From the NCBI GenBank assembly GCA_005524015.1, contig SULG01000013.1, positions 1 through 56,940 on the forward strand: DNA of 56,940 bases. The letters run 5' to 3'. Source of the stretch: Candidatus Jettenia ecosi (GTDB lineage: Bacteria; Planctomycetota; Brocadiia; Brocadiales; Brocadiaceae). The notes under the pieces are model-generated. The model saw only the letters and a list, made by a program, of their open reading frames with translations. It did no database searches and had not been told where the DNA came from. The number at the start of each line of letters is the position of its first letter. The first letter of the stretch is position 1. Below are positions 1 through 56,940 of the stretch, in pieces. The position numbers and the translations under genes are program-made.

Positions 1-28
1 GTATAACGTTTCATTAAAATGTAGACAA
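1..28. repeat. Left terminal inverted repeat of the IS630 element
   Basis: Matches the reverse complement of 1218-1245 at 24 of 28 positions; mismatches are at the 6th, 7th, 21st and 28th bases. It begins at the very first base of the window, so the window (or its contig) may start at the element boundary. Confidence 0.8.
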
Positions 29-1166
29 TTAATTCATTAAAAATTCAAAGTTACGCCATCGGTGTACCACGGGTTGCTCATTGATCTCTTGGACGCCTGG
101 CATTATTCTTTTTTTCAGTTCTTCCCATGATGACACTCTTATATGACGAAGAAAAGTGCGTGCCATTTTGCTAAAATAAGGTTTCGGCCAAGTTAAGCCA
201 CGACCCGTGCTTTGGCGTGTGAACATATATGAACCGTCCTGGCCGTGTTGCCAGATATGCCCGCGTTTCCTGGGAAATATGGGAAGAATGATTGTCCAGA
301 ATTATTCGAATTTGAGCATCAGCAGGATAGTATGCATCTATTTCCTTCAACAGCTCAATGAATTCCCTGCTTCTGTGACGGCGTTGAACTTGAGCAAACA
401 CATGACCATCGTGCAAGTCTATACCGGCTAAAATTGATGCAGTCCCCAGCCGTTTGTATTCATGGTCTCTTGCAATTTGAGAATACTGATTGGGCTGAGG
501 CGGAAGGTCGGGGGCAACATTTGCAAGAGCTTGCACACCTGGCTTTTCATCAATACAAATCGTGTACAATGGTTCTTTGTCATCCTTATGCTGAGAAGTA
601 TTTTGCAGATGGACCTCTTGGTAAACCACCAGAACCTCTTTCATTTTTGATGCAAACGCAGGGTCACGTTTTTCAAGATAGTATTTCACCTTGTGGGGTT
701 GCAATGTCTGATTTCTGAGTATCCGATTTACCGTGGCTTTTCCTGCCCTTCTGAGCGATGGATGCCCGGCTTCTCGAGCATGCTTGCGAGCATACTCTGC
801 AAGTGCTTTTTGTGTCCAGAGCTCCGCTGCCATCCCAAAATCTTTTGGTTTACTACATGCTATGTTCACAAGCCATACTTTTGCCTCCATGGTTATGGTT
901 GGCTCTTTGGGTCTATGGTAGAAATCCTTCAAGGCGCTTTTCACTCCCATTCCCAGCGCCTTGTCGATGCACTTGTATACCGTATCACGAACAACTCCAA
1001 CTTTTCTGGATACTTCTGATATAACCGGATTCTCATGATATGATAATAAAATCTTTGCCCTTTGTATCTCTTGCACGGGCGCTGTACGGGTTCGGGAAAT
1101 TCTGTTCAGTTCTTGCAACTCTTCATCCTTAGGCATGAGAGGGGCTCGCTTTGTTTTTCTTGCCAT
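29..1166 (-). CDS. IS630-family transposase, split by a +1 shift
   Basis: DDE transposase that would cut and paste the surrounding element. The N-terminal part has helix-turn-helix character (residues about 25-75 from the ATG at 1166). The catalytic acids are in ICIDEKPG, IRIILDNHSSH and SWLNLAE. ATG 1166 is preferred over an upstream ATG at 1193 because an AAAGGAGA ribosome site precedes it. The zero frame stops at TAG (171-173), four residues after the catalytic Glu. The rest of the family sequence (SKMARTFLRHIRVSSWEEL to the end at 29) continues in the next frame. The joint is TTT TAG C, where tRNA-Phe could slip forward one base onto TTT, so a programmed +1 shift and a simple one-base lesion are both possible. 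The zero-frame product keeps the whole DDE triad but lacks about 45 C-terminal residues. Confidence 0.85.
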
Positions 1167-1217
1167 GACTTCTCCTTTTGAAGTTTTTGACAAGAATTAT
1201 AGCTTATATACTTTCTA

Positions 1218-1245
1218 CTGTCTATATTTTAATGAAACTCTATAC
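1218..1245. repeat. Right terminal inverted repeat of the IS630 element
   Basis: Inverted partner of 1-28. It lies about 50 bases upstream of the transposase start, the usual place for the promoter-proximal end of an IS630 element. Confidence 0.8.
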
Positions 1246-1609
1246 TAGTAGTTACGAATTTCTTATTAAGAAATTACAATGATAAAGAGCGAGGTTCTGT
1301 CAAATGGTCTCACTTGAAACTCATTGCGCTCTTAATGATATAGTTAGGACGATTCCCAAAATGAAAAATTTTTTAAAACAAGAGGAGCGTTTTATAACAC
1401 ATATAATTGTAAATGACAATTAAAAATTATTTTATTTTCACAAAAGCTTTATTGTGGATGCGTAAGGATTGGTGAACTTATTATAATTTCAAAATAAATA
1501 AAGCTTTTGGGAAAAAAACAAATTTTCTTATATTAATGTATCCGCTTATCACTGCTATATCACACCAATAGAAATTTAAAGAATGCTGTATTTTAGAGAC
1601 CGATGATAG
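1246..1609. other. AT-rich gap between the IS and the recombinase remnant
   Basis: About 360 bases with no supportable gene. It presumably held the upstream part of the serine recombinase, but I could not follow the catalytic domain in any frame. The only ORF across it (1481-1711, minus strand) is low-complexity and looks spurious. Confidence 0.5.
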
Positions 1610-2439
1610 TTTGAGGCAAAAATCAGTATTAAACCTTCTTCTGAGCGTAATGTCTTTTATAGAATAAAGAATAAAGGGAAATGGAAAAGAAAACTGTATC
1701 AAGGAAGCCATCCTCCTTTACTACCAAAAAAATCTTTGATAAAGTACAAAATATTTTAACGGGTAAATTTCATCCGCATAAAAGCGGAAAAGTATTTTAT
1801 TTTAATAATTTGATAAAATGTGGAGTATGCAGTTGTAAATTTCTAGGCGAAGAAAAGAAAAATAAATATAAATATTACCACCGTACTTTTTCCAAAGGCC
1901 GACATCCTGGATCTGAGTATATTAGAGAAGAAAGACTAGCTGAAATGTTTGAGGAGCCGATAAAAAGAATTACTCTAAACGATGAGATTGCTGAATGGCT
2001 AATGGAGGGTTTAAAGGGGTATCGTAAAGATAATCTAGAACTGCAAGGTCGCCGATATAATGTGCTTAAAAATCAATGTGATAAGATAAATAACCGTTTG
2101 AGTAAGCTTTATGATTCTAAGTTTGATGGTGAGATTAACGAAGACGTTTTTAAGGCTAAAGAGGAAGAATATAAAAGGCAGCTTATCGAAATTAAATCAC
2201 AGATGGCTAGCGTGCAAATAATAAATTCTAACGTTAATGAATACAGCTATAGAACCTTAGAACTTTCTAAAGACCTTTATTCACAATATGTTAGAACGAA
2301 TTATGAAGATAAATCTAAAATATTAAAATTTATAGCTTCGAACTATGTCCTTAATGACGTAAGTCTTTATCCTACATACAGAAAGCCCTTCACTTTTATT
2401 GCTGAAGGGCTTTCTCATACAAGTTGGCTCCCCCGGTAG
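1610..2439 (+). pseudogene. Large serine recombinase, C-terminal remnant (frameshifted)
   Basis: The intact stretch from 1681 carries the zinc-beta-ribbon region of large serine recombinases (IKCGVCSCKFLG with KYYHRT after it, then a coiled-coil stretch of about 100 residues) and the family-like ending KPFTFIAEGL..WLPR. The N-terminal resolvase domain with its catalytic Ser is missing. The recombinase-domain motif LYQGSHPPLLPKK is readable just upstream, but one frame off. The two frames meet at a run of seven A (1727-1733), so one A has been lost. Going further upstream, the reading frame fades out by 1610. The last residues, W-L-P-R and the stop, are read from the 3' end of the tRNA-Asn gene on the other strand. 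It is a dead remnant of an integrated element's recombinase. Confidence 0.75.
2380..2415. terminator. Perfect 13-bp hairpin downstream of tRNA-Asn
   Basis: Arms 2380-2392 and 2403-2415 are exact inverted copies with a 10-base loop. The hairpin lies inside the last codons of the recombinase remnant and 9 bases beyond the CCA end of the leftward tRNA. There is no T tract on either strand, so it is an atypical terminator. A processing signal or an attachment-site structure is an alternative. Confidence 0.45.
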
Positions 2440-2499
2440 GATTCGAACCTACAACCAACCGGTTAACAGCCGGCTACTCTACCATTGAGCTACAGGGGA
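2425..2499 (-). tRNA. tRNA-Asn (anticodon GTT)
   Basis: Reads leftward. It has a 7-bp acceptor stem (TCCCCTG with CGGGGGA), the D-arm AGCTCAATGGTAGAGT, an anticodon stem-loop GCCGG-CTGTTAA-CCGGT with GTT at positions 34-36, a T-arm containing GGTTCGAATCC, discriminator G and an encoded CCA. The 3' end overlaps the end of the serine-recombinase remnant by 15 bases, as expected if this tRNA served as the integration site. Confidence 0.93.
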
Positions 2500-2508
2500 A
2501 CTTTTATT

Positions 2509-3321
2509 TTATTGTAAATAGCCAATTAATCTCGATAATTCTTTTTTCATATTCTGGCGATGGGTAATCAGGTCTAAAAAACCATGTTCTAACAGGAATT
2601 CAGCAGTCTGAAAACCTTTTGGAAGAGAACGCTTTATGGTTTCCTTTATGACTCTGGGACCTGCAAAACCTATTAATGCCTTTGGTTCTGATATGGTAAT
2701 ATCTGCGAGGGAGGCAAAACTCGCCATTACACCGCCTAAAGATGGGTCTGTTAAAACCGATATATAAAGACCGCCTGCCTCTTTAAACCGGGCGATAGCA
2801 GCGCTTGTCTTTGCCATTTGCATTAAGGAGAAAACCCCTTCCTGCATCCGGGCTCCACCTCCTGATCCTGAAATAATTACCAGAGGTAATTTCAATTCCA
2901 TAGCCTTTTCTGCAAGGCGGCTAATCTTTTCTCCAACCACAGAACCCATGCTTCCCATGATGAAACCATGATCTGTGACTCCGATCATTACCTCTTTGCC
3001 ATGGATCTGTCCTTTTCCTGCAATTATCGCTTCTTTTAATCCTGTTTTTTTCTGTTCCGAGGTGATTCTTTCCGGATAGGTTATCCTGTCCTGAAAATTT
3101 AACGGATCGCAGGGCAGCATATTACCCCACATTTCTTCGAAACTGTTTTCGTCAAGCAGTAATCTTAGTCTGTCTTTACCTGATATCCGAAAATGATAAT
3201 TGCATTCAGGGCAAACAAACATTTTTTCTTCAGCGGTTTTTCTATATACCATGCCCTTACAACCATCGCACCGGGTCCATAAACCATCGGGCATATCCTT
3301 TTTTTTTCTAAAAAAGACCAT
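2509..3321 (-). CDS. accD: Acetyl-CoA carboxylase carboxyltransferase subunit beta
   Basis: Transfers the carboxyl group from biotin carboxyl carrier protein to acetyl-CoA, giving malonyl-CoA for fatty acid synthesis; it works in the cytoplasm with AccA. At 270 residues it is close to the usual AccD length. The N-terminal zinc ribbon has C18-x2-C21 and C37-x2-C40, and the crotonase-fold carboxyltransferase core includes GSGGGARMQEGVFSLMQM and SLGGVMASFA. The stop lies 10 bases before the tRNA-Asn gene, so both are read in the same direction. accA is not in the window. No promoter was assigned; the 177 bases upstream are very AT-rich. Confidence 0.95.
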   Translation of the reverse strand: MVFFRKKKDMPDGLWTRCDGCKGMVYRKTAEEKMFVCPECNYHFRISGKDRLRLLLDENSFEEMWGNMLPCDPLNFQDRITYPERITSEQKKTGLKEAIIAGKGQIHGKEVMIGVTDHGFIMGSMGSVVGEKISRLAEKAMELKLPLVIISGSGGGARMQEGVFSLMQMAKTSAAIARFKEAGGLYISVLTDPSLGGVMASFASLADITISEPKALIGFAGPRVIKETIKRSLPKGFQTAEFLLEHGFLDLITHRQNMKKELSRLIGYLQ

Positions 3322-3498
3322 GTAACGCTATTTCTTTGTTTGTAAATTGTCTGTGTATTCCAGAAAACTGCTGAGCATCAGTAATGCTTATCAAATATTT
3401 TTAAAACTTCTTAATAATTGAAGTTTATTCTTATATATATCAATTTGCAATAAATAAAAAGACTCAAATAGTTTATAATTTTTTAATAAAAAAACAAG

Positions 3499-4194
3499 TT
3501 ATTTTTTAGATAAACTATATTTCTTTCTTGGCGTTTGTTCTGCTATTTGCCGGAGAGTTTTAACTGCATTGCCTGGGTTATCTGTTTTAAAAATTGCAGA
3601 TGCTGCAACAATTACATTTGCTCCCTGTTGGACTGCCTGAGAAATTGTTTCTGTTGTAATACCACCATCTATTTCTATATCCATTTCATCCGGAGAAATA
3701 GAGCGTAGTCTTGCAATCTTAAGCAAAACATCCGATATGAATTTTTGTCCGGCAAAACCAGGATTTACTGACATAACAAGCACCATATCAACTATATCCA
3801 GAAAGTTTTCTACCGAATCGGTTGATGTGCTTGGATTCAGCGATATACCAGCTTTTAATCCTGCATTCTTAATTAATGAAATAACCTCTTTTGGTTTTTT
3901 TGTAGCTTCAATGTGAAATGTTATTAAATCATTCTTTCCGGCAACTTCCGCAAATGCGGCTATATAACGTTCAGGATATTCAATCATCAGATGGATGTCT
4001 AAAGGTACTTTGGCAATACGTTTTACTCCTTCTACAATAAATGTTCCCATCGTAATGTTTGGAACAAAATGGCCATCCATAACATCTATATGGATGAGAT
4101 CAACGCCAGCCTTTTCCACCTTTTTGATTTCATCTTCCAGGCGCACCGCATTAGCAGCCAGAATAGATGCCGATATTTTAATTTTTGGTTGCAT
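3499..4194 (-). CDS. rpe: Ribulose-phosphate 3-epimerase
   Basis: Interconverts ribulose 5-phosphate and xylulose 5-phosphate in the pentose phosphate and Calvin-type pathways. A TIM-barrel protein of 231 residues with the metal-site motifs IHIDVMDGHFVPN and IDGGIT, and the phosphate-loop motif MSVNPGFAGQKF. The ATG is 6 bases beyond the pgk stop, with an AAAAGAA ribosome site that reads through the stop region, so it is co-transcribed with gap and pgk. The tail past the usual end (TPRKKYSLSKK) is basic. Confidence 0.95.
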   Translation of the reverse strand: MQPKIKISASILAANAVRLEDEIKKVEKAGVDLIHIDVMDGHFVPNITMGTFIVEGVKRIAKVPLDIHLMIEYPERYIAAFAEVAGKNDLITFHIEATKKPKEVISLIKNAGLKAGISLNPSTSTDSVENFLDIVDMVLVMSVNPGFAGQKFISDVLLKIARLRSISPDEMDIEIDGGITTETISQAVQQGANVIVAASAIFKTDNPGNAVKTLRQIAEQTPRKKYSLSKK

Positions 4195-4200
4195 ATTCTT

Positions 4201-5400
4201 TTACGCTTTCTTCTTAGGTGATAATGATGCAACACCGGGCAATTCGCTTCCTTCTAATAATTTTAGAAATGCTCCACCACCTGTAGAGACAAATGATACT
4301 TCATGTGTTTTCCCGGCTTTATGAAATGCCATATCAGTATCGCCGCCCCCTACGATTGTTGAGGCATGAGAACTTGTTACTGCATCTATCATGGCATAAG
4401 TTCCCCGGCTAAAAGCATCAATCTCGAATGCGCCCATAGGTCCATTCCACACAATCGTTTTTGCATCCTGAAGCGCTTCATAAAATAGTTTTGTAGTAGC
4501 CGGACCAATATCCAACGCGATCCACCTTTCAGGAATTTCCTGATAAGGAACAACCTTTGTTTCTGCCCGGCCGTCAAACTTTTCTGCTACAACAAAATCA
4601 ACGGGTAAATAGAGTTTCGTTCCGTTTCTCCTGGATATATCCATCAGGTTTTTTACTACATCAAGCATGCTATCCTCGACTAAGGATTTCCCGATACCGA
4701 AACCTTGCGCCTTGAGGAAAGTAAATGCCATTGCCCCGCCGATGAGGATTTTATCCATTTTTTTAGAAAGGTTTTCAATAATCTTTATCTTATCAGAAAC
4801 CTTTGCTCCTCCTAATAGAGCAACAACGGGCCGCATGGGTTGATTAACAGACTTCTCAAGATAATCTATCTCTTTCTTCAGTAAAAATCCTGCCGCTGAT
4901 GGTATAAAACTATCGATGCCGACCATTGATGCGTGCTCTCTGTGGCAATTTCCAAAAGCATCCTGTATAAATACATCACATAAACTGGCTAACGCTTTTG
5001 CAAATGCAGGATCATTTTTTTCTTCACCAGAATGAAACCTTAAATTTTCCAATACAAGTACATCGCCGTAGTTCATCTCTTCAATCTGTTTTTTCACCTT
5101 GGGCCCGATGCAATCCTCTGCCATAATTACCTTTACTTTTTCGTCCAGAAAGCGTTGTAAACGCCTGGCAACAGGCTTCAGGCTGTATTTAGGATTTACT
5201 TTACCATCGGGCCTACCCAAATGAGAGGCAATGATCACCTTTGCTTTCTCATCGAGCAAAAAGTCAATAGTCGGCAGGGTCGCTCTAATCCTGGTATCAT
5301 CAGTAATTTTCCCTTCCTCGTCTAACGGTACGTTATAATCCGTTCGAACCATGACTTTCTTTTTGTGCACATCAAGGTCTTTTATAAATAATTTATCCAT
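4201..5400 (-). CDS. pgk: Phosphoglycerate kinase
   Basis: Reversible phosphate transfer between 1,3-bisphosphoglycerate and ADP in glycolysis/gluconeogenesis. About 399 residues, full length. Signature elements are VRTDYNVPLD near the N-terminus, HLGRPDGK in the substrate loop, LLGGAKVSDKI, and the C-terminal nucleotide loop IVGGGDTDMAFHKAG with STGGGAFLKLLEG. I take ATG 5400; a TTG two codons earlier (5406) would also fit. It lies between gap and rpe in one leftward unit. Confidence 0.95.
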   Translation of the reverse strand: MDKLFIKDLDVHKKKVMVRTDYNVPLDEEGKITDDTRIRATLPTIDFLLDEKAKVIIASHLGRPDGKVNPKYSLKPVARRLQRFLDEKVKVIMAEDCIGPKVKKQIEEMNYGDVLVLENLRFHSGEEKNDPAFAKALASLCDVFIQDAFGNCHREHASMVGIDSFIPSAAGFLLKKEIDYLEKSVNQPMRPVVALLGGAKVSDKIKIIENLSKKMDKILIGGAMAFTFLKAQGFGIGKSLVEDSMLDVVKNLMDISRRNGTKLYLPVDFVVAEKFDGRAETKVVPYQEIPERWIALDIGPATTKLFYEALQDAKTIVWNGPMGAFEIDAFSRGTYAMIDAVTSSHASTIVGGGDTDMAFHKAGKTHEVSFVSTGGGAFLKLLEGSELPGVASLSPKKKA

Positions 5401-5433
5401 AATCAATGAAATTAGTTTAAAAAAGATTTGTGT

Positions 5434-6453
<1,020 letters not shown>

Positions 6454-6518
6454 CTACTTAGGAGCTAATTATACCTCACGAAAGCACATAAGATACACAA
6501 TGAAGATATGGAAAAGGT

Positions 6519-6546
6519 ATTTTAGCAGACAGCGCTAGTTTGTCAA
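6519..6546 (-). promoter_or_regulatory. Sigma70-like promoter of gap-pgk-rpe
   Basis: On the minus strand TTGACA (complement of 6541-6546), a 16-base spacer, then TAAAAT (complement of 6519-6524). The predicted leader before the gap ATG is about 75 bases. The match is close to consensus. Confidence 0.6.
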
Positions 6547-6617
6547 GCATTTTAATAATCCTTGAATATCTGTGATTTAGGGAAAATCTTTTCTATAAAC
6601 GGTATGATAATTAATAC

Positions 6618-6645
6618 TTGAAAATCTATTGGTAGCTTGTATAAT
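6618..6645 (+). promoter_or_regulatory. Sigma70-like promoter upstream of the DUF2156 gene
   Basis: TTGAAA (6618-6623), a 16-base spacer, TATAAT (6640-6645). It points rightward, about 170 bases before the proposed GTG start of the DUF2156 gene and divergent from the gap promoter. Confidence 0.5.
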
Positions 6646-6819
6646 TCAGATAATTTAAATTATTTAAGGCAGTCTATATGGAAAAAATGTAATGAGAAAA
6701 ATTCAGTATGTAAAGACAGAGATTGTCTTTGTAAGAATTAATAATTATTGGTTCAGATATCCGCAGGGGATATTTGCCATTATTTTACAATGGTTTGCAC
6801 TTGATCTCGAGCCTCCGTC

Positions 6820-7854
6820 GTGGGGCCGAGTAAGGTGCAATACCACAGCAGGAGAGAAACTATTTTACAACTTATAGATGTTAATCTATTAGTAGAGACG
6901 CCAAAACGTAATATTAGTGTCGAAGAAAAATGTAAGTGTTATGGTTTAAATCGATTAAAAATTGAGGATAAAAAACTTTTTGATAAATACGTAATTCAGG
7001 AAAATGTAAATTTATGTGATTATTCTTTTGCAAACAATTTTATATGGAAGGGTTCGCTGGAGTTACTATGGAAGCTTATTAATGATAATCTTTGTCTCTT
7101 TGGAGTAACATCCAAAGGTATGTGCATGATGCTTCCTCCGTTAGGGAAAAACAACATTCAAAACACCTTAAATGAATGCTTTTCAATAATGCGGGAAATC
7201 AACGATTGCAGTGGCTTCGAATCTTATGTTAATTATGTTTATGAAGATTTCTTGAGTTTTTTTGACACGAGTTCATACCGTATTGTTGAAAGCTATTCAG
7301 ACTACATCTACAAAACATCCGACCTCATAAAACTTGCCGGTAGAAAATACGAAAAGAAGAGAAACGAGATAAACTTCTTTAAAAAGCATTACTTCACCTC
7401 CTTTGAAAAATTCAGCTCTAAACATATTGCAGGCGCCCTCCTTATGATAGATCAGTGGAAGGCGGAAAAGGTTCAGGGGGTAAACCTCCTGAATCATCAT
7501 GAAATTCATTATCAGTACGGCCTTATTCATGAGGCAGAGGCTGCAAAATGTGCGACTATTTTTTCAGAAGAATTAGGGTTAACAGGAGCAATTATTGATA
7601 TAGATGGCCGAATTGAGGGCGTTACCCTGGGTGAAAAAATCTCAACGCATACCGCTTCTATTCTCATAGAGAAAACCAATAATAATTTTCACGGTATGCC
7701 GCAAGTTATCTACCAGCAATTCTGTGCCAGTGATTTTTCTGATGTGGAATATATCAATGCAGGCGAAGATTGGGGTATCGAAGGCTTGAGAAGGGCAAAG
7801 ATGTCTTACCATCCTTGTATGCTGGCAAAGAAGTTTCTTGTTTATGAAAAATGA
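6820..7854 (+). CDS. DUF2156 protein (phosphatidylglycerol lysyltransferase C-terminal-like)
   Basis: A 344-residue protein with the acyltransferase-like fold of DUF2156: YIYKTSDLIKLAGRKYEKKRNEINFFKK in the middle, then GVTLGEKISTHTASILIEKT and EYINAGEDWGIEGLRRAKMSYHP near the end. Relatives resemble the aminoacyl-phosphatidylglycerol synthase C-terminal domain, but a substrate cannot be named. There is no membrane domain, unlike full MprF. The start is uncertain: GTG at 6820 has no clear ribosome site, another in-frame GTG is at 6835, and family similarity begins near residue 44. It stands alone between gap and the DAB block. Confidence 0.75.
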   Translation: MGPSKVQYHSRRETILQLIDVNLLVETPKRNISVEEKCKCYGLNRLKIEDKKLFDKYVIQENVNLCDYSFANNFIWKGSLELLWKLINDNLCLFGVTSKGMCMMLPPLGKNNIQNTLNECFSIMREINDCSGFESYVNYVYEDFLSFFDTSSYRIVESYSDYIYKTSDLIKLAGRKYEKKRNEINFFKKHYFTSFEKFSSKHIAGALLMIDQWKAEKVQGVNLLNHHEIHYQYGLIHEAEAAKCATIFSEELGLTGAIIDIDGRIEGVTLGEKISTHTASILIEKTNNNFHGMPQVIYQQFCASDFSDVEYINAGEDWGIEGLRRAKMSYHPCMLAKKFLVYEK

Positions 7855-8519
7855 TGCAGTTGAACTATGATAAGACAAGTCTTTTGAGTCTTTTTCTCTT
7901 AAGCTATTATGAAAAAAAGATTATTTTAAACGAAGAAACATTGGAGTTGCCTTAATATAAAAGTTTGTTAATTAACCTTCTCGTCCCAAGTATATTAAGA
8001 GCCTATCCAAAAACAGGGATTGTCCTTTCCGAGAAAGTGGCGTGCGGAACTTTTGGATCTGTGTGCACAAAGAGATTCCTTGCTCCTTTGTCGCATGAAA
8101 TGGCGCAATGGCGCTTCGGACTTCCGAATAGGCTCTTAATATCTCACATATTTTCATGTCATTATTTCCCCTTTTCCTTATGTGTTTAATTTACTAAAAG
8201 ATATAAAAATCTTGCTATTTCTTTCCATTTTTGCTTAAATATTTAATGCTAGTAAAGCAATTTTTTTTAACAACCAATTATGGAAAGAGTTTAGGCTTTT
8301 GGTATAATTTTTTTTATTTTAATAGGTATTTTTTATAATAGCTTTCCTGTAAAAGATAATGACAATTACCTCTTATTTAGGTATTATATTTTTTTCACTA
8401 GGGCACTTACTTCCTGTATCACAGAAAACAAAGGGCTTTGCGATATTTGGTGTGCTTTTACCATCTTATCATCAGTTAAAAACTCATTTAATGAATCTGG
8501 GTATTTTTTCTCTTAATTA
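7855..8519. other. Long gap containing a small inverted-repeat element
   Basis: 665 bases without a supportable gene. It holds the element at 7992-8142 and otherwise AT-rich DNA with no recognised RNA. It marks the boundary between AT-rich core DNA and the GC-richer dabA-dabB block. Confidence 0.5.
7992..8142. repeat. 151-bp MITE-like inverted-repeat element
   Basis: Arms 7992-8006 and 8128-8142 are a perfect 15-base inverted repeat. Inside each arm is TTAA followed by GAGCCTAT, so an element of about 138 bp flanked by TTAA on both sides is an equally good reading. There is no coding content. The interior is GC-richer than its surroundings. Confidence 0.55.
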
Positions 8520-11174
8520 ATGGAAATGATGTCTGATAAGATTGAGCACGCTATCGAACATGCAAAACATTTAATGCCTGACCAAGGCCCACTCCCGTTC
8601 TTCGTTCACCACAATACCATTCACCACTTTGAAACATACGATTTCTTCGAAGGCGTTAAACAGGCGGGGCGTACTTATGGCGCCAAAGCGTTTATGTCCG
8701 AAGAAGAGTTTCTCCTGGCGTTTGAACGGGGACGTATTACGGCAGACGTTCTTCAAAAGAAGATCAAAGAATATATCGAACATCATAAGCTTGCTATTCA
8801 ACCGGACCTTCTGTTTAATCTCATGACGGAGAAGCCTCATGTTCGCCCGGCGCCGGATGCGAGAATTCTGCAGTTTGTAAATAACACTGCGTATCAACGC
8901 CCGGGTTATTACAAAGAGGCGATTCAAATCATCCACAACCGGGACATCGACGAGTTGATACAGCCGGTTCTCTTTAGGTTTTTATCATCCTATTTCGACT
9001 TCGGCCTGGCCTATTGGCCCATGCCGAACCGGGAGAAGGGGATGTGGCAGTGCTTTTGTGAAATTTACTCGAAAAGCAGTTTCTTCAGCACAAAATTTCT
9101 CAAGACCCTGAAACGAATCGTTACCGGGATGAAAAGGTACCGGTACGACGAGGCTATCGTACTTCTGTTTCAACGTTTGGCTATCCCCGAGAATCACATG
9201 GAAGACTATATGTTCCGCACCCTGTATCGCTGTAAAGGGTGGACAGGAACCATTAAATCTCTGGAAAAAATGCCGGAATGGATTCCGAGCCAGGATATCA
9301 AGGCAGTTTTTAAAGAGGCCATCCCCGTTATTCTCATCCTCGAACTTGCGGCTATCGAATCCATATGCGACCTACGAGACTTGAAGATTCCGGTCTGTAA
9401 ATCTGAACCCTTGTATAATCCCTATTTTATTGCCTCTGTCGTGAGTGCTTTAGGTATCAAAAACGATGCCGAATTTCCCCAAGAGTTTACCCAATTTACC
9501 GAAGAAAATCGTCAGGAGATTTGGCAGCGCGCTTACGAGGATACCCTCTACAATCAATTCCTCTCGGCATATCGGCAGTGCGCTATCGAGGAAAAGCCGA
9601 AATACGAGCTTCCGAGTTATCAAGTCTTTTGCTGCATCGACGATCGTGAGGAATCCTTCCGTCGCCATCTGGAACAAATCGACCCGGGAGCCGAAACACT
9701 GGGAGCGGCGGGGCATTTTGCCCTTGATATGAGATTTAAGGGCGCACCGGAGAAACATTACCGCAAGATGTGTCCTCATCCTATGGTGACGCCATCAGTG
9801 CAAGTCTACGAAGAGGCAGTGAAACCCGAAGATGCGATGCCCAAAAAACTGCAGCTCTATGGTGAAATACAGTGGGCGGTTACGCAAGCATCCAAGACCC
9901 TTTTCGGAAGCTTTGCCCACACGATTTTCAGCGGTATTTTGAATCTCTTCCCGTATACCCTGGATGTTCTTTCGCCGAAGTACAGTTCCAAGCTGAGACG
10001 CTCTTTGGCAGCCCACGAACCTAAGACACGATTGGTTTACAGGAAAGAAAACCAGGAGAATGAAAAAGGGTGGGATCTGCAAGGCCGGATCGCCCGCGCC
10101 ACGGCGATACTCAAAGGCAGTGGGTTATCAGACAACTTTTCTTCCTATATGTTCTTCCTGGGCCACGGATCGAGTAGTCTCAATAATCCTCACGAAGCCG
10201 CCCATGATTGTGGAGCGTGCGCAGGGGGGCGAGGCGCGCCTAACGGGCGTCTCTTTGCAACCATTTGCAATGAACCTGAAGTCCGCGCAGGGCTGGCAGA
10301 AAATGGTATAATTATCCCTGATTCAACTCTGTTCATCGGCGGATATCACAATACCTGCAGTGATGAGGTAATTCTTTTCGACCTTCCTGACCCCATTGAG
10401 CCGCGCCTGCAAAAGTATATCGACACCATTCGCCGTGCGGCGGCGCTGGATGCTAAAGAACGCTGCAGACGCTTTGATGAGGTCAAGACAGACCAGTCAG
10501 AAAAGGCATTCGCCGATTATGCCCGTGGCCGTGCAATGGATCTTACCCAGCCGAGACCTGAATACGGCCACTGCACCAATGCAATTGCCATCGTAGGTCC
10601 GAGGTATCTAACGCGAAACCTTTTTTTAGACAGACGCGCGTTTTTGGTTTCCTATAATTATAATGTGGATCCAGAAGGGAAGTTCCTGAGAGCTGTCCTC
10701 GGTGCAGTTGGACCGGTATGTGCGGGGATTAGCCTTGAATACTATTTCAGCTTTATTGACAACGAGCATTACGGCTGCGGTACTAAATTGCCTCACAACG
10801 TTACCTCCCTGTTGGGTGTGATGAACGGCTACACCAGCGATCTGCAATTGGGATTGCCATGGCAAATGGTCGAGGTCCACGAACCCACCCGATTGATTCT
10901 GCTCGTTTGCTGTAAGGTCGGGACGATGGAAACTATCCTCGGCGAGGCCTTCGGATATACCAACCAGCCCGGACACTTTCAGTGTTTGGTAAAGCACAAT
11001 TGGATTACCCTCGCGGTTCATGATCAGGATCAGGAAAAACTCTTTTTGTGGAAAGGCGGGGTAGGGGGCCGGTTTGTGCCATTCGAAGACATGGTAGATG
11101 TGCCCGAATACAAGGGCAGCGATCCGCGATTTTTCCTCGAACAAGATCATCTTTTGTTTGGTAAAATTACCTAG
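8520..11174 (+). CDS. dabA: DabA, inorganic carbon uptake subunit (DUF2309)
   Basis: An 884-residue member of the DabA family (formerly DUF2309), a peripheral beta-carbonic-anhydrase-like protein that with membrane partner DabB drives energy-coupled CO2-to-bicarbonate accumulation. The zinc and catalytic residues characteristic of the family can be placed: C372 and D374 in FCCIDDREE, H549 in FLGHGS, and C564 in AHDCGACAGG. The H-to-C spacing of 15 is the same as in the Halothiobacillus protein. dabB follows 9 bases after the stop. GC content is clearly higher than in the genes on either side, suggesting acquisition. The first ATG is used; ATGs at codons 3 and 4 are alternatives because no strong ribosome site is visible. 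It is probably functional: no lesion is seen. Confidence 0.92.
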   Translation: MEMMSDKIEHAIEHAKHLMPDQGPLPFFVHHNTIHHFETYDFFEGVKQAGRTYGAKAFMSEEEFLLAFERGRITADVLQKKIKEYIEHHKLAIQPDLLFNLMTEKPHVRPAPDARILQFVNNTAYQRPGYYKEAIQIIHNRDIDELIQPVLFRFLSSYFDFGLAYWPMPNREKGMWQCFCEIYSKSSFFSTKFLKTLKRIVTGMKRYRYDEAIVLLFQRLAIPENHMEDYMFRTLYRCKGWTGTIKSLEKMPEWIPSQDIKAVFKEAIPVILILELAAIESICDLRDLKIPVCKSEPLYNPYFIASVVSALGIKNDAEFPQEFTQFTEENRQEIWQRAYEDTLYNQFLSAYRQCAIEEKPKYELPSYQVFCCIDDREESFRRHLEQIDPGAETLGAAGHFALDMRFKGAPEKHYRKMCPHPMVTPSVQVYEEAVKPEDAMPKKLQLYGEIQWAVTQASKTLFGSFAHTIFSGILNLFPYTLDVLSPKYSSKLRRSLAAHEPKTRLVYRKENQENEKGWDLQGRIARATAILKGSGLSDNFSSYMFFLGHGSSSLNNPHEAAHDCGACAGGRGAPNGRLFATICNEPEVRAGLAENGIIIPDSTLFIGGYHNTCSDEVILFDLPDPIEPRLQKYIDTIRRAAALDAKERCRRFDEVKTDQSEKAFADYARGRAMDLTQPRPEYGHCTNAIAIVGPRYLTRNLFLDRRAFLVSYNYNVDPEGKFLRAVLGAVGPVCAGISLEYYFSFIDNEHYGCGTKLPHNVTSLLGVMNGYTSDLQLGLPWQMVEVHEPTRLILLVCCKVGTMETILGEAFGYTNQPGHFQCLVKHNWITLAVHDQDQEKLFLWKGGVGGRFVPFEDMVDVPEYKGSDPRFFLEQDHLLFGKIT

Positions 11175-11183
11175 GAGTATACG

Positions 11184-13181
11184 GTGGAAAACTCTTTAAT
11201 TATCTATCTTGTGCATTATTTCATACTGTTCCCGATTGCCAAGATATTTTTTGTAAACATCCAGTATTTTACCAGTAAGCAAGAACGTGAAGAGTACATG
11301 GTTCGTAAACTGGTCCGATGGGGAAACGTCAGTGATTTTATTCACGTTGCAATTGCCTTGTATTTCCTTGGATTTCGTGAGATTACCGTGCAGGTCGAAT
11401 CTTTTTGCTTTCTTGGCTGGCCATTCATTGTGCATTGGAACGTTCTTACGTTTACCTTTTTGGCCTTCACGACAATAATCATTGCGATCATCGGCCACTT
11501 TTCTCTCTTCTATCTTCACCGGGACGCGTATTATCATAAATTCTTTTCCCTTTATTTTATCTTTCATTTATCCATGAAGCTTATCATTCTCAGTTCCGGT
11601 TCTACCTTTTTCTTCATGGGTTGGGAACTATTGGGCTTTTCTTCAGTGCTTCTTATCGCTTTTTATGAGCATCGTCTTAATCCGCTCAAGAATGCTATGC
11701 GGGTATTGTTTATTTACGAGTTCGGAGACGTCTTTATGTGTGCCCTGATTGTGCTGTTGCTCTTCTTCCACACCGAAGACATGACCACGATGGCATCGGT
11801 TCTGGAGAAACATGGCTGCGAGTGGGCGATGGTCTTATTGATTATCGCATGCTTCTTCAAATCGGGTATTTTCCCATGGATCTGGCTGCCGCGGGCAATG
11901 GAAGGACCCACACCATCGAGTGCGGTTTTCTATGGTTCGCTATCAACCCACATCCCCATTTTTCTTCTCCTGCGCTTCTGGCCTAAGAAGTGGTCACTTC
12001 CGGCGTATTGGCCTGAAGTATGGTCGATTTCACATCCGGCAAATGCCATTGCCGTTGCGATTGCCATTTGCGTGTTTTCTGCCTTCATTACAACCCATAT
12101 GAGCCGGCAGGTTTCCGATGCCAAGAATGCCATTGCGTATGCCACCGTAACGCAGTTAGCCATTATTTATATCGAGATATTTCTCGGATTCCGTACCCTT
12201 GCCCTGATTCATGTGGTGTCGCACGGAATCTATCGTACTTTTGAGTTCTTGCGAACGCCGTCCTTACTTCATCTCTACCATACTATGGAGACGCGGCGCC
12301 CCAGAATGACAAGCACCGGACGTCATCTCAAAGCTATCTTTCCCGCGGGATTAAGAAATTGGCTTTACTCACTCACGATCAATGAGTTTGGTTTTTTCTC
12401 CCGCTCATTCGACTTTATTGATCAGTTTCTCGGCCTGAAATTCCTGCGGTATGATAAGAAAGCGGCGCGCCGCTTTGCCATCATGGTTGCTTCGGTATGG
12501 GTAGTCTTTAGCATCGTAATTTTCCTTCTCAATAGGAATTTTTTCAACGTAAAACTTATTGGTGACGGCGGCGGGAATACCTTTACGGCTTTCATTATCA
12601 ACTGGAAATATTTCAACATCAAAGATGAGATATTACTGGCTCTGGCGGTGGGTTTCTGCGTACTAACCTTCTATAATATCCGAAAAGTGGGCATGTTTTT
12701 CGTAACCCTCTCTTGCTCAGCGGCCACGGTAGGAATCGAACACACACTGCTATTGGTAAAGCATATAGACGCATCAAATCAGCTTTACTGGCTCTCTGTA
12801 GTTGTCTTTGCCATTGTCTTTGCGGGACTTGCCTTCCTCTCAGTGTATACCTTCTCAAATGGAAACGAGAATCATCAGAACTATACCGCGAAGCTCTCCC
12901 GTTCTCCCCTGATGAATTTACTGTTGTTTGCCCTCGGTCTTGCTATTGTTGGAGTACCGGGTCTCGGCATTGTCTTGGCCTGGGAATATCTCATCCACTA
13001 TACTGCACAGGTTGCTCCTTATATGGTCGTAAAGGGATTCTTTATCATTAAATTGGACACACTGCTAGTGTTCCTGTTTTACTTCAGCAACTTCCTCGGC
13101 TTCCCCGAACATAAGGCGCAGGTACTGCATCATTACAAGCTCGATACCCTGCATCTCCGATGGGTACAGAAGCATACTTAA
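11184..13181 (+). CDS. dabB: DabB, NuoL/MrpA-like membrane subunit of the carbon uptake complex
   Basis: A 665-residue multi-pass protein of the proton-conducting NuoL/ND5 superfamily, the expected membrane partner of DabA and the likely cation pathway. It has the typical motif set: FMGWELLGFSSVLLIAFYE in the conserved Glu helix, CFFKSGIFPWIWLPRAMEGPTPSSA in the Lys-containing discontinuous helix, and a long hydrophobic C-terminal half. GTG 11184 is chosen because AGGAG lies 6 bases upstream. Gene order is A then B, the reverse of the Halothiobacillus dab operons. It is longer than many DabB proteins because of the C-terminal extension after about residue 480. Confidence 0.88.
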   Translation: MENSLIIYLVHYFILFPIAKIFFVNIQYFTSKQEREEYMVRKLVRWGNVSDFIHVAIALYFLGFREITVQVESFCFLGWPFIVHWNVLTFTFLAFTTIIIAIIGHFSLFYLHRDAYYHKFFSLYFIFHLSMKLIILSSGSTFFFMGWELLGFSSVLLIAFYEHRLNPLKNAMRVLFIYEFGDVFMCALIVLLLFFHTEDMTTMASVLEKHGCEWAMVLLIIACFFKSGIFPWIWLPRAMEGPTPSSAVFYGSLSTHIPIFLLLRFWPKKWSLPAYWPEVWSISHPANAIAVAIAICVFSAFITTHMSRQVSDAKNAIAYATVTQLAIIYIEIFLGFRTLALIHVVSHGIYRTFEFLRTPSLLHLYHTMETRRPRMTSTGRHLKAIFPAGLRNWLYSLTINEFGFFSRSFDFIDQFLGLKFLRYDKKAARRFAIMVASVWVVFSIVIFLLNRNFFNVKLIGDGGGNTFTAFIINWKYFNIKDEILLALAVGFCVLTFYNIRKVGMFFVTLSCSAATVGIEHTLLLVKHIDASNQLYWLSVVVFAIVFAGLAFLSVYTFSNGNENHQNYTAKLSRSPLMNLLLFALGLAIVGVPGLGIVLAWEYLIHYTAQVAPYMVVKGFFIIKLDTLLVFLFYFSNFLGFPEHKAQVLHHYKLDTLHLRWVQKHT

Positions 13182-13187
13182 TCAAAA

Positions 13188-13717
13188 ATGGAAGAGAAGG
13201 TTGCAGGAACCGGTGCGCCGGAGGAGGGTGAGATGGAAAGAGCAGATATAAAGAAGAAAGAAAAATATGTAAGATCTGACGAGACAACGTTGAGGAAGAT
13301 ACTGAGTCCTTTACAATACAAAGTAACGCAAAAGAACGGCACGGAACCGTCCTTCAAGAATGAATACTGGGACAATAAGAAGGAGGGTATATACGTCGAT
13401 ATCGTATCCGGAGAGCCACTTTTTAGCTCACTCGATAAATACAATTCGGGTACCGGAGGCCAAGCTTTATCAAACCCCTTGAGCCTGCTCATATTGTGGA
13501 AAAGAATGACTGGCTCTTATTCTCAAAGCGAACTGAAGTAAGAAGCAAGTATGGCGATTCCCATTTGGGCCATGTATTTCCTGATGGTCAGAAACCCACG
13601 GGACTCCGCTCTTGTATTAACTCAGCAGCGCTACGGTTTATTCCCAAAGAAGATATTGAACAAGAGGGCTATGGACAGTATCGCAGTCTGTTTGAGGGCA
13701 ATTCCGGAGATAGATAA
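13188..13717 (+). pseudogene. msrB: Peptide-methionine (R)-S-oxide reductase, broken by a one-base deletion
   Basis: MsrB reduces methionine-R-sulfoxide in proteins. The first part (13188 to about 13458) ends with [10 protein letters not shown]. The next residues of the family, W-P-S-F-x-K-P-L-E-P-A-H, appear if one T is restored in the GGAGGCC at about 13456-13462. The rest ([36 protein letters not shown]) is in the shifted frame with the catalytic Cys in [10 protein letters not shown]. The Cys often found before GWPSF is Thr here. It sits 6 bases after dabB and looks co-transcribed. A sequencing error would explain the lesion equally well; if so, the gene is intact at about 176 residues. 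Confidence 0.8.
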
Positions 13718-14043
13718 TTCCACAATTCAGGGCATCTGTAAAATTACTTTAACCCTTCGTTCCTCTTTTCGATATTATAAGTGACATACCTTATATTCCA
13801 ATAAAGCAAGCTTCAGGTGTACGGGTAGCGTTGCTGAGCATCTTTCATTTCCTATTTCTTCACGGGCAATCACCTGGTTTTATTCAAAGTTAATAACCTT
13901 TATCTGCTTTTTAAAAAAGCTTGCATCACAGAACTATTCCAGTAAAATAATACAGCTTTTAGGATGTTTTATTTTTAAATAGCTTGGATAAAAATGGTAA
14001 TTTCTCATCTGTTTCATATATTTTTATGTATGCATAAAAAACT
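13718..14043. other. Gap between the DAB block and the hydrogenase operon
   Basis: 326 AT-rich bases with no gene. A candidate promoter for the hydrogenase operon is in the right half (13921-13948). Composition falls back here from the GC-richer DAB block to the background. Confidence 0.5.
13921..13948 (+). promoter_or_regulatory. Possible promoter of the hydrogenase operon
   Basis: TTGCAT, a 16-base spacer and TAAAAT, about 95 bases before the hyfB-like ATG. The -35 match is weak, so this is a guess based on position and the good -10. Confidence 0.3.
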
Positions 14044-16068
14044 ATGGCTGGGCACTTCTTTATCATATCAATAATCCTGTATATTGTTGGCGCTTTATTT
14101 GCCTTATGTTTTTATACATGGCAAAAGGCCGGGAATTTTATTTCGCTTGTGTTTGCTGCCATTGCTGCCTCCTTCAGTATTGCAACAGCCATAACTATGC
14201 TATCTCATGGTTCCCGTATCCATCTTGATTTTCAGTTGTTGCATCCTATTATTACCTATGATTTTTTGCTGGATCCGCTTTCCTCTTTTTTTGTCCTTGC
14301 CATATCGGTTGTTAGTTTTATAGCCTCTCTTTATTCCCTGGGATATACCAGGTTGTACGTTAATAAACGTGATACCCGGTTCCTTGGGTTTACCTATAAT
14401 CTCTTTCTCCTGTCGATGCTTCTGGTTGTTACAGCAAATAATGCATTCGTATTTATGATTGTGTGGGAGCTCATGGCGCTGGTCTCATTCTTCCTGGTTA
14501 TTTTTGAGCATGAAAATCCGGCAGCAAGAAAGGCAGGTTTTGTTTACATTGTAATGGCTCATATCGGATCAGGATTACTCGCCGTAGCCTTTTTTATCAT
14601 GCTTTCCTATGCAGGGTCGTTCGGTTTTGATGATTTTAGAAATGTTGCTTCGCAGGTGCCTGCCACCTATAAAAATATCGTATTCTTTTTGATACTTATT
14701 GGTTTCGGAATAAAAGCGGGTATTTTCCCATTGCATCTTTGGCTCCCTATGGCACACCCTGCCGCCCCAAGTAATGTCTCAATGGTTATGTCAGGGGTTA
14801 TGATTAAGACGGCTGTTTATGGTTTTGTGCGGTTCTATTTTGAATTTCTCACTCCTTGCCCACCCTGGTGGGGGGGTATCATTCTCATTGTAGGCGCCTC
14901 TTCAGCTATTCTGGGAATACTGTATGCTCTTATGGAACGAGACATCAAGACGCTGCTTGCATACAGCAGTGTGGAAAATATGGGCATTATTCTTATAGGA
15001 ATCGGTTTGGCTATGATTTTCAAATCATACGGCTTCGTTTCTTTATCATCCCTTGCAATGATTGCCGGCCTGTACCATTTGATTAATCACGCAGTATTTA
15101 AATGCCTGCTTTTTGGCTGTGCCGGAAATATTTATTATTCAACTCATACAAGAAATATTGAGGAGTTAGGTGGCTTGATAAAACGATTACGTGTTACCGC
15201 CCCGGTATTCCTAGTAGGCGCTTTATCTATTTCAGCTCTACCGCCTTTAAACGGGTTTATGAGTGAGTGGCTTATATTTCAGTCGCTTTTAAACGGGTTT
15301 AACATTCCATCAGTACTTATTAAGATTGAAACCATGATTTGTGGCGCTGTTGTTGCCCTGACGGGGGCGCTTGTTGCTACCTGTTTTATCAAGGCATTTG
15401 GGGTTTCCTTTCTTGCTCTGCCCCGCTCTGATCATGCGCAAAAAGCGAAAGAAGTGCCGGTTGTTATGTATGTCAGCATGGGATTCCTGGCAATGCTTTG
15501 TGTGTGTATGGGTATTTTCCCTGCTAAGATTATGATGATAATTAATCGTGTTAACACGCATCTTCTTGGTACAAATATTATGCCTGCTATTACATCCTAT
15601 GATTGGTTGCAAACGAAGTCAATTCATACGAATTTTACCGGTTTATCTCCGAAAAGTACTACTGTTTTAGGCATAATACTTTTAGTAGTTACCTTTGCTA
15701 TATTGACAATAATAAGGCCTGGGTTTGCCAGAAAGTCATATGAAACCTGGACATGTGGTATAACTCCTGGGACAAGGCTGGAATATACTGCTACGGCCTT
15801 TACAAGGCCTTTCAAGACTATTTTTAGTAGCTTATACAGGCCAAAAGTAGAAGTGAGTTCTGAGTATTCTGTTCCTCATTACTTTGTGAAGTCTGTAACT
15901 TACCTTGGTGAAATAACGCCAATATTTGAAAAATATTTATATACACCGATTTCGAATTTTGTGCTGAACAGTTCCGAAAGAGTAAGATGGGTGCATACGG
16001 GGAATATTCATCTGTATCTTGCTTATATCTTTGTGACTTTACTGATTTTAATTCTGTTTTTTCAATAA
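14044..16068 (+). CDS. hyfB: Hydrogenase-4 component B-like ion-pumping subunit
   Basis: A 674-residue multi-pass protein of the HyfB/HycC branch of the NuoL/M/N superfamily. MIVWELMALVSFFLVIFEHE carries the key Glu, and GFGIKAGIFPLHLWLPMAHPAAPSNVSMVMSG the key Lys and discontinuous helix. In group 4 hydrogenases this subunit is thought to move H+ or Na+ across the membrane, coupled to hydrogen turnover. It is first in the operon; hyfC starts 6 bases after its stop. The cytoplasmic C-terminal region (about 560-640) and last helix are as in HycC. Confidence 0.88.
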   Translation: MAGHFFIISIILYIVGALFALCFYTWQKAGNFISLVFAAIAASFSIATAITMLSHGSRIHLDFQLLHPIITYDFLLDPLSSFFVLAISVVSFIASLYSLGYTRLYVNKRDTRFLGFTYNLFLLSMLLVVTANNAFVFMIVWELMALVSFFLVIFEHENPAARKAGFVYIVMAHIGSGLLAVAFFIMLSYAGSFGFDDFRNVASQVPATYKNIVFFLILIGFGIKAGIFPLHLWLPMAHPAAPSNVSMVMSGVMIKTAVYGFVRFYFEFLTPCPPWWGGIILIVGASSAILGILYALMERDIKTLLAYSSVENMGIILIGIGLAMIFKSYGFVSLSSLAMIAGLYHLINHAVFKCLLFGCAGNIYYSTHTRNIEELGGLIKRLRVTAPVFLVGALSISALPPLNGFMSEWLIFQSLLNGFNIPSVLIKIETMICGAVVALTGALVATCFIKAFGVSFLALPRSDHAQKAKEVPVVMYVSMGFLAMLCVCMGIFPAKIMMIINRVNTHLLGTNIMPAITSYDWLQTKSIHTNFTGLSPKSTTVLGIILLVVTFAILTIIRPGFARKSYETWTCGITPGTRLEYTATAFTRPFKTIFSSLYRPKVEVSSEYSVPHYFVKSVTYLGEITPIFEKYLYTPISNFVLNSSERVRWVHTGNIHLYLAYIFVTLLILILFFQ

Positions 16069-16074
16069 CCGGAT

Positions 16075-17025
16075 ATGAGTTTAGCTTCCAATATAATACT
16101 TCCCATGTTACAGATTGTCGTCATCGCTGGATTAGCACCTCTGGTAAAAGGATTTATCAATAAAATAGAGGCTCGTCTGCAATGCAGAAGAGGGCCGAGT
16201 ATCTTTCAGCTTTACTACAATCTTGTGAAGTTACTCCAGAAAGATGCTGTAGTTTCAGAGACTGCATCGTGGATTTTCAGGGCAACCCCCTATGTAACAT
16301 TTGTTTCGATATTGATTATAACGTTGCTTGTTCCTGTCCTTTCATCTCATGTGCCGGTAAATTTTGCTGGTGATGTAATCCTTATTATTTATCTTTTTGC
16401 ACTCGGCAGATTCTTCCTGGTCTTGTCTTCTCTTGATACAGGAAGCGCATTTGGTGGTATGGGTGGAAGCCGCGAAATGATGGTATCTGCTATGGCGGAG
16501 CCAGCCATGATGCTTTCAATCTTTACTGTTTCTTTAGCGGCAGGTTCTACAAACTTAGGCAATATTACAAGTACTATGCTTAATACGAGTATAATCCTGC
16601 TGAATCCAGCCCTCTTTCTCGCTTTTGCCGCCCTTGCTATTGTCATTATCGCAGAAACTGGCAGAATTCCTATTGATAATCCGTATACACATCTGGAACT
16701 GACTATGATTCATGAGGGTATGATTCTTGAGTTTTCCGGACGTTATTTCGCTTTAATAGAATGGGCGTCTTGTATGAAGTTGTTGCTCTTGTTAACTATT
16801 TTGGTTAATACCTTTTTACCCTGGGGAGTAGCTCCAGGCTTAACTTTTTCGGGCTTAATCCTTTCTTTTGCGGTGTATCTTGTTAAAATCGGATTCTTTG
16901 CTATTTTAATTGTTATTTTAGAGATGTCGTTTGCCAAGATTCGGCTATTCCGGATACCAAATTTGTTGGGAACAGCGTTTGTTTTATCTCTTTTAGCCAT
17001 TATCTCACACTATATGGTAAGTTGA
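16075..17025 (+). CDS. hyfC: Hydrogenase-4 component C-like membrane anchor (NuoH family)
   Basis: 316 residues, about eight membrane segments, NuoH/HycD family. Typical loops are visible: KGFINKIEARLQCRRGPSIFQLYYNLVKLLQKD after the first helix, TGRIPIDNPYTHLELTMIHEG in the conserved acidic loop, and FAKIRLFRIPNLLG near the end. It anchors the large and small hydrogenase subunits and lines the route to the membrane arm. Its stop overlaps the extreme start region of hyfE, so translation is likely coupled. Confidence 0.9.
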   Translation: MSLASNIILPMLQIVVIAGLAPLVKGFINKIEARLQCRRGPSIFQLYYNLVKLLQKDAVVSETASWIFRATPYVTFVSILIITLLVPVLSSHVPVNFAGDVILIIYLFALGRFFLVLSSLDTGSAFGGMGGSREMMVSAMAEPAMMLSIFTVSLAAGSTNLGNITSTMLNTSIILLNPALFLAFAALAIVIIAETGRIPIDNPYTHLELTMIHEGMILEFSGRYFALIEWASCMKLLLLLTILVNTFLPWGVAPGLTFSGLILSFAVYLVKIGFFAILIVILEMSFAKIRLFRIPNLLGTAFVLSLLAIISHYMVS

Positions 17026-17030
17026 TTATT

Positions 17031-17696
17031 ATGGCACATCAAATTGTCATAAACTCTAAAACTATTGATATTCTTGCAATTTTAATGCTTATGTCAACGA
17101 TTATGCTTGTTGGTATGAGTCGTTTGAAGAATTGTATCTGGGCATATGCATTTCGCTCTTTTATTTTGGCATGGGTCAGTGGTCTTATCGCATATTTTTC
17201 AGGAATTCATCACATTTATATTACTACAGGAATCTCATTAGTACTCAAGGTGATTATTATTCCTGGCTTCCTTTTTTATATCATTAATAAAGTTAAAATT
17301 AAAAATGAGGTTGAGTCTTTTATTAGCTATACGTTATCACTGTTAATTTCCTGTGGCATTATTCTTATTGCCTATTACTCCACCCAGTCGATTCTGAAAT
17401 TTGAAAATGTCTTTATGAGACATTGCCTGCCTGTTTCGCTTGCCATTACGCTTGTAGGGTTTTTTGTCATGATTACCCGAAAGAAGGCTATTACGCAAAT
17501 ACTTGGGCTTCTTGCTATGGAGGACGGGCTTTTTTTTGCCGCACTATCTACTTCTTATGGCATGCCGCTCATCGTGGAACTCGGTATATTTTTTGATATC
17601 CTGGTGGGTGTTATTATCATGGGAATATACGTGTACAGAATCAAAGAAACGTTTGATACTATTGATACGGATTTCCTAAGGGAGCTCAGGGAATAA
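17031..17696 (+). CDS. hyfE: Hydrogenase-4 component E-like membrane protein
   Basis: About 221 residues, strongly hydrophobic, with the NuoK-like arrangement of HyfE. GISLVLKVIIIPGFLFYIINK and the acidic helix MPLIVELGIFFDILVGVIIMGIYVYRIKETFDTID are recognisable. ATG 17031 is used; a TTG at 17022 inside the hyfC stop region is the alternative. The stop and the next start share one base (TAATG at 17694-17698), a clear translational-coupling arrangement. Confidence 0.85.
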   Translation: MAHQIVINSKTIDILAILMLMSTIMLVGMSRLKNCIWAYAFRSFILAWVSGLIAYFSGIHHIYITTGISLVLKVIIIPGFLFYIINKVKIKNEVESFISYTLSLLISCGIILIAYYSTQSILKFENVFMRHCLPVSLAITLVGFFVMITRKKAITQILGLLAMEDGLFFAALSTSYGMPLIVELGIFFDILVGVIIMGIYVYRIKETFDTIDTDFLRELRE

Positions 17697-19171
17697 TGGA
17701 AATTTTAGGGCTATTACTGGTACCGATAATAACTGCCGGTATATGCGTGTTCATTACAAAGCATAGCATATCAAAATATGTGAGTATTGCCGGTAGTTTT
17801 ATCACACTCATATACAATCTCATACTGAATTGCGCTATTTATAGTAATCAAACATTGGAAGGATTCCACGGTTTCTTCTATCTTGATTCTTTAAGTATTC
17901 TTAGTACCCAGATTGTTACTCTTGTTGGTTTTGCTGCTGCTTTATACTCAGCTGGTTACATGGAAGCAGAGCTTCGTGAGGGTGAGTTTCCTGAAAAGAG
18001 ATTACGGTGGTATTACTTCCTTTTTCATATGTTTATCTTTACCATGTTATTAGTGTGTGTAACTAATAATTTGGGAATTATGTGGGTAGCAATTGAAGCC
18101 ACGACGCTTTCTACTACCTTTTTAGTAGGTTTTTACAATAAAAAATCTCATCAAGAGGCAGCCTGGAAATATATTATCATTTGTACGGTAGGAATTACCC
18201 TGGCATTGTTTGGTGTTATATTGACTTTTCATTCTGCAAAAGGTGCTCTTGGTGAGATTGGTTATGCGCTAAACTGGTCAAATTTACTAAAGGTTGCAGA
18301 TGGATTCGAGCCTCATCTCATGAAACTAGCCTTCATTTTTATATTAGTTGGATATGGTACTAAGGCAGGTCTGGCCCCTATGCATACCTGGTTACCGGAT
18401 GCACATAGTCAGGCGCCTTCGCCGATTAGTGCTTTATTTTCAGGTGTTTTACTCAATTGTTCGATGTATGGTATTATACGCTATCACATACTTACCTCTA
18501 AGTGTGTTGGACCTGCTTACTCTGGTACACTTCTCATGGTATTTGGCCTTATTTCTGTTGTTGTGTCAATACCTTTTATTATTATACAAAAGGATTATAA
18601 GCGTTTACTTGCTTTTAGCAGCATAGAGCATATAGGTATTATTGCACTTGGTTTTGGCTTCGGAGGTATGTACGGTGTCTATGGTGCAGAGTTGCATGCC
18701 TTTAACCATGCAATAGTAAAATCTCTTTTATTTTTCTGTGCCGGTAATTTATTCTTAAAATATAAGACAAGGGATATGGGAAATATTATGGGGGCTATGA
18801 AAACTATTCCTGTTACCAGTGTTATGTTGGTTATCGGGGTCTTTGCTATTACAGGCATACCTCCATTTAATATCTTTACGAGTGAGTTTATGGTCCTGGC
18901 AGATGGCTTTTCAAGTGGAAATTTATTATCAATAGTGTTCAGCGCAATACTTTTAGTAAGTATTATTCTTATTTTCATTGGCTTTATCTATAATATGTTT
19001 AAGATGATTTTCGGTGTACCTGCGGTAACCGCTAAGCAAGGCGAGGCAAATAAATTTACTGTTGCGGCAATGTCATTTTTGCTGTTTTTTATATTGGTAG
19101 TAAGCCTGTATATACCGCCTCTTTTGAGTAAAATACTTCGTAATATATATGATATTGTAAGGAATGTGTAA
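17696..19171 (+). CDS. hyfF: Hydrogenase-4 component F-like ion-pumping subunit
   Basis: A 491-residue antiporter-like subunit, second NuoL/M/N-type protein of the complex. It has MWVAIEATTLSTTFLVGFYNK (key Glu) and YGTKAGLAPMHTWLPDAHSQAPSPISALFSG (key Lys and discontinuous helix). Two such subunits (HyfB and HyfF) plus HyfE imply a membrane arm larger than that of formate hydrogenlyase-1 (Hyc), which has only one. HyfD is not present. It starts on the last base of the hyfE stop, and its own stop shares a base with the hyfG start. Confidence 0.9.
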   Translation: MEILGLLLVPIITAGICVFITKHSISKYVSIAGSFITLIYNLILNCAIYSNQTLEGFHGFFYLDSLSILSTQIVTLVGFAAALYSAGYMEAELREGEFPEKRLRWYYFLFHMFIFTMLLVCVTNNLGIMWVAIEATTLSTTFLVGFYNKKSHQEAAWKYIIICTVGITLALFGVILTFHSAKGALGEIGYALNWSNLLKVADGFEPHLMKLAFIFILVGYGTKAGLAPMHTWLPDAHSQAPSPISALFSGVLLNCSMYGIIRYHILTSKCVGPAYSGTLLMVFGLISVVVSIPFIIIQKDYKRLLAFSSIEHIGIIALGFGFGGMYGVYGAELHAFNHAIVKSLLFFCAGNLFLKYKTRDMGNIMGAMKTIPVTSVMLVIGVFAITGIPPFNIFTSEFMVLADGFSSGNLLSIVFSAILLVSIILIFIGFIYNMFKMIFGVPAVTAKQGEANKFTVAAMSFLLFFILVVSLYIPPLLSKILRNIYDIVRNV

Positions 19172-20763
19172 TGGGTACCAGCAGGCAAGATTATCTCGAT
19201 ACGTTAACGAGCCGATTCTATGGTACTGTTACCATTACAAAAAGTTTTTTGGAAAATGAAATCTATATTTCCACGAGTAAAGAAAAGCTCATAGATATAT
19301 GCAGTTATATCAACAGCACATTCCAGGCATCTCTTTCAGCCATGATTTGCAACGATGAGAGAAGTCTGAACAAATATTTTAAAATTTACTATGTTTTCTC
19401 TTTACCGGAAGAGGACACATTTTTAATTGTTAACATCCCTGTTAGTGAGCAAGAACCTGTATTTCCATCAATTACTCCGAAAATTCCTGCAGCTCATTGG
19501 TACGAGCGCGAGATTAAGGACATGTTCGGGCTTGAGCCTGTAGGCCATCCAGACCCCTATACGCTGGTATTACATGGCAACTTCCCCGATAATACGTATC
19601 CTTTACGAAAAGATTTTGATGTCCAAACACGCCTGCCCCATCTTGAGTCTAAGCTGCCATTTAAAAGAGTAGAGGGGGAAGGTGTCTTTGAAATACCGGT
19701 AGGCCCTATTCATGCCGGAATTATTGAACCGGGACATTTTCGGTTTAGCGCTGTGGGTGATAGTATCCTGTATTTAGATGCAAAGCTCTTTTATACACAT
19801 AAGGGCACGGAGAAAATTTTTGAGACTATGCCGTATACAAAGGCCCTGTTTCTTGCGGAGAGAATTTGTGGTGTTTGTGCAGCATCTCACGCAACGGGTT
19901 ATTGTCAGGCTATTGAGAAGGTAGCAGGGGTTGGGATACCACCGCGGGCCAAGTTTATCAGGACTATACTTCTGGAATTGGAAAGGCTTTATAACCATAT
20001 AGGGGATATTGGTAATATCTGTGCTGGCGCAGCTTTTCATCTGGGTAGCGCACACGGGTTCAGGATTCGTGAGTATTTACAGCTGCTCAATGAAACGATA
20101 ACGGGTAATCGGTACCTCAGAGGGATGATTACTATTGGTGGGGTAAGATTCGATATAAATAATGATCTAAAGAAATATATTGTAACCTTGCTTACCGATA
20201 TTAAGAAAGATTTCAAAGAGCTTACCGATATCATGTTTGCATCTTCTTCTCTTATGGACAGGCTTGAGACCACAGGAAGGCTTCCTGCTGAAACTGCCAG
20301 AGGACTTGGAGTTGTTGGAGTTGCTGCGCGGGCTTCCGGAATAGGCAGAGATGCTCGGGTTAATCATCCTTATGCTGCGTATCGTGAGGTTGATTTTGAT
20401 GTCCCCGTTTTTTATAACGATGGGGATGTGTATGCGAGGGTAAGAGTAAGAGTTGATGAGGTTTATCAATCTATATACATTATTGAACAATGTTTTGATA
20501 AAATGTCAGAAGGTTCTATAAAAACTTCCGTTAAGGAGCTTCCGCCATACAGACAAGCTTTAAGTTATGTGGAATCGCCTCGAGGTGAAAATATATATTG
20601 GATTATGACAGCCCCAGACAATAGGTTATTCAGATATAAAGTGCGTTCGCCCTCTTTTTGTAACTGGCCGGCAATTCCTTATACCATTCCGGGGAACATT
20701 GTTCCGGATTTCCCTTTAATTAATAAAAGTTTTGAATTATGTTATTCTTGTACTGACTTGTAA
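19171..20763 (+). CDS. hyfG: Group 4 [NiFe] hydrogenase large subunit (HyfG/HycE type)
   Basis: A 530-residue fusion of a NuoC-like 30-kDa domain (residues 1 to about 155, with HWYEREIKDMFGLEPVGHPD) and the NuoD-like catalytic domain. Both Ni-binding Cys pairs are present: C233-x2-C236 in ERICGVCAASHATGYC, and C524-x2-C527 in ELCYSCTDL at the extreme C-terminus. So it is a true [NiFe] hydrogenase subunit and not a complex I relative. The protein stops three residues after the last nickel Cys (counting that Cys as first), so it lacks the C-terminal tail that maturation proteases remove. In HycE the motif reads DPCYSCTDR. No hyp maturation genes are in the window. Confidence 0.93.
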   Translation: MGTSRQDYLDTLTSRFYGTVTITKSFLENEIYISTSKEKLIDICSYINSTFQASLSAMICNDERSLNKYFKIYYVFSLPEEDTFLIVNIPVSEQEPVFPSITPKIPAAHWYEREIKDMFGLEPVGHPDPYTLVLHGNFPDNTYPLRKDFDVQTRLPHLESKLPFKRVEGEGVFEIPVGPIHAGIIEPGHFRFSAVGDSILYLDAKLFYTHKGTEKIFETMPYTKALFLAERICGVCAASHATGYCQAIEKVAGVGIPPRAKFIRTILLELERLYNHIGDIGNICAGAAFHLGSAHGFRIREYLQLLNETITGNRYLRGMITIGGVRFDINNDLKKYIVTLLTDIKKDFKELTDIMFASSSLMDRLETTGRLPAETARGLGVVGVAARASGIGRDARVNHPYAAYREVDFDVPVFYNDGDVYARVRVRVDEVYQSIYIIEQCFDKMSEGSIKTSVKELPPYRQALSYVESPRGENIYWIMTAPDNRLFRYKVRSPSFCNWPAIPYTIPGNIVPDFPLINKSFELCYSCTDL

Positions 20764-20868
20764 ACGAGACTGTTAATCTACGAGATTTTGTATGTTATGA
20801 TAAAATACTTTAAAATATCGTGATTTTATTCGGAATTTTCGCTTTTAGTGTATTTCTTGGACTAAAAA

Positions 20869-21660
20869 ATGTTTACAAAATTTCAGAAAAGTTTCCAGAC
20901 AGGCGTAGTTACTTCTTCCTATCCATACGAAAAAGAGCCAGCTCCTTTTCGTTTTCGGGGAAGGATTGAAATAGATAATGAGCGGTGCAAGCAATGCAAT
21001 ATCTGCGTAGATGTTTGTCCTACAGGCGCATATACCTGGATAGAACAAGATGGTAAACGGTATCTGCAGCTCTCCCATGCAAAATGTGTTTTTTGTGGAA
21101 TTTGTGAAGAGATGTGCTCCTATAAGGCTATTGCGATTACCAACAGTTTTGAGTTAGCGGCGACCCATAAGGAAGATCTTCTCACGAAGGCAGGCTTTGA
21201 TACAAAAGAATCGGTGGAAGCGCTTGGGAAAAAACTTAATGAAAAGATCTTTTCTGTATTCAAACGCTCATTGCATGTCAGGGAAGTGGATGCAGGCTCA
21301 TGTAACGGATGCGAATGGGAGTTTGTTGCATTATATAACAGTCCAGTTCATGATTTACAGAGATTTGGCATCGATGTAGTTGCTTCTCCGCGCCATGCTG
21401 ATTGTTTACTGGTAACAGGCCCCCCTACGAGAAATCTGGAAACTGCTCTCATAAAAACGTATCATGCTACGCCAGAACCAAAGATGGTTATTGCCTTGGG
21501 CGCCTGTGCGGGCAGTGGGGGTATTTTTAGTAATTGTTATGCCACAAAAAATGGAATTGATAACGTTATCCCTGTAGATATTTATATTCCTGGTTGTCCA
21601 CCCAGACCACAGGCAATTATCTATGGATTCTTGCTTGCATTGGATAGGGTACGTAAATAG
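20869..21660 (+). CDS. Fused 8Fe ferredoxin and [NiFe] hydrogenase small subunit (HyfH+HyfI)
   Basis: 263 residues combining two proteins that are usually separate. Residues about 30-95 are a two-cluster ferredoxin (C40, C43, C46, C50 and C73, C76, C79, C83) like HycF/HyfH. Residues about 130-263 are a NuoB/HycG-type small subunit with the proximal-cluster ligands C145, C148 (GSCNGCEWE), C213 (GACAGSGG) and C243 (PGCPPRP). It would carry electrons from the Ni-Fe site to a soluble partner. It follows hyfG after 105 bases with no clear ribosome site. I give no symbol because it corresponds to two. Whether the donor/acceptor is ferredoxin or another protein is not shown by the sequence. Confidence 0.9.
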   Translation: MFTKFQKSFQTGVVTSSYPYEKEPAPFRFRGRIEIDNERCKQCNICVDVCPTGAYTWIEQDGKRYLQLSHAKCVFCGICEEMCSYKAIAITNSFELAATHKEDLLTKAGFDTKESVEALGKKLNEKIFSVFKRSLHVREVDAGSCNGCEWEFVALYNSPVHDLQRFGIDVVASPRHADCLLVTGPPTRNLETALIKTYHATPEPKMVIALGACAGSGGIFSNCYATKNGIDNVIPVDIYIPGCPPRPQAIIYGFLLALDRVRK

Positions 21661-21685
21661 TGAGGTGTTAGAAAGGTTACCATCT

Positions 21686-22936
21686 ATGATAAGTAATGAT
21701 ATTCTTTATGAAACAGCAATTAAGCAATTTGATACCGTAGCGGAGATACTCAATATAGAAGATGGAATAAGGGAACGCATGAGAAATCCAAAGCGTTCTC
21801 TTATTGTCTCGGTGCCTGTTAGAATGGATAATGGTAAAACGAAGGTATTTAAGGGCTATCGGGTGCAACATGATATTACCTTAGGTCCTTCTAAGGGTGG
21901 TATTCGATATCATCCGAATGTAGACCTCAAGGAGGTTTCTGCGCTTGCCATGTTAATGACATGGAAATGCGCGCTCATGCATATGCCGTATGGCGGGGCG
22001 AAAGGTGGTGTACAATGCAATCCTGAAGAAATGTCGCAAGACGAGCTGGAGCGCATGACACGCCGTTTTACTACGGAAATTGTTCAAATCATAGGGCCAG
22101 ATAAAGATATTCCTGCTCCCGACCTCTATACGAATGCGCAAACTATGGCATGGATGATGGATACTTACAGTATGCAGCAGGGTAACACAATTCCGGGTGT
22201 TGTTACCGGCAAGCCGTTACTCCTTGGCGGTTCACTGGGAAGGGCGGAGGGCACAGGCCGCGGAGTTGCCTATATGGTCATGGAGGCAGCAAGGGTGTTG
22301 TATAAGAACCTCCGTGGTTTGCGTGTTGCCATTCAAGGTTTGGGAAATGTTGGTTCTGTAGCTGCCAGGCTTCTAAATGATCAGGGCTGTACTATTGTAG
22401 CTGTGAGTGATATTAGTGGTGGAGTGTACAATCCTCAGGGTATTCTTCTTCCTTATCTCTTACATCATATTAAAGAAAACAAGCATGTCACTGGTTTGAT
22501 GGATACAGATGCTATGACAAACGAGGAACTTTTCGAGCTGGATTGCGATGTCATTGTGCCTGCTGCTATAGAAGGGCAAATTACCGAAAAGAATGCTGAT
22601 AAGATAAAGGCCAAGATTATCGTGGAAGGCGCCAATGGTCCGACAACACCTGAAGCTGATAAGATATTACAGGACAAAAAAGTATTCCTTGTACCCGATA
22701 TCCTTGCGAATGCCGGAGGGGTAACCGTATCGTATTTTGAATGGGTGCAAGATATTCAGTACTATTTCTGGAGTGAAGATGATATTCAAAAGAAATTGAA
22801 GGATGTTATGATAGGTGCATTCAACAGGATATTAGCACTTTCAAATAAAAAAGGCATTGATATGCGCACTGCCGCATTAATGCTCGGTATAGGCCGTGTA
22901 GCAGAAGCCAAAAAGATGCGCGGGTTATATCCGTAG
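21686..22936 (+). CDS. gdhA: Glutamate dehydrogenase (Glu/Leu/Phe/Val dehydrogenase family)
   Basis: Reversible oxidative deamination of glutamate to 2-oxoglutarate and ammonium. About 416 residues. The N-terminal substrate domain has LGPSKGGIRYHP and MPYGGAKGGVQ with the catalytic Lys, and the Rossmann domain has IQGLGNVGSVAARLL. ATG 21686 is chosen because GAAAGG lies about 10 bases upstream; the open frame begins earlier inside the hydrogenase gene but without support. It starts 25 bases after the hydrogenase small-subunit gene in the same direction, so it may be co-transcribed. Cofactor preference was not determined. An amino acid dehydrogenase of the same family is the main alternative. 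Confidence 0.9.
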   Translation: MISNDILYETAIKQFDTVAEILNIEDGIRERMRNPKRSLIVSVPVRMDNGKTKVFKGYRVQHDITLGPSKGGIRYHPNVDLKEVSALAMLMTWKCALMHMPYGGAKGGVQCNPEEMSQDELERMTRRFTTEIVQIIGPDKDIPAPDLYTNAQTMAWMMDTYSMQQGNTIPGVVTGKPLLLGGSLGRAEGTGRGVAYMVMEAARVLYKNLRGLRVAIQGLGNVGSVAARLLNDQGCTIVAVSDISGGVYNPQGILLPYLLHHIKENKHVTGLMDTDAMTNEELFELDCDVIVPAAIEGQITEKNADKIKAKIIVEGANGPTTPEADKILQDKKVFLVPDILANAGGVTVSYFEWVQDIQYYFWSEDDIQKKLKDVMIGAFNRILALSNKKGIDMRTAALMLGIGRVAEAKKMRGLYP

Positions 22937-23231
22937 GCAATAGTCAAAAGTTTTCATATGCAATTATTATTGCTGTTTAGCCGTTGAGGCACAAAGAATA
23001 AGTAACTGAAAAGTGGTTTTAATTCATGAGTTTCAATTTTTATTGATCAATCCGTAATTATCAATCCACAATCCGATTATGGATACCCATCTTAAGATTT
23101 AGAATTAATTCGGGAATCACACATCTAAAATCTGGAATTATAATTTTGTTGTTATTGATAAAAAATTCCTCTTGAGTAGGTATGTGGTGAAATGTGATAT
23201 TCTATTGTTCTGGTCTTAGGTCTGAATAGTT
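22937..23231. other. Gap between gdhA and the MFS gene
   Basis: 295 AT-rich bases, no gene. I see no convincing intrinsic terminator after gdhA. Confidence 0.45.
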
Positions 23232-24476
23232 GTGGACAAACAACAAGAAAAAACTGCTGTTAGAAAAAGCCTTAACCTTTCCATGAAAGATGGTGTTGCG
23301 TATGCTGCAACAATTGGATTTGGGGATAACTATATAAACCCTTTTGCTGTTGCTCTGGGCGCTAGCAATTTTCAAATTGGCTTGTTGAGTTCCTTTACCC
23401 AATTAATTTCTTCATTGGCACAGCTTAAGGTTGCCGATATTACCGAGCGGGTTGGAAGCAGGAAAAAAATGATTGTATTCTTTGTTTTTTTCCAGGCGCT
23501 AATATTACTCCCTATTGCATTCATACCATACCTGCCACAATTTACTCAAATCTATGTGCTTATTTGTTTCTACACCTTATATTTACTCTTTGCCTCTTTT
23601 GCTAATCCTGCCTGGGGGTCGCTTATGGCAAACCTCGTTCCTGGCAGAAAAAGAGGGGCATTTTTTAGTAAACGTGGAAGGCTTGTTGGCATTGTAACAG
23701 TAATCAGTGCGTTTTTGGCTGGTTATATTCTGCATCTCTTCAAAAAGGGGTCCTTAACAGGTTTTACCATCATATTTCTTATCGCTATGACTTCAAGATA
23801 CATCTCGTGTTATTTTCTGAGTAAGATGTACGAGCCACCCTTAGAGATAAAACAGGAGCACTATTTTTCATTGAAAGAATTTGTGCAAAGGTTAAATGTT
23901 GGAAATTTTGGGAAGTATGTAATTTTCCACAGTTCTTTTAATTTTTCGGTATTCATAGCTTCTCCATTCTTTCCGGTATTTATGCTTCGTGATCTTGGTT
24001 TCTCCTACATTACCTATACATTCATTACTACAATCGTTCCCCTTGCCAGTATTTTGGCTGTGAGTTACTGGGGCCGTCGTGCTGATGCATTCGGAAATCG
24101 AAAAATTATAAGAATATGCAGTCTGGTTGTATCTGTCCTGCCAGCCATGTGGATTTTTTCGAGAAATATATATTTTTTGATAGGTATTCAGACCCTGGCA
24201 GGCATATTCTGGGCTGGGTTCAATCTTTGTTCTTCTAATTTTATATATGATTCTGCAATCCCTGAAAAACGAACTCGCGTTATTTCCTACTTTAACACGT
24301 TTAATGGTCTTGCGGTTTGTGTTGGTACTCTTTTAGGTGGATTTCTCGCTACTCACATACCGCCTCTGTTTGGTCATCAATTACTGACACTCTTTGTTAT
24401 TTCATCCTGTTTAAGAATTATAGTATCTACAATCCTGTTAAGGCGAGTAAAAGAGATTAGAAAAATTGCTTATTAA
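23232..24476 (+). CDS. Major facilitator superfamily transporter
   Basis: 414 residues with about twelve hydrophobic segments and the loop-2 type motif DITERVGSRKKMIVFF after the second helix. The second half has a similar loop, GRRADAFGNRKIIRI. The substrate is unknown. GTG 23232 is used; ATG 23283 (MKDGVAYAA) is a later alternative. The next gene overlaps its stop by 11 bases, so the two transporters are probably made together. Confidence 0.8.
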   Translation: MDKQQEKTAVRKSLNLSMKDGVAYAATIGFGDNYINPFAVALGASNFQIGLLSSFTQLISSLAQLKVADITERVGSRKKMIVFFVFFQALILLPIAFIPYLPQFTQIYVLICFYTLYLLFASFANPAWGSLMANLVPGRKRGAFFSKRGRLVGIVTVISAFLAGYILHLFKKGSLTGFTIIFLIAMTSRYISCYFLSKMYEPPLEIKQEHYFSLKEFVQRLNVGNFGKYVIFHSSFNFSVFIASPFFPVFMLRDLGFSYITYTFITTIVPLASILAVSYWGRRADAFGNRKIIRICSLVVSVLPAMWIFSRNIYFLIGIQTLAGIFWAGFNLCSSNFIYDSAIPEKRTRVISYFNTFNGLAVCVGTLLGGFLATHIPPLFGHQLLTLFVISSCLRIIVSTILLRRVKEIRKIAY

Positions 24477-25695
24477 ATCGTTACTTATTTTTGCGCTTAC
24501 CTATAGTATCATCTCTGCCCAGAAGATGAAATGGCATACGCTGGACAGACCTTCGGGCGCATTGCTCGGTGCTGTATTGATGGTATTAACTGGTGTGTTA
24601 ACATTGGATGAGGCATATCGGGCTATCGATTTCAATACTATTTTGCTCTTACTTGGCATGATGCTGCTTATTGCCTATCTTAAGATGGCTAATTGTTTGG
24701 ATTATCTTTCTTATTTGCTGGTTACTCATGCGAGAAATTCTTTCCTTTTGCTCTGTTTCGTATCCTTTTCCAGCGGTATTCTATCCGCTCTCTTTGTCAA
24801 TGATACTATTTGTTTGATGTTTACTCCTCTTTTGGTCCTTGCTTTACATCAAATAAGGCTTAATCCCATTCCCTACCTCATAGCGCTGGCTACTTCATCT
24901 AACATTGGAAGTGTGGTTACTCTGACCGGTAACCCGCAAAATATGTTAATAGGTGTTTTTTCGCATATACCTTATGGAGCGTTTACCTTACATCTTCTGC
25001 CTATAGGGATAGTAAGCCTTATTGCTAATGTGCTGATCATTTATGCAGTATTCAGAAAGGATATTAACTTTAAAAAATTGGATTCGATTGTACTGGTAAA
25101 GCCCGAACTTGATGTAAGACTTACCATACATTCTCTCCTGGCGCTTTTCTTTATCTTTTTAGGGTTCATTTTTACCGGTAACCTTCCCCTTTCTGCAATA
25201 ACGGGCGGACTCGCCTTAATTGTCCTGTCAAGGATGAAACCTCAACACGCCATGGAAAAGGTTGATTGGACGTTATTATTATTTTTCTGTGGATTGTTTA
25301 TTGTTATAGGTGGTATTAACAAGGCTGGCCTTTTAGCGCTGACACACAATGCCGTTACACCTTATCTGGGAGATACAGTATCGGGTCAAATCGTTCACTT
25401 CAGTATTTTCTCAATCGTTGCTTCCAACCTTGTGTCAAATGTGCCTTTTGTATTATTATCAGCAACGTGGATTGATAAGCTTATTGACCCAAAGAGTATG
25501 TGGTATGTACTGGCCATGAGCAGTACCTTTGCCGGTAATTTAACGATAGTCGGCTCTGTGGCTAATATGATTGTCTTAGAGCTCTCGAAGGAATATGTTC
25601 ATATCGGATTTTGGGATTTTTTCAAGGTAGGATTTATAACTACCGTAACTTCTGCTGGTATTGGGATATGTATTCTGATTTTATACTGCACATGA
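24466..25695 (+). CDS. ArsB/NhaD-type (ion transporter superfamily) membrane transporter
   Basis: 409 residues, about ten or eleven membrane segments. The signature TSSNIGSVVTLTGNPQNMLIG is that of the ArsB/NhaD/SLC13 ion transporter superfamily, and the symmetric second copy (VASNLVSNVPFVLLSA with AGNLTIVGSVANMIV) is also clear. An inorganic anion or Na+/H+ exchange role is possible; no substrate can be read. It starts at TTG 24466 inside the end of the MFS gene. The last 56 bases overlap the end of the opposing radical SAM gene. Confidence 0.8.
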   Translation: MLIKSLLIFALTYSIISAQKMKWHTLDRPSGALLGAVLMVLTGVLTLDEAYRAIDFNTILLLLGMMLLIAYLKMANCLDYLSYLLVTHARNSFLLLCFVSFSSGILSALFVNDTICLMFTPLLVLALHQIRLNPIPYLIALATSSNIGSVVTLTGNPQNMLIGVFSHIPYGAFTLHLLPIGIVSLIANVLIIYAVFRKDINFKKLDSIVLVKPELDVRLTIHSLLALFFIFLGFIFTGNLPLSAITGGLALIVLSRMKPQHAMEKVDWTLLLFFCGLFIVIGGINKAGLLALTHNAVTPYLGDTVSGQIVHFSIFSIVASNLVSNVPFVLLSATWIDKLIDPKSMWYVLAMSSTFAGNLTIVGSVANMIVLELSKEYVHIGFWDFFKVGFITTVTSAGIGICILILYCT

Positions 25696-28585
25696 GGCAG
25701 TGACGTTCTATAAACGGCTGTCCTGCAAGAAATGTTTCCTGAATGTAATCACCACATGATATGCATCGTATACTCTTTTGTAAGTCAGGATATTTTCCAT
25801 AGTATCCTAAAGCTTCTATCTTTGTACGAATAAGCTCTCGCCTTCTTTCAAATCCATAGAAAGTCTCCAGAAATGTTTGGATATCGAAGCGTTTCGCTAC
25901 AATCATGAAAACAGAAAACTCCGCATCTAATTTCTCTAACGGGTTTGTTGTATTAATTTCTGTATGAAGCACTACGGCACTTTTTTTGTTTTTTGCATCT
26001 ACTTTGAATATTGTACGATCTTTCTTTTTTAGTAATGTGTGCTTAACATAATGAGCATGAAGATATTCTCCCATTTTTTGTTCTATAAAAGATCGTGTAA
26101 AATCTGTGTTCCAATGCACCCTATAAAGGATGTATTTTACATCCAGAATATCCCCGGGATTGAGAGCAAATTCTTTTATTCTGAACCCGCGACAATGTTG
26201 TTGTATATCAGCAAGTTTTTGAGAGAGCGACTCATGGTTTAATAATTCTCCTATTCTCTCTTTTGAGAGAAACGCAAGGTCGTAGACATTGATGCCATAC
26301 GTAAAATCTGTAGTCGCTTTATCTCCGTCGAAATCTCTCAAATGCCCGGATAGTGAATGATAATACGGTACAATGTCAGGTATTGCAAGCATAAGTGCAC
26401 GAGCAACAGCTATTCCGATAAATCTTTTTGAAACCAATCGCATGGATGGTTCTATCCCAGCAATTAATCGCACTATGATTCTGTTCCGTTTGTTTTCTGA
26501 AATTCGGTGAAGTTCTTCTAAAAGAAAAGGTTGAGAAGCTTTATGGCCGGTAATCTTTTTTATCTGTGCGCCGGTTGGGCAAGCGCTACAGCCAAGGCAT
26601 TGCGCCTCCACCTGAGGACGGCCCAGGCAATAGTCACGTTCTGTAAAGTGGATTGAGCGTTCATATTCTTCCCATAAAAATTTCTTTGAGATGCCCAAGT
26701 CTATATCATCCCAGGGAAAGATGTGGTCCTTTCCCTTTGCGCGAAAGTAATGTCCTTCTGATAATCCCAATTCTGTTAAATAAGTACGCCAGGTTTTGAT
26801 TATTTGATTTGGTATGTTGTTATAATAGGTGAAACCGTCCATAATCGATGAACGGACAAGGGCTGGTGTTAATCGTCTGTCGCCCATAGCTAGTAATTGT
26901 GTAAGCCATGATTCCTCATGTGAAGCGCTTTCCCGGAATTCCATGCCATGTAGCTTGCATATATGTTCAACCTTTTTTCGTATCTTCTTTGTATCTTCAA
27001 GAACTGTTATGCACGTATGAAATTCTAAAGGGGTATGGGGTGAATAATACAGAGGGGTTAGGCTGAAAATAATGCGCACATTACTGCTACACATGCTCTT
27101 TAAATCTGCCAGGCGTTTTACAAATCTTCCAAACTCTGAGAAATCTTCCTCTTGTTCCAGTCCGGTACTAATCAAAAAAATCTTTAGTTCTCTGATGCCT
27201 CTCTCAAATAAGAATTCACATGCCTTGTAGACTTGTTCCTCGGTAAGGTTCTTGTGCAGATAGCGCCGTAATCGTTCGCTGATACCTTCCATTCCGCAGC
27301 TAACCGTTGTCTTTCCAATTATCTGTAACACCTCTACAAGGAAGCGATCTGTGGATAGCAAATCGAATCGTTGGCTTTTCAGGCTAATATTGGCTGTTTC
27401 CTCATAAAAAGACAAAATCATGGGATACAATTCTTCATGGGTATTAAAATTAAAGCTCAGGAGGTTAACGGTATCGAGTCCTTGATGTGCTTTTGCAGAC
27501 CGCAATCCTTCTAAAAGTTTTGGTAGAGATCGTTCGCGATATGGTTTTCTCTCCCAACTTTCAGCGCAAAAGGCACAAAAGCATGGGCATCCGTTACTAA
27601 TTTGCAGGCTTCCCGTGCCCAAACTTTCCGGATCATACCATAGAGGGCATGATTCCATCGTTTTTATCTGATCAAGGTTATATACAATTGCGCCTTTTAC
27701 AGGATATGAGACATACGGCTCTCTCGGTACGATTCCTACTAAACCTTTTTCATTCGAAAGGGGGATTTTTGTCTCCTTTTCGCAAAGAGAGGATGAAGGG
27801 AAAGGTTTTTCTACTAGCCCTTGTTCTGAATAATTTTGTCCAATCATCGTATATTGATGTTCGTATTTATCTGGTTCGTAGAATCCATCTACCTTTCCAT
27901 GGCAGGAATTCAGAATTTCTGTTTTACTCAAACCCAGGGACTTTCCTTCTTTTACTATCTCCAAAAATTGTTTTATGGCATGTTCCCCTTCACCAATAAT
28001 GACTGCATCTACAAGTCCATAATTATTTTCAAATCCCTGATCCTTTATGGGTCCATGTAACACTGATGTAACTGCTGCGTTGGCGCCACCAAGGATAATG
28101 AGTGGGATATCAGGCCGGATCATGCGATCGTTTTTGAAGATTGGGATACCTGAAAAATGTAAGAGTCCTGGCAAATTCAATAGCTCGAGTACAAATGAAT
28201 TACTGATACCGAGTACATCAAATGCACAGGCCGGTTCTTTGGTAGTTGTGCCTAACCAAAGCGGGATTTTTGAAGCATTCATTATCTCCATATCCTTTGG
28301 TGGTGGAAGGAAGGCAAAATCTACAAAAATCCCTTTAACCTCCTGGGCAATTTGAGCTATCAGGGAATGAGAGATAGAGACAGATACATCACGATAGGTT
28401 GATAATCTGCAGACGAGAAATCTTAGTGTTGCCTGAGTAAACAAGGCAGCATCCATGGTATTAGGTTCTCCACCTTTTAACCAGAGCCCACCGAGTGAGA
28501 GTAAATGATAGTTTTCCTCATACCACCTTTTGATATCTTGTGAGGATCTTAAACAAGGATAAGGTTTAATGTCTAATAGAGTCAT
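25640..28585 (-). CDS. Large radical SAM protein of unknown function
   Basis: 981 residues. The N-terminal third resembles a cobalamin-binding-like or Rossmann domain (DIPLIILGGANAAVTSV, VDAVIIGEGEHAIKQFLEI). The radical SAM core has the cluster motif C333-x3-C337-x2-C340 in GCPCFCAFCAES, followed by GMEGISERLRRYLHKNLT. A second Cys group, CLGCSACPTG, lies at about 660, and a C-terminal zinc-ribbon-like pair (CISCG ... CLMC) at about 950-970. The part from about 690 to 800 is faintly like DUF2344, seen in other radical SAM fusions (low confidence). It is last in the leftward cluster, and its 3' end overlaps the opposing transporter gene by 56 bases. Function unknown; tRNA or cofactor modification would be guesses. 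Confidence 0.8.
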   Translation of the reverse strand: MTLLDIKPYPCLRSSQDIKRWYEENYHLLSLGGLWLKGGEPNTMDAALFTQATLRFLVCRLSTYRDVSVSISHSLIAQIAQEVKGIFVDFAFLPPPKDMEIMNASKIPLWLGTTTKEPACAFDVLGISNSFVLELLNLPGLLHFSGIPIFKNDRMIRPDIPLIILGGANAAVTSVLHGPIKDQGFENNYGLVDAVIIGEGEHAIKQFLEIVKEGKSLGLSKTEILNSCHGKVDGFYEPDKYEHQYTMIGQNYSEQGLVEKPFPSSSLCEKETKIPLSNEKGLVGIVPREPYVSYPVKGAIVYNLDQIKTMESCPLWYDPESLGTGSLQISNGCPCFCAFCAESWERKPYRERSLPKLLEGLRSAKAHQGLDTVNLLSFNFNTHEELYPMILSFYEETANISLKSQRFDLLSTDRFLVEVLQIIGKTTVSCGMEGISERLRRYLHKNLTEEQVYKACEFLFERGIRELKIFLISTGLEQEEDFSEFGRFVKRLADLKSMCSSNVRIIFSLTPLYYSPHTPLEFHTCITVLEDTKKIRKKVEHICKLHGMEFRESASHEESWLTQLLAMGDRRLTPALVRSSIMDGFTYYNNIPNQIIKTWRTYLTELGLSEGHYFRAKGKDHIFPWDDIDLGISKKFLWEEYERSIHFTERDYCLGRPQVEAQCLGCSACPTGAQIKKITGHKASQPFLLEELHRISENKRNRIIVRLIAGIEPSMRLVSKRFIGIAVARALMLAIPDIVPYYHSLSGHLRDFDGDKATTDFTYGINVYDLAFLSKERIGELLNHESLSQKLADIQQHCRGFRIKEFALNPGDILDVKYILYRVHWNTDFTRSFIEQKMGEYLHAHYVKHTLLKKKDRTIFKVDAKNKKSAVVLHTEINTTNPLEKLDAEFSVFMIVAKRFDIQTFLETFYGFERRRELIRTKIEALGYYGKYPDLQKSIRCISCGDYIQETFLAGQPFIERHCLMCSIKSEYISQYQQKLR

Positions 28586-28679
28586 AATAAAACAATTATA
28601 TCAGTTAAACGACAATAGGAAAAGAGGTTGGGGAAAGTATTATATTTTATTGATAACAGGAAAAGGGCATTTCCTTAAT

Positions 28680-29123
28680 TCAGGTGTTTATTCTTTTCCT
28701 GTCTGGATTTGAGTCTCTTTTAGCGGTTAGCAATTTCTCTTTCGTTTGCCGTCTAAGCGCTAGCAATTGCCATAAAAGACCAGCTGTGATGGCGCCGGCT
28801 GTGTCTGCTAACCAATCAGAGATAGTTACAGAACGGTGGGGAGTAAAGTATTGATGGAATTCATCTGACATACCATAAAGAGAGGTGATGCCAATTGCCA
28901 GGATAGTCTTATATATCATCTTAGTTCCCGTGAAAACAGAGGAAAATAACCAGCATAGCATAAAGCATAATAAACCAAATTCTACAAAATGAATGAGCTT
29001 ATCGGTATAAGGCGGAAGGGAAACAGAAGAGGTATCTTCGGAAGATGCAAGATATATACAATAAGCATAAGCTAAGGCCAATATGCATCTAAAAATCCAG
29101 GGTATTTTAATCTTTATGCTCAT
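28680..29123 (-). CDS. VanZ-like membrane protein
   Basis: 147 residues, about four membrane segments. It has the VanZ-family features TDKLIHFVEFGLLCFMLCW and YGMSDEFHQYFTPHRSVTISDWLADTAGA. VanZ relatives are linked to envelope or glycopeptide phenotypes, but no biochemical role is established. The start overlaps the end of the NYN gene by 17 bases. The C-terminal tail is basic and probably cytoplasmic. Confidence 0.85.
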   Translation of the reverse strand: MSIKIKIPWIFRCILALAYAYCIYLASSEDTSSVSLPPYTDKLIHFVEFGLLCFMLCWLFSSVFTGTKMIYKTILAIGITSLYGMSDEFHQYFTPHRSVTISDWLADTAGAITAGLLWQLLALRRQTKEKLLTAKRDSNPDRKRINT

Positions 29124-29784
29124 CCTTTTCTATTCCTTTAAATACACGAAGCCAATAGTGAGTCTCATCGGGAGAGGGCCCCTGGTGCTTATACAGTGGT
29201 TCACCTGTACTACAAGGGAGGTTCCCTTTTTTATTCTTTATCTTTGGTATATCTGCCTTCTTGATATTTAGTTTTAGTTCTTCTGTAGAAATATCTTTAA
29301 AAATATTCTTCCAGTATTTTGAATCTTTTTCTGATAAACCGTTTTGTTTATCTTCATATTCATCACATCCTGGTTTTTTGGTTTTATTTATAATTTCTAG
29401 AATTTCTTTATAGAATATTTTTGGTTCAATAATCTGACAACCACATTTTTTGACATGTCTTTTTATATCGTTATCATACGTAACAATACGAACATCTTTG
29501 GGATTTTGGCACAGGCTTGTAATATTTTTTATTTCGGTATCGGCATTAATACCAGATTTTGAATAAACTACGGTAATGCCGGAGTATGTTTGCTTTTTTG
29601 GTAAGATAACTTCAGTACAATTACCATCAAACACGATAATTATTTCATAATGTTTTTTTTCTTTGTACTTCGAGAGCAACGAAATTACATAGTTACGAAC
29701 CGGTTCTATATGGTTTCCTTCTACGTACTTCTCCAATTCTGGCACTGTAAATATGAGATTATAGCCATCAATAATAATTAACAT
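29107..29784 (-). CDS. NYN-domain (YacP/Rae1-like) ribonuclease-like protein
   Basis: About 225 residues. The N-terminal NYN/PIN-like domain begins LIIIDGYNLIF, continues with IIIVFDGNCTEVILP, and has acidic residues in INADTEIKNI and RIVTYDNDIKRHV, the layout of YacP proteins (Rae1 of Bacillus is a ribosome-associated mRNA endonuclease). The C-terminal 90 residues are charged and unrecognised. ATG 29784 overlaps the pyrC stop by 7 bases; a TTG at 29796 is the alternative. Confidence 0.8.
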   Translation of the reverse strand: MLIIIDGYNLIFTVPELEKYVEGNHIEPVRNYVISLLSKYKEKKHYEIIIVFDGNCTEVILPKKQTYSGITVVYSKSGINADTEIKNITSLCQNPKDVRIVTYDNDIKRHVKKCGCQIIEPKIFYKEILEIINKTKKPGCDEYEDKQNGLSEKDSKYWKNIFKDISTEELKLNIKKADIPKIKNKKGNLPCSTGEPLYKHQGPSPDETHYWLRVFKGIEKDEHKD

Positions 29785-31067
29785 AAAATTGAGCAATTAT
29801 CAAAAACTACTTTTCCCCCAATGAGAGTGGTTACTACTTTGCCTTTTAACATCCAGCCGTTGAAAGGACAGTTTCTTGCTTTTGATTCAAATTTTTCGAC
29901 ATCTACGATCCATTCCTTATTCAGATCAATAATAGTAATATCGGCAGGCATACCAACTGCTAAACTACCCCCATGAATCTTAAATATTTGAGCAGGGTTG
30001 GTAGACATTTTTTGAATAACTTTTTTCATTGATAAAATACCGGGATGTACAAGTTTCGTAAGAATAACACCCAGTGCAGTTTCAAGTCCTACAATACCAG
30101 ATGCGCCATTTTTGATATCCTTATGGGTATGTGGAGCATGATCTGTAGCAATGACATCGACTACATTATTATTCGACACGCCGTTTTGAATCGCTTCTAC
30201 ATCTTCCTGTGAGCGTAAAGGGGGATTGGTTTTGGGCACATTCCCATTCATATTTTTAAAATTTTCGTCTAATAGTAAATGATGGGGGGTGACTTCGCAC
30301 GTTATCCTTGCAAGATTTCTTTCTTTGGCCTGCTGAATAACCTCCAGAGAACTTTTTAAACTAACATGTGAGATGTGTAGCCATCCTTTCGCTTGTTCGG
30401 TACATTTAATCTCACGGATAATGAAATCAGTTTCATGGCAAAACGGCTTACCTGGAAAAGATGCCACGTTGTGATTCTCTTTTGCTTTATCGAGAGAAAT
30501 TTGAGAATCCTCACAATGAGGACTTATAACAATGTTGTTTTGCGCAGCCAATTCGCAAGCTTTTTTCATTAATGTTTCGTAAAATACCGGATTGCCGTCA
30601 TCAGACAAGGCTCTAACGCGTTTATCCCTCGATAGTGTTTCAATATCCGTTAGTTCTTCTCCTAATAATCCCTTTGTAATACACGCCTTTGTATAGATAT
30701 TGACTACACTCTTTTGACAAACCTTTTCCATTAAGGAGTCTACCATTTCTATTGAATCAATAGGGGGAATTGTGTTTGGTTCGCATATCAGAGTTGTATA
30801 ACCACCCTTTGCGGCAGCCCGGGAACCTGTTTCAATGGTCTCTTTATACTCTAAGCCAGGCTCGCGAAGATGAGTATGGCAATCGATCAGGCCAGGAACT
30901 ACATATTTAAGAGTTGCGTCGATAACGGTAACATCGTTATTTACCTTAATATCGCTTGAAATCGCTTTAATCTTACCATCCTTGATAAAGATGTCTGCAC
31001 GACCATCAATCCCTGTTGCAGGGTCTACAACATGACCGCCTTTTATCAACACCTCATTACTTATCAT
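29778..31067 (-). CDS. pyrC: Dihydroorotase, class I
   Basis: Cyclises carbamoyl aspartate to dihydroorotate in pyrimidine synthesis. 429 residues. The metal-binding HTH is in GLIDCHTHLREPG; later ligands are in ISPHCED, LHISHVSLK and DVIATDHAPHT. GGAGC lies 8 bases before the ATG. It is embedded between the endonuclease III-like gene and the NYN gene; other pyrimidine genes are absent from the window. Confidence 0.94.
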   Translation of the reverse strand: MISNEVLIKGGHVVDPATGIDGRADIFIKDGKIKAISSDIKVNNDVTVIDATLKYVVPGLIDCHTHLREPGLEYKETIETGSRAAAKGGYTTLICEPNTIPPIDSIEMVDSLMEKVCQKSVVNIYTKACITKGLLGEELTDIETLSRDKRVRALSDDGNPVFYETLMKKACELAAQNNIVISPHCEDSQISLDKAKENHNVASFPGKPFCHETDFIIREIKCTEQAKGWLHISHVSLKSSLEVIQQAKERNLARITCEVTPHHLLLDENFKNMNGNVPKTNPPLRSQEDVEAIQNGVSNNNVVDVIATDHAPHTHKDIKNGASGIVGLETALGVILTKLVHPGILSMKKVIQKMSTNPAQIFKIHGGSLAVGMPADITIIDLNKEWIVDVEKFESKARNCPFNGWMLKGKVVTTLIGGKVVFDNCSILC

Positions 31068-31124
31068 TTTATTTGCTCCATAAATAATCTTGCCATGCCT
31101 CGCATTATCTCTAATAGAGATATC

Positions 31125-31769
31125 TTATAAAAATTCTTTTAAAGGACACTGTTCGCAGAACTTCTTGGGCTTACAAAACATCTTTCCTATATTTACTAAT
31201 AAGGCATGGTATTCGTTAAATAATTTTACATCTTTTGGCAGATTTTCCTCAAAAAAAGATTTAATCTCATCATAGGAACTCTCTTCAGGAATAAATCCAT
31301 GCCGTGAAAAAATTCTATGGGTGTAGGTATCCACAACGAATGTGGGCAGATTTCCTGCATATAACAGAACAGAATCTGCTGTTTCTGGTCCGATACCTTT
31401 CACGGCGAGTAATTCACTTCGAAGTGTTTGCAAATCCTGAGCAAACAACCTTGATAGGCTACCTCCGTAGTTTGAGAATAACCACTCCATGAACGTTTTT
31501 ATACGCCTTGCCTTGACATTAAAAAAGCCAGAGGGACGTATAAGCTGCGATAACTCTATTACATTCAACTCATGTATTGCTTCTGGAGTGAGCTTCCCGG
31601 TATTCTTGAGGTTCCTGATAGCCTTTTCAACATTAGACCAGCTGGTGTTTTGTGTTAGTATAGCGCCAACAATAATCTCAAAGGGAGTTTCTCCGGGCCA
31701 CCAGTATTGTGGGCCTAAAGTATCAAACATCTTTTGATATATTTGTAAAAGGACTTTTGCTTTACTCAT
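31125..31769 (-). CDS. Endonuclease III-family DNA glycosylase
   Basis: About 214 residues of the HhH-GPD superfamily, for base excision repair. The helix-hairpin-helix is LLAVKGIGPETADSVLLYA and the catalytic Asp is in VVDTYTHRIF. The Lys of bifunctional Nth enzymes (GxGxKTA) is replaced by Glu, suggesting a glycosylase without lyase activity, as in the MagIII-like branch. The C-terminal Fe-S motif has only three Cys (CKPKKFCEQC) and the protein ends six residues later, so the fourth ligand is missing. ATG 31769 overlaps the end of the DHS-like gene; TTG 31781 is an alternative. Confidence 0.8.
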   Translation of the reverse strand: MSKAKVLLQIYQKMFDTLGPQYWWPGETPFEIIVGAILTQNTSWSNVEKAIRNLKNTGKLTPEAIHELNVIELSQLIRPSGFFNVKARRIKTFMEWLFSNYGGSLSRLFAQDLQTLRSELLAVKGIGPETADSVLLYAGNLPTFVVDTYTHRIFSRHGFIPEESSYDEIKSFFEENLPKDVKLFNEYHALLVNIGKMFCKPKKFCEQCPLKEFL

Positions 31770-32730
31770 CTCCTGTACCAAGTTGTGAGAGAATACCCAT
31801 TCTCAATAGTGGTAACATAATCTCATGGTGACCTGTGATCTCGTATCCATACTGAGTGGGTCTTTTTAAGACATTTGTTCTTGGTCTATAATGTTGAATC
31901 ATGTCCATGTTTACGGTTGTAAAATTTTCAATCTTATAACCCAGGTTTCTCGCAATACAAATTGCTTTGAGAAAGACTTCGGGCATAATAACTGCAGAAC
32001 CTATATTTAACCATACCCCTCCTTCTAATTCCGAAACGACAGAAGCGAGGATTTTAAAATCAATGTGGCTTGATTCTCCTAAGTCTTTTCCGGAAATATT
32101 CGGGTGCATGTGGATGGTATCTGTTCCTAATGCAACATGGACGGTAATGGGGATATTCAATCGTGCACCCCATGCCAACAAACTAAGATCATTATACTCG
32201 TTTTTTTCTTCATGTATTCTATTTCCCAGCGCCCGTCCAAGTCCTATGTTTTCTGTTATACCTTTTGCGGATGCAATTTGAAACGCTCCGGCTGTTTCTT
32301 TTGCCATACCAAAACTACCGTCTTTTAAGCTTGCTGCTACGTCTTCAGAAGTTGCTCCGATGAGTGAGATTTCGTAATCGTGAATCGCGGCAGCGCCGTT
32401 CATGGCAAGAGCTGTTACCACATTTCGTTTCATGAGATCTATAATTAATGGTGATAAGCCACATTTTATGACATGTGCGCCAATGGCCATTACTACATGA
32501 TGCTCATTCTGGTATGCCTGGACTATCGCATGAATTATTTTCCGAAGGTTTGCTGACGCTAAAATCTCTGGTAGGGATTTGAAAAAGGCATGTATTCCAT
32601 CTGAAGGTAAAACAGGCTTGGAAAATACATTGATACTTGAAAGATTCTTTCGTTCTTTTATTGAATATGTCTTAATCTTACTTAAGTCTAAAGGTTTAAA
32701 CGAAGAACGCTTTTGTTCACGCTGTTTCAC
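31762..32730 (-). CDS. Deoxyhypusine synthase-like protein of unknown function
   Basis: 322 residues. The central part resembles the NAD-binding fold of deoxyhypusine synthases (VVMAIGAHVIKCGLSPLIIDLMKR, TALAMNGAAAIHDYEISLIGATSEDVAASL, GSFGMAKETAGAF). Bacteria have no eIF5A. The region where the catalytic Lys stands in true DHS (GGGVxKHH) reads WLNIGSAVIMPEVFLKA, so the same reaction is unlikely. It is 102 bases downstream of the ferredoxin and overlaps the start of the glycosylase gene. Homospermidine-synthase-like or other NAD-dependent chemistry is possible; nothing specific can be assigned. Confidence 0.65.
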   Translation of the reverse strand: MKQREQKRSSFKPLDLSKIKTYSIKERKNLSSINVFSKPVLPSDGIHAFFKSLPEILASANLRKIIHAIVQAYQNEHHVVMAIGAHVIKCGLSPLIIDLMKRNVVTALAMNGAAAIHDYEISLIGATSEDVAASLKDGSFGMAKETAGAFQIASAKGITENIGLGRALGNRIHEEKNEYNDLSLLAWGARLNIPITVHVALGTDTIHMHPNISGKDLGESSHIDFKILASVVSELEGGVWLNIGSAVIMPEVFLKAICIARNLGYKIENFTTVNMDMIQHYRPRTNVLKRPTQYGYEITGHHEIMLPLLRMGILSQLGTGDE

Positions 32731-32832
32731 CAGCTCTGTTCCTTCCTTGAAGCTAACAGATTAACTTTTATCGACACCAGAATTTTCACATCTTAGGGAT
32801 TCTTTGATAAAGAAGAATCCGCCTCCTTATTG

Positions 32833-33003
32833 TTAAGGAATAAGAATTGCTTCAACAGGACATACGGATATACAACTGCCACAATCAGTACAGGTATCTG
32901 CATCAATTATCCTCTTATCCCCTGATTCTGTTATAGCATTTACAGGGCATTCGCTCTCGCATGCTCCACAATTTATACAATCATCGGTAATTTTATGAGC
33001 CAT
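32833..33003 (-). CDS. Small 2[4Fe-4S] ferredoxin
   Basis: 56 residues. Two complete cluster motifs: C9-x2-C12-x2-C15-x3-C19-P, and C38-x2-C41-x2-C44-x3-C48-P, the classical clostridial-type ferredoxin arrangement. An AAAGGA ribosome site precedes the ATG, which is 13 bases downstream of the lpxK stop. It is a low-potential electron carrier; possible partners nearby include the radical SAM enzymes and the hydrogenase, but no link is shown. Confidence 0.92.
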
Positions 33004-33016
33004 TTTATTTTTCCTT

Positions 33017-34108
33017 TCAATTCAAAATAGCGTTGATCTTATTTTCAAAAATCTCATAACCTTTTACAATACATATTTCCATCTTTAACGTCCACAATGG
33101 GAAATCCCATATATCAGAGTTATCCCGCATTTTTACTTTATCTTTTTGGGTAATAATAATTGCGTCTGGTTTTATACCGCCCATTTCTTTATTTAATGCT
33201 ATAAGTTCAGAAGAGGTATAGTGGTGGTGATCTGGAAATATACGAAGGCCAAGCAGTTCAGCCCCTAACCCTTCGATACTCTTTCTGAATGATAGCGGAT
33301 TACCTATGGCACAAAACGCAAAGACTCTTTTACCCTTTAAATAATTAATATCTAATAGTTTGGCATCTTTTACCGATTCTAAATACGTAGGTTTGTGAAT
33401 TGCCTCTATTACAGGAATATATCCCGCAAATTCATGCAAACGATCAACAATAAACCTGATTTTATCAGGGGCGCATTGATCTGCATGGGTAAGAATGATC
33501 ATATCGGCCCTTCTTAGTTCCTTAAGCGGCTCCCGCAACATCCCGCGCGGGACCATGTGTTCATACCCAAAGGGATTCAGGGTATCAATAATTACAATAT
33601 TTAGGTCTCTTGCAAGGCGAAGATGCTGAAATCCATCGTCCAATAATACACATTCAGCATTAAAACGACTGATAGCCTCTAACCCGCTTTTAACCCTATC
33701 TTTACTCAATAAGTTTGGAATATCAGGGATATTTTCTTTCAGTAAAAGATACTCATCATTACAAGCTTTGTTGGCCGGAAAATTGTATTCTTGCTGTAAG
33801 CTAGCCGCATAACCCCTGCTGAGAATAACAACTCTTTTGTTTCTTTCTTGTAAATATCTTGAGATGTATTCAACGGTTGGTGTTTTGCCAGTTCCCCCTG
33901 TAGTAATATTTCCCACACTAATTACAGGGATAGGGAGGCGTATGCTTTTGAAGATACCTTCCGTATAAAAAAAAATACGAGTTTTAACTACAAACCCGTA
34001 TATTTTTGAGAGTAGGTAGAGCCCATTCCGAATTATTCTGAAATGAATATCGGGACTTCCCTCTACCACAATTTTTACATAATATTCTCTAAAAAGAGAA
34101 ATAAACAA
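33017..34108 (-). CDS. lpxK: Tetraacyldisaccharide 4'-kinase
   Basis: Phosphorylates the lipid A precursor at the inner membrane. About 363 residues. The P-loop region [12 protein letters not shown] is at residues 66-77, preceded by a hydrophobic N-terminal stretch. VILSRGYAA and [21 protein letters not shown] are family motifs. Its presence implies an LPS-type outer membrane. The start is uncertain: the first possible codon is TTG (34108) without a good ribosome site. Confidence 0.93.
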
Positions 34109-34158
34109 ATGGTATAAAAGAAAAAATTTTTAAATTCTGAATGTATCAAATACAGGAT

Positions 34159-34794
34159 TTATTTCAATGGAACTGACCAATACGCCTCATCTAAAAATTG
34201 TTTCCATGAGCGATATTTATCAGAACGAAGTTTCAAACTGAGTATTGGACTATGCTTCGGTTTAACAGGTTTTCGTGTTAACCTCATTCCTGCCTGCTCA
34301 GGGGTTCTGCCGCCTTTCTTTTTGTTACATTCCGTACAGGCACATACAATATTTGTCCAGGTAGTTTTTCCATAATATGTCTTTGGTACAATATGATCCA
34401 AACTAAGTTCAGAGGTTGGAAATCGTTGACCGCAGTATTGACATTTATTCTCGTCCCGGGCAAATATATTACGCCTGTTGAATTTTACATTGGATTGAGG
34501 AAGTTTATCATAAAATAAAAGGCGGATAATTTTTGGTACCTCAATTTCAAAAGAAACAGTTCTGATCCAACTTGCATCATCCTCTTCCGGTAAACCTGAT
34601 TTTGCTTTGTAAAGAGAGACGTCTTTCCAATTTTCAAAATTATAGGAACTGAATTTTCCCTCATCTATGGAAACAACTTCTGCTGTCTCTTTGCATAGTA
34701 AAGCAAATGCCCTCTTTGCTGAAACTACATGCAGAGCCATGAAAAACTTATTTAATACCAGTACGCTAGATTCTAATGCAGCAACTTGTTGCAT
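34159..34794 (-). CDS. HNH endonuclease-type protein
   Basis: 211 residues. The HNH domain lies at about 105-165: C118-x2-C121, LDHIVPK with D133-H134, TNIVCACTECNKKKGG with C153/C156 and Asn148/157. GAGGA lies 10 bases before the ATG. HNH proteins of this size are widespread in Planctomycetes and cyanobacteria with no known role. It is not in a toxin, phage or restriction context here. Confidence 0.85.
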   Translation of the reverse strand: MQQVAALESSVLVLNKFFMALHVVSAKRAFALLCKETAEVVSIDEGKFSSYNFENWKDVSLYKAKSGLPEEDDASWIRTVSFEIEVPKIIRLLFYDKLPQSNVKFNRRNIFARDENKCQYCGQRFPTSELSLDHIVPKTYYGKTTWTNIVCACTECNKKKGGRTPEQAGMRLTRKPVKPKHSPILSLKLRSDKYRSWKQFLDEAYWSVPLK

Positions 34795-34960
34795 ATTAGT
34801 AAATCCTCAATACAAAACAAGTGCATATTGCGGTAAGCCGCAAATAAGTCAATTTACCATAGAAATGCTGAGGATGAATACTCCAAAACACGTAAAAAAT
34901 AGATTTTATAAAAATATCCTAAGTATAGAAGTAAAATTATACCAATCGAACATGGGTAAT

Positions 34961-35791
34961 TCAAGGGAATTGTACTGCTCCAAGTTGGTTCAATGTCCCA
35001 TACCCTTTGCCAGGATTCAATGATTTTTTAATGGCTGCGGTAATAAATTTTTTTGCCTGAGTAACAGCATCTATTAAGCTGCTTCCCTTTGCCAGGTAAG
35101 TAGCTATTGCCGAGGCATAAGCGCATCCTGTACCGTGGATATTTTTTGTTGGTATATATTCATCCTCAATATACTCAAAAGATTTTCCATCGTATAAAAT
35201 ATCAACGACTTTATCCTTATATTTTCCATTATCCCATGATCTTTCTGCATGTCCGCCTTTTATAAGTATAGAGAGAGGACCTGATTGATGAATACGTCGG
35301 GCAGCTTCTTCTGCATGAAAAAAATTCCTTATCTTTAATCCGGAGATATATTCTGCTTCCGGAATATTTGGCGTTACTATGAGGGATAATGGAAACAATT
35401 GTGATGTGAGGACGTGTGTGGCATCAGGAGATAACAATTGCTTTCCATTTTTGGAAAGCATGACAGGGTCTACGACGACACGTTTGGTGTTATACTCTTT
35501 TATTTTTGAACTAACCATTTCCACGGTATCTTTACTCATAAGCATTCCCGTTTTGATAGCGTCCGCACCTATATCCATCATAACCGCATCTATTTGTTGT
35601 CCTATAAAAAATACTGGTATTTCAAAGATAGAATGAACACCAAGGCTATTTTGGGCAGTTAATGCAGTAATGACAGTAGTTGCATATCCTCCCAATGCTG
35701 TGATAGTTTTCATATCTGCCTGTATTCCTGCGCCACCTCCTGTATCGGAACCGGCTATGGTGAGAATTTTAGATAAGGAAGATTGAACCAT
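34961..35791 (-). CDS. thiD: Hydroxymethylpyrimidine / phosphomethylpyrimidine kinase
   Basis: Phosphorylates HMP and HMP-phosphate for thiamine synthesis. 276 residues of the ribokinase family. N-terminal [19 protein letters not shown], and the C-terminal anion hole and catalytic region [23 protein letters not shown] 35791 is used; TTG 35803 is the alternative. There is no room for a TPP riboswitch before it, since the neighbouring lipoprotein gene ends only about 58 bases upstream. Confidence 0.94.
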
Positions 35792-35849
35792 TATTATTAT
35801 CAATTACTTTAACAAGATACCCGTATACACCAGAACTTCTGTTAAGTTA

Positions 35850-36188
35850 TTATTGCGGCATTGGCTGATCATCTTCATTTAATTGAGTCGTTTCTTCCTC
35901 AGGTATTTGCTCTTGTGTATTTTGTTCCATCTTGGCCTTTTTTTCAGACTCTTCCTTAGCCTTATCTGCCGCCTCACGTTCCTTTTGCCTTCGTTTTTTC
36001 TCTGCTTCTCTGAGATCGTATTCAAGTTCTTTATTTAACTTATCGGGATCTGTTTTTGAGTCATCGACGTAGATACCAGGAGAGGTTTTAAATTCTATAT
36101 TAACACGATCACTACCGCAACCGACGAGGAAAAATGAGAGTATGCTACCTGTTAATAATGCCTGTAAAATACGCCCGTGAATGTGCAT
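35850..36188 (-). CDS. Small Lys/Glu-rich lipoprotein
   Basis: About 112 residues. The signal peptide ends in the lipobox LVGC, so the mature protein would be lipid-anchored at the Cys. The rest is strongly charged (KKRRQKEREAADKAKEESEKKAK) and probably helical, ending in an acidic tail. ATG 36188 is preferred over the longer frame starting at 36254 because GGAGGAGG lies just upstream and because it puts the signal peptide at the N-terminus. Function unknown. Confidence 0.75.
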   Translation of the reverse strand: MHIHGRILQALLTGSILSFFLVGCGSDRVNIEFKTSPGIYVDDSKTDPDKLNKELEYDLREAEKKRRQKEREAADKAKEESEKKAKMEQNTQEQIPEEETTQLNEDDQPMPQ

Positions 36189-36291
36189 ATAAAACCTCCT
36201 CCATTTATTTATAGTGTTATCCCTGTAAAGCTTTTTTGGTAAGTTTTTACCCACATTTGGCTAAATTTATGTTATAGAAGGATTTTCATTT

Positions 36292-37350
36292 TCACGAAGT
36301 ATGTTTTCCTAGCAGGTGCTGTATACTTTCATGAGAAGGCTTATGAATCACCCCTTTTTCAGTAATAATAGCGGTGATGTTTTTTGCAGGGGTGACATCA
36401 AATGCGGGGTTAAATACGGCAACCCCTTCAGGCGCAGTCCTCCTGCCAAATCCGTTGGTAATTTCTTCAGGGGAACGCTCTTCAATGGGGATATCATTTC
36501 CTGATTTTATGCTCAAATCGAATGTTGAAACAGGCGCTGCAACGTAAAAGGGGATTCCATGTTCTTTTGCCAGGATGGAAACTCCATAAGTGCCAATTTT
36601 ATTTGCGGTATCGCCGTTGGCGGCTATTCGGTCGGCTCCAACAATTACACCATGTACTTTTCCCTGTTTCATCACATGCGCTGCCATATTATCACAAATC
36701 AGGGTAACGGCTATTCCTGCCTGCATAAGCTCCCAGGCCGTTAATCTTGATCCCTGTAGCAGGGGACGGGTTTCATCCGCATAGACATGAATACGTTTTC
36801 CTTGTTCTTTGGCACGAAATAGAACGGCTAACGCAGTCCCATAATCCGCAGTTGCTAAGCCGCCTGCATTACAATGTGTCAGGATACCATTTCCGTCTTT
36901 CATAAATCCGGCGCCATTTTCTCCGATTTGCCTGCAAATTATCTTGTCTTCATTTTGTATCTTGAGCGCTTCTTGTAAGAGCGCTTCTTTTATTTCATGG
37001 ACAGACCTTTTCTTGTTTTCCTGTGCGATACGTTCCATACGGGTAAGTCCCCAGAAGAGGTTAACCGCTGTGGGGCGTGATGAACCTAAGTAGGTAACGA
37101 CCTGCCTGAGTTCTTTTAAGAACGTATCCATATCCTTTGCATGTATATCTTTAATACCTAAAATAACCCCCATAGCGCCAGCGATACCAATAGCTGGCGC
37201 GCCCCTTACCATAAGGGTTTTAATCGCATGCCAAATGCTTTTTATATCCTCACAATAAACGAATTTCAATTCATTTGGTAACAGGGTTTGATCAATAAGC
37301 CGGATACGACCTTTGATATCCCCTTCCCATTCGATAGTTGGTAACGGCAT
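36292..37350 (-). CDS. mtnA: S-methyl-5-thioribose-1-phosphate isomerase
   Basis: Methionine salvage: converts methylthioribose-1-phosphate to the ribulose form. 352 residues of the eIF2B-like family. Motifs: RGAPAIGIAGAMGV, ILTHCNAGGLATADYGTAL with the catalytic Cys, and VIVGADRIAANGDTANKIGTY with the catalytic Asp. GGGAG precedes the ATG. The rest of the salvage pathway is not in the window. Confidence 0.94.
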   Translation of the reverse strand: MPLPTIEWEGDIKGRIRLIDQTLLPNELKFVYCEDIKSIWHAIKTLMVRGAPAIGIAGAMGVILGIKDIHAKDMDTFLKELRQVVTYLGSSRPTAVNLFWGLTRMERIAQENKKRSVHEIKEALLQEALKIQNEDKIICRQIGENGAGFMKDGNGILTHCNAGGLATADYGTALAVLFRAKEQGKRIHVYADETRPLLQGSRLTAWELMQAGIAVTLICDNMAAHVMKQGKVHGVIVGADRIAANGDTANKIGTYGVSILAKEHGIPFYVAAPVSTFDLSIKSGNDIPIEERSPEEITNGFGRRTAPEGVAVFNPAFDVTPAKNITAIITEKGVIHKPSHESIQHLLGKHTS

Positions 37351-37492
37351 TTCATCTCCCTTGTTTCATATTGAGTATTATCAAAAACTTATCTACGAGA
37401 GCTTTTGAAGGAAAACTTTGGAAATACTTCTCTCATTTTACACTCCTGGTAGTTTGTGCTTTTCTCTTTATACAATTGCAATCTCCGCAGGT

Positions 37493-37999
37493 CTATAATA
37501 ATCCAAATTCTTCTCTTGTTTTTTTATCTTTTCTTGCTACTTCATCTGATAAATTTTTTTTATAAAGAACCATTTTTTGCCTTAATTGTTCATTTGATAT
37601 GCTGAGTATCTGTACTGCTAATAGCGCAGCGTTGATAGCTCCGGACTTTCCAATACCCATGGTAGGCACGGGGACACCTGACGGCATTTGTACCATGGAA
37701 AGAAGCGAGTCTAATCCGCCAAGTCCAGAAGTTAGCATAGGGACGCCAATAACAGGGACCGGGGTTAGACTTGCAATAACTCCTGCCAGGTGTGCGGCTC
37801 CGCCTGCGCCTGCAATAATTATTTCATAGTTCTTTTCTGCCTCTGTTGAATAAGCATGAGCTCTTTCCGGAGAACGGTGTGCAGATATGATGTTTACATC
37901 AAAATCTATCTCAAATTCCTTTAGGATATTTATAGCTTCTCTCATTATGGTAAGGTCTGAGTCGCTACCCATTACAATACCAATTTTCTTATGTGACAT
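37493..37999 (-). CDS. purE: N5-carboxyaminoimidazole ribonucleotide mutase
   Basis: Purine synthesis: N5-CAIR to CAIR. 168 residues. IVMGSDSDLTIM and SAHRSPERAHAY are the class I PurE motifs, with AGGAAHLAGVIAS after them. AGGTG precedes the ATG. purK is not adjacent. Confidence 0.95.
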   Translation of the reverse strand: MSHKKIGIVMGSDSDLTIMREAINILKEFEIDFDVNIISAHRSPERAHAYSTEAEKNYEIIIAGAGGAAHLAGVIASLTPVPVIGVPMLTSGLGGLDSLLSMVQMPSGVPVPTMGIGKSGAINAALLAVQILSISNEQLRQKMVLYKKNLSDEVARKDKKTREEFGLL

Positions 38000-38018
38000 T
38001 ATTCACCTTTATATAATT

Positions 38019-38804
38019 TCATGTTAGCAAAGAGTTATACACTTGTGTAATAAAATTTGGGAAGAATACTGATAAAGTGTTTGTAGCTAATTTTGTTTGC
38101 TTACGGAGCCTGTTAAGGTAAGGGATATGATGAGGTTTATTGAATAAATGGCGTGCTGTGGCTGGTATATTAACATTTCCACCCTTAGTCACCATATTTT
38201 CATCTATTTCCATATCATCCTCTAATCCATCAGAGATAGACCGTATAATAACAAAGGGAATTCCCATAGCATTAGCTCGTTCTGCTATAGCGAATGACTC
38301 CATATCAACGGCTATTGCAGAAGTTTGGTTTCCGATGTGCTTCTTAAGCGCAGATTGACGGATTATTTTGTTAACGGTTAAGATATCTCCGCAATGTGAT
38401 TTAAAGGCATCGTTATTGCATAATTTAACAGCCAGATCTACAACCGGAGCATCGCCAGGAAATATCGAATCAATATGAATTTCTCCTTCCATTGATTCCT
38501 GGAGCGAATAAAGGACCTGTTTTCCTATAACTAAATCTCCAACATTAACTTGGGAATTTACACTACCTGCAAAACCAGACGAGACCATTAACTGTATTCT
38601 AAAATATTTTGATAAATGTTGGACGGATTCTGATGCGTTTTTTCCTATACCTGTCTGAACGAGAGTTATTGGAAAACCACAAAATTCTGACTGATAGAAT
38701 ACTGCATTGGCATGCCGAATCTTTTTTAAAATATTTACCTGTGATTTTAAGGATGATATTTCCTGGCTTAATGCAAAAAATATAGCTATCATAGATTTTC
38801 TCAT
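38019..38804 (-). CDS. hpnG: Hopanoid-associated nucleoside phosphorylase-like protein
   Basis: About 261 residues of the purine nucleoside phosphorylase / MTA-SAH nucleosidase superfamily: QTGIGKNASESVQHL, VSSGFAGSVN, and the C-terminal base-binding region DMESFAIAERANAMGIPFVIIRSISD. It is divergent from hpnH with shc beyond, so it is probably HpnG, which releases adenine from adenosylhopane made by HpnH. That assignment rests on context; a general MTA/SAH nucleosidase is the alternative. ATG 38804 is chosen; a TTG at 38855 or ATG at 38792 are options. Confidence 0.75.
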   Translation of the reverse strand: MRKSMIAIFFALSQEISSLKSQVNILKKIRHANAVFYQSEFCGFPITLVQTGIGKNASESVQHLSKYFRIQLMVSSGFAGSVNSQVNVGDLVIGKQVLYSLQESMEGEIHIDSIFPGDAPVVDLAVKLCNNDAFKSHCGDILTVNKIIRQSALKKHIGNQTSAIAVDMESFAIAERANAMGIPFVIIRSISDGLEDDMEIDENMVTKGGNVNIPATARHLFNKPHHIPYLNRLRKQTKLATNTLSVFFPNFITQVYNSLLT

Positions 38805-38909
38805 GTAATTAAGAAATGAATAGTAAATGGAATCAAATTTAATTACAATTTTCAATACAATTATAAAAAATTATATAAAATTTGCTGGAAACTGCACTTT
38901 AAATAATCC

Positions 38910-38938
38910 TTGACTGCACTCTATAATTGGTATAGCAT
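38910..38938 (+). promoter_or_regulatory. Sigma70-like promoter of hpnH
   Basis: TTGACT, a 17-base spacer, TAGCAT, ending about 67 bases before the hpnH ATG. A good -35 with a moderate -10. Confidence 0.45.
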
Positions 38939-39004
38939 CATATACTTGTAATTCGTTAATTTGGATCACTAGTTCTTCTTTACATAAATGGAGTTCTATC
39001 CGTC

Positions 39005-40000
39005 ATGAGGGTATCACTATCATTAAGTTCTTCATTGGCAAGATATTTAATTAAGAATAAATTCTTATTCAGGAAAAAATTCCCTCTGGTATTGATGCTG
39101 GAGGTTACCCATCTCTGTAACCTTGCTTGTGAAGGTTGTGGCCGTATACGGGAATACAAGGAAACGATGCGGGAAATGTTAAGTGCCGAGGAATGTATTG
39201 AGGCGGTGAACGAATGTCCGGCGCCTGTTGTTTCCATTACCGGGGGAGAGCCTCTCATGCATCCGGAAATTGATAAGATTATCAGCAGTATTTTGAATAA
39301 AAAACGGCATATTTATTTATGTACCAACGGAATTTTATTAGAAGATGCTATAAAAAAACTAAAGCCAAATAAATATTTTAATATCAATGTCCATATCGAC
39401 GGCCTTGCTGACACGCATGATGCTATTGCCGGAAAAGGAGTTTTTAAACGGGCAACGAGCGCTATCCGGGAAGCAAAACAGGCAGGATTTAAGGTTTGCA
39501 CAAATACCACTATTTATAAAAATACCAGTAAAGATGAGATTAAAGAGTTATTTTCATTCTTACAAGGATTAGGAGTGGATGGTATGCTGGTCTCCCCTGG
39601 TTTTAGTTTTGAGCATAATGAGAACGAGATATTTCTTTGCCGAAAAGAAGTGCAGGAAAAATTTGGGTTTATTTACAGAATTTCAAAGAAATATAAGGTA
39701 TTAAATTCGCCTCTGTATTTAAAATTTTTAAAGGGTGAAAGATCTCTGAAGTGTACGCCCTGGGGAAATCCAACGAGAAATTATTTAGGCTGGAAAAGTC
39801 CTTGCTACCTTATTACCGATACTCATTATAAAACTTTCAATGAATATATGAAACATACGGATTGGAAAAAATATCAGGAGGGAGCTGACCCGCGCTGTAA
39901 GAATTGTATGATGCATTGCGGTTTTGAGCCTACCGTGGTATTAGAAAGTGGAAAGCGATTGTCTGATATTATAGAAATGACTAAATGGAGCTTTCGCTAG
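39005..40000 (+). CDS. hpnH: Adenosyl-hopene transferase (radical SAM)
   Basis: Joins a 5'-deoxyadenosyl radical to diploptene, the first step of extended hopanoids. 331 residues. Radical SAM motif C38-x3-C42-x2-C45 in HLCNLACEGCGRIREY; ITGGEPLMHPEI and NVHIDGLADTHDAI follow. A Cys group near the end (CKNCMMHCGFEP) is typical of HpnH. It is convergent with shc and divergent from the hpnG-like gene. Confidence 0.95.
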   Translation: MRVSLSLSSSLARYLIKNKFLFRKKFPLVLMLEVTHLCNLACEGCGRIREYKETMREMLSAEECIEAVNECPAPVVSITGGEPLMHPEIDKIISSILNKKRHIYLCTNGILLEDAIKKLKPNKYFNINVHIDGLADTHDAIAGKGVFKRATSAIREAKQAGFKVCTNTTIYKNTSKDEIKELFSFLQGLGVDGMLVSPGFSFEHNENEIFLCRKEVQEKFGFIYRISKKYKVLNSPLYLKFLKGERSLKCTPWGNPTRNYLGWKSPCYLITDTHYKTFNEYMKHTDWKKYQEGADPRCKNCMMHCGFEPTVVLESGKRLSDIIEMTKWSFR

Positions 40001-40310
40001 AAACAGGAATTTTAGCGTTGGGACTCTGTATCATTTCACGGCTCAGAATAACCGTAGTTTGTATGAGAATATACCTCTATTTTAATCATACGCAGGGCAA
40101 ACCTTTACAGGCTGTCCGAGAATTACTTTGAGCACTAGATGCTATACTATATATTGACCGATTGTATTAATATTAGACAATAAACAGTATATGTTTAAGG
40201 TTGCCAATGAATTCTCGGACAACCTGTTTAGGTTTGCACTTTTGCCCCCGGGCTACACATGTGCAAGGCTAAAGCCCTTTGCCCTACTTAATTGTTGTAT
40301 ATTTTCTGTG
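40001..40310. other. Convergent gap between hpnH and shc
   Basis: 310 bases without a gene. It carries the 141-bp inverted-repeat element (40097-40237) and a GC-rich stretch at about 40244-40290 that contains the palindrome GGCTAAAGCC. The large stem could stop transcription in both directions. Confidence 0.5.
40097..40237. repeat. 141-bp MITE-like inverted-repeat element
   Basis: Arms 40097-40124 and 40210-40237 match inversely at 25 of 28 bases. The 85-base middle is AT-rich and has no ORF. The layout is that of a non-autonomous transposable element or IS remnant. It does not resemble the elements at 7992 or 55511. Confidence 0.6.
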
Positions 40311-42359
40311 CTATGATTTTTGGATAAGATTTCGATATCTGCTTAATGCTAATAAAGGAAAATAGTTCCGATACATATGATATTTTAAGTAAAAAACTTT
40401 TGGAAAACCTGTTGCTGTAAATTCGTTCTCATCCCAACTTCCGTCCTCTTTCTGCCCGTTTAAAAGAAATTTTATTCCCCTTTCTACGGCATCTGATTTT
40501 ATCTCATTGGCTGCAAAGAACGCTAATAATGCCCATGCCGTCTGTGATGGTGTACTCTTACCAATTGCCTTAAGGGATGGGTCATCGTACGATTTTATAG
40601 TTTCGCCCCACCCCCCGTCTGAGTTTTGAGATTTTCTCAGCCACTCAACAGCCTTTTTGATGTAGGGTTTGTCCATATCCTCACCGGCGGTTGAGAGTCC
40701 GGAAAGTACAGACCATGTGCCGTAGATATAGTTTGCGCCCCAACGCCCAAACCATGACCCGTCTTTTTCTTGCTCTTTTCGAAGAAATTCTATGGCTGAT
40801 CGAATATTGGTGTAGGTGTTACTAAATCCTACCCGGCCTAAAAATTCCAGACATCGGCCTGTTACATCACTGGTGCTTGGATCTAATAATGCATTGAAAT
40901 CAGCAAAAGGTATATGATTTAAAATCGCCTTATTGTTATTACGGTCAAATGCTCCCCATCCGCCATCATCACATTGCATAGCCTGAAGCCACTTTAATCC
41001 CCGTAAAAAGGTTCTTTCCTTATGCGCACTTTCCGGTAATGATACCCGTTGCAATGCCATAAGTACAGCGGCGCTATCATCTGTATCGGGATAAAATTCG
41101 TTTGCATATTGGAAGTACCAGCCACTCGGCTCTTCTACCTTGCACTTTAAAGTCCAATCTCCGAAATTTCTGACTTCTTTACTCAGGAGCCACTGCCCTG
41201 CTTTTTGTAGTGATGGATGGGTGTTGGGAATTCCTGACTCGTGAAGTGCTATAATCGCCCACGCTGTATCCCAAACAGGTGATACACATGGTTGCAAATA
41301 AAGCCTGTCTGCTTCATAAATAATCAGATTCTCCACCTCTTTCAATTGACTTAGCAATGCGGGGTGATCTTCCGGATAGTTAAGACATTTCATCGCAAAA
41401 ATAGAATTGATAATTCCCGGCCATATAGCTCCTAACCCGCCAGAATTATCCATATGATCCAGCATCCATTTTTCCGCCTTTTTCAGGGCTATCTGCCTGA
41501 TGAACTTAATAGGCTGCTGTTCGTATCTTCTAAAGACGCTATCGGCATCAATAAAGAAATTATGCCAACACCATCCTGATTGATTTCTCTTTATCCGGTA
41601 AACCACTTTATTGCGTGGGATGAGATAAAGTTCGCTCAGCAAATCATCGCCTACCGGAATATGTGGTTTTTTTGCAATAGCAATAGAAAGGGGGACGACA
41701 ATACATCTCGACCAATAAGACATCTCATAAATACTAAAATAAAAACCAGGGGGAAATAGTATCATTTCGGCGGGAACTGCCGGCACTGCCTGCCAATCAA
41801 CTTGCCCAAACATAGCCAGGTAAATTTTCGTAAAACAATTAGCCCGCATGATACCACCCATATCTAAGATGCATTTTCTGGCTTTTTGCATAACAGATTC
41901 ATTGGCAGAATATCCAGCCAATTTTAACGCAAAATAGGCCTTTACTGAGGCGCTGATTTCACTCGGTCCTCCATAATAGATATTCCAACCGCCATCAGGA
42001 AGTTGATGATCGAGGATTAGTCTTGCAGCTTTTTTTTGCTTCTCATGGTCTACTTTATCAAGGAAATGCATCAGCATAATATAATCTGATGTTAAGGTGG
42101 TATCCGCCTCCAAGATTCCTACCCAGTGTCCATCAGTTTTGTTTTGTTCTCTAAGAATATATTGTTGCGATCTTTGTATAGCGCTATCTAACGGATTTTT
42201 TGTTGATAGAGTAGATGCGGGGATACCAGGAAATGTATTTTCAAATATTAATTTATGTTTCGGTAATTCCGAAATAGGGTGTTTTCCATTGCCATTTCCG
42301 TTGGATTTATGAATACCCGTTTCTAATCGCTCGAAAAGATTAACTAAGAAATTTCTCAT
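40311..42359 (-). CDS. shc: Squalene-hopene cyclase
   Basis: Cyclises squalene to hopene at the membrane. 682 residues. The catalytic acid motif DTDD is at residues 425-428, and several QW repeats are visible (QLPDGGWNIYYG, QCDDGGWGAFD, QEKDGSWFGRWG, QNSDGGWGETIK, QKEDGSWDE). An N-terminal extension of about 50 residues with an NGNGNG stretch precedes the conserved part. hpnH and hpnG are adjacent. A promoter is visible upstream. Confidence 0.96.
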   Translation of the reverse strand: MRNFLVNLFERLETGIHKSNGNGNGKHPISELPKHKLIFENTFPGIPASTLSTKNPLDSAIQRSQQYILREQNKTDGHWVGILEADTTLTSDYIMLMHFLDKVDHEKQKKAARLILDHQLPDGGWNIYYGGPSEISASVKAYFALKLAGYSANESVMQKARKCILDMGGIMRANCFTKIYLAMFGQVDWQAVPAVPAEMILFPPGFYFSIYEMSYWSRCIVVPLSIAIAKKPHIPVGDDLLSELYLIPRNKVVYRIKRNQSGWCWHNFFIDADSVFRRYEQQPIKFIRQIALKKAEKWMLDHMDNSGGLGAIWPGIINSIFAMKCLNYPEDHPALLSQLKEVENLIIYEADRLYLQPCVSPVWDTAWAIIALHESGIPNTHPSLQKAGQWLLSKEVRNFGDWTLKCKVEEPSGWYFQYANEFYPDTDDSAAVLMALQRVSLPESAHKERTFLRGLKWLQAMQCDDGGWGAFDRNNNKAILNHIPFADFNALLDPSTSDVTGRCLEFLGRVGFSNTYTNIRSAIEFLRKEQEKDGSWFGRWGANYIYGTWSVLSGLSTAGEDMDKPYIKKAVEWLRKSQNSDGGWGETIKSYDDPSLKAIGKSTPSQTAWALLAFFAANEIKSDAVERGIKFLLNGQKEDGSWDENEFTATGFPKVFYLKYHMYRNYFPLLALSRYRNLIQKS

Positions 42360-42461
42360 ATTTTAGAAACTCCTAACAATACTCATAATATCAGTTTATT
42401 GCCATCTTGATAAATATTAAATAGGTAATTGGACTTAGGTTAAGCAAATATTGAATGCAAC

Positions 42462-42490
42462 AAAATAACAGATTTGTAAATCAATTTCAA
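42462..42490 (-). promoter_or_regulatory. Sigma70-like promoter of shc
   Basis: On the minus strand TTGAAA (complement of 42485-42490), a 17-base spacer and TATTTT (complement of 42462-42467), about 100 bases before the shc ATG. Confidence 0.4.
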
Positions 42491-42543
42491 GAAAAACTTG
42501 CCTTAGCCCTTTGCTTTTTATAGTATCTAATGAGGTAATTTAT

Positions 42544-43479
42544 ATGACAATACTCATGTATGACAATATCTTCTTAAAGCACGATACAGGACATGGGCAT
42601 CCTGAGAATGCCAAAAGGCTTGAAAATACTTTAAAGCACCTTAAAGCAACCGGACTTTGGGATCAATTAAGAGTAGAAAAACCTCGCGCTGCTTCTTTAG
42701 AAGAAATAGGTCTTATCCATACAGAAAATTATATTCAAACTATTAAACACATTGCAAATACTGGTGGTGGCCAATTGGATAGCGATACTATAATTTCCGC
42801 AGCATCATATGATGCTGCTGTTCATGCTGTAGGAGCGCCATTAGCAGCTATAGATTTTATTATGAAAGGCGAAGAGAAAAATGCCTTTTGTCTTATACGT
42901 CCACCAGGACATCATGCCGCACCTGCAAGGGGCATGGGCTTTTGCCTCTTTAATAATGTAGCTGTTGCTGCGAAATATATTCAATCCAGGTATAAATTAG
43001 AAAGGATCTTTATCATTGATTGGGATGTACATCACGGTAATGGCACCCAGGATGCATTTTTCAATGATCCAACAATTTTGTATTTTTCTATGCACCGAGA
43101 TCCTTTTTATCCTGGTTCAGGGAGAAAAGAGGAAAGTGGCCGGGACAATGGTGAAGGATTTACAATAAATGTGCCTGTTCCAGCGAATATACCATCTCAG
43201 AGGTATATTGAATTATTTACCGATGTTATAAAACAAAATGCAGATCAATTCATTCCTGAATTTATTATTATTTCAGCAGGATTTGATACCTATAAAAAAG
43301 ATCCTATCGGAGGATTAAACCTCGATAGAGAAGATTTTAGGATATTAACAGAGATTGCTATAAGAACCGCACAAAAATATTGTAACGGTAGACTTGTATC
43401 ATGCCTTGAGGGTGGTTATAATTTGTCGGATCTGCCTTTATGCATAGAGGCTCACCTCAAGGCGCTGCTGCAGGGGTGA
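42544..43479 (+). CDS. Histone-deacetylase-family protein (AcuC/HDAC-like amidohydrolase)
   Basis: About 311 residues of the Zn-dependent arginase/deacetylase fold. RPPGHHAAPARGMGFCLFNNVA holds the catalytic His pair, DWDVHHGNGTQ the zinc Asp and His, and SAGFDTYKKDPIGGL the second Asp. Bacterial members deacetylate proteins, polyamines or acetoin-pathway enzymes; the substrate here is unknown. ATG 42544 is chosen over 42511 because GAGGT lies 9 bases upstream. Its stop codon directly abuts the stop codon of the opposing rpsT gene. Confidence 0.88.
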   Translation: MTILMYDNIFLKHDTGHGHPENAKRLENTLKHLKATGLWDQLRVEKPRAASLEEIGLIHTENYIQTIKHIANTGGGQLDSDTIISAASYDAAVHAVGAPLAAIDFIMKGEEKNAFCLIRPPGHHAAPARGMGFCLFNNVAVAAKYIQSRYKLERIFIIDWDVHHGNGTQDAFFNDPTILYFSMHRDPFYPGSGRKEESGRDNGEGFTINVPVPANIPSQRYIELFTDVIKQNADQFIPEFIIISAGFDTYKKDPIGGLNLDREDFRILTEIAIRTAQKYCNGRLVSCLEGGYNLSDLPLCIEAHLKALLQG

Positions 43480-43764
43480 TTAAGCTTTTTGTTGTGAAGC
43501 AGCTTTTATCTGGTTAAGCTTTTTTGTCAGCTTTGATTTTTTTCTGTTAGCAGTATTTTTGCGCAAAATTCCTTTTGCAACGCTTTTGTCCAATTTTTTT
43601 ACTGTTAATCGAAGCTCTGCTGCCGCTGTCTCTGCATTTCCTTCTTTTAGCAAACTTAAAAATTTCTTTACTTGAGTTTTTAAAACAGATTTACGTGTTT
43701 TATTTCTCAAATTATGCTTTTTATTTTGTTTAAGCCTTTTTTTGGCAGAATCGGTTGTAGGCAT
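43480..43764 (-). CDS. rpsT: 30S ribosomal protein S20
   Basis: 94 residues, very Lys-rich, binds the 5' domain of 16S rRNA. The pattern SAKKRLKQNKKHNLRNKTRKSVLKT and KGILRKNTANRKKSKLTKKLN is diagnostic. GGGAG precedes the ATG. There are no bases between its stop and that of the convergent deacetylase gene, so any terminator must lie inside that gene. Confidence 0.95.
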   Translation of the reverse strand: MPTTDSAKKRLKQNKKHNLRNKTRKSVLKTQVKKFLSLLKEGNAETAAAELRLTVKKLDKSVAKGILRKNTANRKKSKLTKKLNQIKAASQQKA

Positions 43765-43840
43765 TTTATATATTACTCCCTAAACTTAAAAATTACTAAA
43801 TTAACATTGTTCAATAGATACGTAAAGATTATCGATTTAT

Positions 43841-43869
43841 AATTTATGTAATTTATAGTCCAAAGTCAA
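43841..43869 (-). promoter_or_regulatory. Sigma70-like promoter of rpsT
   Basis: On the minus strand TTGACT (complement of 43864-43869), a 17-base spacer and TAAATT (complement of 43841-43846), about 77 bases before the rpsT ATG. Confidence 0.45.
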
Positions 43870-44042
43870 TAGGAAAATGAAAGAGGCTTGCATTTCTTAT
43901 TGTTTTTTATTATAGTGAATTTAGAATAATTTCATAAACAATTATTTAAAATTCGTGAAAAAATTTAAGATTATACAGCTAGAGATACAAAAAATTTGTA
44001 ATTGCTGTTACATTTGATTTAAACATAAAGAGAAATTGGAAA

Positions 44043-44555
44043 ATGAATATCATTGTCTACCCTGAGCCTGTGCTTCGGCAAAAAGCAAAGCCATTAACAG
44101 AAATTAATAAAGAGGTATATCAAAAAGTGGAAGAGATGATGGAGTTAATGTGCCAGGCTAACGGAGTTGGACTGGCTGCTCCACAGGTAGGTTGGTCTGT
44201 TCGCCTTTTTATTATCGATGTAAATGATAGCAGGTGTGAGGATAAAGTATTTATCAATCCAACCATTATAGAAGAAACAGGGGAGTTGAGTAAAGAAGAA
44301 GGTTGTTTAAGTTTACCGGGTATTATGAGTAAGGTTATTCGAGCTCAAAGGATTAAAGCACGAGCTTATAATCTTAAAGGACAAAAAATAGAAATAGAGG
44401 CAGAAGGGCTTGCTGCACGTGCCTGGCAGCATGAGATTGACCACCTTAATGGCTGCCTTTTTATTGATAAGATAAGTCCTGCAAATCATTTATCTATATC
44501 CCAACAATTAAAAGAGTTTGAGCGGTCCTATAGCGATATCAAAGCTTCTGTGTAA
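44043..44555 (+). CDS. def: Peptide deformylase
   Basis: Removes the formyl group from new proteins. 170 residues. All three motifs are intact: GVGLAAPQVG (41-50), EGCLS with metal ligand C88, and HEIDH with H130 and H134. fmt follows after 57 bases; def-fmt pairing is very common in bacteria. Confidence 0.95.
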   Translation: MNIIVYPEPVLRQKAKPLTEINKEVYQKVEEMMELMCQANGVGLAAPQVGWSVRLFIIDVNDSRCEDKVFINPTIIEETGELSKEEGCLSLPGIMSKVIRAQRIKARAYNLKGQKIEIEAEGLAARAWQHEIDHLNGCLFIDKISPANHLSISQQLKEFERSYSDIKASV

Positions 44556-44612
44556 TCAGCATTTTGCAATAAGTATAAAACAAACCATAAATACAGGTTG
44601 GTTTATTAAAGA

Positions 44613-45575
44613 ATGAATGTGGTCTTTGTGGGAACTCCTGAATTTGCAGTTCCTAGTTTAAGCTCGCTGGCAATGTCCGCGCACAAAATTATTGCAGTTG
44701 TTACACAACCGGATAGACCAAAAGGGAGAAGTAAAATGCCAAGCCCTCCGCCAGTAAAGGAGGCAGCGCTTAAATTGGGATTAAAAATTTTACAACCTGT
44801 CAATATCAATAACGAAGAAGTTGTGAAACAGCTTCAATATTTCTCACCGGACTGTATTGTTGTTGTTGCATTTGGACAATTTTTATCTCATTCAATCCTC
44901 CGGATTCCGAGATATCAATGTATTAATATCCACGCCTCTTTACTTCCCAAATTTCGTGGAGCAGCTCCCATTCATCATGCAATTATTTGCGGTGAGAAGA
45001 TTACTGGTGTCACTGCTGTAGTTATGACAGTTAAGATGGATGCCGGTGATATTATTGTTCAAAAGACAACACCAATATTTCCTGATGAAAATGCAGAGGA
45101 ACTTGAAAAAAGGCTTGCTTCTATGGGTGCAGAATTATTAATTGAAGCGCTCAATCTCATAGAAACAGGAAAGGCAACTTACACAGAACAAGATGAGATA
45201 AAAGTGAGTTTTGCCCCTAAATTGAAAAAAGAAGACGGGCTGATTTCCTGGTCTCAGGAAACGGAAAAAATTTACAATCGGATACGCGGCATGACCCCGT
45301 CGCCAGGGGCCTATACCTATTATTATGGGAAAAATAGCTCTCAAGAAAAGAAAAGGATTATTATCTTAAAAACACAAATTCATCATGGATCAGAAATCAA
45401 AACATCCCTTAGCCCTGGTACTTTCGTTGAGATTGCTTCATGTGGAATCCATGTAGCTACCGCGGATGGTTCTCTTTGTATTACACGATTACAACCTGAG
45501 GGTAGACGTGACATGGATGTGCAAGAGTATGCGCGCGGCCATAAAATAGCAGTTAATGATATGTTTGTATCATAA
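44613..45575 (+). CDS. fmt: Methionyl-tRNA formyltransferase
   Basis: Formylates initiator Met-tRNA. 320 residues. The N-terminal domain has FVGTPEFAVPSL, INIHASLLPKFRGAAPIHHAI with the catalytic Asn and His, and MDAGDIIVQ with the Asp. The C-terminal OB-like domain starts near 205. Pairs with def. Confidence 0.95.
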   Translation: MNVVFVGTPEFAVPSLSSLAMSAHKIIAVVTQPDRPKGRSKMPSPPPVKEAALKLGLKILQPVNINNEEVVKQLQYFSPDCIVVVAFGQFLSHSILRIPRYQCINIHASLLPKFRGAAPIHHAIICGEKITGVTAVVMTVKMDAGDIIVQKTTPIFPDENAEELEKRLASMGAELLIEALNLIETGKATYTEQDEIKVSFAPKLKKEDGLISWSQETEKIYNRIRGMTPSPGAYTYYYGKNSSQEKKRIIILKTQIHHGSEIKTSLSPGTFVEIASCGIHVATADGSLCITRLQPEGRRDMDVQEYARGHKIAVNDMFVS

Positions 45576-45748
45576 ACACACGTGTATAGTAAGTAAAGAC
45601 ATCATAGGTAATATGTCATGCATAGTTCTAAAAGAGTTTTACGTTTAATTATACTATCCTATATATTTGCTTAATACATTTCATTGCAGAAAAAATTATT
45701 TAGCTTTTCTTTGACCAGCTTAACTCTTCTTACTTAAAGGCAGGTACT

Positions 45749-46192
45749 ATGGAATTTATTGATAAAAAGGTTGTTTCTATTAACAACCTTATGCTGAAGT
45801 TTCGTAAAAAGAAGTGTACTCCAAAAAATTTATTAATTTTATTTCCCCACTGTATCCAGAATTCCCAGTGTAAGCAAAATGTTAAAAATGACTTGCGCGA
45901 ATGTAAGCGTTGTGGGAAATGTAAGATTAAGGATTTATTAGAATTCTCTGAAAAGTATGGGGTGAATATATGCCTTGCTACAGGAGGGCGTGTTGCTCTC
46001 CAAAAGGTTATGGCTGAAGATATATATGGAGTAATAGCCATTGCCTGTGAAAAAGAACTGAGAACAGGTTTAATGGCCGCTATGTCTAAGGCCATATTTG
46101 CAGTGCCTAATTTAAGGCCTCATGGATATTGTAAAGATACTGATGTATATCTGGATGAGGTAAGAGAAGCGATTGAGCAATTCCTTCAATGA
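45749..46192 (+). CDS. DUF116 family protein
   Basis: 147 residues. N-terminal Cys groups (CIQNSQC then CKRCGKC) suggest a metal or Fe-S site. The rest is the DUF116 core, with GVIAIACEKELRTGLMAAM and AVPNLRPHGYC. Relatives often sit beside def-fmt or translation genes, as here (173 bases after fmt). Function unknown. The form here is soluble; many relatives have N-terminal membrane helices. Confidence 0.8.
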   Translation: MEFIDKKVVSINNLMLKFRKKKCTPKNLLILFPHCIQNSQCKQNVKNDLRECKRCGKCKIKDLLEFSEKYGVNICLATGGRVALQKVMAEDIYGVIAIACEKELRTGLMAAMSKAIFAVPNLRPHGYCKDTDVYLDEVREAIEQFLQ

Positions 46193-46766
46193 GACAGATA
46201 TTCGTTATGCGAGTTAAGAGCAATTGATGAAAAAATTGGCTTAAAGGGCTGACACAGTTAAAATTACCAATGCAGTTCTTCGATCTACAGAAAGAAGCAT
46301 ATAAGATAAATCCGGACAGAACAGGCTTGTTGATTACCAGAATGTCCCCTTTACAGAGGAAAGAATGCATGGTGCGTCTTTACCCCATCTTGCCTGGTTC
46401 TATAAAATAAACCTTTTTCTCCCTGACAATTAATAATAGTCCTCCTGAATGGCTGGTAAAATGCTGGATTAACAGGTATAGGAAGAAAAAGACTGTTGAA
46501 ATTTGCAAAACGAACAATCTTGCCCTAAGAGTATTTCCCCGTATTCATCATAAAAAATCTCCCCACCAAAATATATTGCCTTATAAGATACTATTTACTT
46601 CAGGGAAAAAGACAGAGAATGAGAAGTATTTTTCCTTTTTTTAAGAATCCTCTTGACTGTCTATATGTGGTATGGTATATAATCAAGCTATCAATATATA
46701 TAATATTTTTAAGCGAATAAGATTTAAAAGTAGCTTAATTTCATGTATTTTTTATGGTAGGGCTAT
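46193..46766. other. Gap before the nrd operon
   Basis: 574 bases with no supportable gene. Short open stretches exist around 46250-46410, but none matches a family I recognise; decayed coding DNA is possible. The right part holds the promoter at 46653-46681. Confidence 0.45.
46653..46681 (+). promoter_or_regulatory. Sigma70-like promoter of nrdR-nrdD-nrdG
   Basis: TTGACT, a 17-base spacer, TATATA (with an overlapping TATAAT two bases on), about 85 bases before the nrdR ATG. The AT-rich alternating sequence just downstream could hold NrdR-type boxes, but I cannot identify a confident pair. Confidence 0.5.
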
Positions 46767-47276
46767 ATGCAATGTTTATTTTGCAAAGTAGATAACGACA
46801 AGGTTATTAATTCTCGTACATCTCTGGATGGATTAAGTATTAAGCGGAGACGAGAGTGCTTGAGTTGTGGGCGTCGGTATACAACATACGAGCGGATTGA
46901 AGAAAATCCGCTGCGAGTGGTTAAAAAAGATGGAAGGCGTGAGGTTTTTGATCGCAAAAAGATTCTCTCCGGATTGGTGAAGGCATGTGAAAAAAGACCT
47001 GTATCAACGGATACTTTAGAAAATACTGTAAATGAAATTGAGCGGGAGATCTATAACAAATTTGACCGGGAAGTAGACACCAGTTTTATAGGGTCGCTGG
47101 TAATGCAAAAATTGAGAATTCTGGATATGGTAGCTTACGTGAGATTTGCGTCTGTATACAGAGAATTTAAAGATATCTCGGAATTTATAGACGAATTGAA
47201 ACCATTTATGAGTACTGTTAAAAAGAAAAAGGAAGATGAAAATGGCAATGTACGAGGCGCATCTGTTAAAAATTAG
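46767..47276 (+). CDS. nrdR: Transcriptional repressor NrdR
   Basis: Represses ribonucleotide reductase genes when dATP/ATP load signals sufficiency. 169 residues. Zinc ribbon C3-x2-C6 and C31-x2-C34, then an ATP-cone (VVKKDGRREVFDRKKILSGLVKACEKRPVS). First in the operon with nrdD, so it likely regulates its own unit. Confidence 0.95.
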   Translation: MQCLFCKVDNDKVINSRTSLDGLSIKRRRECLSCGRRYTTYERIEENPLRVVKKDGRREVFDRKKILSGLVKACEKRPVSTDTLENTVNEIEREIYNKFDREVDTSFIGSLVMQKLRILDMVAYVRFASVYREFKDISEFIDELKPFMSTVKKKKEDENGNVRGASVKN

Positions 47277-47291
47277 GTTGGAGGAAGTGGG

Positions 47292-49733
47292 ATGAATGCA
47301 ACAATAGAGAATATCGTAAAACGTGATGGAAGATTAGTATCTTTTAATGAGAAAAAGATTGCTGATGCAATATTTAGGGCCGCATTGGCGGTGGGAGGCG
47401 AGGACCGTGCCTTAGCTGATGAACTGGCAGTTGTTGTTACTATGTTTTTGGAAAAGAAATATGCAGGGCAAACTCCCGGCATTGAAGATATACAGGATAT
47501 TGTGGAGAAGGTGCTTATTGAGACGGGACATGCTAAGACGGCCAAGGCTTATATTCTCTATCGTGATAAAAGGGCGAGGGTACGCGAATCCCTTCGTGTG
47601 CGGAAACAAAGTAAGAAGCGGGCTGATACAACTGATGTCTCTCTGATGGTAAATACAGAAACAAAGGATGAAACATTTCCATGGGATAAAAGAAAAATTG
47701 CAGAGGCATTGTTCAAGGAAGCTGATATGTCGGAAGAGGCATCAGGTGAAATTGCGGGTGCCGTAGAACAGAGAGTTTTTTCCTCAGGATTAAACCGTAT
47801 TTCGACATCTCTTATACGAGAACTCGTGGATAATGAGCTCTTTGAAAGAGGATATAATAAGAAACTCGAAAAACAAGTTGTGATTGGTATGCCTAAGTAC
47901 GATCTTGATGAATTAATTATGTCAAAAAATAAGGAAAACAGCAATATCGCAACAAATAATCCGGAGGCAATTAACCTCGCAATTGCTGAAAATACGTTAA
48001 AACAATTTGCCCTGCAGGAGGTATTTTCAAAGGACGTTGCAGATGCTCACCTCAACGGGATGGTACATATTCACGATCTGGGTTATCCAACACGGGTGTA
48101 TTGCTCCTCTCACTCTCTGGAATATTTGAAAAAATATGGGCTGACGCTTCAGAATTTAGATACCGAATCTGCACCTGCAAAGCATGCGCGCACTTTGACC
48201 GGGCATTTGAATACGTTCCTGGCTTCTATGCAGGCTTACTACGCCGGCGCTCTCGGAGTAGGATATGTCAATATTATGTATGCCCCTTATCTGGAAGGGA
48301 TGAGCTATAAAGAGATGAAGCAAGAGGCTCAGCACCTTATCTTCAGTTGTTCCCAAAGCGCTTTTTCCCGCGGAGGCCAGACTTTATTCCTGGACTTCAA
48401 TATTCATACCGGTGTTCCAAGGTACTTAAGGAATATTCCTGCCATCGGGCCTGGTGGAAAACCTACCGGCAAAACGTATGGGGAGTATGAAGAAACAGCC
48501 AGACAATTTACTCTTGCTATGCTGGATGTATGGCGTGAAGGGGATTGCTACGGACATGTTTTTGCTTTTCCGAAGTGTGATTTTCATATTAATGAAGATA
48601 CCTTTAATGATCCAAAGCAATACGAGATTTTGGAGTATACATGCCAGATTGCGAGCGAGAATGGTGTTCCGTACTTCATCTTTGACAGAGATGAGATCAC
48701 CCTCTCTGCTTGCTGCCGTCTACGCACTACTATCGATGATAACTATATGATCCAGCATCCCGAAAGTATGCGTTTTTGCGGATTTCAAAATATTACGATT
48801 AATCTTCCTCAAGCCTCTTATCGGGCCGGTAAAGGTAATTGGGATGCGATGTATAAAGAGATTGACAAAGCTATCGAGATTGCCGTAAAGGCACATTTGC
48901 AGAAAAAGAATTTTGTTAAGAAGCTGATGCAGAGTCAGGAAATGCCCCTTTGGGAGATTGGTAAGAAAGCCAAGGATGGCCGCCCCTACGTGGATCTGGA
49001 AGCTTCGACATACATTGTGGGTATCTTAGGATTAAATGAATGCTTGCAATTTATGACAGGAAGGGAATTACACGAAGGCGATGACATGATCAGGCAGGGG
49101 CTGCGGGTGGTCTCTCATATGTATGCACGTGTTAAGGAAGCGGGAAAGAAACACAATTTAAAATTCTCTTTAGAGGAATCTCCGGCTGAAAGCGCCAGCA
49201 GAAGGCTCGCTAAGGTCGATGTAAGAAATTATCCCGAAGCGGCAGATATGGTAAAGGGAAGCATCGAAAGGGACGAGTTCTATTATACCAATAGCGTACA
49301 TCTGCGTCCGGATGCCCCCGTGGATATGATAACCCGTATATTCCTGCAGAGTAAATTCCACACCATGATTGAATCAGGCGCTATTATCCATGCATTCGTT
49401 GGTGAAGAGAGACCACCAGCGTCGAGTATTATGAATCTTGTTAAAAAGACCTTTAAGAATACTCAGGCTGCTCAGGTTACCATTTCTCCTGAATTTACTA
49501 TTTGCAATGATTGTAAAAAAGTTACCCAAAAGCTTACTAATATTTGTGGGCATTGCGGCTCCAGGAATGTATATGGCATTTCAAGAATTGTAGGCTATTT
49601 TAGCCGTATTAATAACTGGAATAAATCCAAGATCGGCGAACTGGCAGATAGGCACAAGGGTAACTATCAGGTTGATGATTTATTGCCTAAAGAAAGAGAA
49701 GTTTTGACAGAATCTTGCGTAACAAAATGCTAA
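47292..49733 (+). CDS. nrdD: Anaerobic (class III) ribonucleoside-triphosphate reductase
   Basis: Makes dNTPs by glycyl-radical chemistry. 813 residues. The N-terminus has an ATP-cone (residues 4-100) followed by a second cone-like domain (about 120-215). The barrel region contains DLGYPTRVYCSSHSLEY, LSACCRLR and FCGFQNITINLP. Near the C-terminus are the zinc group CNDCKK...CGHCG and the radical loop GISRIVGYFSRINNW, with the probable radical Gly in VGY. A GGAGGAAG site precedes the ATG, 15 bases after nrdR. nrdG follows. Confidence 0.94.
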   Translation: MNATIENIVKRDGRLVSFNEKKIADAIFRAALAVGGEDRALADELAVVVTMFLEKKYAGQTPGIEDIQDIVEKVLIETGHAKTAKAYILYRDKRARVRESLRVRKQSKKRADTTDVSLMVNTETKDETFPWDKRKIAEALFKEADMSEEASGEIAGAVEQRVFSSGLNRISTSLIRELVDNELFERGYNKKLEKQVVIGMPKYDLDELIMSKNKENSNIATNNPEAINLAIAENTLKQFALQEVFSKDVADAHLNGMVHIHDLGYPTRVYCSSHSLEYLKKYGLTLQNLDTESAPAKHARTLTGHLNTFLASMQAYYAGALGVGYVNIMYAPYLEGMSYKEMKQEAQHLIFSCSQSAFSRGGQTLFLDFNIHTGVPRYLRNIPAIGPGGKPTGKTYGEYEETARQFTLAMLDVWREGDCYGHVFAFPKCDFHINEDTFNDPKQYEILEYTCQIASENGVPYFIFDRDEITLSACCRLRTTIDDNYMIQHPESMRFCGFQNITINLPQASYRAGKGNWDAMYKEIDKAIEIAVKAHLQKKNFVKKLMQSQEMPLWEIGKKAKDGRPYVDLEASTYIVGILGLNECLQFMTGRELHEGDDMIRQGLRVVSHMYARVKEAGKKHNLKFSLEESPAESASRRLAKVDVRNYPEAADMVKGSIERDEFYYTNSVHLRPDAPVDMITRIFLQSKFHTMIESGAIIHAFVGEERPPASSIMNLVKKTFKNTQAAQVTISPEFTICNDCKKVTQKLTNICGHCGSRNVYGISRIVGYFSRINNWNKSKIGELADRHKGNYQVDDLLPKEREVLTESCVTKC

Positions 49734-49860
49734 GCTTTAACTGAGGGTTGCAATTGTGGTGAAATGTAACTGATAACCTGCCTGATGAATTCCAGGTGCA
49801 GAGTAATTAGTATTGTGGAAGAATCCGAAAATAGATCAAATTTACCAGATAATATAATGT

Positions 49861-50595
49861 ATGGTTGTACCAATTAAAGGATTTATAGAAAATAGTCTCA
49901 TTGAATGGGAAGGAAGAATTGTTTCAATAATTTTTCTACCAACCTGTAACTTGCGTTGCCATTATTGCCATGCCCCCCATTTGGTTCAAACACCAGATGA
50001 ACTGGAATCCATTCCTGTTGATACTATCGTTGACAAGATACGGCAAAACCTGGGATGGGTAGATGGCGTTGTCGTTACTGGTGGTGAGCCGACTTCACAT
50101 AAGCATCTCGCTGCGCTTATTAAGGTATTAAAAGAAACAGGAATTATGGTTCGCCTGGATACGAATGGTACGAATCCCCTTGTACTTAAGGATTTAATCG
50201 ACAAGGGCCTTCTGGATGGTGTAGCTATGGATATCAAGGCCCCTCTTCAAAAAGAGAAGTATGAACAAATTTCTGGTGTATCCTGTGACATTGAGGATAT
50301 TAAAGAAAGCATTTGTATTATTATGGAAAGCGGTATTGAGTATGAGTTTCGCACTACCGTATGTCCGTCTCAATTGGACGGTGATGATATTGAGGATATT
50401 GCTAAAGCCATTAAGGGGGCGGAAAGATACATATTGCAATCATTTAAACCAAACCATTGTTTGGATACAAAGATGTTACAGACTACACCATATCCCATAG
50501 AGGCGTTGAGAGATTTTGCGACAAGCGCCGGTAAGTATGTCGATTACTGTTGTGTTCGTGGTGAAGAGGGAAAGGTAGTGGCCCGGAATTGGTGA
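49861..50595 (+). CDS. nrdG: Anaerobic ribonucleotide reductase activating enzyme
   Basis: A radical SAM enzyme that installs the glycyl radical on NrdD. 244 residues. Cluster motif C29-x3-C33-x2-C36 in TCNLRCHYCHAPHLV, then VVTGGEPTSHKHL and VRLDTNGTNPL. It is of the longer NrdG form (pyruvate formate-lyase-activating-like). 127 bases separate it from nrdD. Confidence 0.92.
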   Translation: MVVPIKGFIENSLIEWEGRIVSIIFLPTCNLRCHYCHAPHLVQTPDELESIPVDTIVDKIRQNLGWVDGVVVTGGEPTSHKHLAALIKVLKETGIMVRLDTNGTNPLVLKDLIDKGLLDGVAMDIKAPLQKEKYEQISGVSCDIEDIKESICIIMESGIEYEFRTTVCPSQLDGDDIEDIAKAIKGAERYILQSFKPNHCLDTKMLQTTPYPIEALRDFATSAGKYVDYCCVRGEEGKVVARNW

Positions 50596-50648
50596 TTTTA
50601 TTATACCATTTGGTTCTTATGATAATTTCAGAAAGGGGGTGATTGTGT

Positions 50649-50741
50649 ATGGCAGTGAAAAAGTGTGGTACTTCAGGAAAGACAAAGACAGCAAAAGCAG
50701 CAGACAAGAAGGACACAAAAAAGAAACCAACAAAGAAATAA
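50649..50741 (+). CDS. 30-residue Lys-rich mini-protein
   Basis: ATG at 50649 with GGGGGTGA about 8 bases upstream, a better ribosome site than most genes in this window. The product MAVKKCGTSGKTKTAKAADK... is 30 residues, about 40% Lys, with one Cys, and resembles the C-terminal tails of bacterial histone H1-like proteins. A strong terminator follows about 105 bases later. It lies between nrdG and smc and is too short for most gene callers. Nucleic-acid binding is suggested by composition alone. A chance ORF cannot be ruled out, but the ribosome site argues for translation. Confidence 0.6.
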   Translation: MAVKKCGTSGKTKTAKAADKKDTKKKPTKK

Positions 50742-50847
50742 TGAATTTTTAGTACTATGGAGAAATTGGTAAGTATATATGCGTAGAAAATAATGGTATG
50801 TAAATAATTTTACATGTATGTATTGAACCAAATGTATGTATAATGAA

Positions 50848-50888
50848 GAGGGGTGTTTCAATAAGGTAGCCGAAACACCCCTCTTTTT
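50848..50888 (+). terminator. Strong intrinsic terminator
   Basis: A perfect 12-bp stem (50848-50859 with 50872-50883), a 12-base loop and TTTTT right after. It separates the nrdG/mini-gene unit from smc. Confidence 0.85.
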
Positions 50889-50925
50889 GTATATTGTCTT
50901 TATATTTTGAAGTTACGTTACGATT

Positions 50926-53900
50926 ATGAAGCTTAAAAAATTAGAATTATTCGGATTTAAATCTTTTGCTGAAAAGACGGAAATTATTTTTGAAGATGGA
51001 ATAACCGTTGTTGTAGGACCGAACGGGTGTGGAAAGAGCAATATCATTGATGCTGTAAAGTGGGTACTGGGGGAACAGAGTGTAAAATCGTTAAGGGGTA
51101 ATGAAATGGCAGATGTGATCTTTAACGGGACTGATAAGCGTCCATCTCTTGGTTATGCAGAGGTATCCCTGACTATCCAAAATAATAAAGGACTATTACC
51201 ACTCGAATATACCGAGGTTTGTATTACCCGCCGTTTATATACTTCGGGAGAATCGGAGTACCTTATTAACAAACAGGCAAGCCGGTTAAAAGATATTCGG
51301 GAGCTTTTTATAGATACGGGTTTTGGCGCGGATGCCTATTCTGTAATTGAACAAGGCAATGTAGATGCTTTGCTACGGGCAGATTCTCATGAGCGGCGGA
51401 TATTATTTGAAGAGGCTGCGGGAATTAGTAAATTTAAATCACGAAAGAAAGCCGCTCTGAGTAAACTAGAGCATGTTGAACAGAATCTGTTACGGGTTGG
51501 CGATATTATTGAAGAGTTACGGAAGCAACTGCGCTCGGTAAAACTCCAGGCATCCAAAGCGAGAAAATATCAGGAATATGTGGAACAACTAAAACGATTA
51601 AAGATAGGGCTTTCACTGAAGAATTATCGGGAGTTTAAGGATAAAAAGATCACGGTTTCAGAACAAGTAAATCAGATCGAAGAGCAAAATCAGAGAATAG
51701 CTACCGATATCGACGAGATCGGGTCTCACATAAACGAAATCGAAGATGCCATGAATCAATTAGAGCAACAATCAGCGCAGATGCAAACAGAAATGGTAAA
51801 TCTGGAGGCGCAGATATCGAAAAATCAGGATAAGATACACTACGACCACGAACGTATTAAAGAGTTAGAAATTCAGCATAAAAAGTATTATGAGCAGCAG
51901 GAAAACCTGAAAAACAAACTACATGAGGCAGATAATAGAATTACAGAAACGAAAGGATTATTAAATACATTAGAGCAGGAAATTGTTAAGTTTGTAGATA
52001 CTCAAAAGATGAAAGAAACAGCCCAAAAGCAGATTGGTTTGGAATGCGATTTGTTGTACCAGGGTATGGATGAAAAGAAATCTGAGGTTATCTCCATACT
52101 TCAAAAAGAGTCTAGCCTTCAGAATGAGATTGGCAGTTTAACTACGGAAAAAGATAGTTTAAAAAGCAGAAGGACGAGGCTTTCGAAGAGACAAGAGGAA
52201 ATCAGTTCATTTCTGGATACTTTGGCATCTAAACACCAGGAGGGTATGAGAGAAAAACATGCGCTGATGGAGGAGTTCACCGGTTTAGAACAAAGAGTAT
52301 CTTCTTCAAAAGAACGCATACAGGAATTGATGATTATGATACGTTCTCTGGATGAGCAGATTAATCAACAAAAACAACAGAAGAGCAGCAAGGTATCCCG
52401 GCACGAAGTTCTTATGGATTACGAGATGCGGTCGGAAGGTGTAGAAGCAGGCGCAAAGGCTATTTTAGAAGAATCTAAAAAAGAGCAACCGATGGTAAAG
52501 GGTATACGGGGTATGGTTGGTGATCTGTTAAAGGTTGATCTGATGTATGCATTGGCTATTGAGACTGCTTTGGGTGATAGAGTGCAGGGTATTATTGTGG
52601 ATACTACAGATAGCGCTGTACAGGCGATCACCTTCTTACAAGAGAGTCAAAAAGGCCGTGCGGTTTTTTTCCCGCTAGACAGAGCAAAGAACCAATCCTC
52701 TGTTCCCGATGAAATTTTGCAAAAACCAGGCGTTATCGGTGTTGCCAGTAAACTGGTAAATAGTACAGAAGAGGTTTGTAAGGCAGTTCATGGGTTTTTA
52801 AACAATACCATTGTTGTAAAAGATCTTGACGCTGTGCTGACGCTAACCGGTTATACCAATGGGATTTGTTATGTAACACTTGATGGTGAATTATTAGAGC
52901 CTGAAGGTACTCTTAGCGGTGGCAAAAAACAAGGGCAGGTAGGAATTATATCGCGTAAAAGTGAACTAAAGAAAATCGAAGATGAATTGATTCAAATCCA
53001 GCAAACCCTCGAAAGATTGGAGCAAAATAAACAGAATTACAGCGATGAGCTTGCGGAACTCGAAATAGAAACATCTCAATTGGCAAAAAGGTTGGATCTG
53101 GTAAATATTTCAAAAATCTCTAAAGATAATGAACTTGCTCAGAATGAACAAAAGCAAGATGAGCTTACAGAAGAGAAAAAGATCAATGAGAATGAAATAG
53201 AAGAGATAGATGTGGAAGTCGGGGGGGCTTGTGAACGGGAGACAGCTTTACAGGATGAATTAAAGCTTCTCAATCAGCAGCATGAGCGATTGGAGCAGCA
53301 GGTTGAAGATGCGTCCATGCTGGTAAAGGAGAAAGAGCACTTAAAAAAGAATATTCAAGATGAGATAACCACCTTAAAGGTTGGCCTTGCCCAAAAACAG
53401 GAAAAGCAAGATGGACTGAAGAAAGGTCTGAATAAACTTTGTGCTGAACTACAGGAAGCCCAGGAACTAATCAAGCATATTACCCATGAGGGTCAAAGCT
53501 GTATTCAGAAAAAACTGGAGGCAGAAGAGGAAATAAGATGTCTGGGACTCCAGATACAAGAGCTTCAAGCCAGGAAAGTTGTACAGGAAGAGTCAATAGT
53601 CTCTCTGAAATCAAGACGGGAAGAACATGATCTTGAACGTATAGAACTAAAGACAGACCTTGAGGGAAAACAGACAGAGCACAAACATATTGAACAGCAA
53701 TCACAGGAATTACGACTGAAGGAAAATGAGTACCATATTCGTATGTCCAATCTGGAGGAGCGCGTTCGGGAAGAGTATCATCTGGAGTTATCAAATTTGG
53801 ATGCTACCACCGGCGAAATCAGTTTAGAATTAAGTACATCTCAAGATCAACCTGCCAGCGCCTCCGATTCACAAGTCGATTTCTGGAATGCAGTCTCCCG

Positions 53901-54549
53901 GGAAATCGAAGAATTGCAGGGAAAGATCGAAAGGTTAGGAAATGTGAACCTGGAAGCAATTAAAGAACAAGATGAACTGGAGATACGAGAAACCTTCCTG
54001 GTGAATCAGAAGGAGGATCTTGAAAAATCCCATAACGCCTTGCAGGATTTGATAAAAAAAATCAACCATACCAGTCGCGAACTATTTGAAAAAACCTTTC
54101 ATGAAATTCGCCAAAATTTCCAGGTAATGTTCAGAAAACTATTTGGTGGAGGTAAAGCTGATGTAATCCTGGAGGAGAATGTGGATATGTTAGAGGCGGG
54201 AATAGAGATCATGGCACAACCACCGAATAAAGAGCTTCGCTCAATTACCCTTCTTTCAGGCGGCGAAAAGGTAATGACCACCGTTGCACTTCTTTTTGCT
54301 GTATTCCAAACCAAGCCAAGCCCTTTTTGTATTCTGGACGAAGTAGATGCTGCCCTTGACGAGAGCAACATCAACCGGTTCTCCCATGTTGTAAAGGACT
54401 TTACCAGGGACACACAATTCCTTATTATTACCCATAATAAGGTCACTATGAGTATTGCCGACGTAATGTATGGAATTACGATGCAGGAACCGGGGGTTTC
54501 CAAAAAGGTGGCTGTAAAGTTTGAGGAAATTGAGCGCAAGGTTGCCTGA
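50926..54549 (+). CDS. smc: Chromosome segregation protein SMC
   Basis: An ATP-driven condensin subunit. 1207 residues. Walker A GPNGCGKSN at 31-39; coiled coil from about 165 to 500; hinge at about 515-670 (GIRGMVGDLLKVDLMYALAIE..., EPEGTLSGGKKQGQ); second coiled coil to about 1010; C-terminal head with the signature LLSGGEKVMTTVALLFAVF and Walker B PFCILDEVDAALDE. Complete, no lesion. scpA/scpB are not in the window. Confidence 0.96.
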   Translation: MKLKKLELFGFKSFAEKTEIIFEDGITVVVGPNGCGKSNIIDAVKWVLGEQSVKSLRGNEMADVIFNGTDKRPSLGYAEVSLTIQNNKGLLPLEYTEVCITRRLYTSGESEYLINKQASRLKDIRELFIDTGFGADAYSVIEQGNVDALLRADSHERRILFEEAAGISKFKSRKKAALSKLEHVEQNLLRVGDIIEELRKQLRSVKLQASKARKYQEYVEQLKRLKIGLSLKNYREFKDKKITVSEQVNQIEEQNQRIATDIDEIGSHINEIEDAMNQLEQQSAQMQTEMVNLEAQISKNQDKIHYDHERIKELEIQHKKYYEQQENLKNKLHEADNRITETKGLLNTLEQEIVKFVDTQKMKETAQKQIGLECDLLYQGMDEKKSEVISILQKESSLQNEIGSLTTEKDSLKSRRTRLSKRQEEISSFLDTLASKHQEGMREKHALMEEFTGLEQRVSSSKERIQELMIMIRSLDEQINQQKQQKSSKVSRHEVLMDYEMRSEGVEAGAKAILEESKKEQPMVKGIRGMVGDLLKVDLMYALAIETALGDRVQGIIVDTTDSAVQAITFLQESQKGRAVFFPLDRAKNQSSVPDEILQKPGVIGVASKLVNSTEEVCKAVHGFLNNTIVVKDLDAVLTLTGYTNGICYVTLDGELLEPEGTLSGGKKQGQVGIISRKSELKKIEDELIQIQQTLERLEQNKQNYSDELAELEIETSQLAKRLDLVNISKISKDNELAQNEQKQDELTEEKKINENEIEEIDVEVGGACERETALQDELKLLNQQHERLEQQVEDASMLVKEKEHLKKNIQDEITTLKVGLAQKQEKQDGLKKGLNKLCAELQEAQELIKHITHEGQSCIQKKLEAEEEIRCLGLQIQELQARKVVQEESIVSLKSRREEHDLERIELKTDLEGKQTEHKHIEQQSQELRLKENEYHIRMSNLEERVREEYHLELSNLDATTGEISLELSTSQDQPASASDSQVDFWNAVSREIEELQGKIERLGNVNLEAIKEQDELEIRETFLVNQKEDLEKSHNALQDLIKKINHTSRELFEKTFHEIRQNFQVMFRKLFGGGKADVILEENVDMLEAGIEIMAQPPNKELRSITLLSGGEKVMTTVALLFAVFQTKPSPFCILDEVDAALDESNINRFSHVVKDFTRDTQFLIITHNKVTMSIADVMYGITMQEPGVSKKVAVKFEEIERKVA

Positions 54550-54736
54550 AAACATCTTTATTGCACTTTTTCCTTATCGTAAGGCTTGTTTTGATTTTTG
54601 TTGAAAATCGGTTCGTGAGAAGGGGGGGCAAGTCTTGAAAGTATTGCTGCACCCTGCAAGGAGACGAGCGTTTTTCTAGATTATTAAAAGAGTTGAAGGT
54701 AATTTGTCAATAATAAAGATTTGACTTCTATGACTT

Positions 54737-55393
54737 TTAAAATATTTTGATATAATCTCTCATACAGACCCACCACTGATCGTTCAATATTTTGTAAACG
54801 ATACCTATAGCAAGCGATTTGGCAAGCTTCGACTTTGATATCCAGTCAATAATAAGAGAAATATTATTATAATGTTCTTTGATGTCGTTATTTTCCCTTT
54901 CAGTTGAAAAGAATGGTGCATTTACAATTATTCTAAAAAAAGTCAATTTTTCTACATACTTTCCACCTGGCTTAGTATAAACAATGTTGTAATTATTAAT
55001 AGTTTGTCCTCCGCAAATCCCATTTTTAAATAACCATTCAATTACTTCAATAACCGTCCCATCTTTTAATTGTACACTCGATCCTTTAGTAACAAAAAAT
55101 CCTTTTCCATCTCTAAAAGTAAAGACTTTAGCCAATTTTGATTTTGATATCCAACTTACAATTTTTCTTTGTATAGACATTGGAGATTCAGCTTCGTTTG
55201 TATTATGATTATCTTCTTCAACGTTGTAAGGTATATGCTTTATGTCTATAGAATCATTTTCTTGATAAGAATCTTTCACCAATCTCTCATAATCTTTTTC
55301 CATTATGTCTTCATCAGTTCCACCAAAATGGTCTTCCCAATCTTCTGGCCCCATATCATCAAAATGTTTGGATCAATCACTTTTATCCTTCAT
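54737..55393 (-). pseudogene. Hypothetical repeat protein interrupted by an in-frame TGA
   Basis: The clean frame starts at 55354, but a better start is ATG 55393 with AAAGGA 8 bases upstream. That frame runs M-K-D-K-S-D then TGA (55373-55375) then S-K-H-F-D-D-M-G-P-E-D-W and on. The context (SD?SKHFDDM beside PEDWEDHFGG) suggests the TGA was TGG, a nonsense change. The 205-residue remainder has an internal repeat: IVSWISKSKLAKVF (65-78) and IIDWISKSKLAKSL (168-181), each at the start of a stretch resembling a small beta-rich domain. No known family recognised. Restart at 55354 could still give a product. Confidence 0.6.
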
Positions 55394-55982
55394 ATTTATG
55401 TTCCTTTCATGTACGTGATTCTATGATAGAAATAACATCTTATAGATAACTGATTAATAAAACGCTATCAAGGTAAATAGAAAATGGTGATAAAAGATAT
55501 CTCTTTTTTTCACATAAGTTGCGCAGAAACAGAATAAGTTTGTCCAAGGATAGTCAAATACAAGGGAAACAAGAAGAGTATGGCTGAGAGAGCCTGAAAA
55601 ATAAGGGTTGAAAACAGTTCCAAAGTATGGCACTCTTATGAAAGTATTCGAAAGTTTTCATAAGGAGAAGCCATTATGGGAAAACTATTCTCAATTCCAT
55701 TGCTCTCGCACATGCTCTTTCACCATACCCCCAAATCTGTTCAGGAACAATCTTTCCCTTACGTCTGGCTGGCTAGCACGGCTTTATTCTATTTTTACGC
55801 AACTTATGTGGATATCACTCAACTTGTAATATTAATAAGTTAGAATTATAGGAGCGAAAATTTTATATGTCAATCATTTATGTCAAATATTCCTTGACTT
55901 ACGCTGTACTATTTATCAGATTAAAGAAAACTTGTTAATAACATCGTTAGGCGTCTGATGATCGATAGGAAGGAGACCGACT
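55394..55982. other. Gap holding a 300-bp inverted-repeat element
   Basis: 589 bases without a convincing gene. Most of it is the element at 55511-55810. A 55-codon ORF at about 55676-55843 runs through its right arm and is judged spurious. Confidence 0.5.
55511..55810. repeat. 300-bp inverted-repeat element (MITE or IS remnant)
   Basis: Arms 55511-55537 and 55784-55810 match inversely at 24 of 27 bases, with the outer 13 bases identical. There is no transposase inside, so this would be a deleted IS or a non-autonomous copy. It directly precedes the GC-rich DUF4157 gene, consistent with insertion activity at this end of the window. Confidence 0.6.
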
Positions 55983-56939
55983 ATGCGCACTGTCGCAGAG
56001 AAACCGAAGGCAAATCAGCAGACCACATCAGCCAAATCTGCGATGTCCGGTCGGGGATACTTTGGGCACAGCCGTAAGGTGAAATCGATCCTTCACTTAC
56101 AGCGCACACTTAGGAATCAAGCCGTGCAACGGTTACTGCAGGCTAAACCTGATGGCCTTGAGGCCGTCTCTGATCCGACCGCATCTGGCCGCTTTGGTCA
56201 TGACTTCTCGCAGATACCAGTGCATGCAAAAGCACCAGTAAAGATTCAATCAAAACTCGTGGTGAATACTCCCGGCGACATCTACGAGCAGGAAGCAGAC
56301 CGCGTCTCTGAGCAGGTGATGCGGCTGCCTGTGCCGCAGCTACAGCGCGCTTGCCCCTGCGGCGGAGGGTGTCCCAAATGTCAGACGGAACAATCGGACC
56401 ACGAATACGAGCGCTTGCAGACTAAGAGCGTCCAAGCCAGCGAGACTGGTCAGATTGCAACGCTGCCCATTGTCCAGGAAGTATTAGCTGTACCCGGCCA
56501 ACCCCTCGATCCGGCATCCCGAGTCTTTATGGAGCAGCGATTCGGCTATGACTTTTCCAAGGTACGCGTGCATTCCGGTGCGACCGCTGAGCAATCGGCG
56601 CGGGAATTGAACGCGCATGCCTACACAGTTGGATGCAACATTGTGTTTGGTACGGGCAAGTTCTCCCCAGAGACGCATGAGGGTCAGCGGCTACTCGCCC
56701 ATGAGTTGACACATGTAGTACAGCAGGACAATGATAATGCCATTATTCAGCGAAAACCAGCACCTATACCTGTAGTGATTGATGCTTCTGGAAAAGGTAT
56801 TGAAGGTGTTATCTCCAACACGTGGAGTGCCGCTTTGAGGGAGTCCCCAAGTAGAACATCCAAAGTCCTGGCAGATTTGCCACGAGGGCACAAAGTCTTG
56901 GCAAAAAGCGGACGCTTTTGGATAAAAGTTCAGACCTAA
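55983..56939 (+). CDS. DUF4157 (eCIS core domain) protein with HExxH motif
   Basis: 318 residues. The family features are LQRTLRNQAVQRLLQAK, the motif VNTPGDIYEQEADRVSEQVMR, a Cys knot CPCGGGCPKC (about 123-132), then the DUF4157 core PGQPLDPASRVFMEQRFGYDFSKVRVH and LLAHELTHVVQQ with the zinc-protease-like H240-E241-L-T-H244. RFG(H/Y)DFS(Q/K)..VH occurs twice (about 76-88 and 184-196), an internal duplication. The last 45 residues resemble an SH3b domain that stops early. DUF4157 proteins are linked with extracellular contractile injection systems, but no such genes are visible. GC content is much higher than in the neighbouring DNA. GGAAGGAGA precedes the ATG. Confidence 0.85.
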   Translation: MRTVAEKPKANQQTTSAKSAMSGRGYFGHSRKVKSILHLQRTLRNQAVQRLLQAKPDGLEAVSDPTASGRFGHDFSQIPVHAKAPVKIQSKLVVNTPGDIYEQEADRVSEQVMRLPVPQLQRACPCGGGCPKCQTEQSDHEYERLQTKSVQASETGQIATLPIVQEVLAVPGQPLDPASRVFMEQRFGYDFSKVRVHSGATAEQSARELNAHAYTVGCNIVFGTGKFSPETHEGQRLLAHELTHVVQQDNDNAIIQRKPAPIPVVIDASGKGIEGVISNTWSAALRESPSRTSKVLADLPRGHKVLAKSGRFWIKVQT

Positions 56940-56940
56940 A

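Follow-up and report, generated by a model that had tools for sequence, protein, structure and literature searches.

A Hyf-like gene cluster of the anammox bacterium Candidatus Jettenia ecosi that keeps four nickel-ligand cysteines and is probably not a hydrogenase

Introduction

Can a gene cluster that preserves all four nickel ligands of an [NiFe] hydrogenase encode something else? The question arises in the anammox bacterium Candidatus Jettenia ecosi J2, whose genome was read by 454 and has already been described as encoding one group 3b and one group 4f [NiFe] hydrogenase, as well as a full Wood-Ljungdahl pathway (PMC6828613). The groundwater anammox genome nzgw513 has likewise been credited with a group 4 hydrogenase (PMC8862662), and its contig is among the relatives of the cluster described here (locus L024). 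The window, that is, the whole stretch of DNA analysed, covers 56,940 nucleotides of contig SULG01000013.1, in an assembly of 3,864,554 bases and 223 contigs. Besides NuoD, this genome holds only two hydrogenase-type large subunits, a 3b-like one on contig C67 and subunit G of the Hyf-like cluster in the window, so that the 4f enzyme of that publication can only be this cluster. Anammox genomes are now called hydrogen-metabolising on the strength of such clusters, and should this one encode something else, these claims would need revising. A literature search on Ehr complexes, the HydG/HypC-HydE route to [NiFe] and group 4f returned nothing directly relevant beyond the papers cited here. Judged against the open papers searched, the new points are the missing maturation genes, the mismatch between cluster and maturation genes across relatives, an ELC motif, and the place of the cluster beside the Ehr family.

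A six-gene cluster

Reading of the open reading frames reveals six intact + strand genes at 14044-21660, in the order B-C-E-F-G-(H+I). Subunit families were assigned with Pfam and NCBIfam.

14044..16068, + strand: HyfB-like antiporter subunit, 674 aa (NCBIfam "hydrogenase 4 subunit B", E=8e-207, above cut-off)
16075..17025, + strand: HyfC/NuoH-like membrane subunit, 316 aa (Pfam NADHdh, E=6e-45)
17022..17696, + strand: HyfE-like membrane subunit, 224 aa (hydrogenase 4 membrane subunit model, E=2e-30, under its cut-off)
17696..19171, + strand: HyfF-like antiporter subunit, 491 aa (hydrogenase 4 subunit F model, E=3e-155, under its cut-off)
19171..20763, + strand: HyfG/HycE-like large subunit (G), 530 aa, with fused 30-kDa and 49-kDa domains
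19858..19890, + strand: L1 motif ERICGVCAASH (C233, C236) in G, within the second-longest invariant run in 15 Brocadiaceae rows
20728..20760, + strand: L2 motif SFELCYSCTDL (C524, C527) at the extreme C-terminus of G, within the longest invariant run (21 residues)
20869..21243, + strand: H domain with two [4Fe-4S] motifs, CKQCNICVDVC and CVFCGICEEMC (Pfam and sequence reading)
21244..21660, + strand: I domain fused to H, a NuoB/HycG-like proximal-cluster subunit (best PDB match 7z0s_G, E=7e-42)

The genes overlap by 1-4 bp at C/E, E/F and F/G, with gaps of 6 bp at B/C and 105 bp at G/HI. By reading, the HyfB-like protein shows the motifs WELMALVSF, KAGIFPLHLWLP and HAVFKCLLFG, and in the fused HI gene (20869-21660) every Fe-S cluster cysteine is in place. 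The cluster holds no hyfA, hyfD, hyfJ, formate dehydrogenase or NADH module genes. The original prediction had described a reduced Hyf-type operon without hyfA, hyfD or a formate module, with this gene order, overlapping starts, two antiporter-like subunits and both Ni-binding cysteine pairs, and all of this was borne out. The search for the same gene order elsewhere, which it had also proposed, found B-C-E-F-G-HI in at least ten related genomes, which excludes a chance arrangement. DabAB, at first a candidate further component, was dropped because in most relatives it is not seen adjacent to the cluster.

The metal site of the large subunit

The closest solved relative of G is HycE of formate hydrogenlyase (7z0s_E, E=5e-110). 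All four Ni-ligand cysteines (C233, C236, C524 and C527) are kept. So are the ligands of the proximal cluster and, at the outer positions, the Arg of ESPRGE and the Glu of EPGHFR. These are residues that a functional [NiFe] site requires, and their retention counts against the non-hydrogenase reading that we come to prefer below. ERICGVCAASH, with the N-terminal CxxC of hydrogenases, was found in each Brocadiaceae copy read. The second loop also has its two cysteines but not the DPCxxC of hydrogenases, all complete Brocadiaceae copies carrying ELCYSC where HycE and HyfG have DPCYSC. The reading frame of G stops directly after CTDL, and the C-terminal peptide is absent. G does not share the quinone-site Tyr and His of NuoD. 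An AlphaFold model of G reached a mean pLDDT of 60 and fell below 50 in the cysteine region, which is too low to judge the pocket geometry, and the model was left out.

Maturation genes in Jettenia

The original prediction had named an absence of hyp genes from the genome as one of two findings that would refute it, and this is largely what emerged: an intact hypE and a frameshifted hypA are present, whereas hypF, hypC and hypD are absent. HypD has no match in the Jettenia genome, and HypF has only a weak partial match that is no real HypF. The corresponding operon of the sister genome G002 runs hypF-hypC-hypD-hypE, followed by 3b hydrogenase genes, a protease and hypA. The DNA that Jettenia has in common with this sister starts 10 bp upstream of hypE, and unrelated genes stand where hypF-hypC-hypD would be. 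Three group 3b genes and hypA carry one frameshift each, while all six Hyf-like genes are open in the same assembly; since the assembly comes from 454 reads, some of these frameshifts may be errors, yet none falls in the Hyf-like cluster. Frameshifts in the 3b genes and hypA, the missing hypF, hypC and hypD and the open Hyf-like genes together suggest, although not conclusively, that the Hyp-dependent hydrogenase is decaying in Jettenia while the Hyf-like cluster stays intact.

Maturation genes in related genomes

Among 59 related genomes, 18 carry the four-cysteine cluster, nearly all of them from the same family and at 78-97% identity, with a few copies cut by contig ends. HypD, HypE and HypF co-occur in nearly every case across the 59, and the cluster is found both with and without them.

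A side observation concerns several genomes that lack HypDEF. There, canonical large subunits (DPCISCATH) adjoin, or share the genome with, HydG (TIGR03955, above cut-off) and a fusion protein whose HypC domain, at the N-terminus, is linked to a radical-SAM domain of HydE type. This HypC-HydE fusion occurs in 15 of the 59 genomes, in the anammox order, and never alongside HypD. No [FeFe] hydrogenase was detected in the 59 genomes, whereas that of the control, Thermotoga maritima, was. If confirmed, HydG and the fusion would replace HypDEF in these 15 genomes and, standing beside canonical [NiFe] hydrogenases, would amount to a second way of building the [NiFe] cofactor.

The rule "no HypD, no hydrogenase" was accordingly dropped as too simple, because G011 and others without HypDEF keep canonical large subunits and carry HydG with HypC-HydE. 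A maturation route was counted instead as either HypD or the HypC-HydE fusion, in genomes at least 90% complete, and all route counts include both. By this measure, a route is present in 29 of the 30 genomes that encode a canonical large subunit, and Jettenia itself is the lone exception. For the Hyf-like cluster the figure is 6 of 11 (Fisher p=0.003 against the canonical set, or 0.01 without G014, which holds a hypE fragment at a contig end; both p-values overstate independence, the genomes being related and the contrast having been framed after the data were seen). The cluster-bearing genomes without any route are G000, G014, G017, G026 and G028. Neither HypD, HypE or HypF above cut-off nor the HypC-HydE fusion was found in G017 (99% complete), G026 (92%) or G028 (96%). 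In Ca. Brocadia sapporoensis, the search yielded no large subunit besides that of the cluster.

With the cofactor-making genes missing, the four-cysteine (Cys4) pocket of the Jettenia complex is most likely without a NiFe(CN)2CO cofactor, and the complex is probably not a hydrogenase. The presence of a route in six of the 11 cluster-bearing genomes at least 90% complete speaks the other way, and Jettenia may have another one, just as an unexpected one turned up in its sisters. Could the cluster then encode a functional [NiFe] hydrogenase of group 4f that depends on ferredoxin and pumps protons, and whose missing Hyp proteins reflect an assembly gap or another route? It is so published for J2 (PMC6828613), and the four Ni ligands with their neighbouring residues, as well as the second route in sister genomes, fit it. 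We nevertheless consider it unlikely: Jettenia has no HypD match, G017, G026 and G028 have no route, the presence of the cluster does not follow the maturation genes, ELC stands in place of DPC, and the nearest relatives are not hydrogenases. The hydrogenase reading of the cluster is thus weakly supported.

Relatives without cysteines

What are these nearest relatives? In all sampled relatives at 36-52% identity with a readable large subunit, none of the four cysteines is present. Such forms occur in Nitrospirota, in Scalindua and other Brocadiales, in other Planctomycetota, and on plasmids of Rhizobium and Rhodococcus, and they show RVSGTSS-like and SFNLSYxGxDL-like motifs in place of the cysteine loops. 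They are Ehr complexes, a family whose general definition has been given elsewhere (PMC6349859) and which is found, without [NiFe] ligands and with a function that is not known, in about half of Nitrospirales genomes (PMC12342949). Subunit G is 47-52% identical to the cysteine-less Nitrospirota Ehr, against 36-37% to the cysteine-bearing HycE and HyfG of E. coli. The Jettenia cluster has the antiporter-bearing, Hyf/Mbh-like membrane arm that defines Ehr, but has not undergone the loss of Ni-binding cysteines that also defines it. The H ferredoxin domain is present in 10 of the 10 Brocadiaceae loci checked; in the loci checked from Nitrospirota and from other Brocadiales, the last protein lacks it, and in some Planctomycetota that protein has one Fe-S motif.

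The cluster had originally been proposed as an under-described branch of group 4, to be placed by large-subunit phylogeny. The branch itself is supported, although the cluster had already been reported as a group 4f hydrogenase (PMC6828613). In large-subunit trees rooted on formate hydrogenlyase (FHL), cysteine-less forms group with the Brocadiaceae form, apart from HycE/HyfG. With all columns, the Brocadiaceae form branches first and the cysteine-less group has a support of 97. Once the cysteine columns are excluded the base is near a polytomy, and the best large-subunit tree has the placement that implies one loss (Brocadiaceae with FHL), with a support of 73. A six-subunit tree with long branches removed shows the same lack of resolution at the base: in this concatenated set, the one-loss placement is 1.13 lnL better than the free search (p-AU 0.55), the alternatives having p-AU of 0.24 and 0.35. 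The six-subunit set that includes long-branch Planctomycetota nests the Brocadiaceae form, a result that carries a long-branch warning. A re-gain of the four cysteines within the cysteine-less clade, suspected from the identities, was set aside, since the one-loss placement scores at least as well without the cysteine columns, though the alternatives are not rejected. The simplest reading, which is not proven, is that the cysteines were retained in Brocadiaceae and lost once elsewhere.

A pocket under constraint

For the large subunit, genome pairs in which Hyp-less hosts take part give a dN/dS of 0.067-0.12, for instance 0.068 between G017 and G028. Values for the other subunits are similar, rising to 0.18 for the very close pair of Jettenia and G002. 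In the 15 Brocadiaceae rows, G is invariant at 56% of its positions; the cysteine loops form its two longest invariant runs, with 21 and 19 residues. Low dN/dS and invariant loops imply that the pocket is strongly constrained even in hosts where no known cofactor route was found.

This bears on two further explanations. The complex might be a hydrogenase where Hyp or HypC-HydE/HydG is kept and a decaying remnant where it was lost; some hosts have a route and others do not, and the 3b operon of Jettenia suggests that such decay occurs. That account strikes us as improbable, as dN/dS is equally low between maturation-less hosts (the G017-G028 pair) and the cysteine loops are invariant in all hosts. 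Alternatively, the pocket might carry a different metal or sulfur centre, such as a simple metal or a polysulfide-handling site, with a substrate that is neither quinone nor H2. The cysteine loops are the most conserved part even though some hosts are without a cofactor route found, which agrees with a centre of this kind; substrate and metal are both putative, however, and the AlphaFold model is too poor at the pocket to supply a geometry. This proposal, which overlaps our preferred explanation and differs from it in the substrate, seems doubtful.

Proposed mechanism

The explanation that we prefer, with a confidence slightly above even, is that of an Ehr-like, ferredoxin-linked, ion-translocating complex in which the Cys4 pocket is conserved for a purpose unrelated to NiFe(CN)2CO. 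It would be a membrane-bound redox complex on the formate-hydrogenlyase/Ehr branch. By homology, electrons from ferredoxin would enter via the two [4Fe-4S] clusters of the H domain, the proximal cluster of the I domain would relay them to the Cys4 pocket of G, and C would couple this transfer to the ions moved by B and F, the antiporter subunits. The quinone pool is the favoured terminal partner, though weakly, as the Tyr/His signature of NuoD is missing from G. Run backwards on the ion-motive force, the complex could deliver reduced ferredoxin to the Wood-Ljungdahl pathway, which requires low-potential electrons. We infer the donor, acceptor, direction and pocket occupant. Of the original proposal that ferredoxin or another donor is oxidised to make H2, or the reverse, the ferredoxin-type Fe-S input has held up; H2 as product or substrate has not, with hypF, hypC and hypD absent and cysteine-less Ehr nearest.

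More tentatively, the cluster may be a surviving intermediate between [NiFe] hydrogenase and Ehr, which has lost its supply of cofactor as well as the DPC motif and the C-terminal peptide, while a Cys4 pocket with a different centre remains under strong selection. If the complex is not a hydrogenase, it offers a system in which to study how a hydrogenase module becomes a pump that is no longer a hydrogenase, a transition that belongs to the ancestry of complex I, and a candidate source of low-potential electrons for anammox carbon fixation.

Comparison with known systems

The published group 4f annotation of this genome evidently refers to the same cluster; maturation genes go unmentioned in the passages found, and hypF, hypC and hypD are absent here (PMC6828613). 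E. coli hydrogenase-4 and formate hydrogenlyase (Hyf, Hyc) resemble the cluster in subunit types, the four cysteines and the proximal cluster. The Jettenia cluster differs from them in its 36-37% G identity, in having no hyfA, hyfD, hyfJ or formate dehydrogenase, in the fusion of H and I, in ELC instead of DPC (SFELCYSCTDL against SLDPCYSCTDR in HycE/HyfG), and in the lack of a cleaved C-terminal peptide. The organism's own complex I (NuoD on contig C14) has homologous membrane and Q-module subunits but lies at a separate locus, at about 29% identity, and the Hyf-like cluster has neither its NADH module nor the NuoD quinone residues. Nitrospirales Ehr shares the B-C-E-F-G-I set and order, the 47-52% G identity, the missing C-terminal peptide and an NKSF(N/E)L signature; the Jettenia cluster keeps two things that it lacks, namely the four Ni-binding cysteines and, as far as the Nitrospirota loci checked show, the H domain.

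Genes Flanking the Hyf-Like Cluster

Two features of the window precede the six-gene Hyf-like cluster:

8520-13181, DabA/DabB inorganic carbon transporter genes, immediately 5' of the cluster
13188-13541, SelR (MsrB) fragment, first half of the domain only

The fragment is probably a broken gene. In the sister genome (G002), SelR is split into two pieces. Matching DabA/DabB neighbours of high identity occur there and in G026, and more distant DabA-like genes lie in the vicinity of the Hyf-like cluster in G023, G053, and G692. Such genes were not seen beside the cluster in most relatives.

Other Hydrogenase and Maturation Loci

Loci in Ca. Jettenia ecosi and related genomes:

L050:6848-14160 (contig C67 of Ca. 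Jettenia ecosi), operon for a group 3b hydrogenase
L074:4548-7030 (G019) and L186 (G023), NiFeSe/group 2-like hydrogenase near HydG, HypA, and HypB
L073:204-2872 (G053), L182:4841-9282 (G019), L183, L185, L186, L188, and L191, HydG and a HypC-HydE fusion protein

The group 3b operon carries one frameshift in each of three genes; hypA is also frameshifted, and unrelated genes replace hypF-hypC-hypD. In G019, the NiFeSe/group 2-like large subunit terminates in ..CTVH, without a C-terminal peptide.

The HypC-HydE fusion is present in 15 anammox-order genomes, all lacking both HypD and [FeFe] hydrogenase. HydG keeps its radical-SAM and C-terminal CxxC-22-C motifs. Several of these loci also have HypA/HypB and a canonical [NiFe] hydrogenase close by. 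HydG and the fusion may constitute a second [NiFe] cofactor route.
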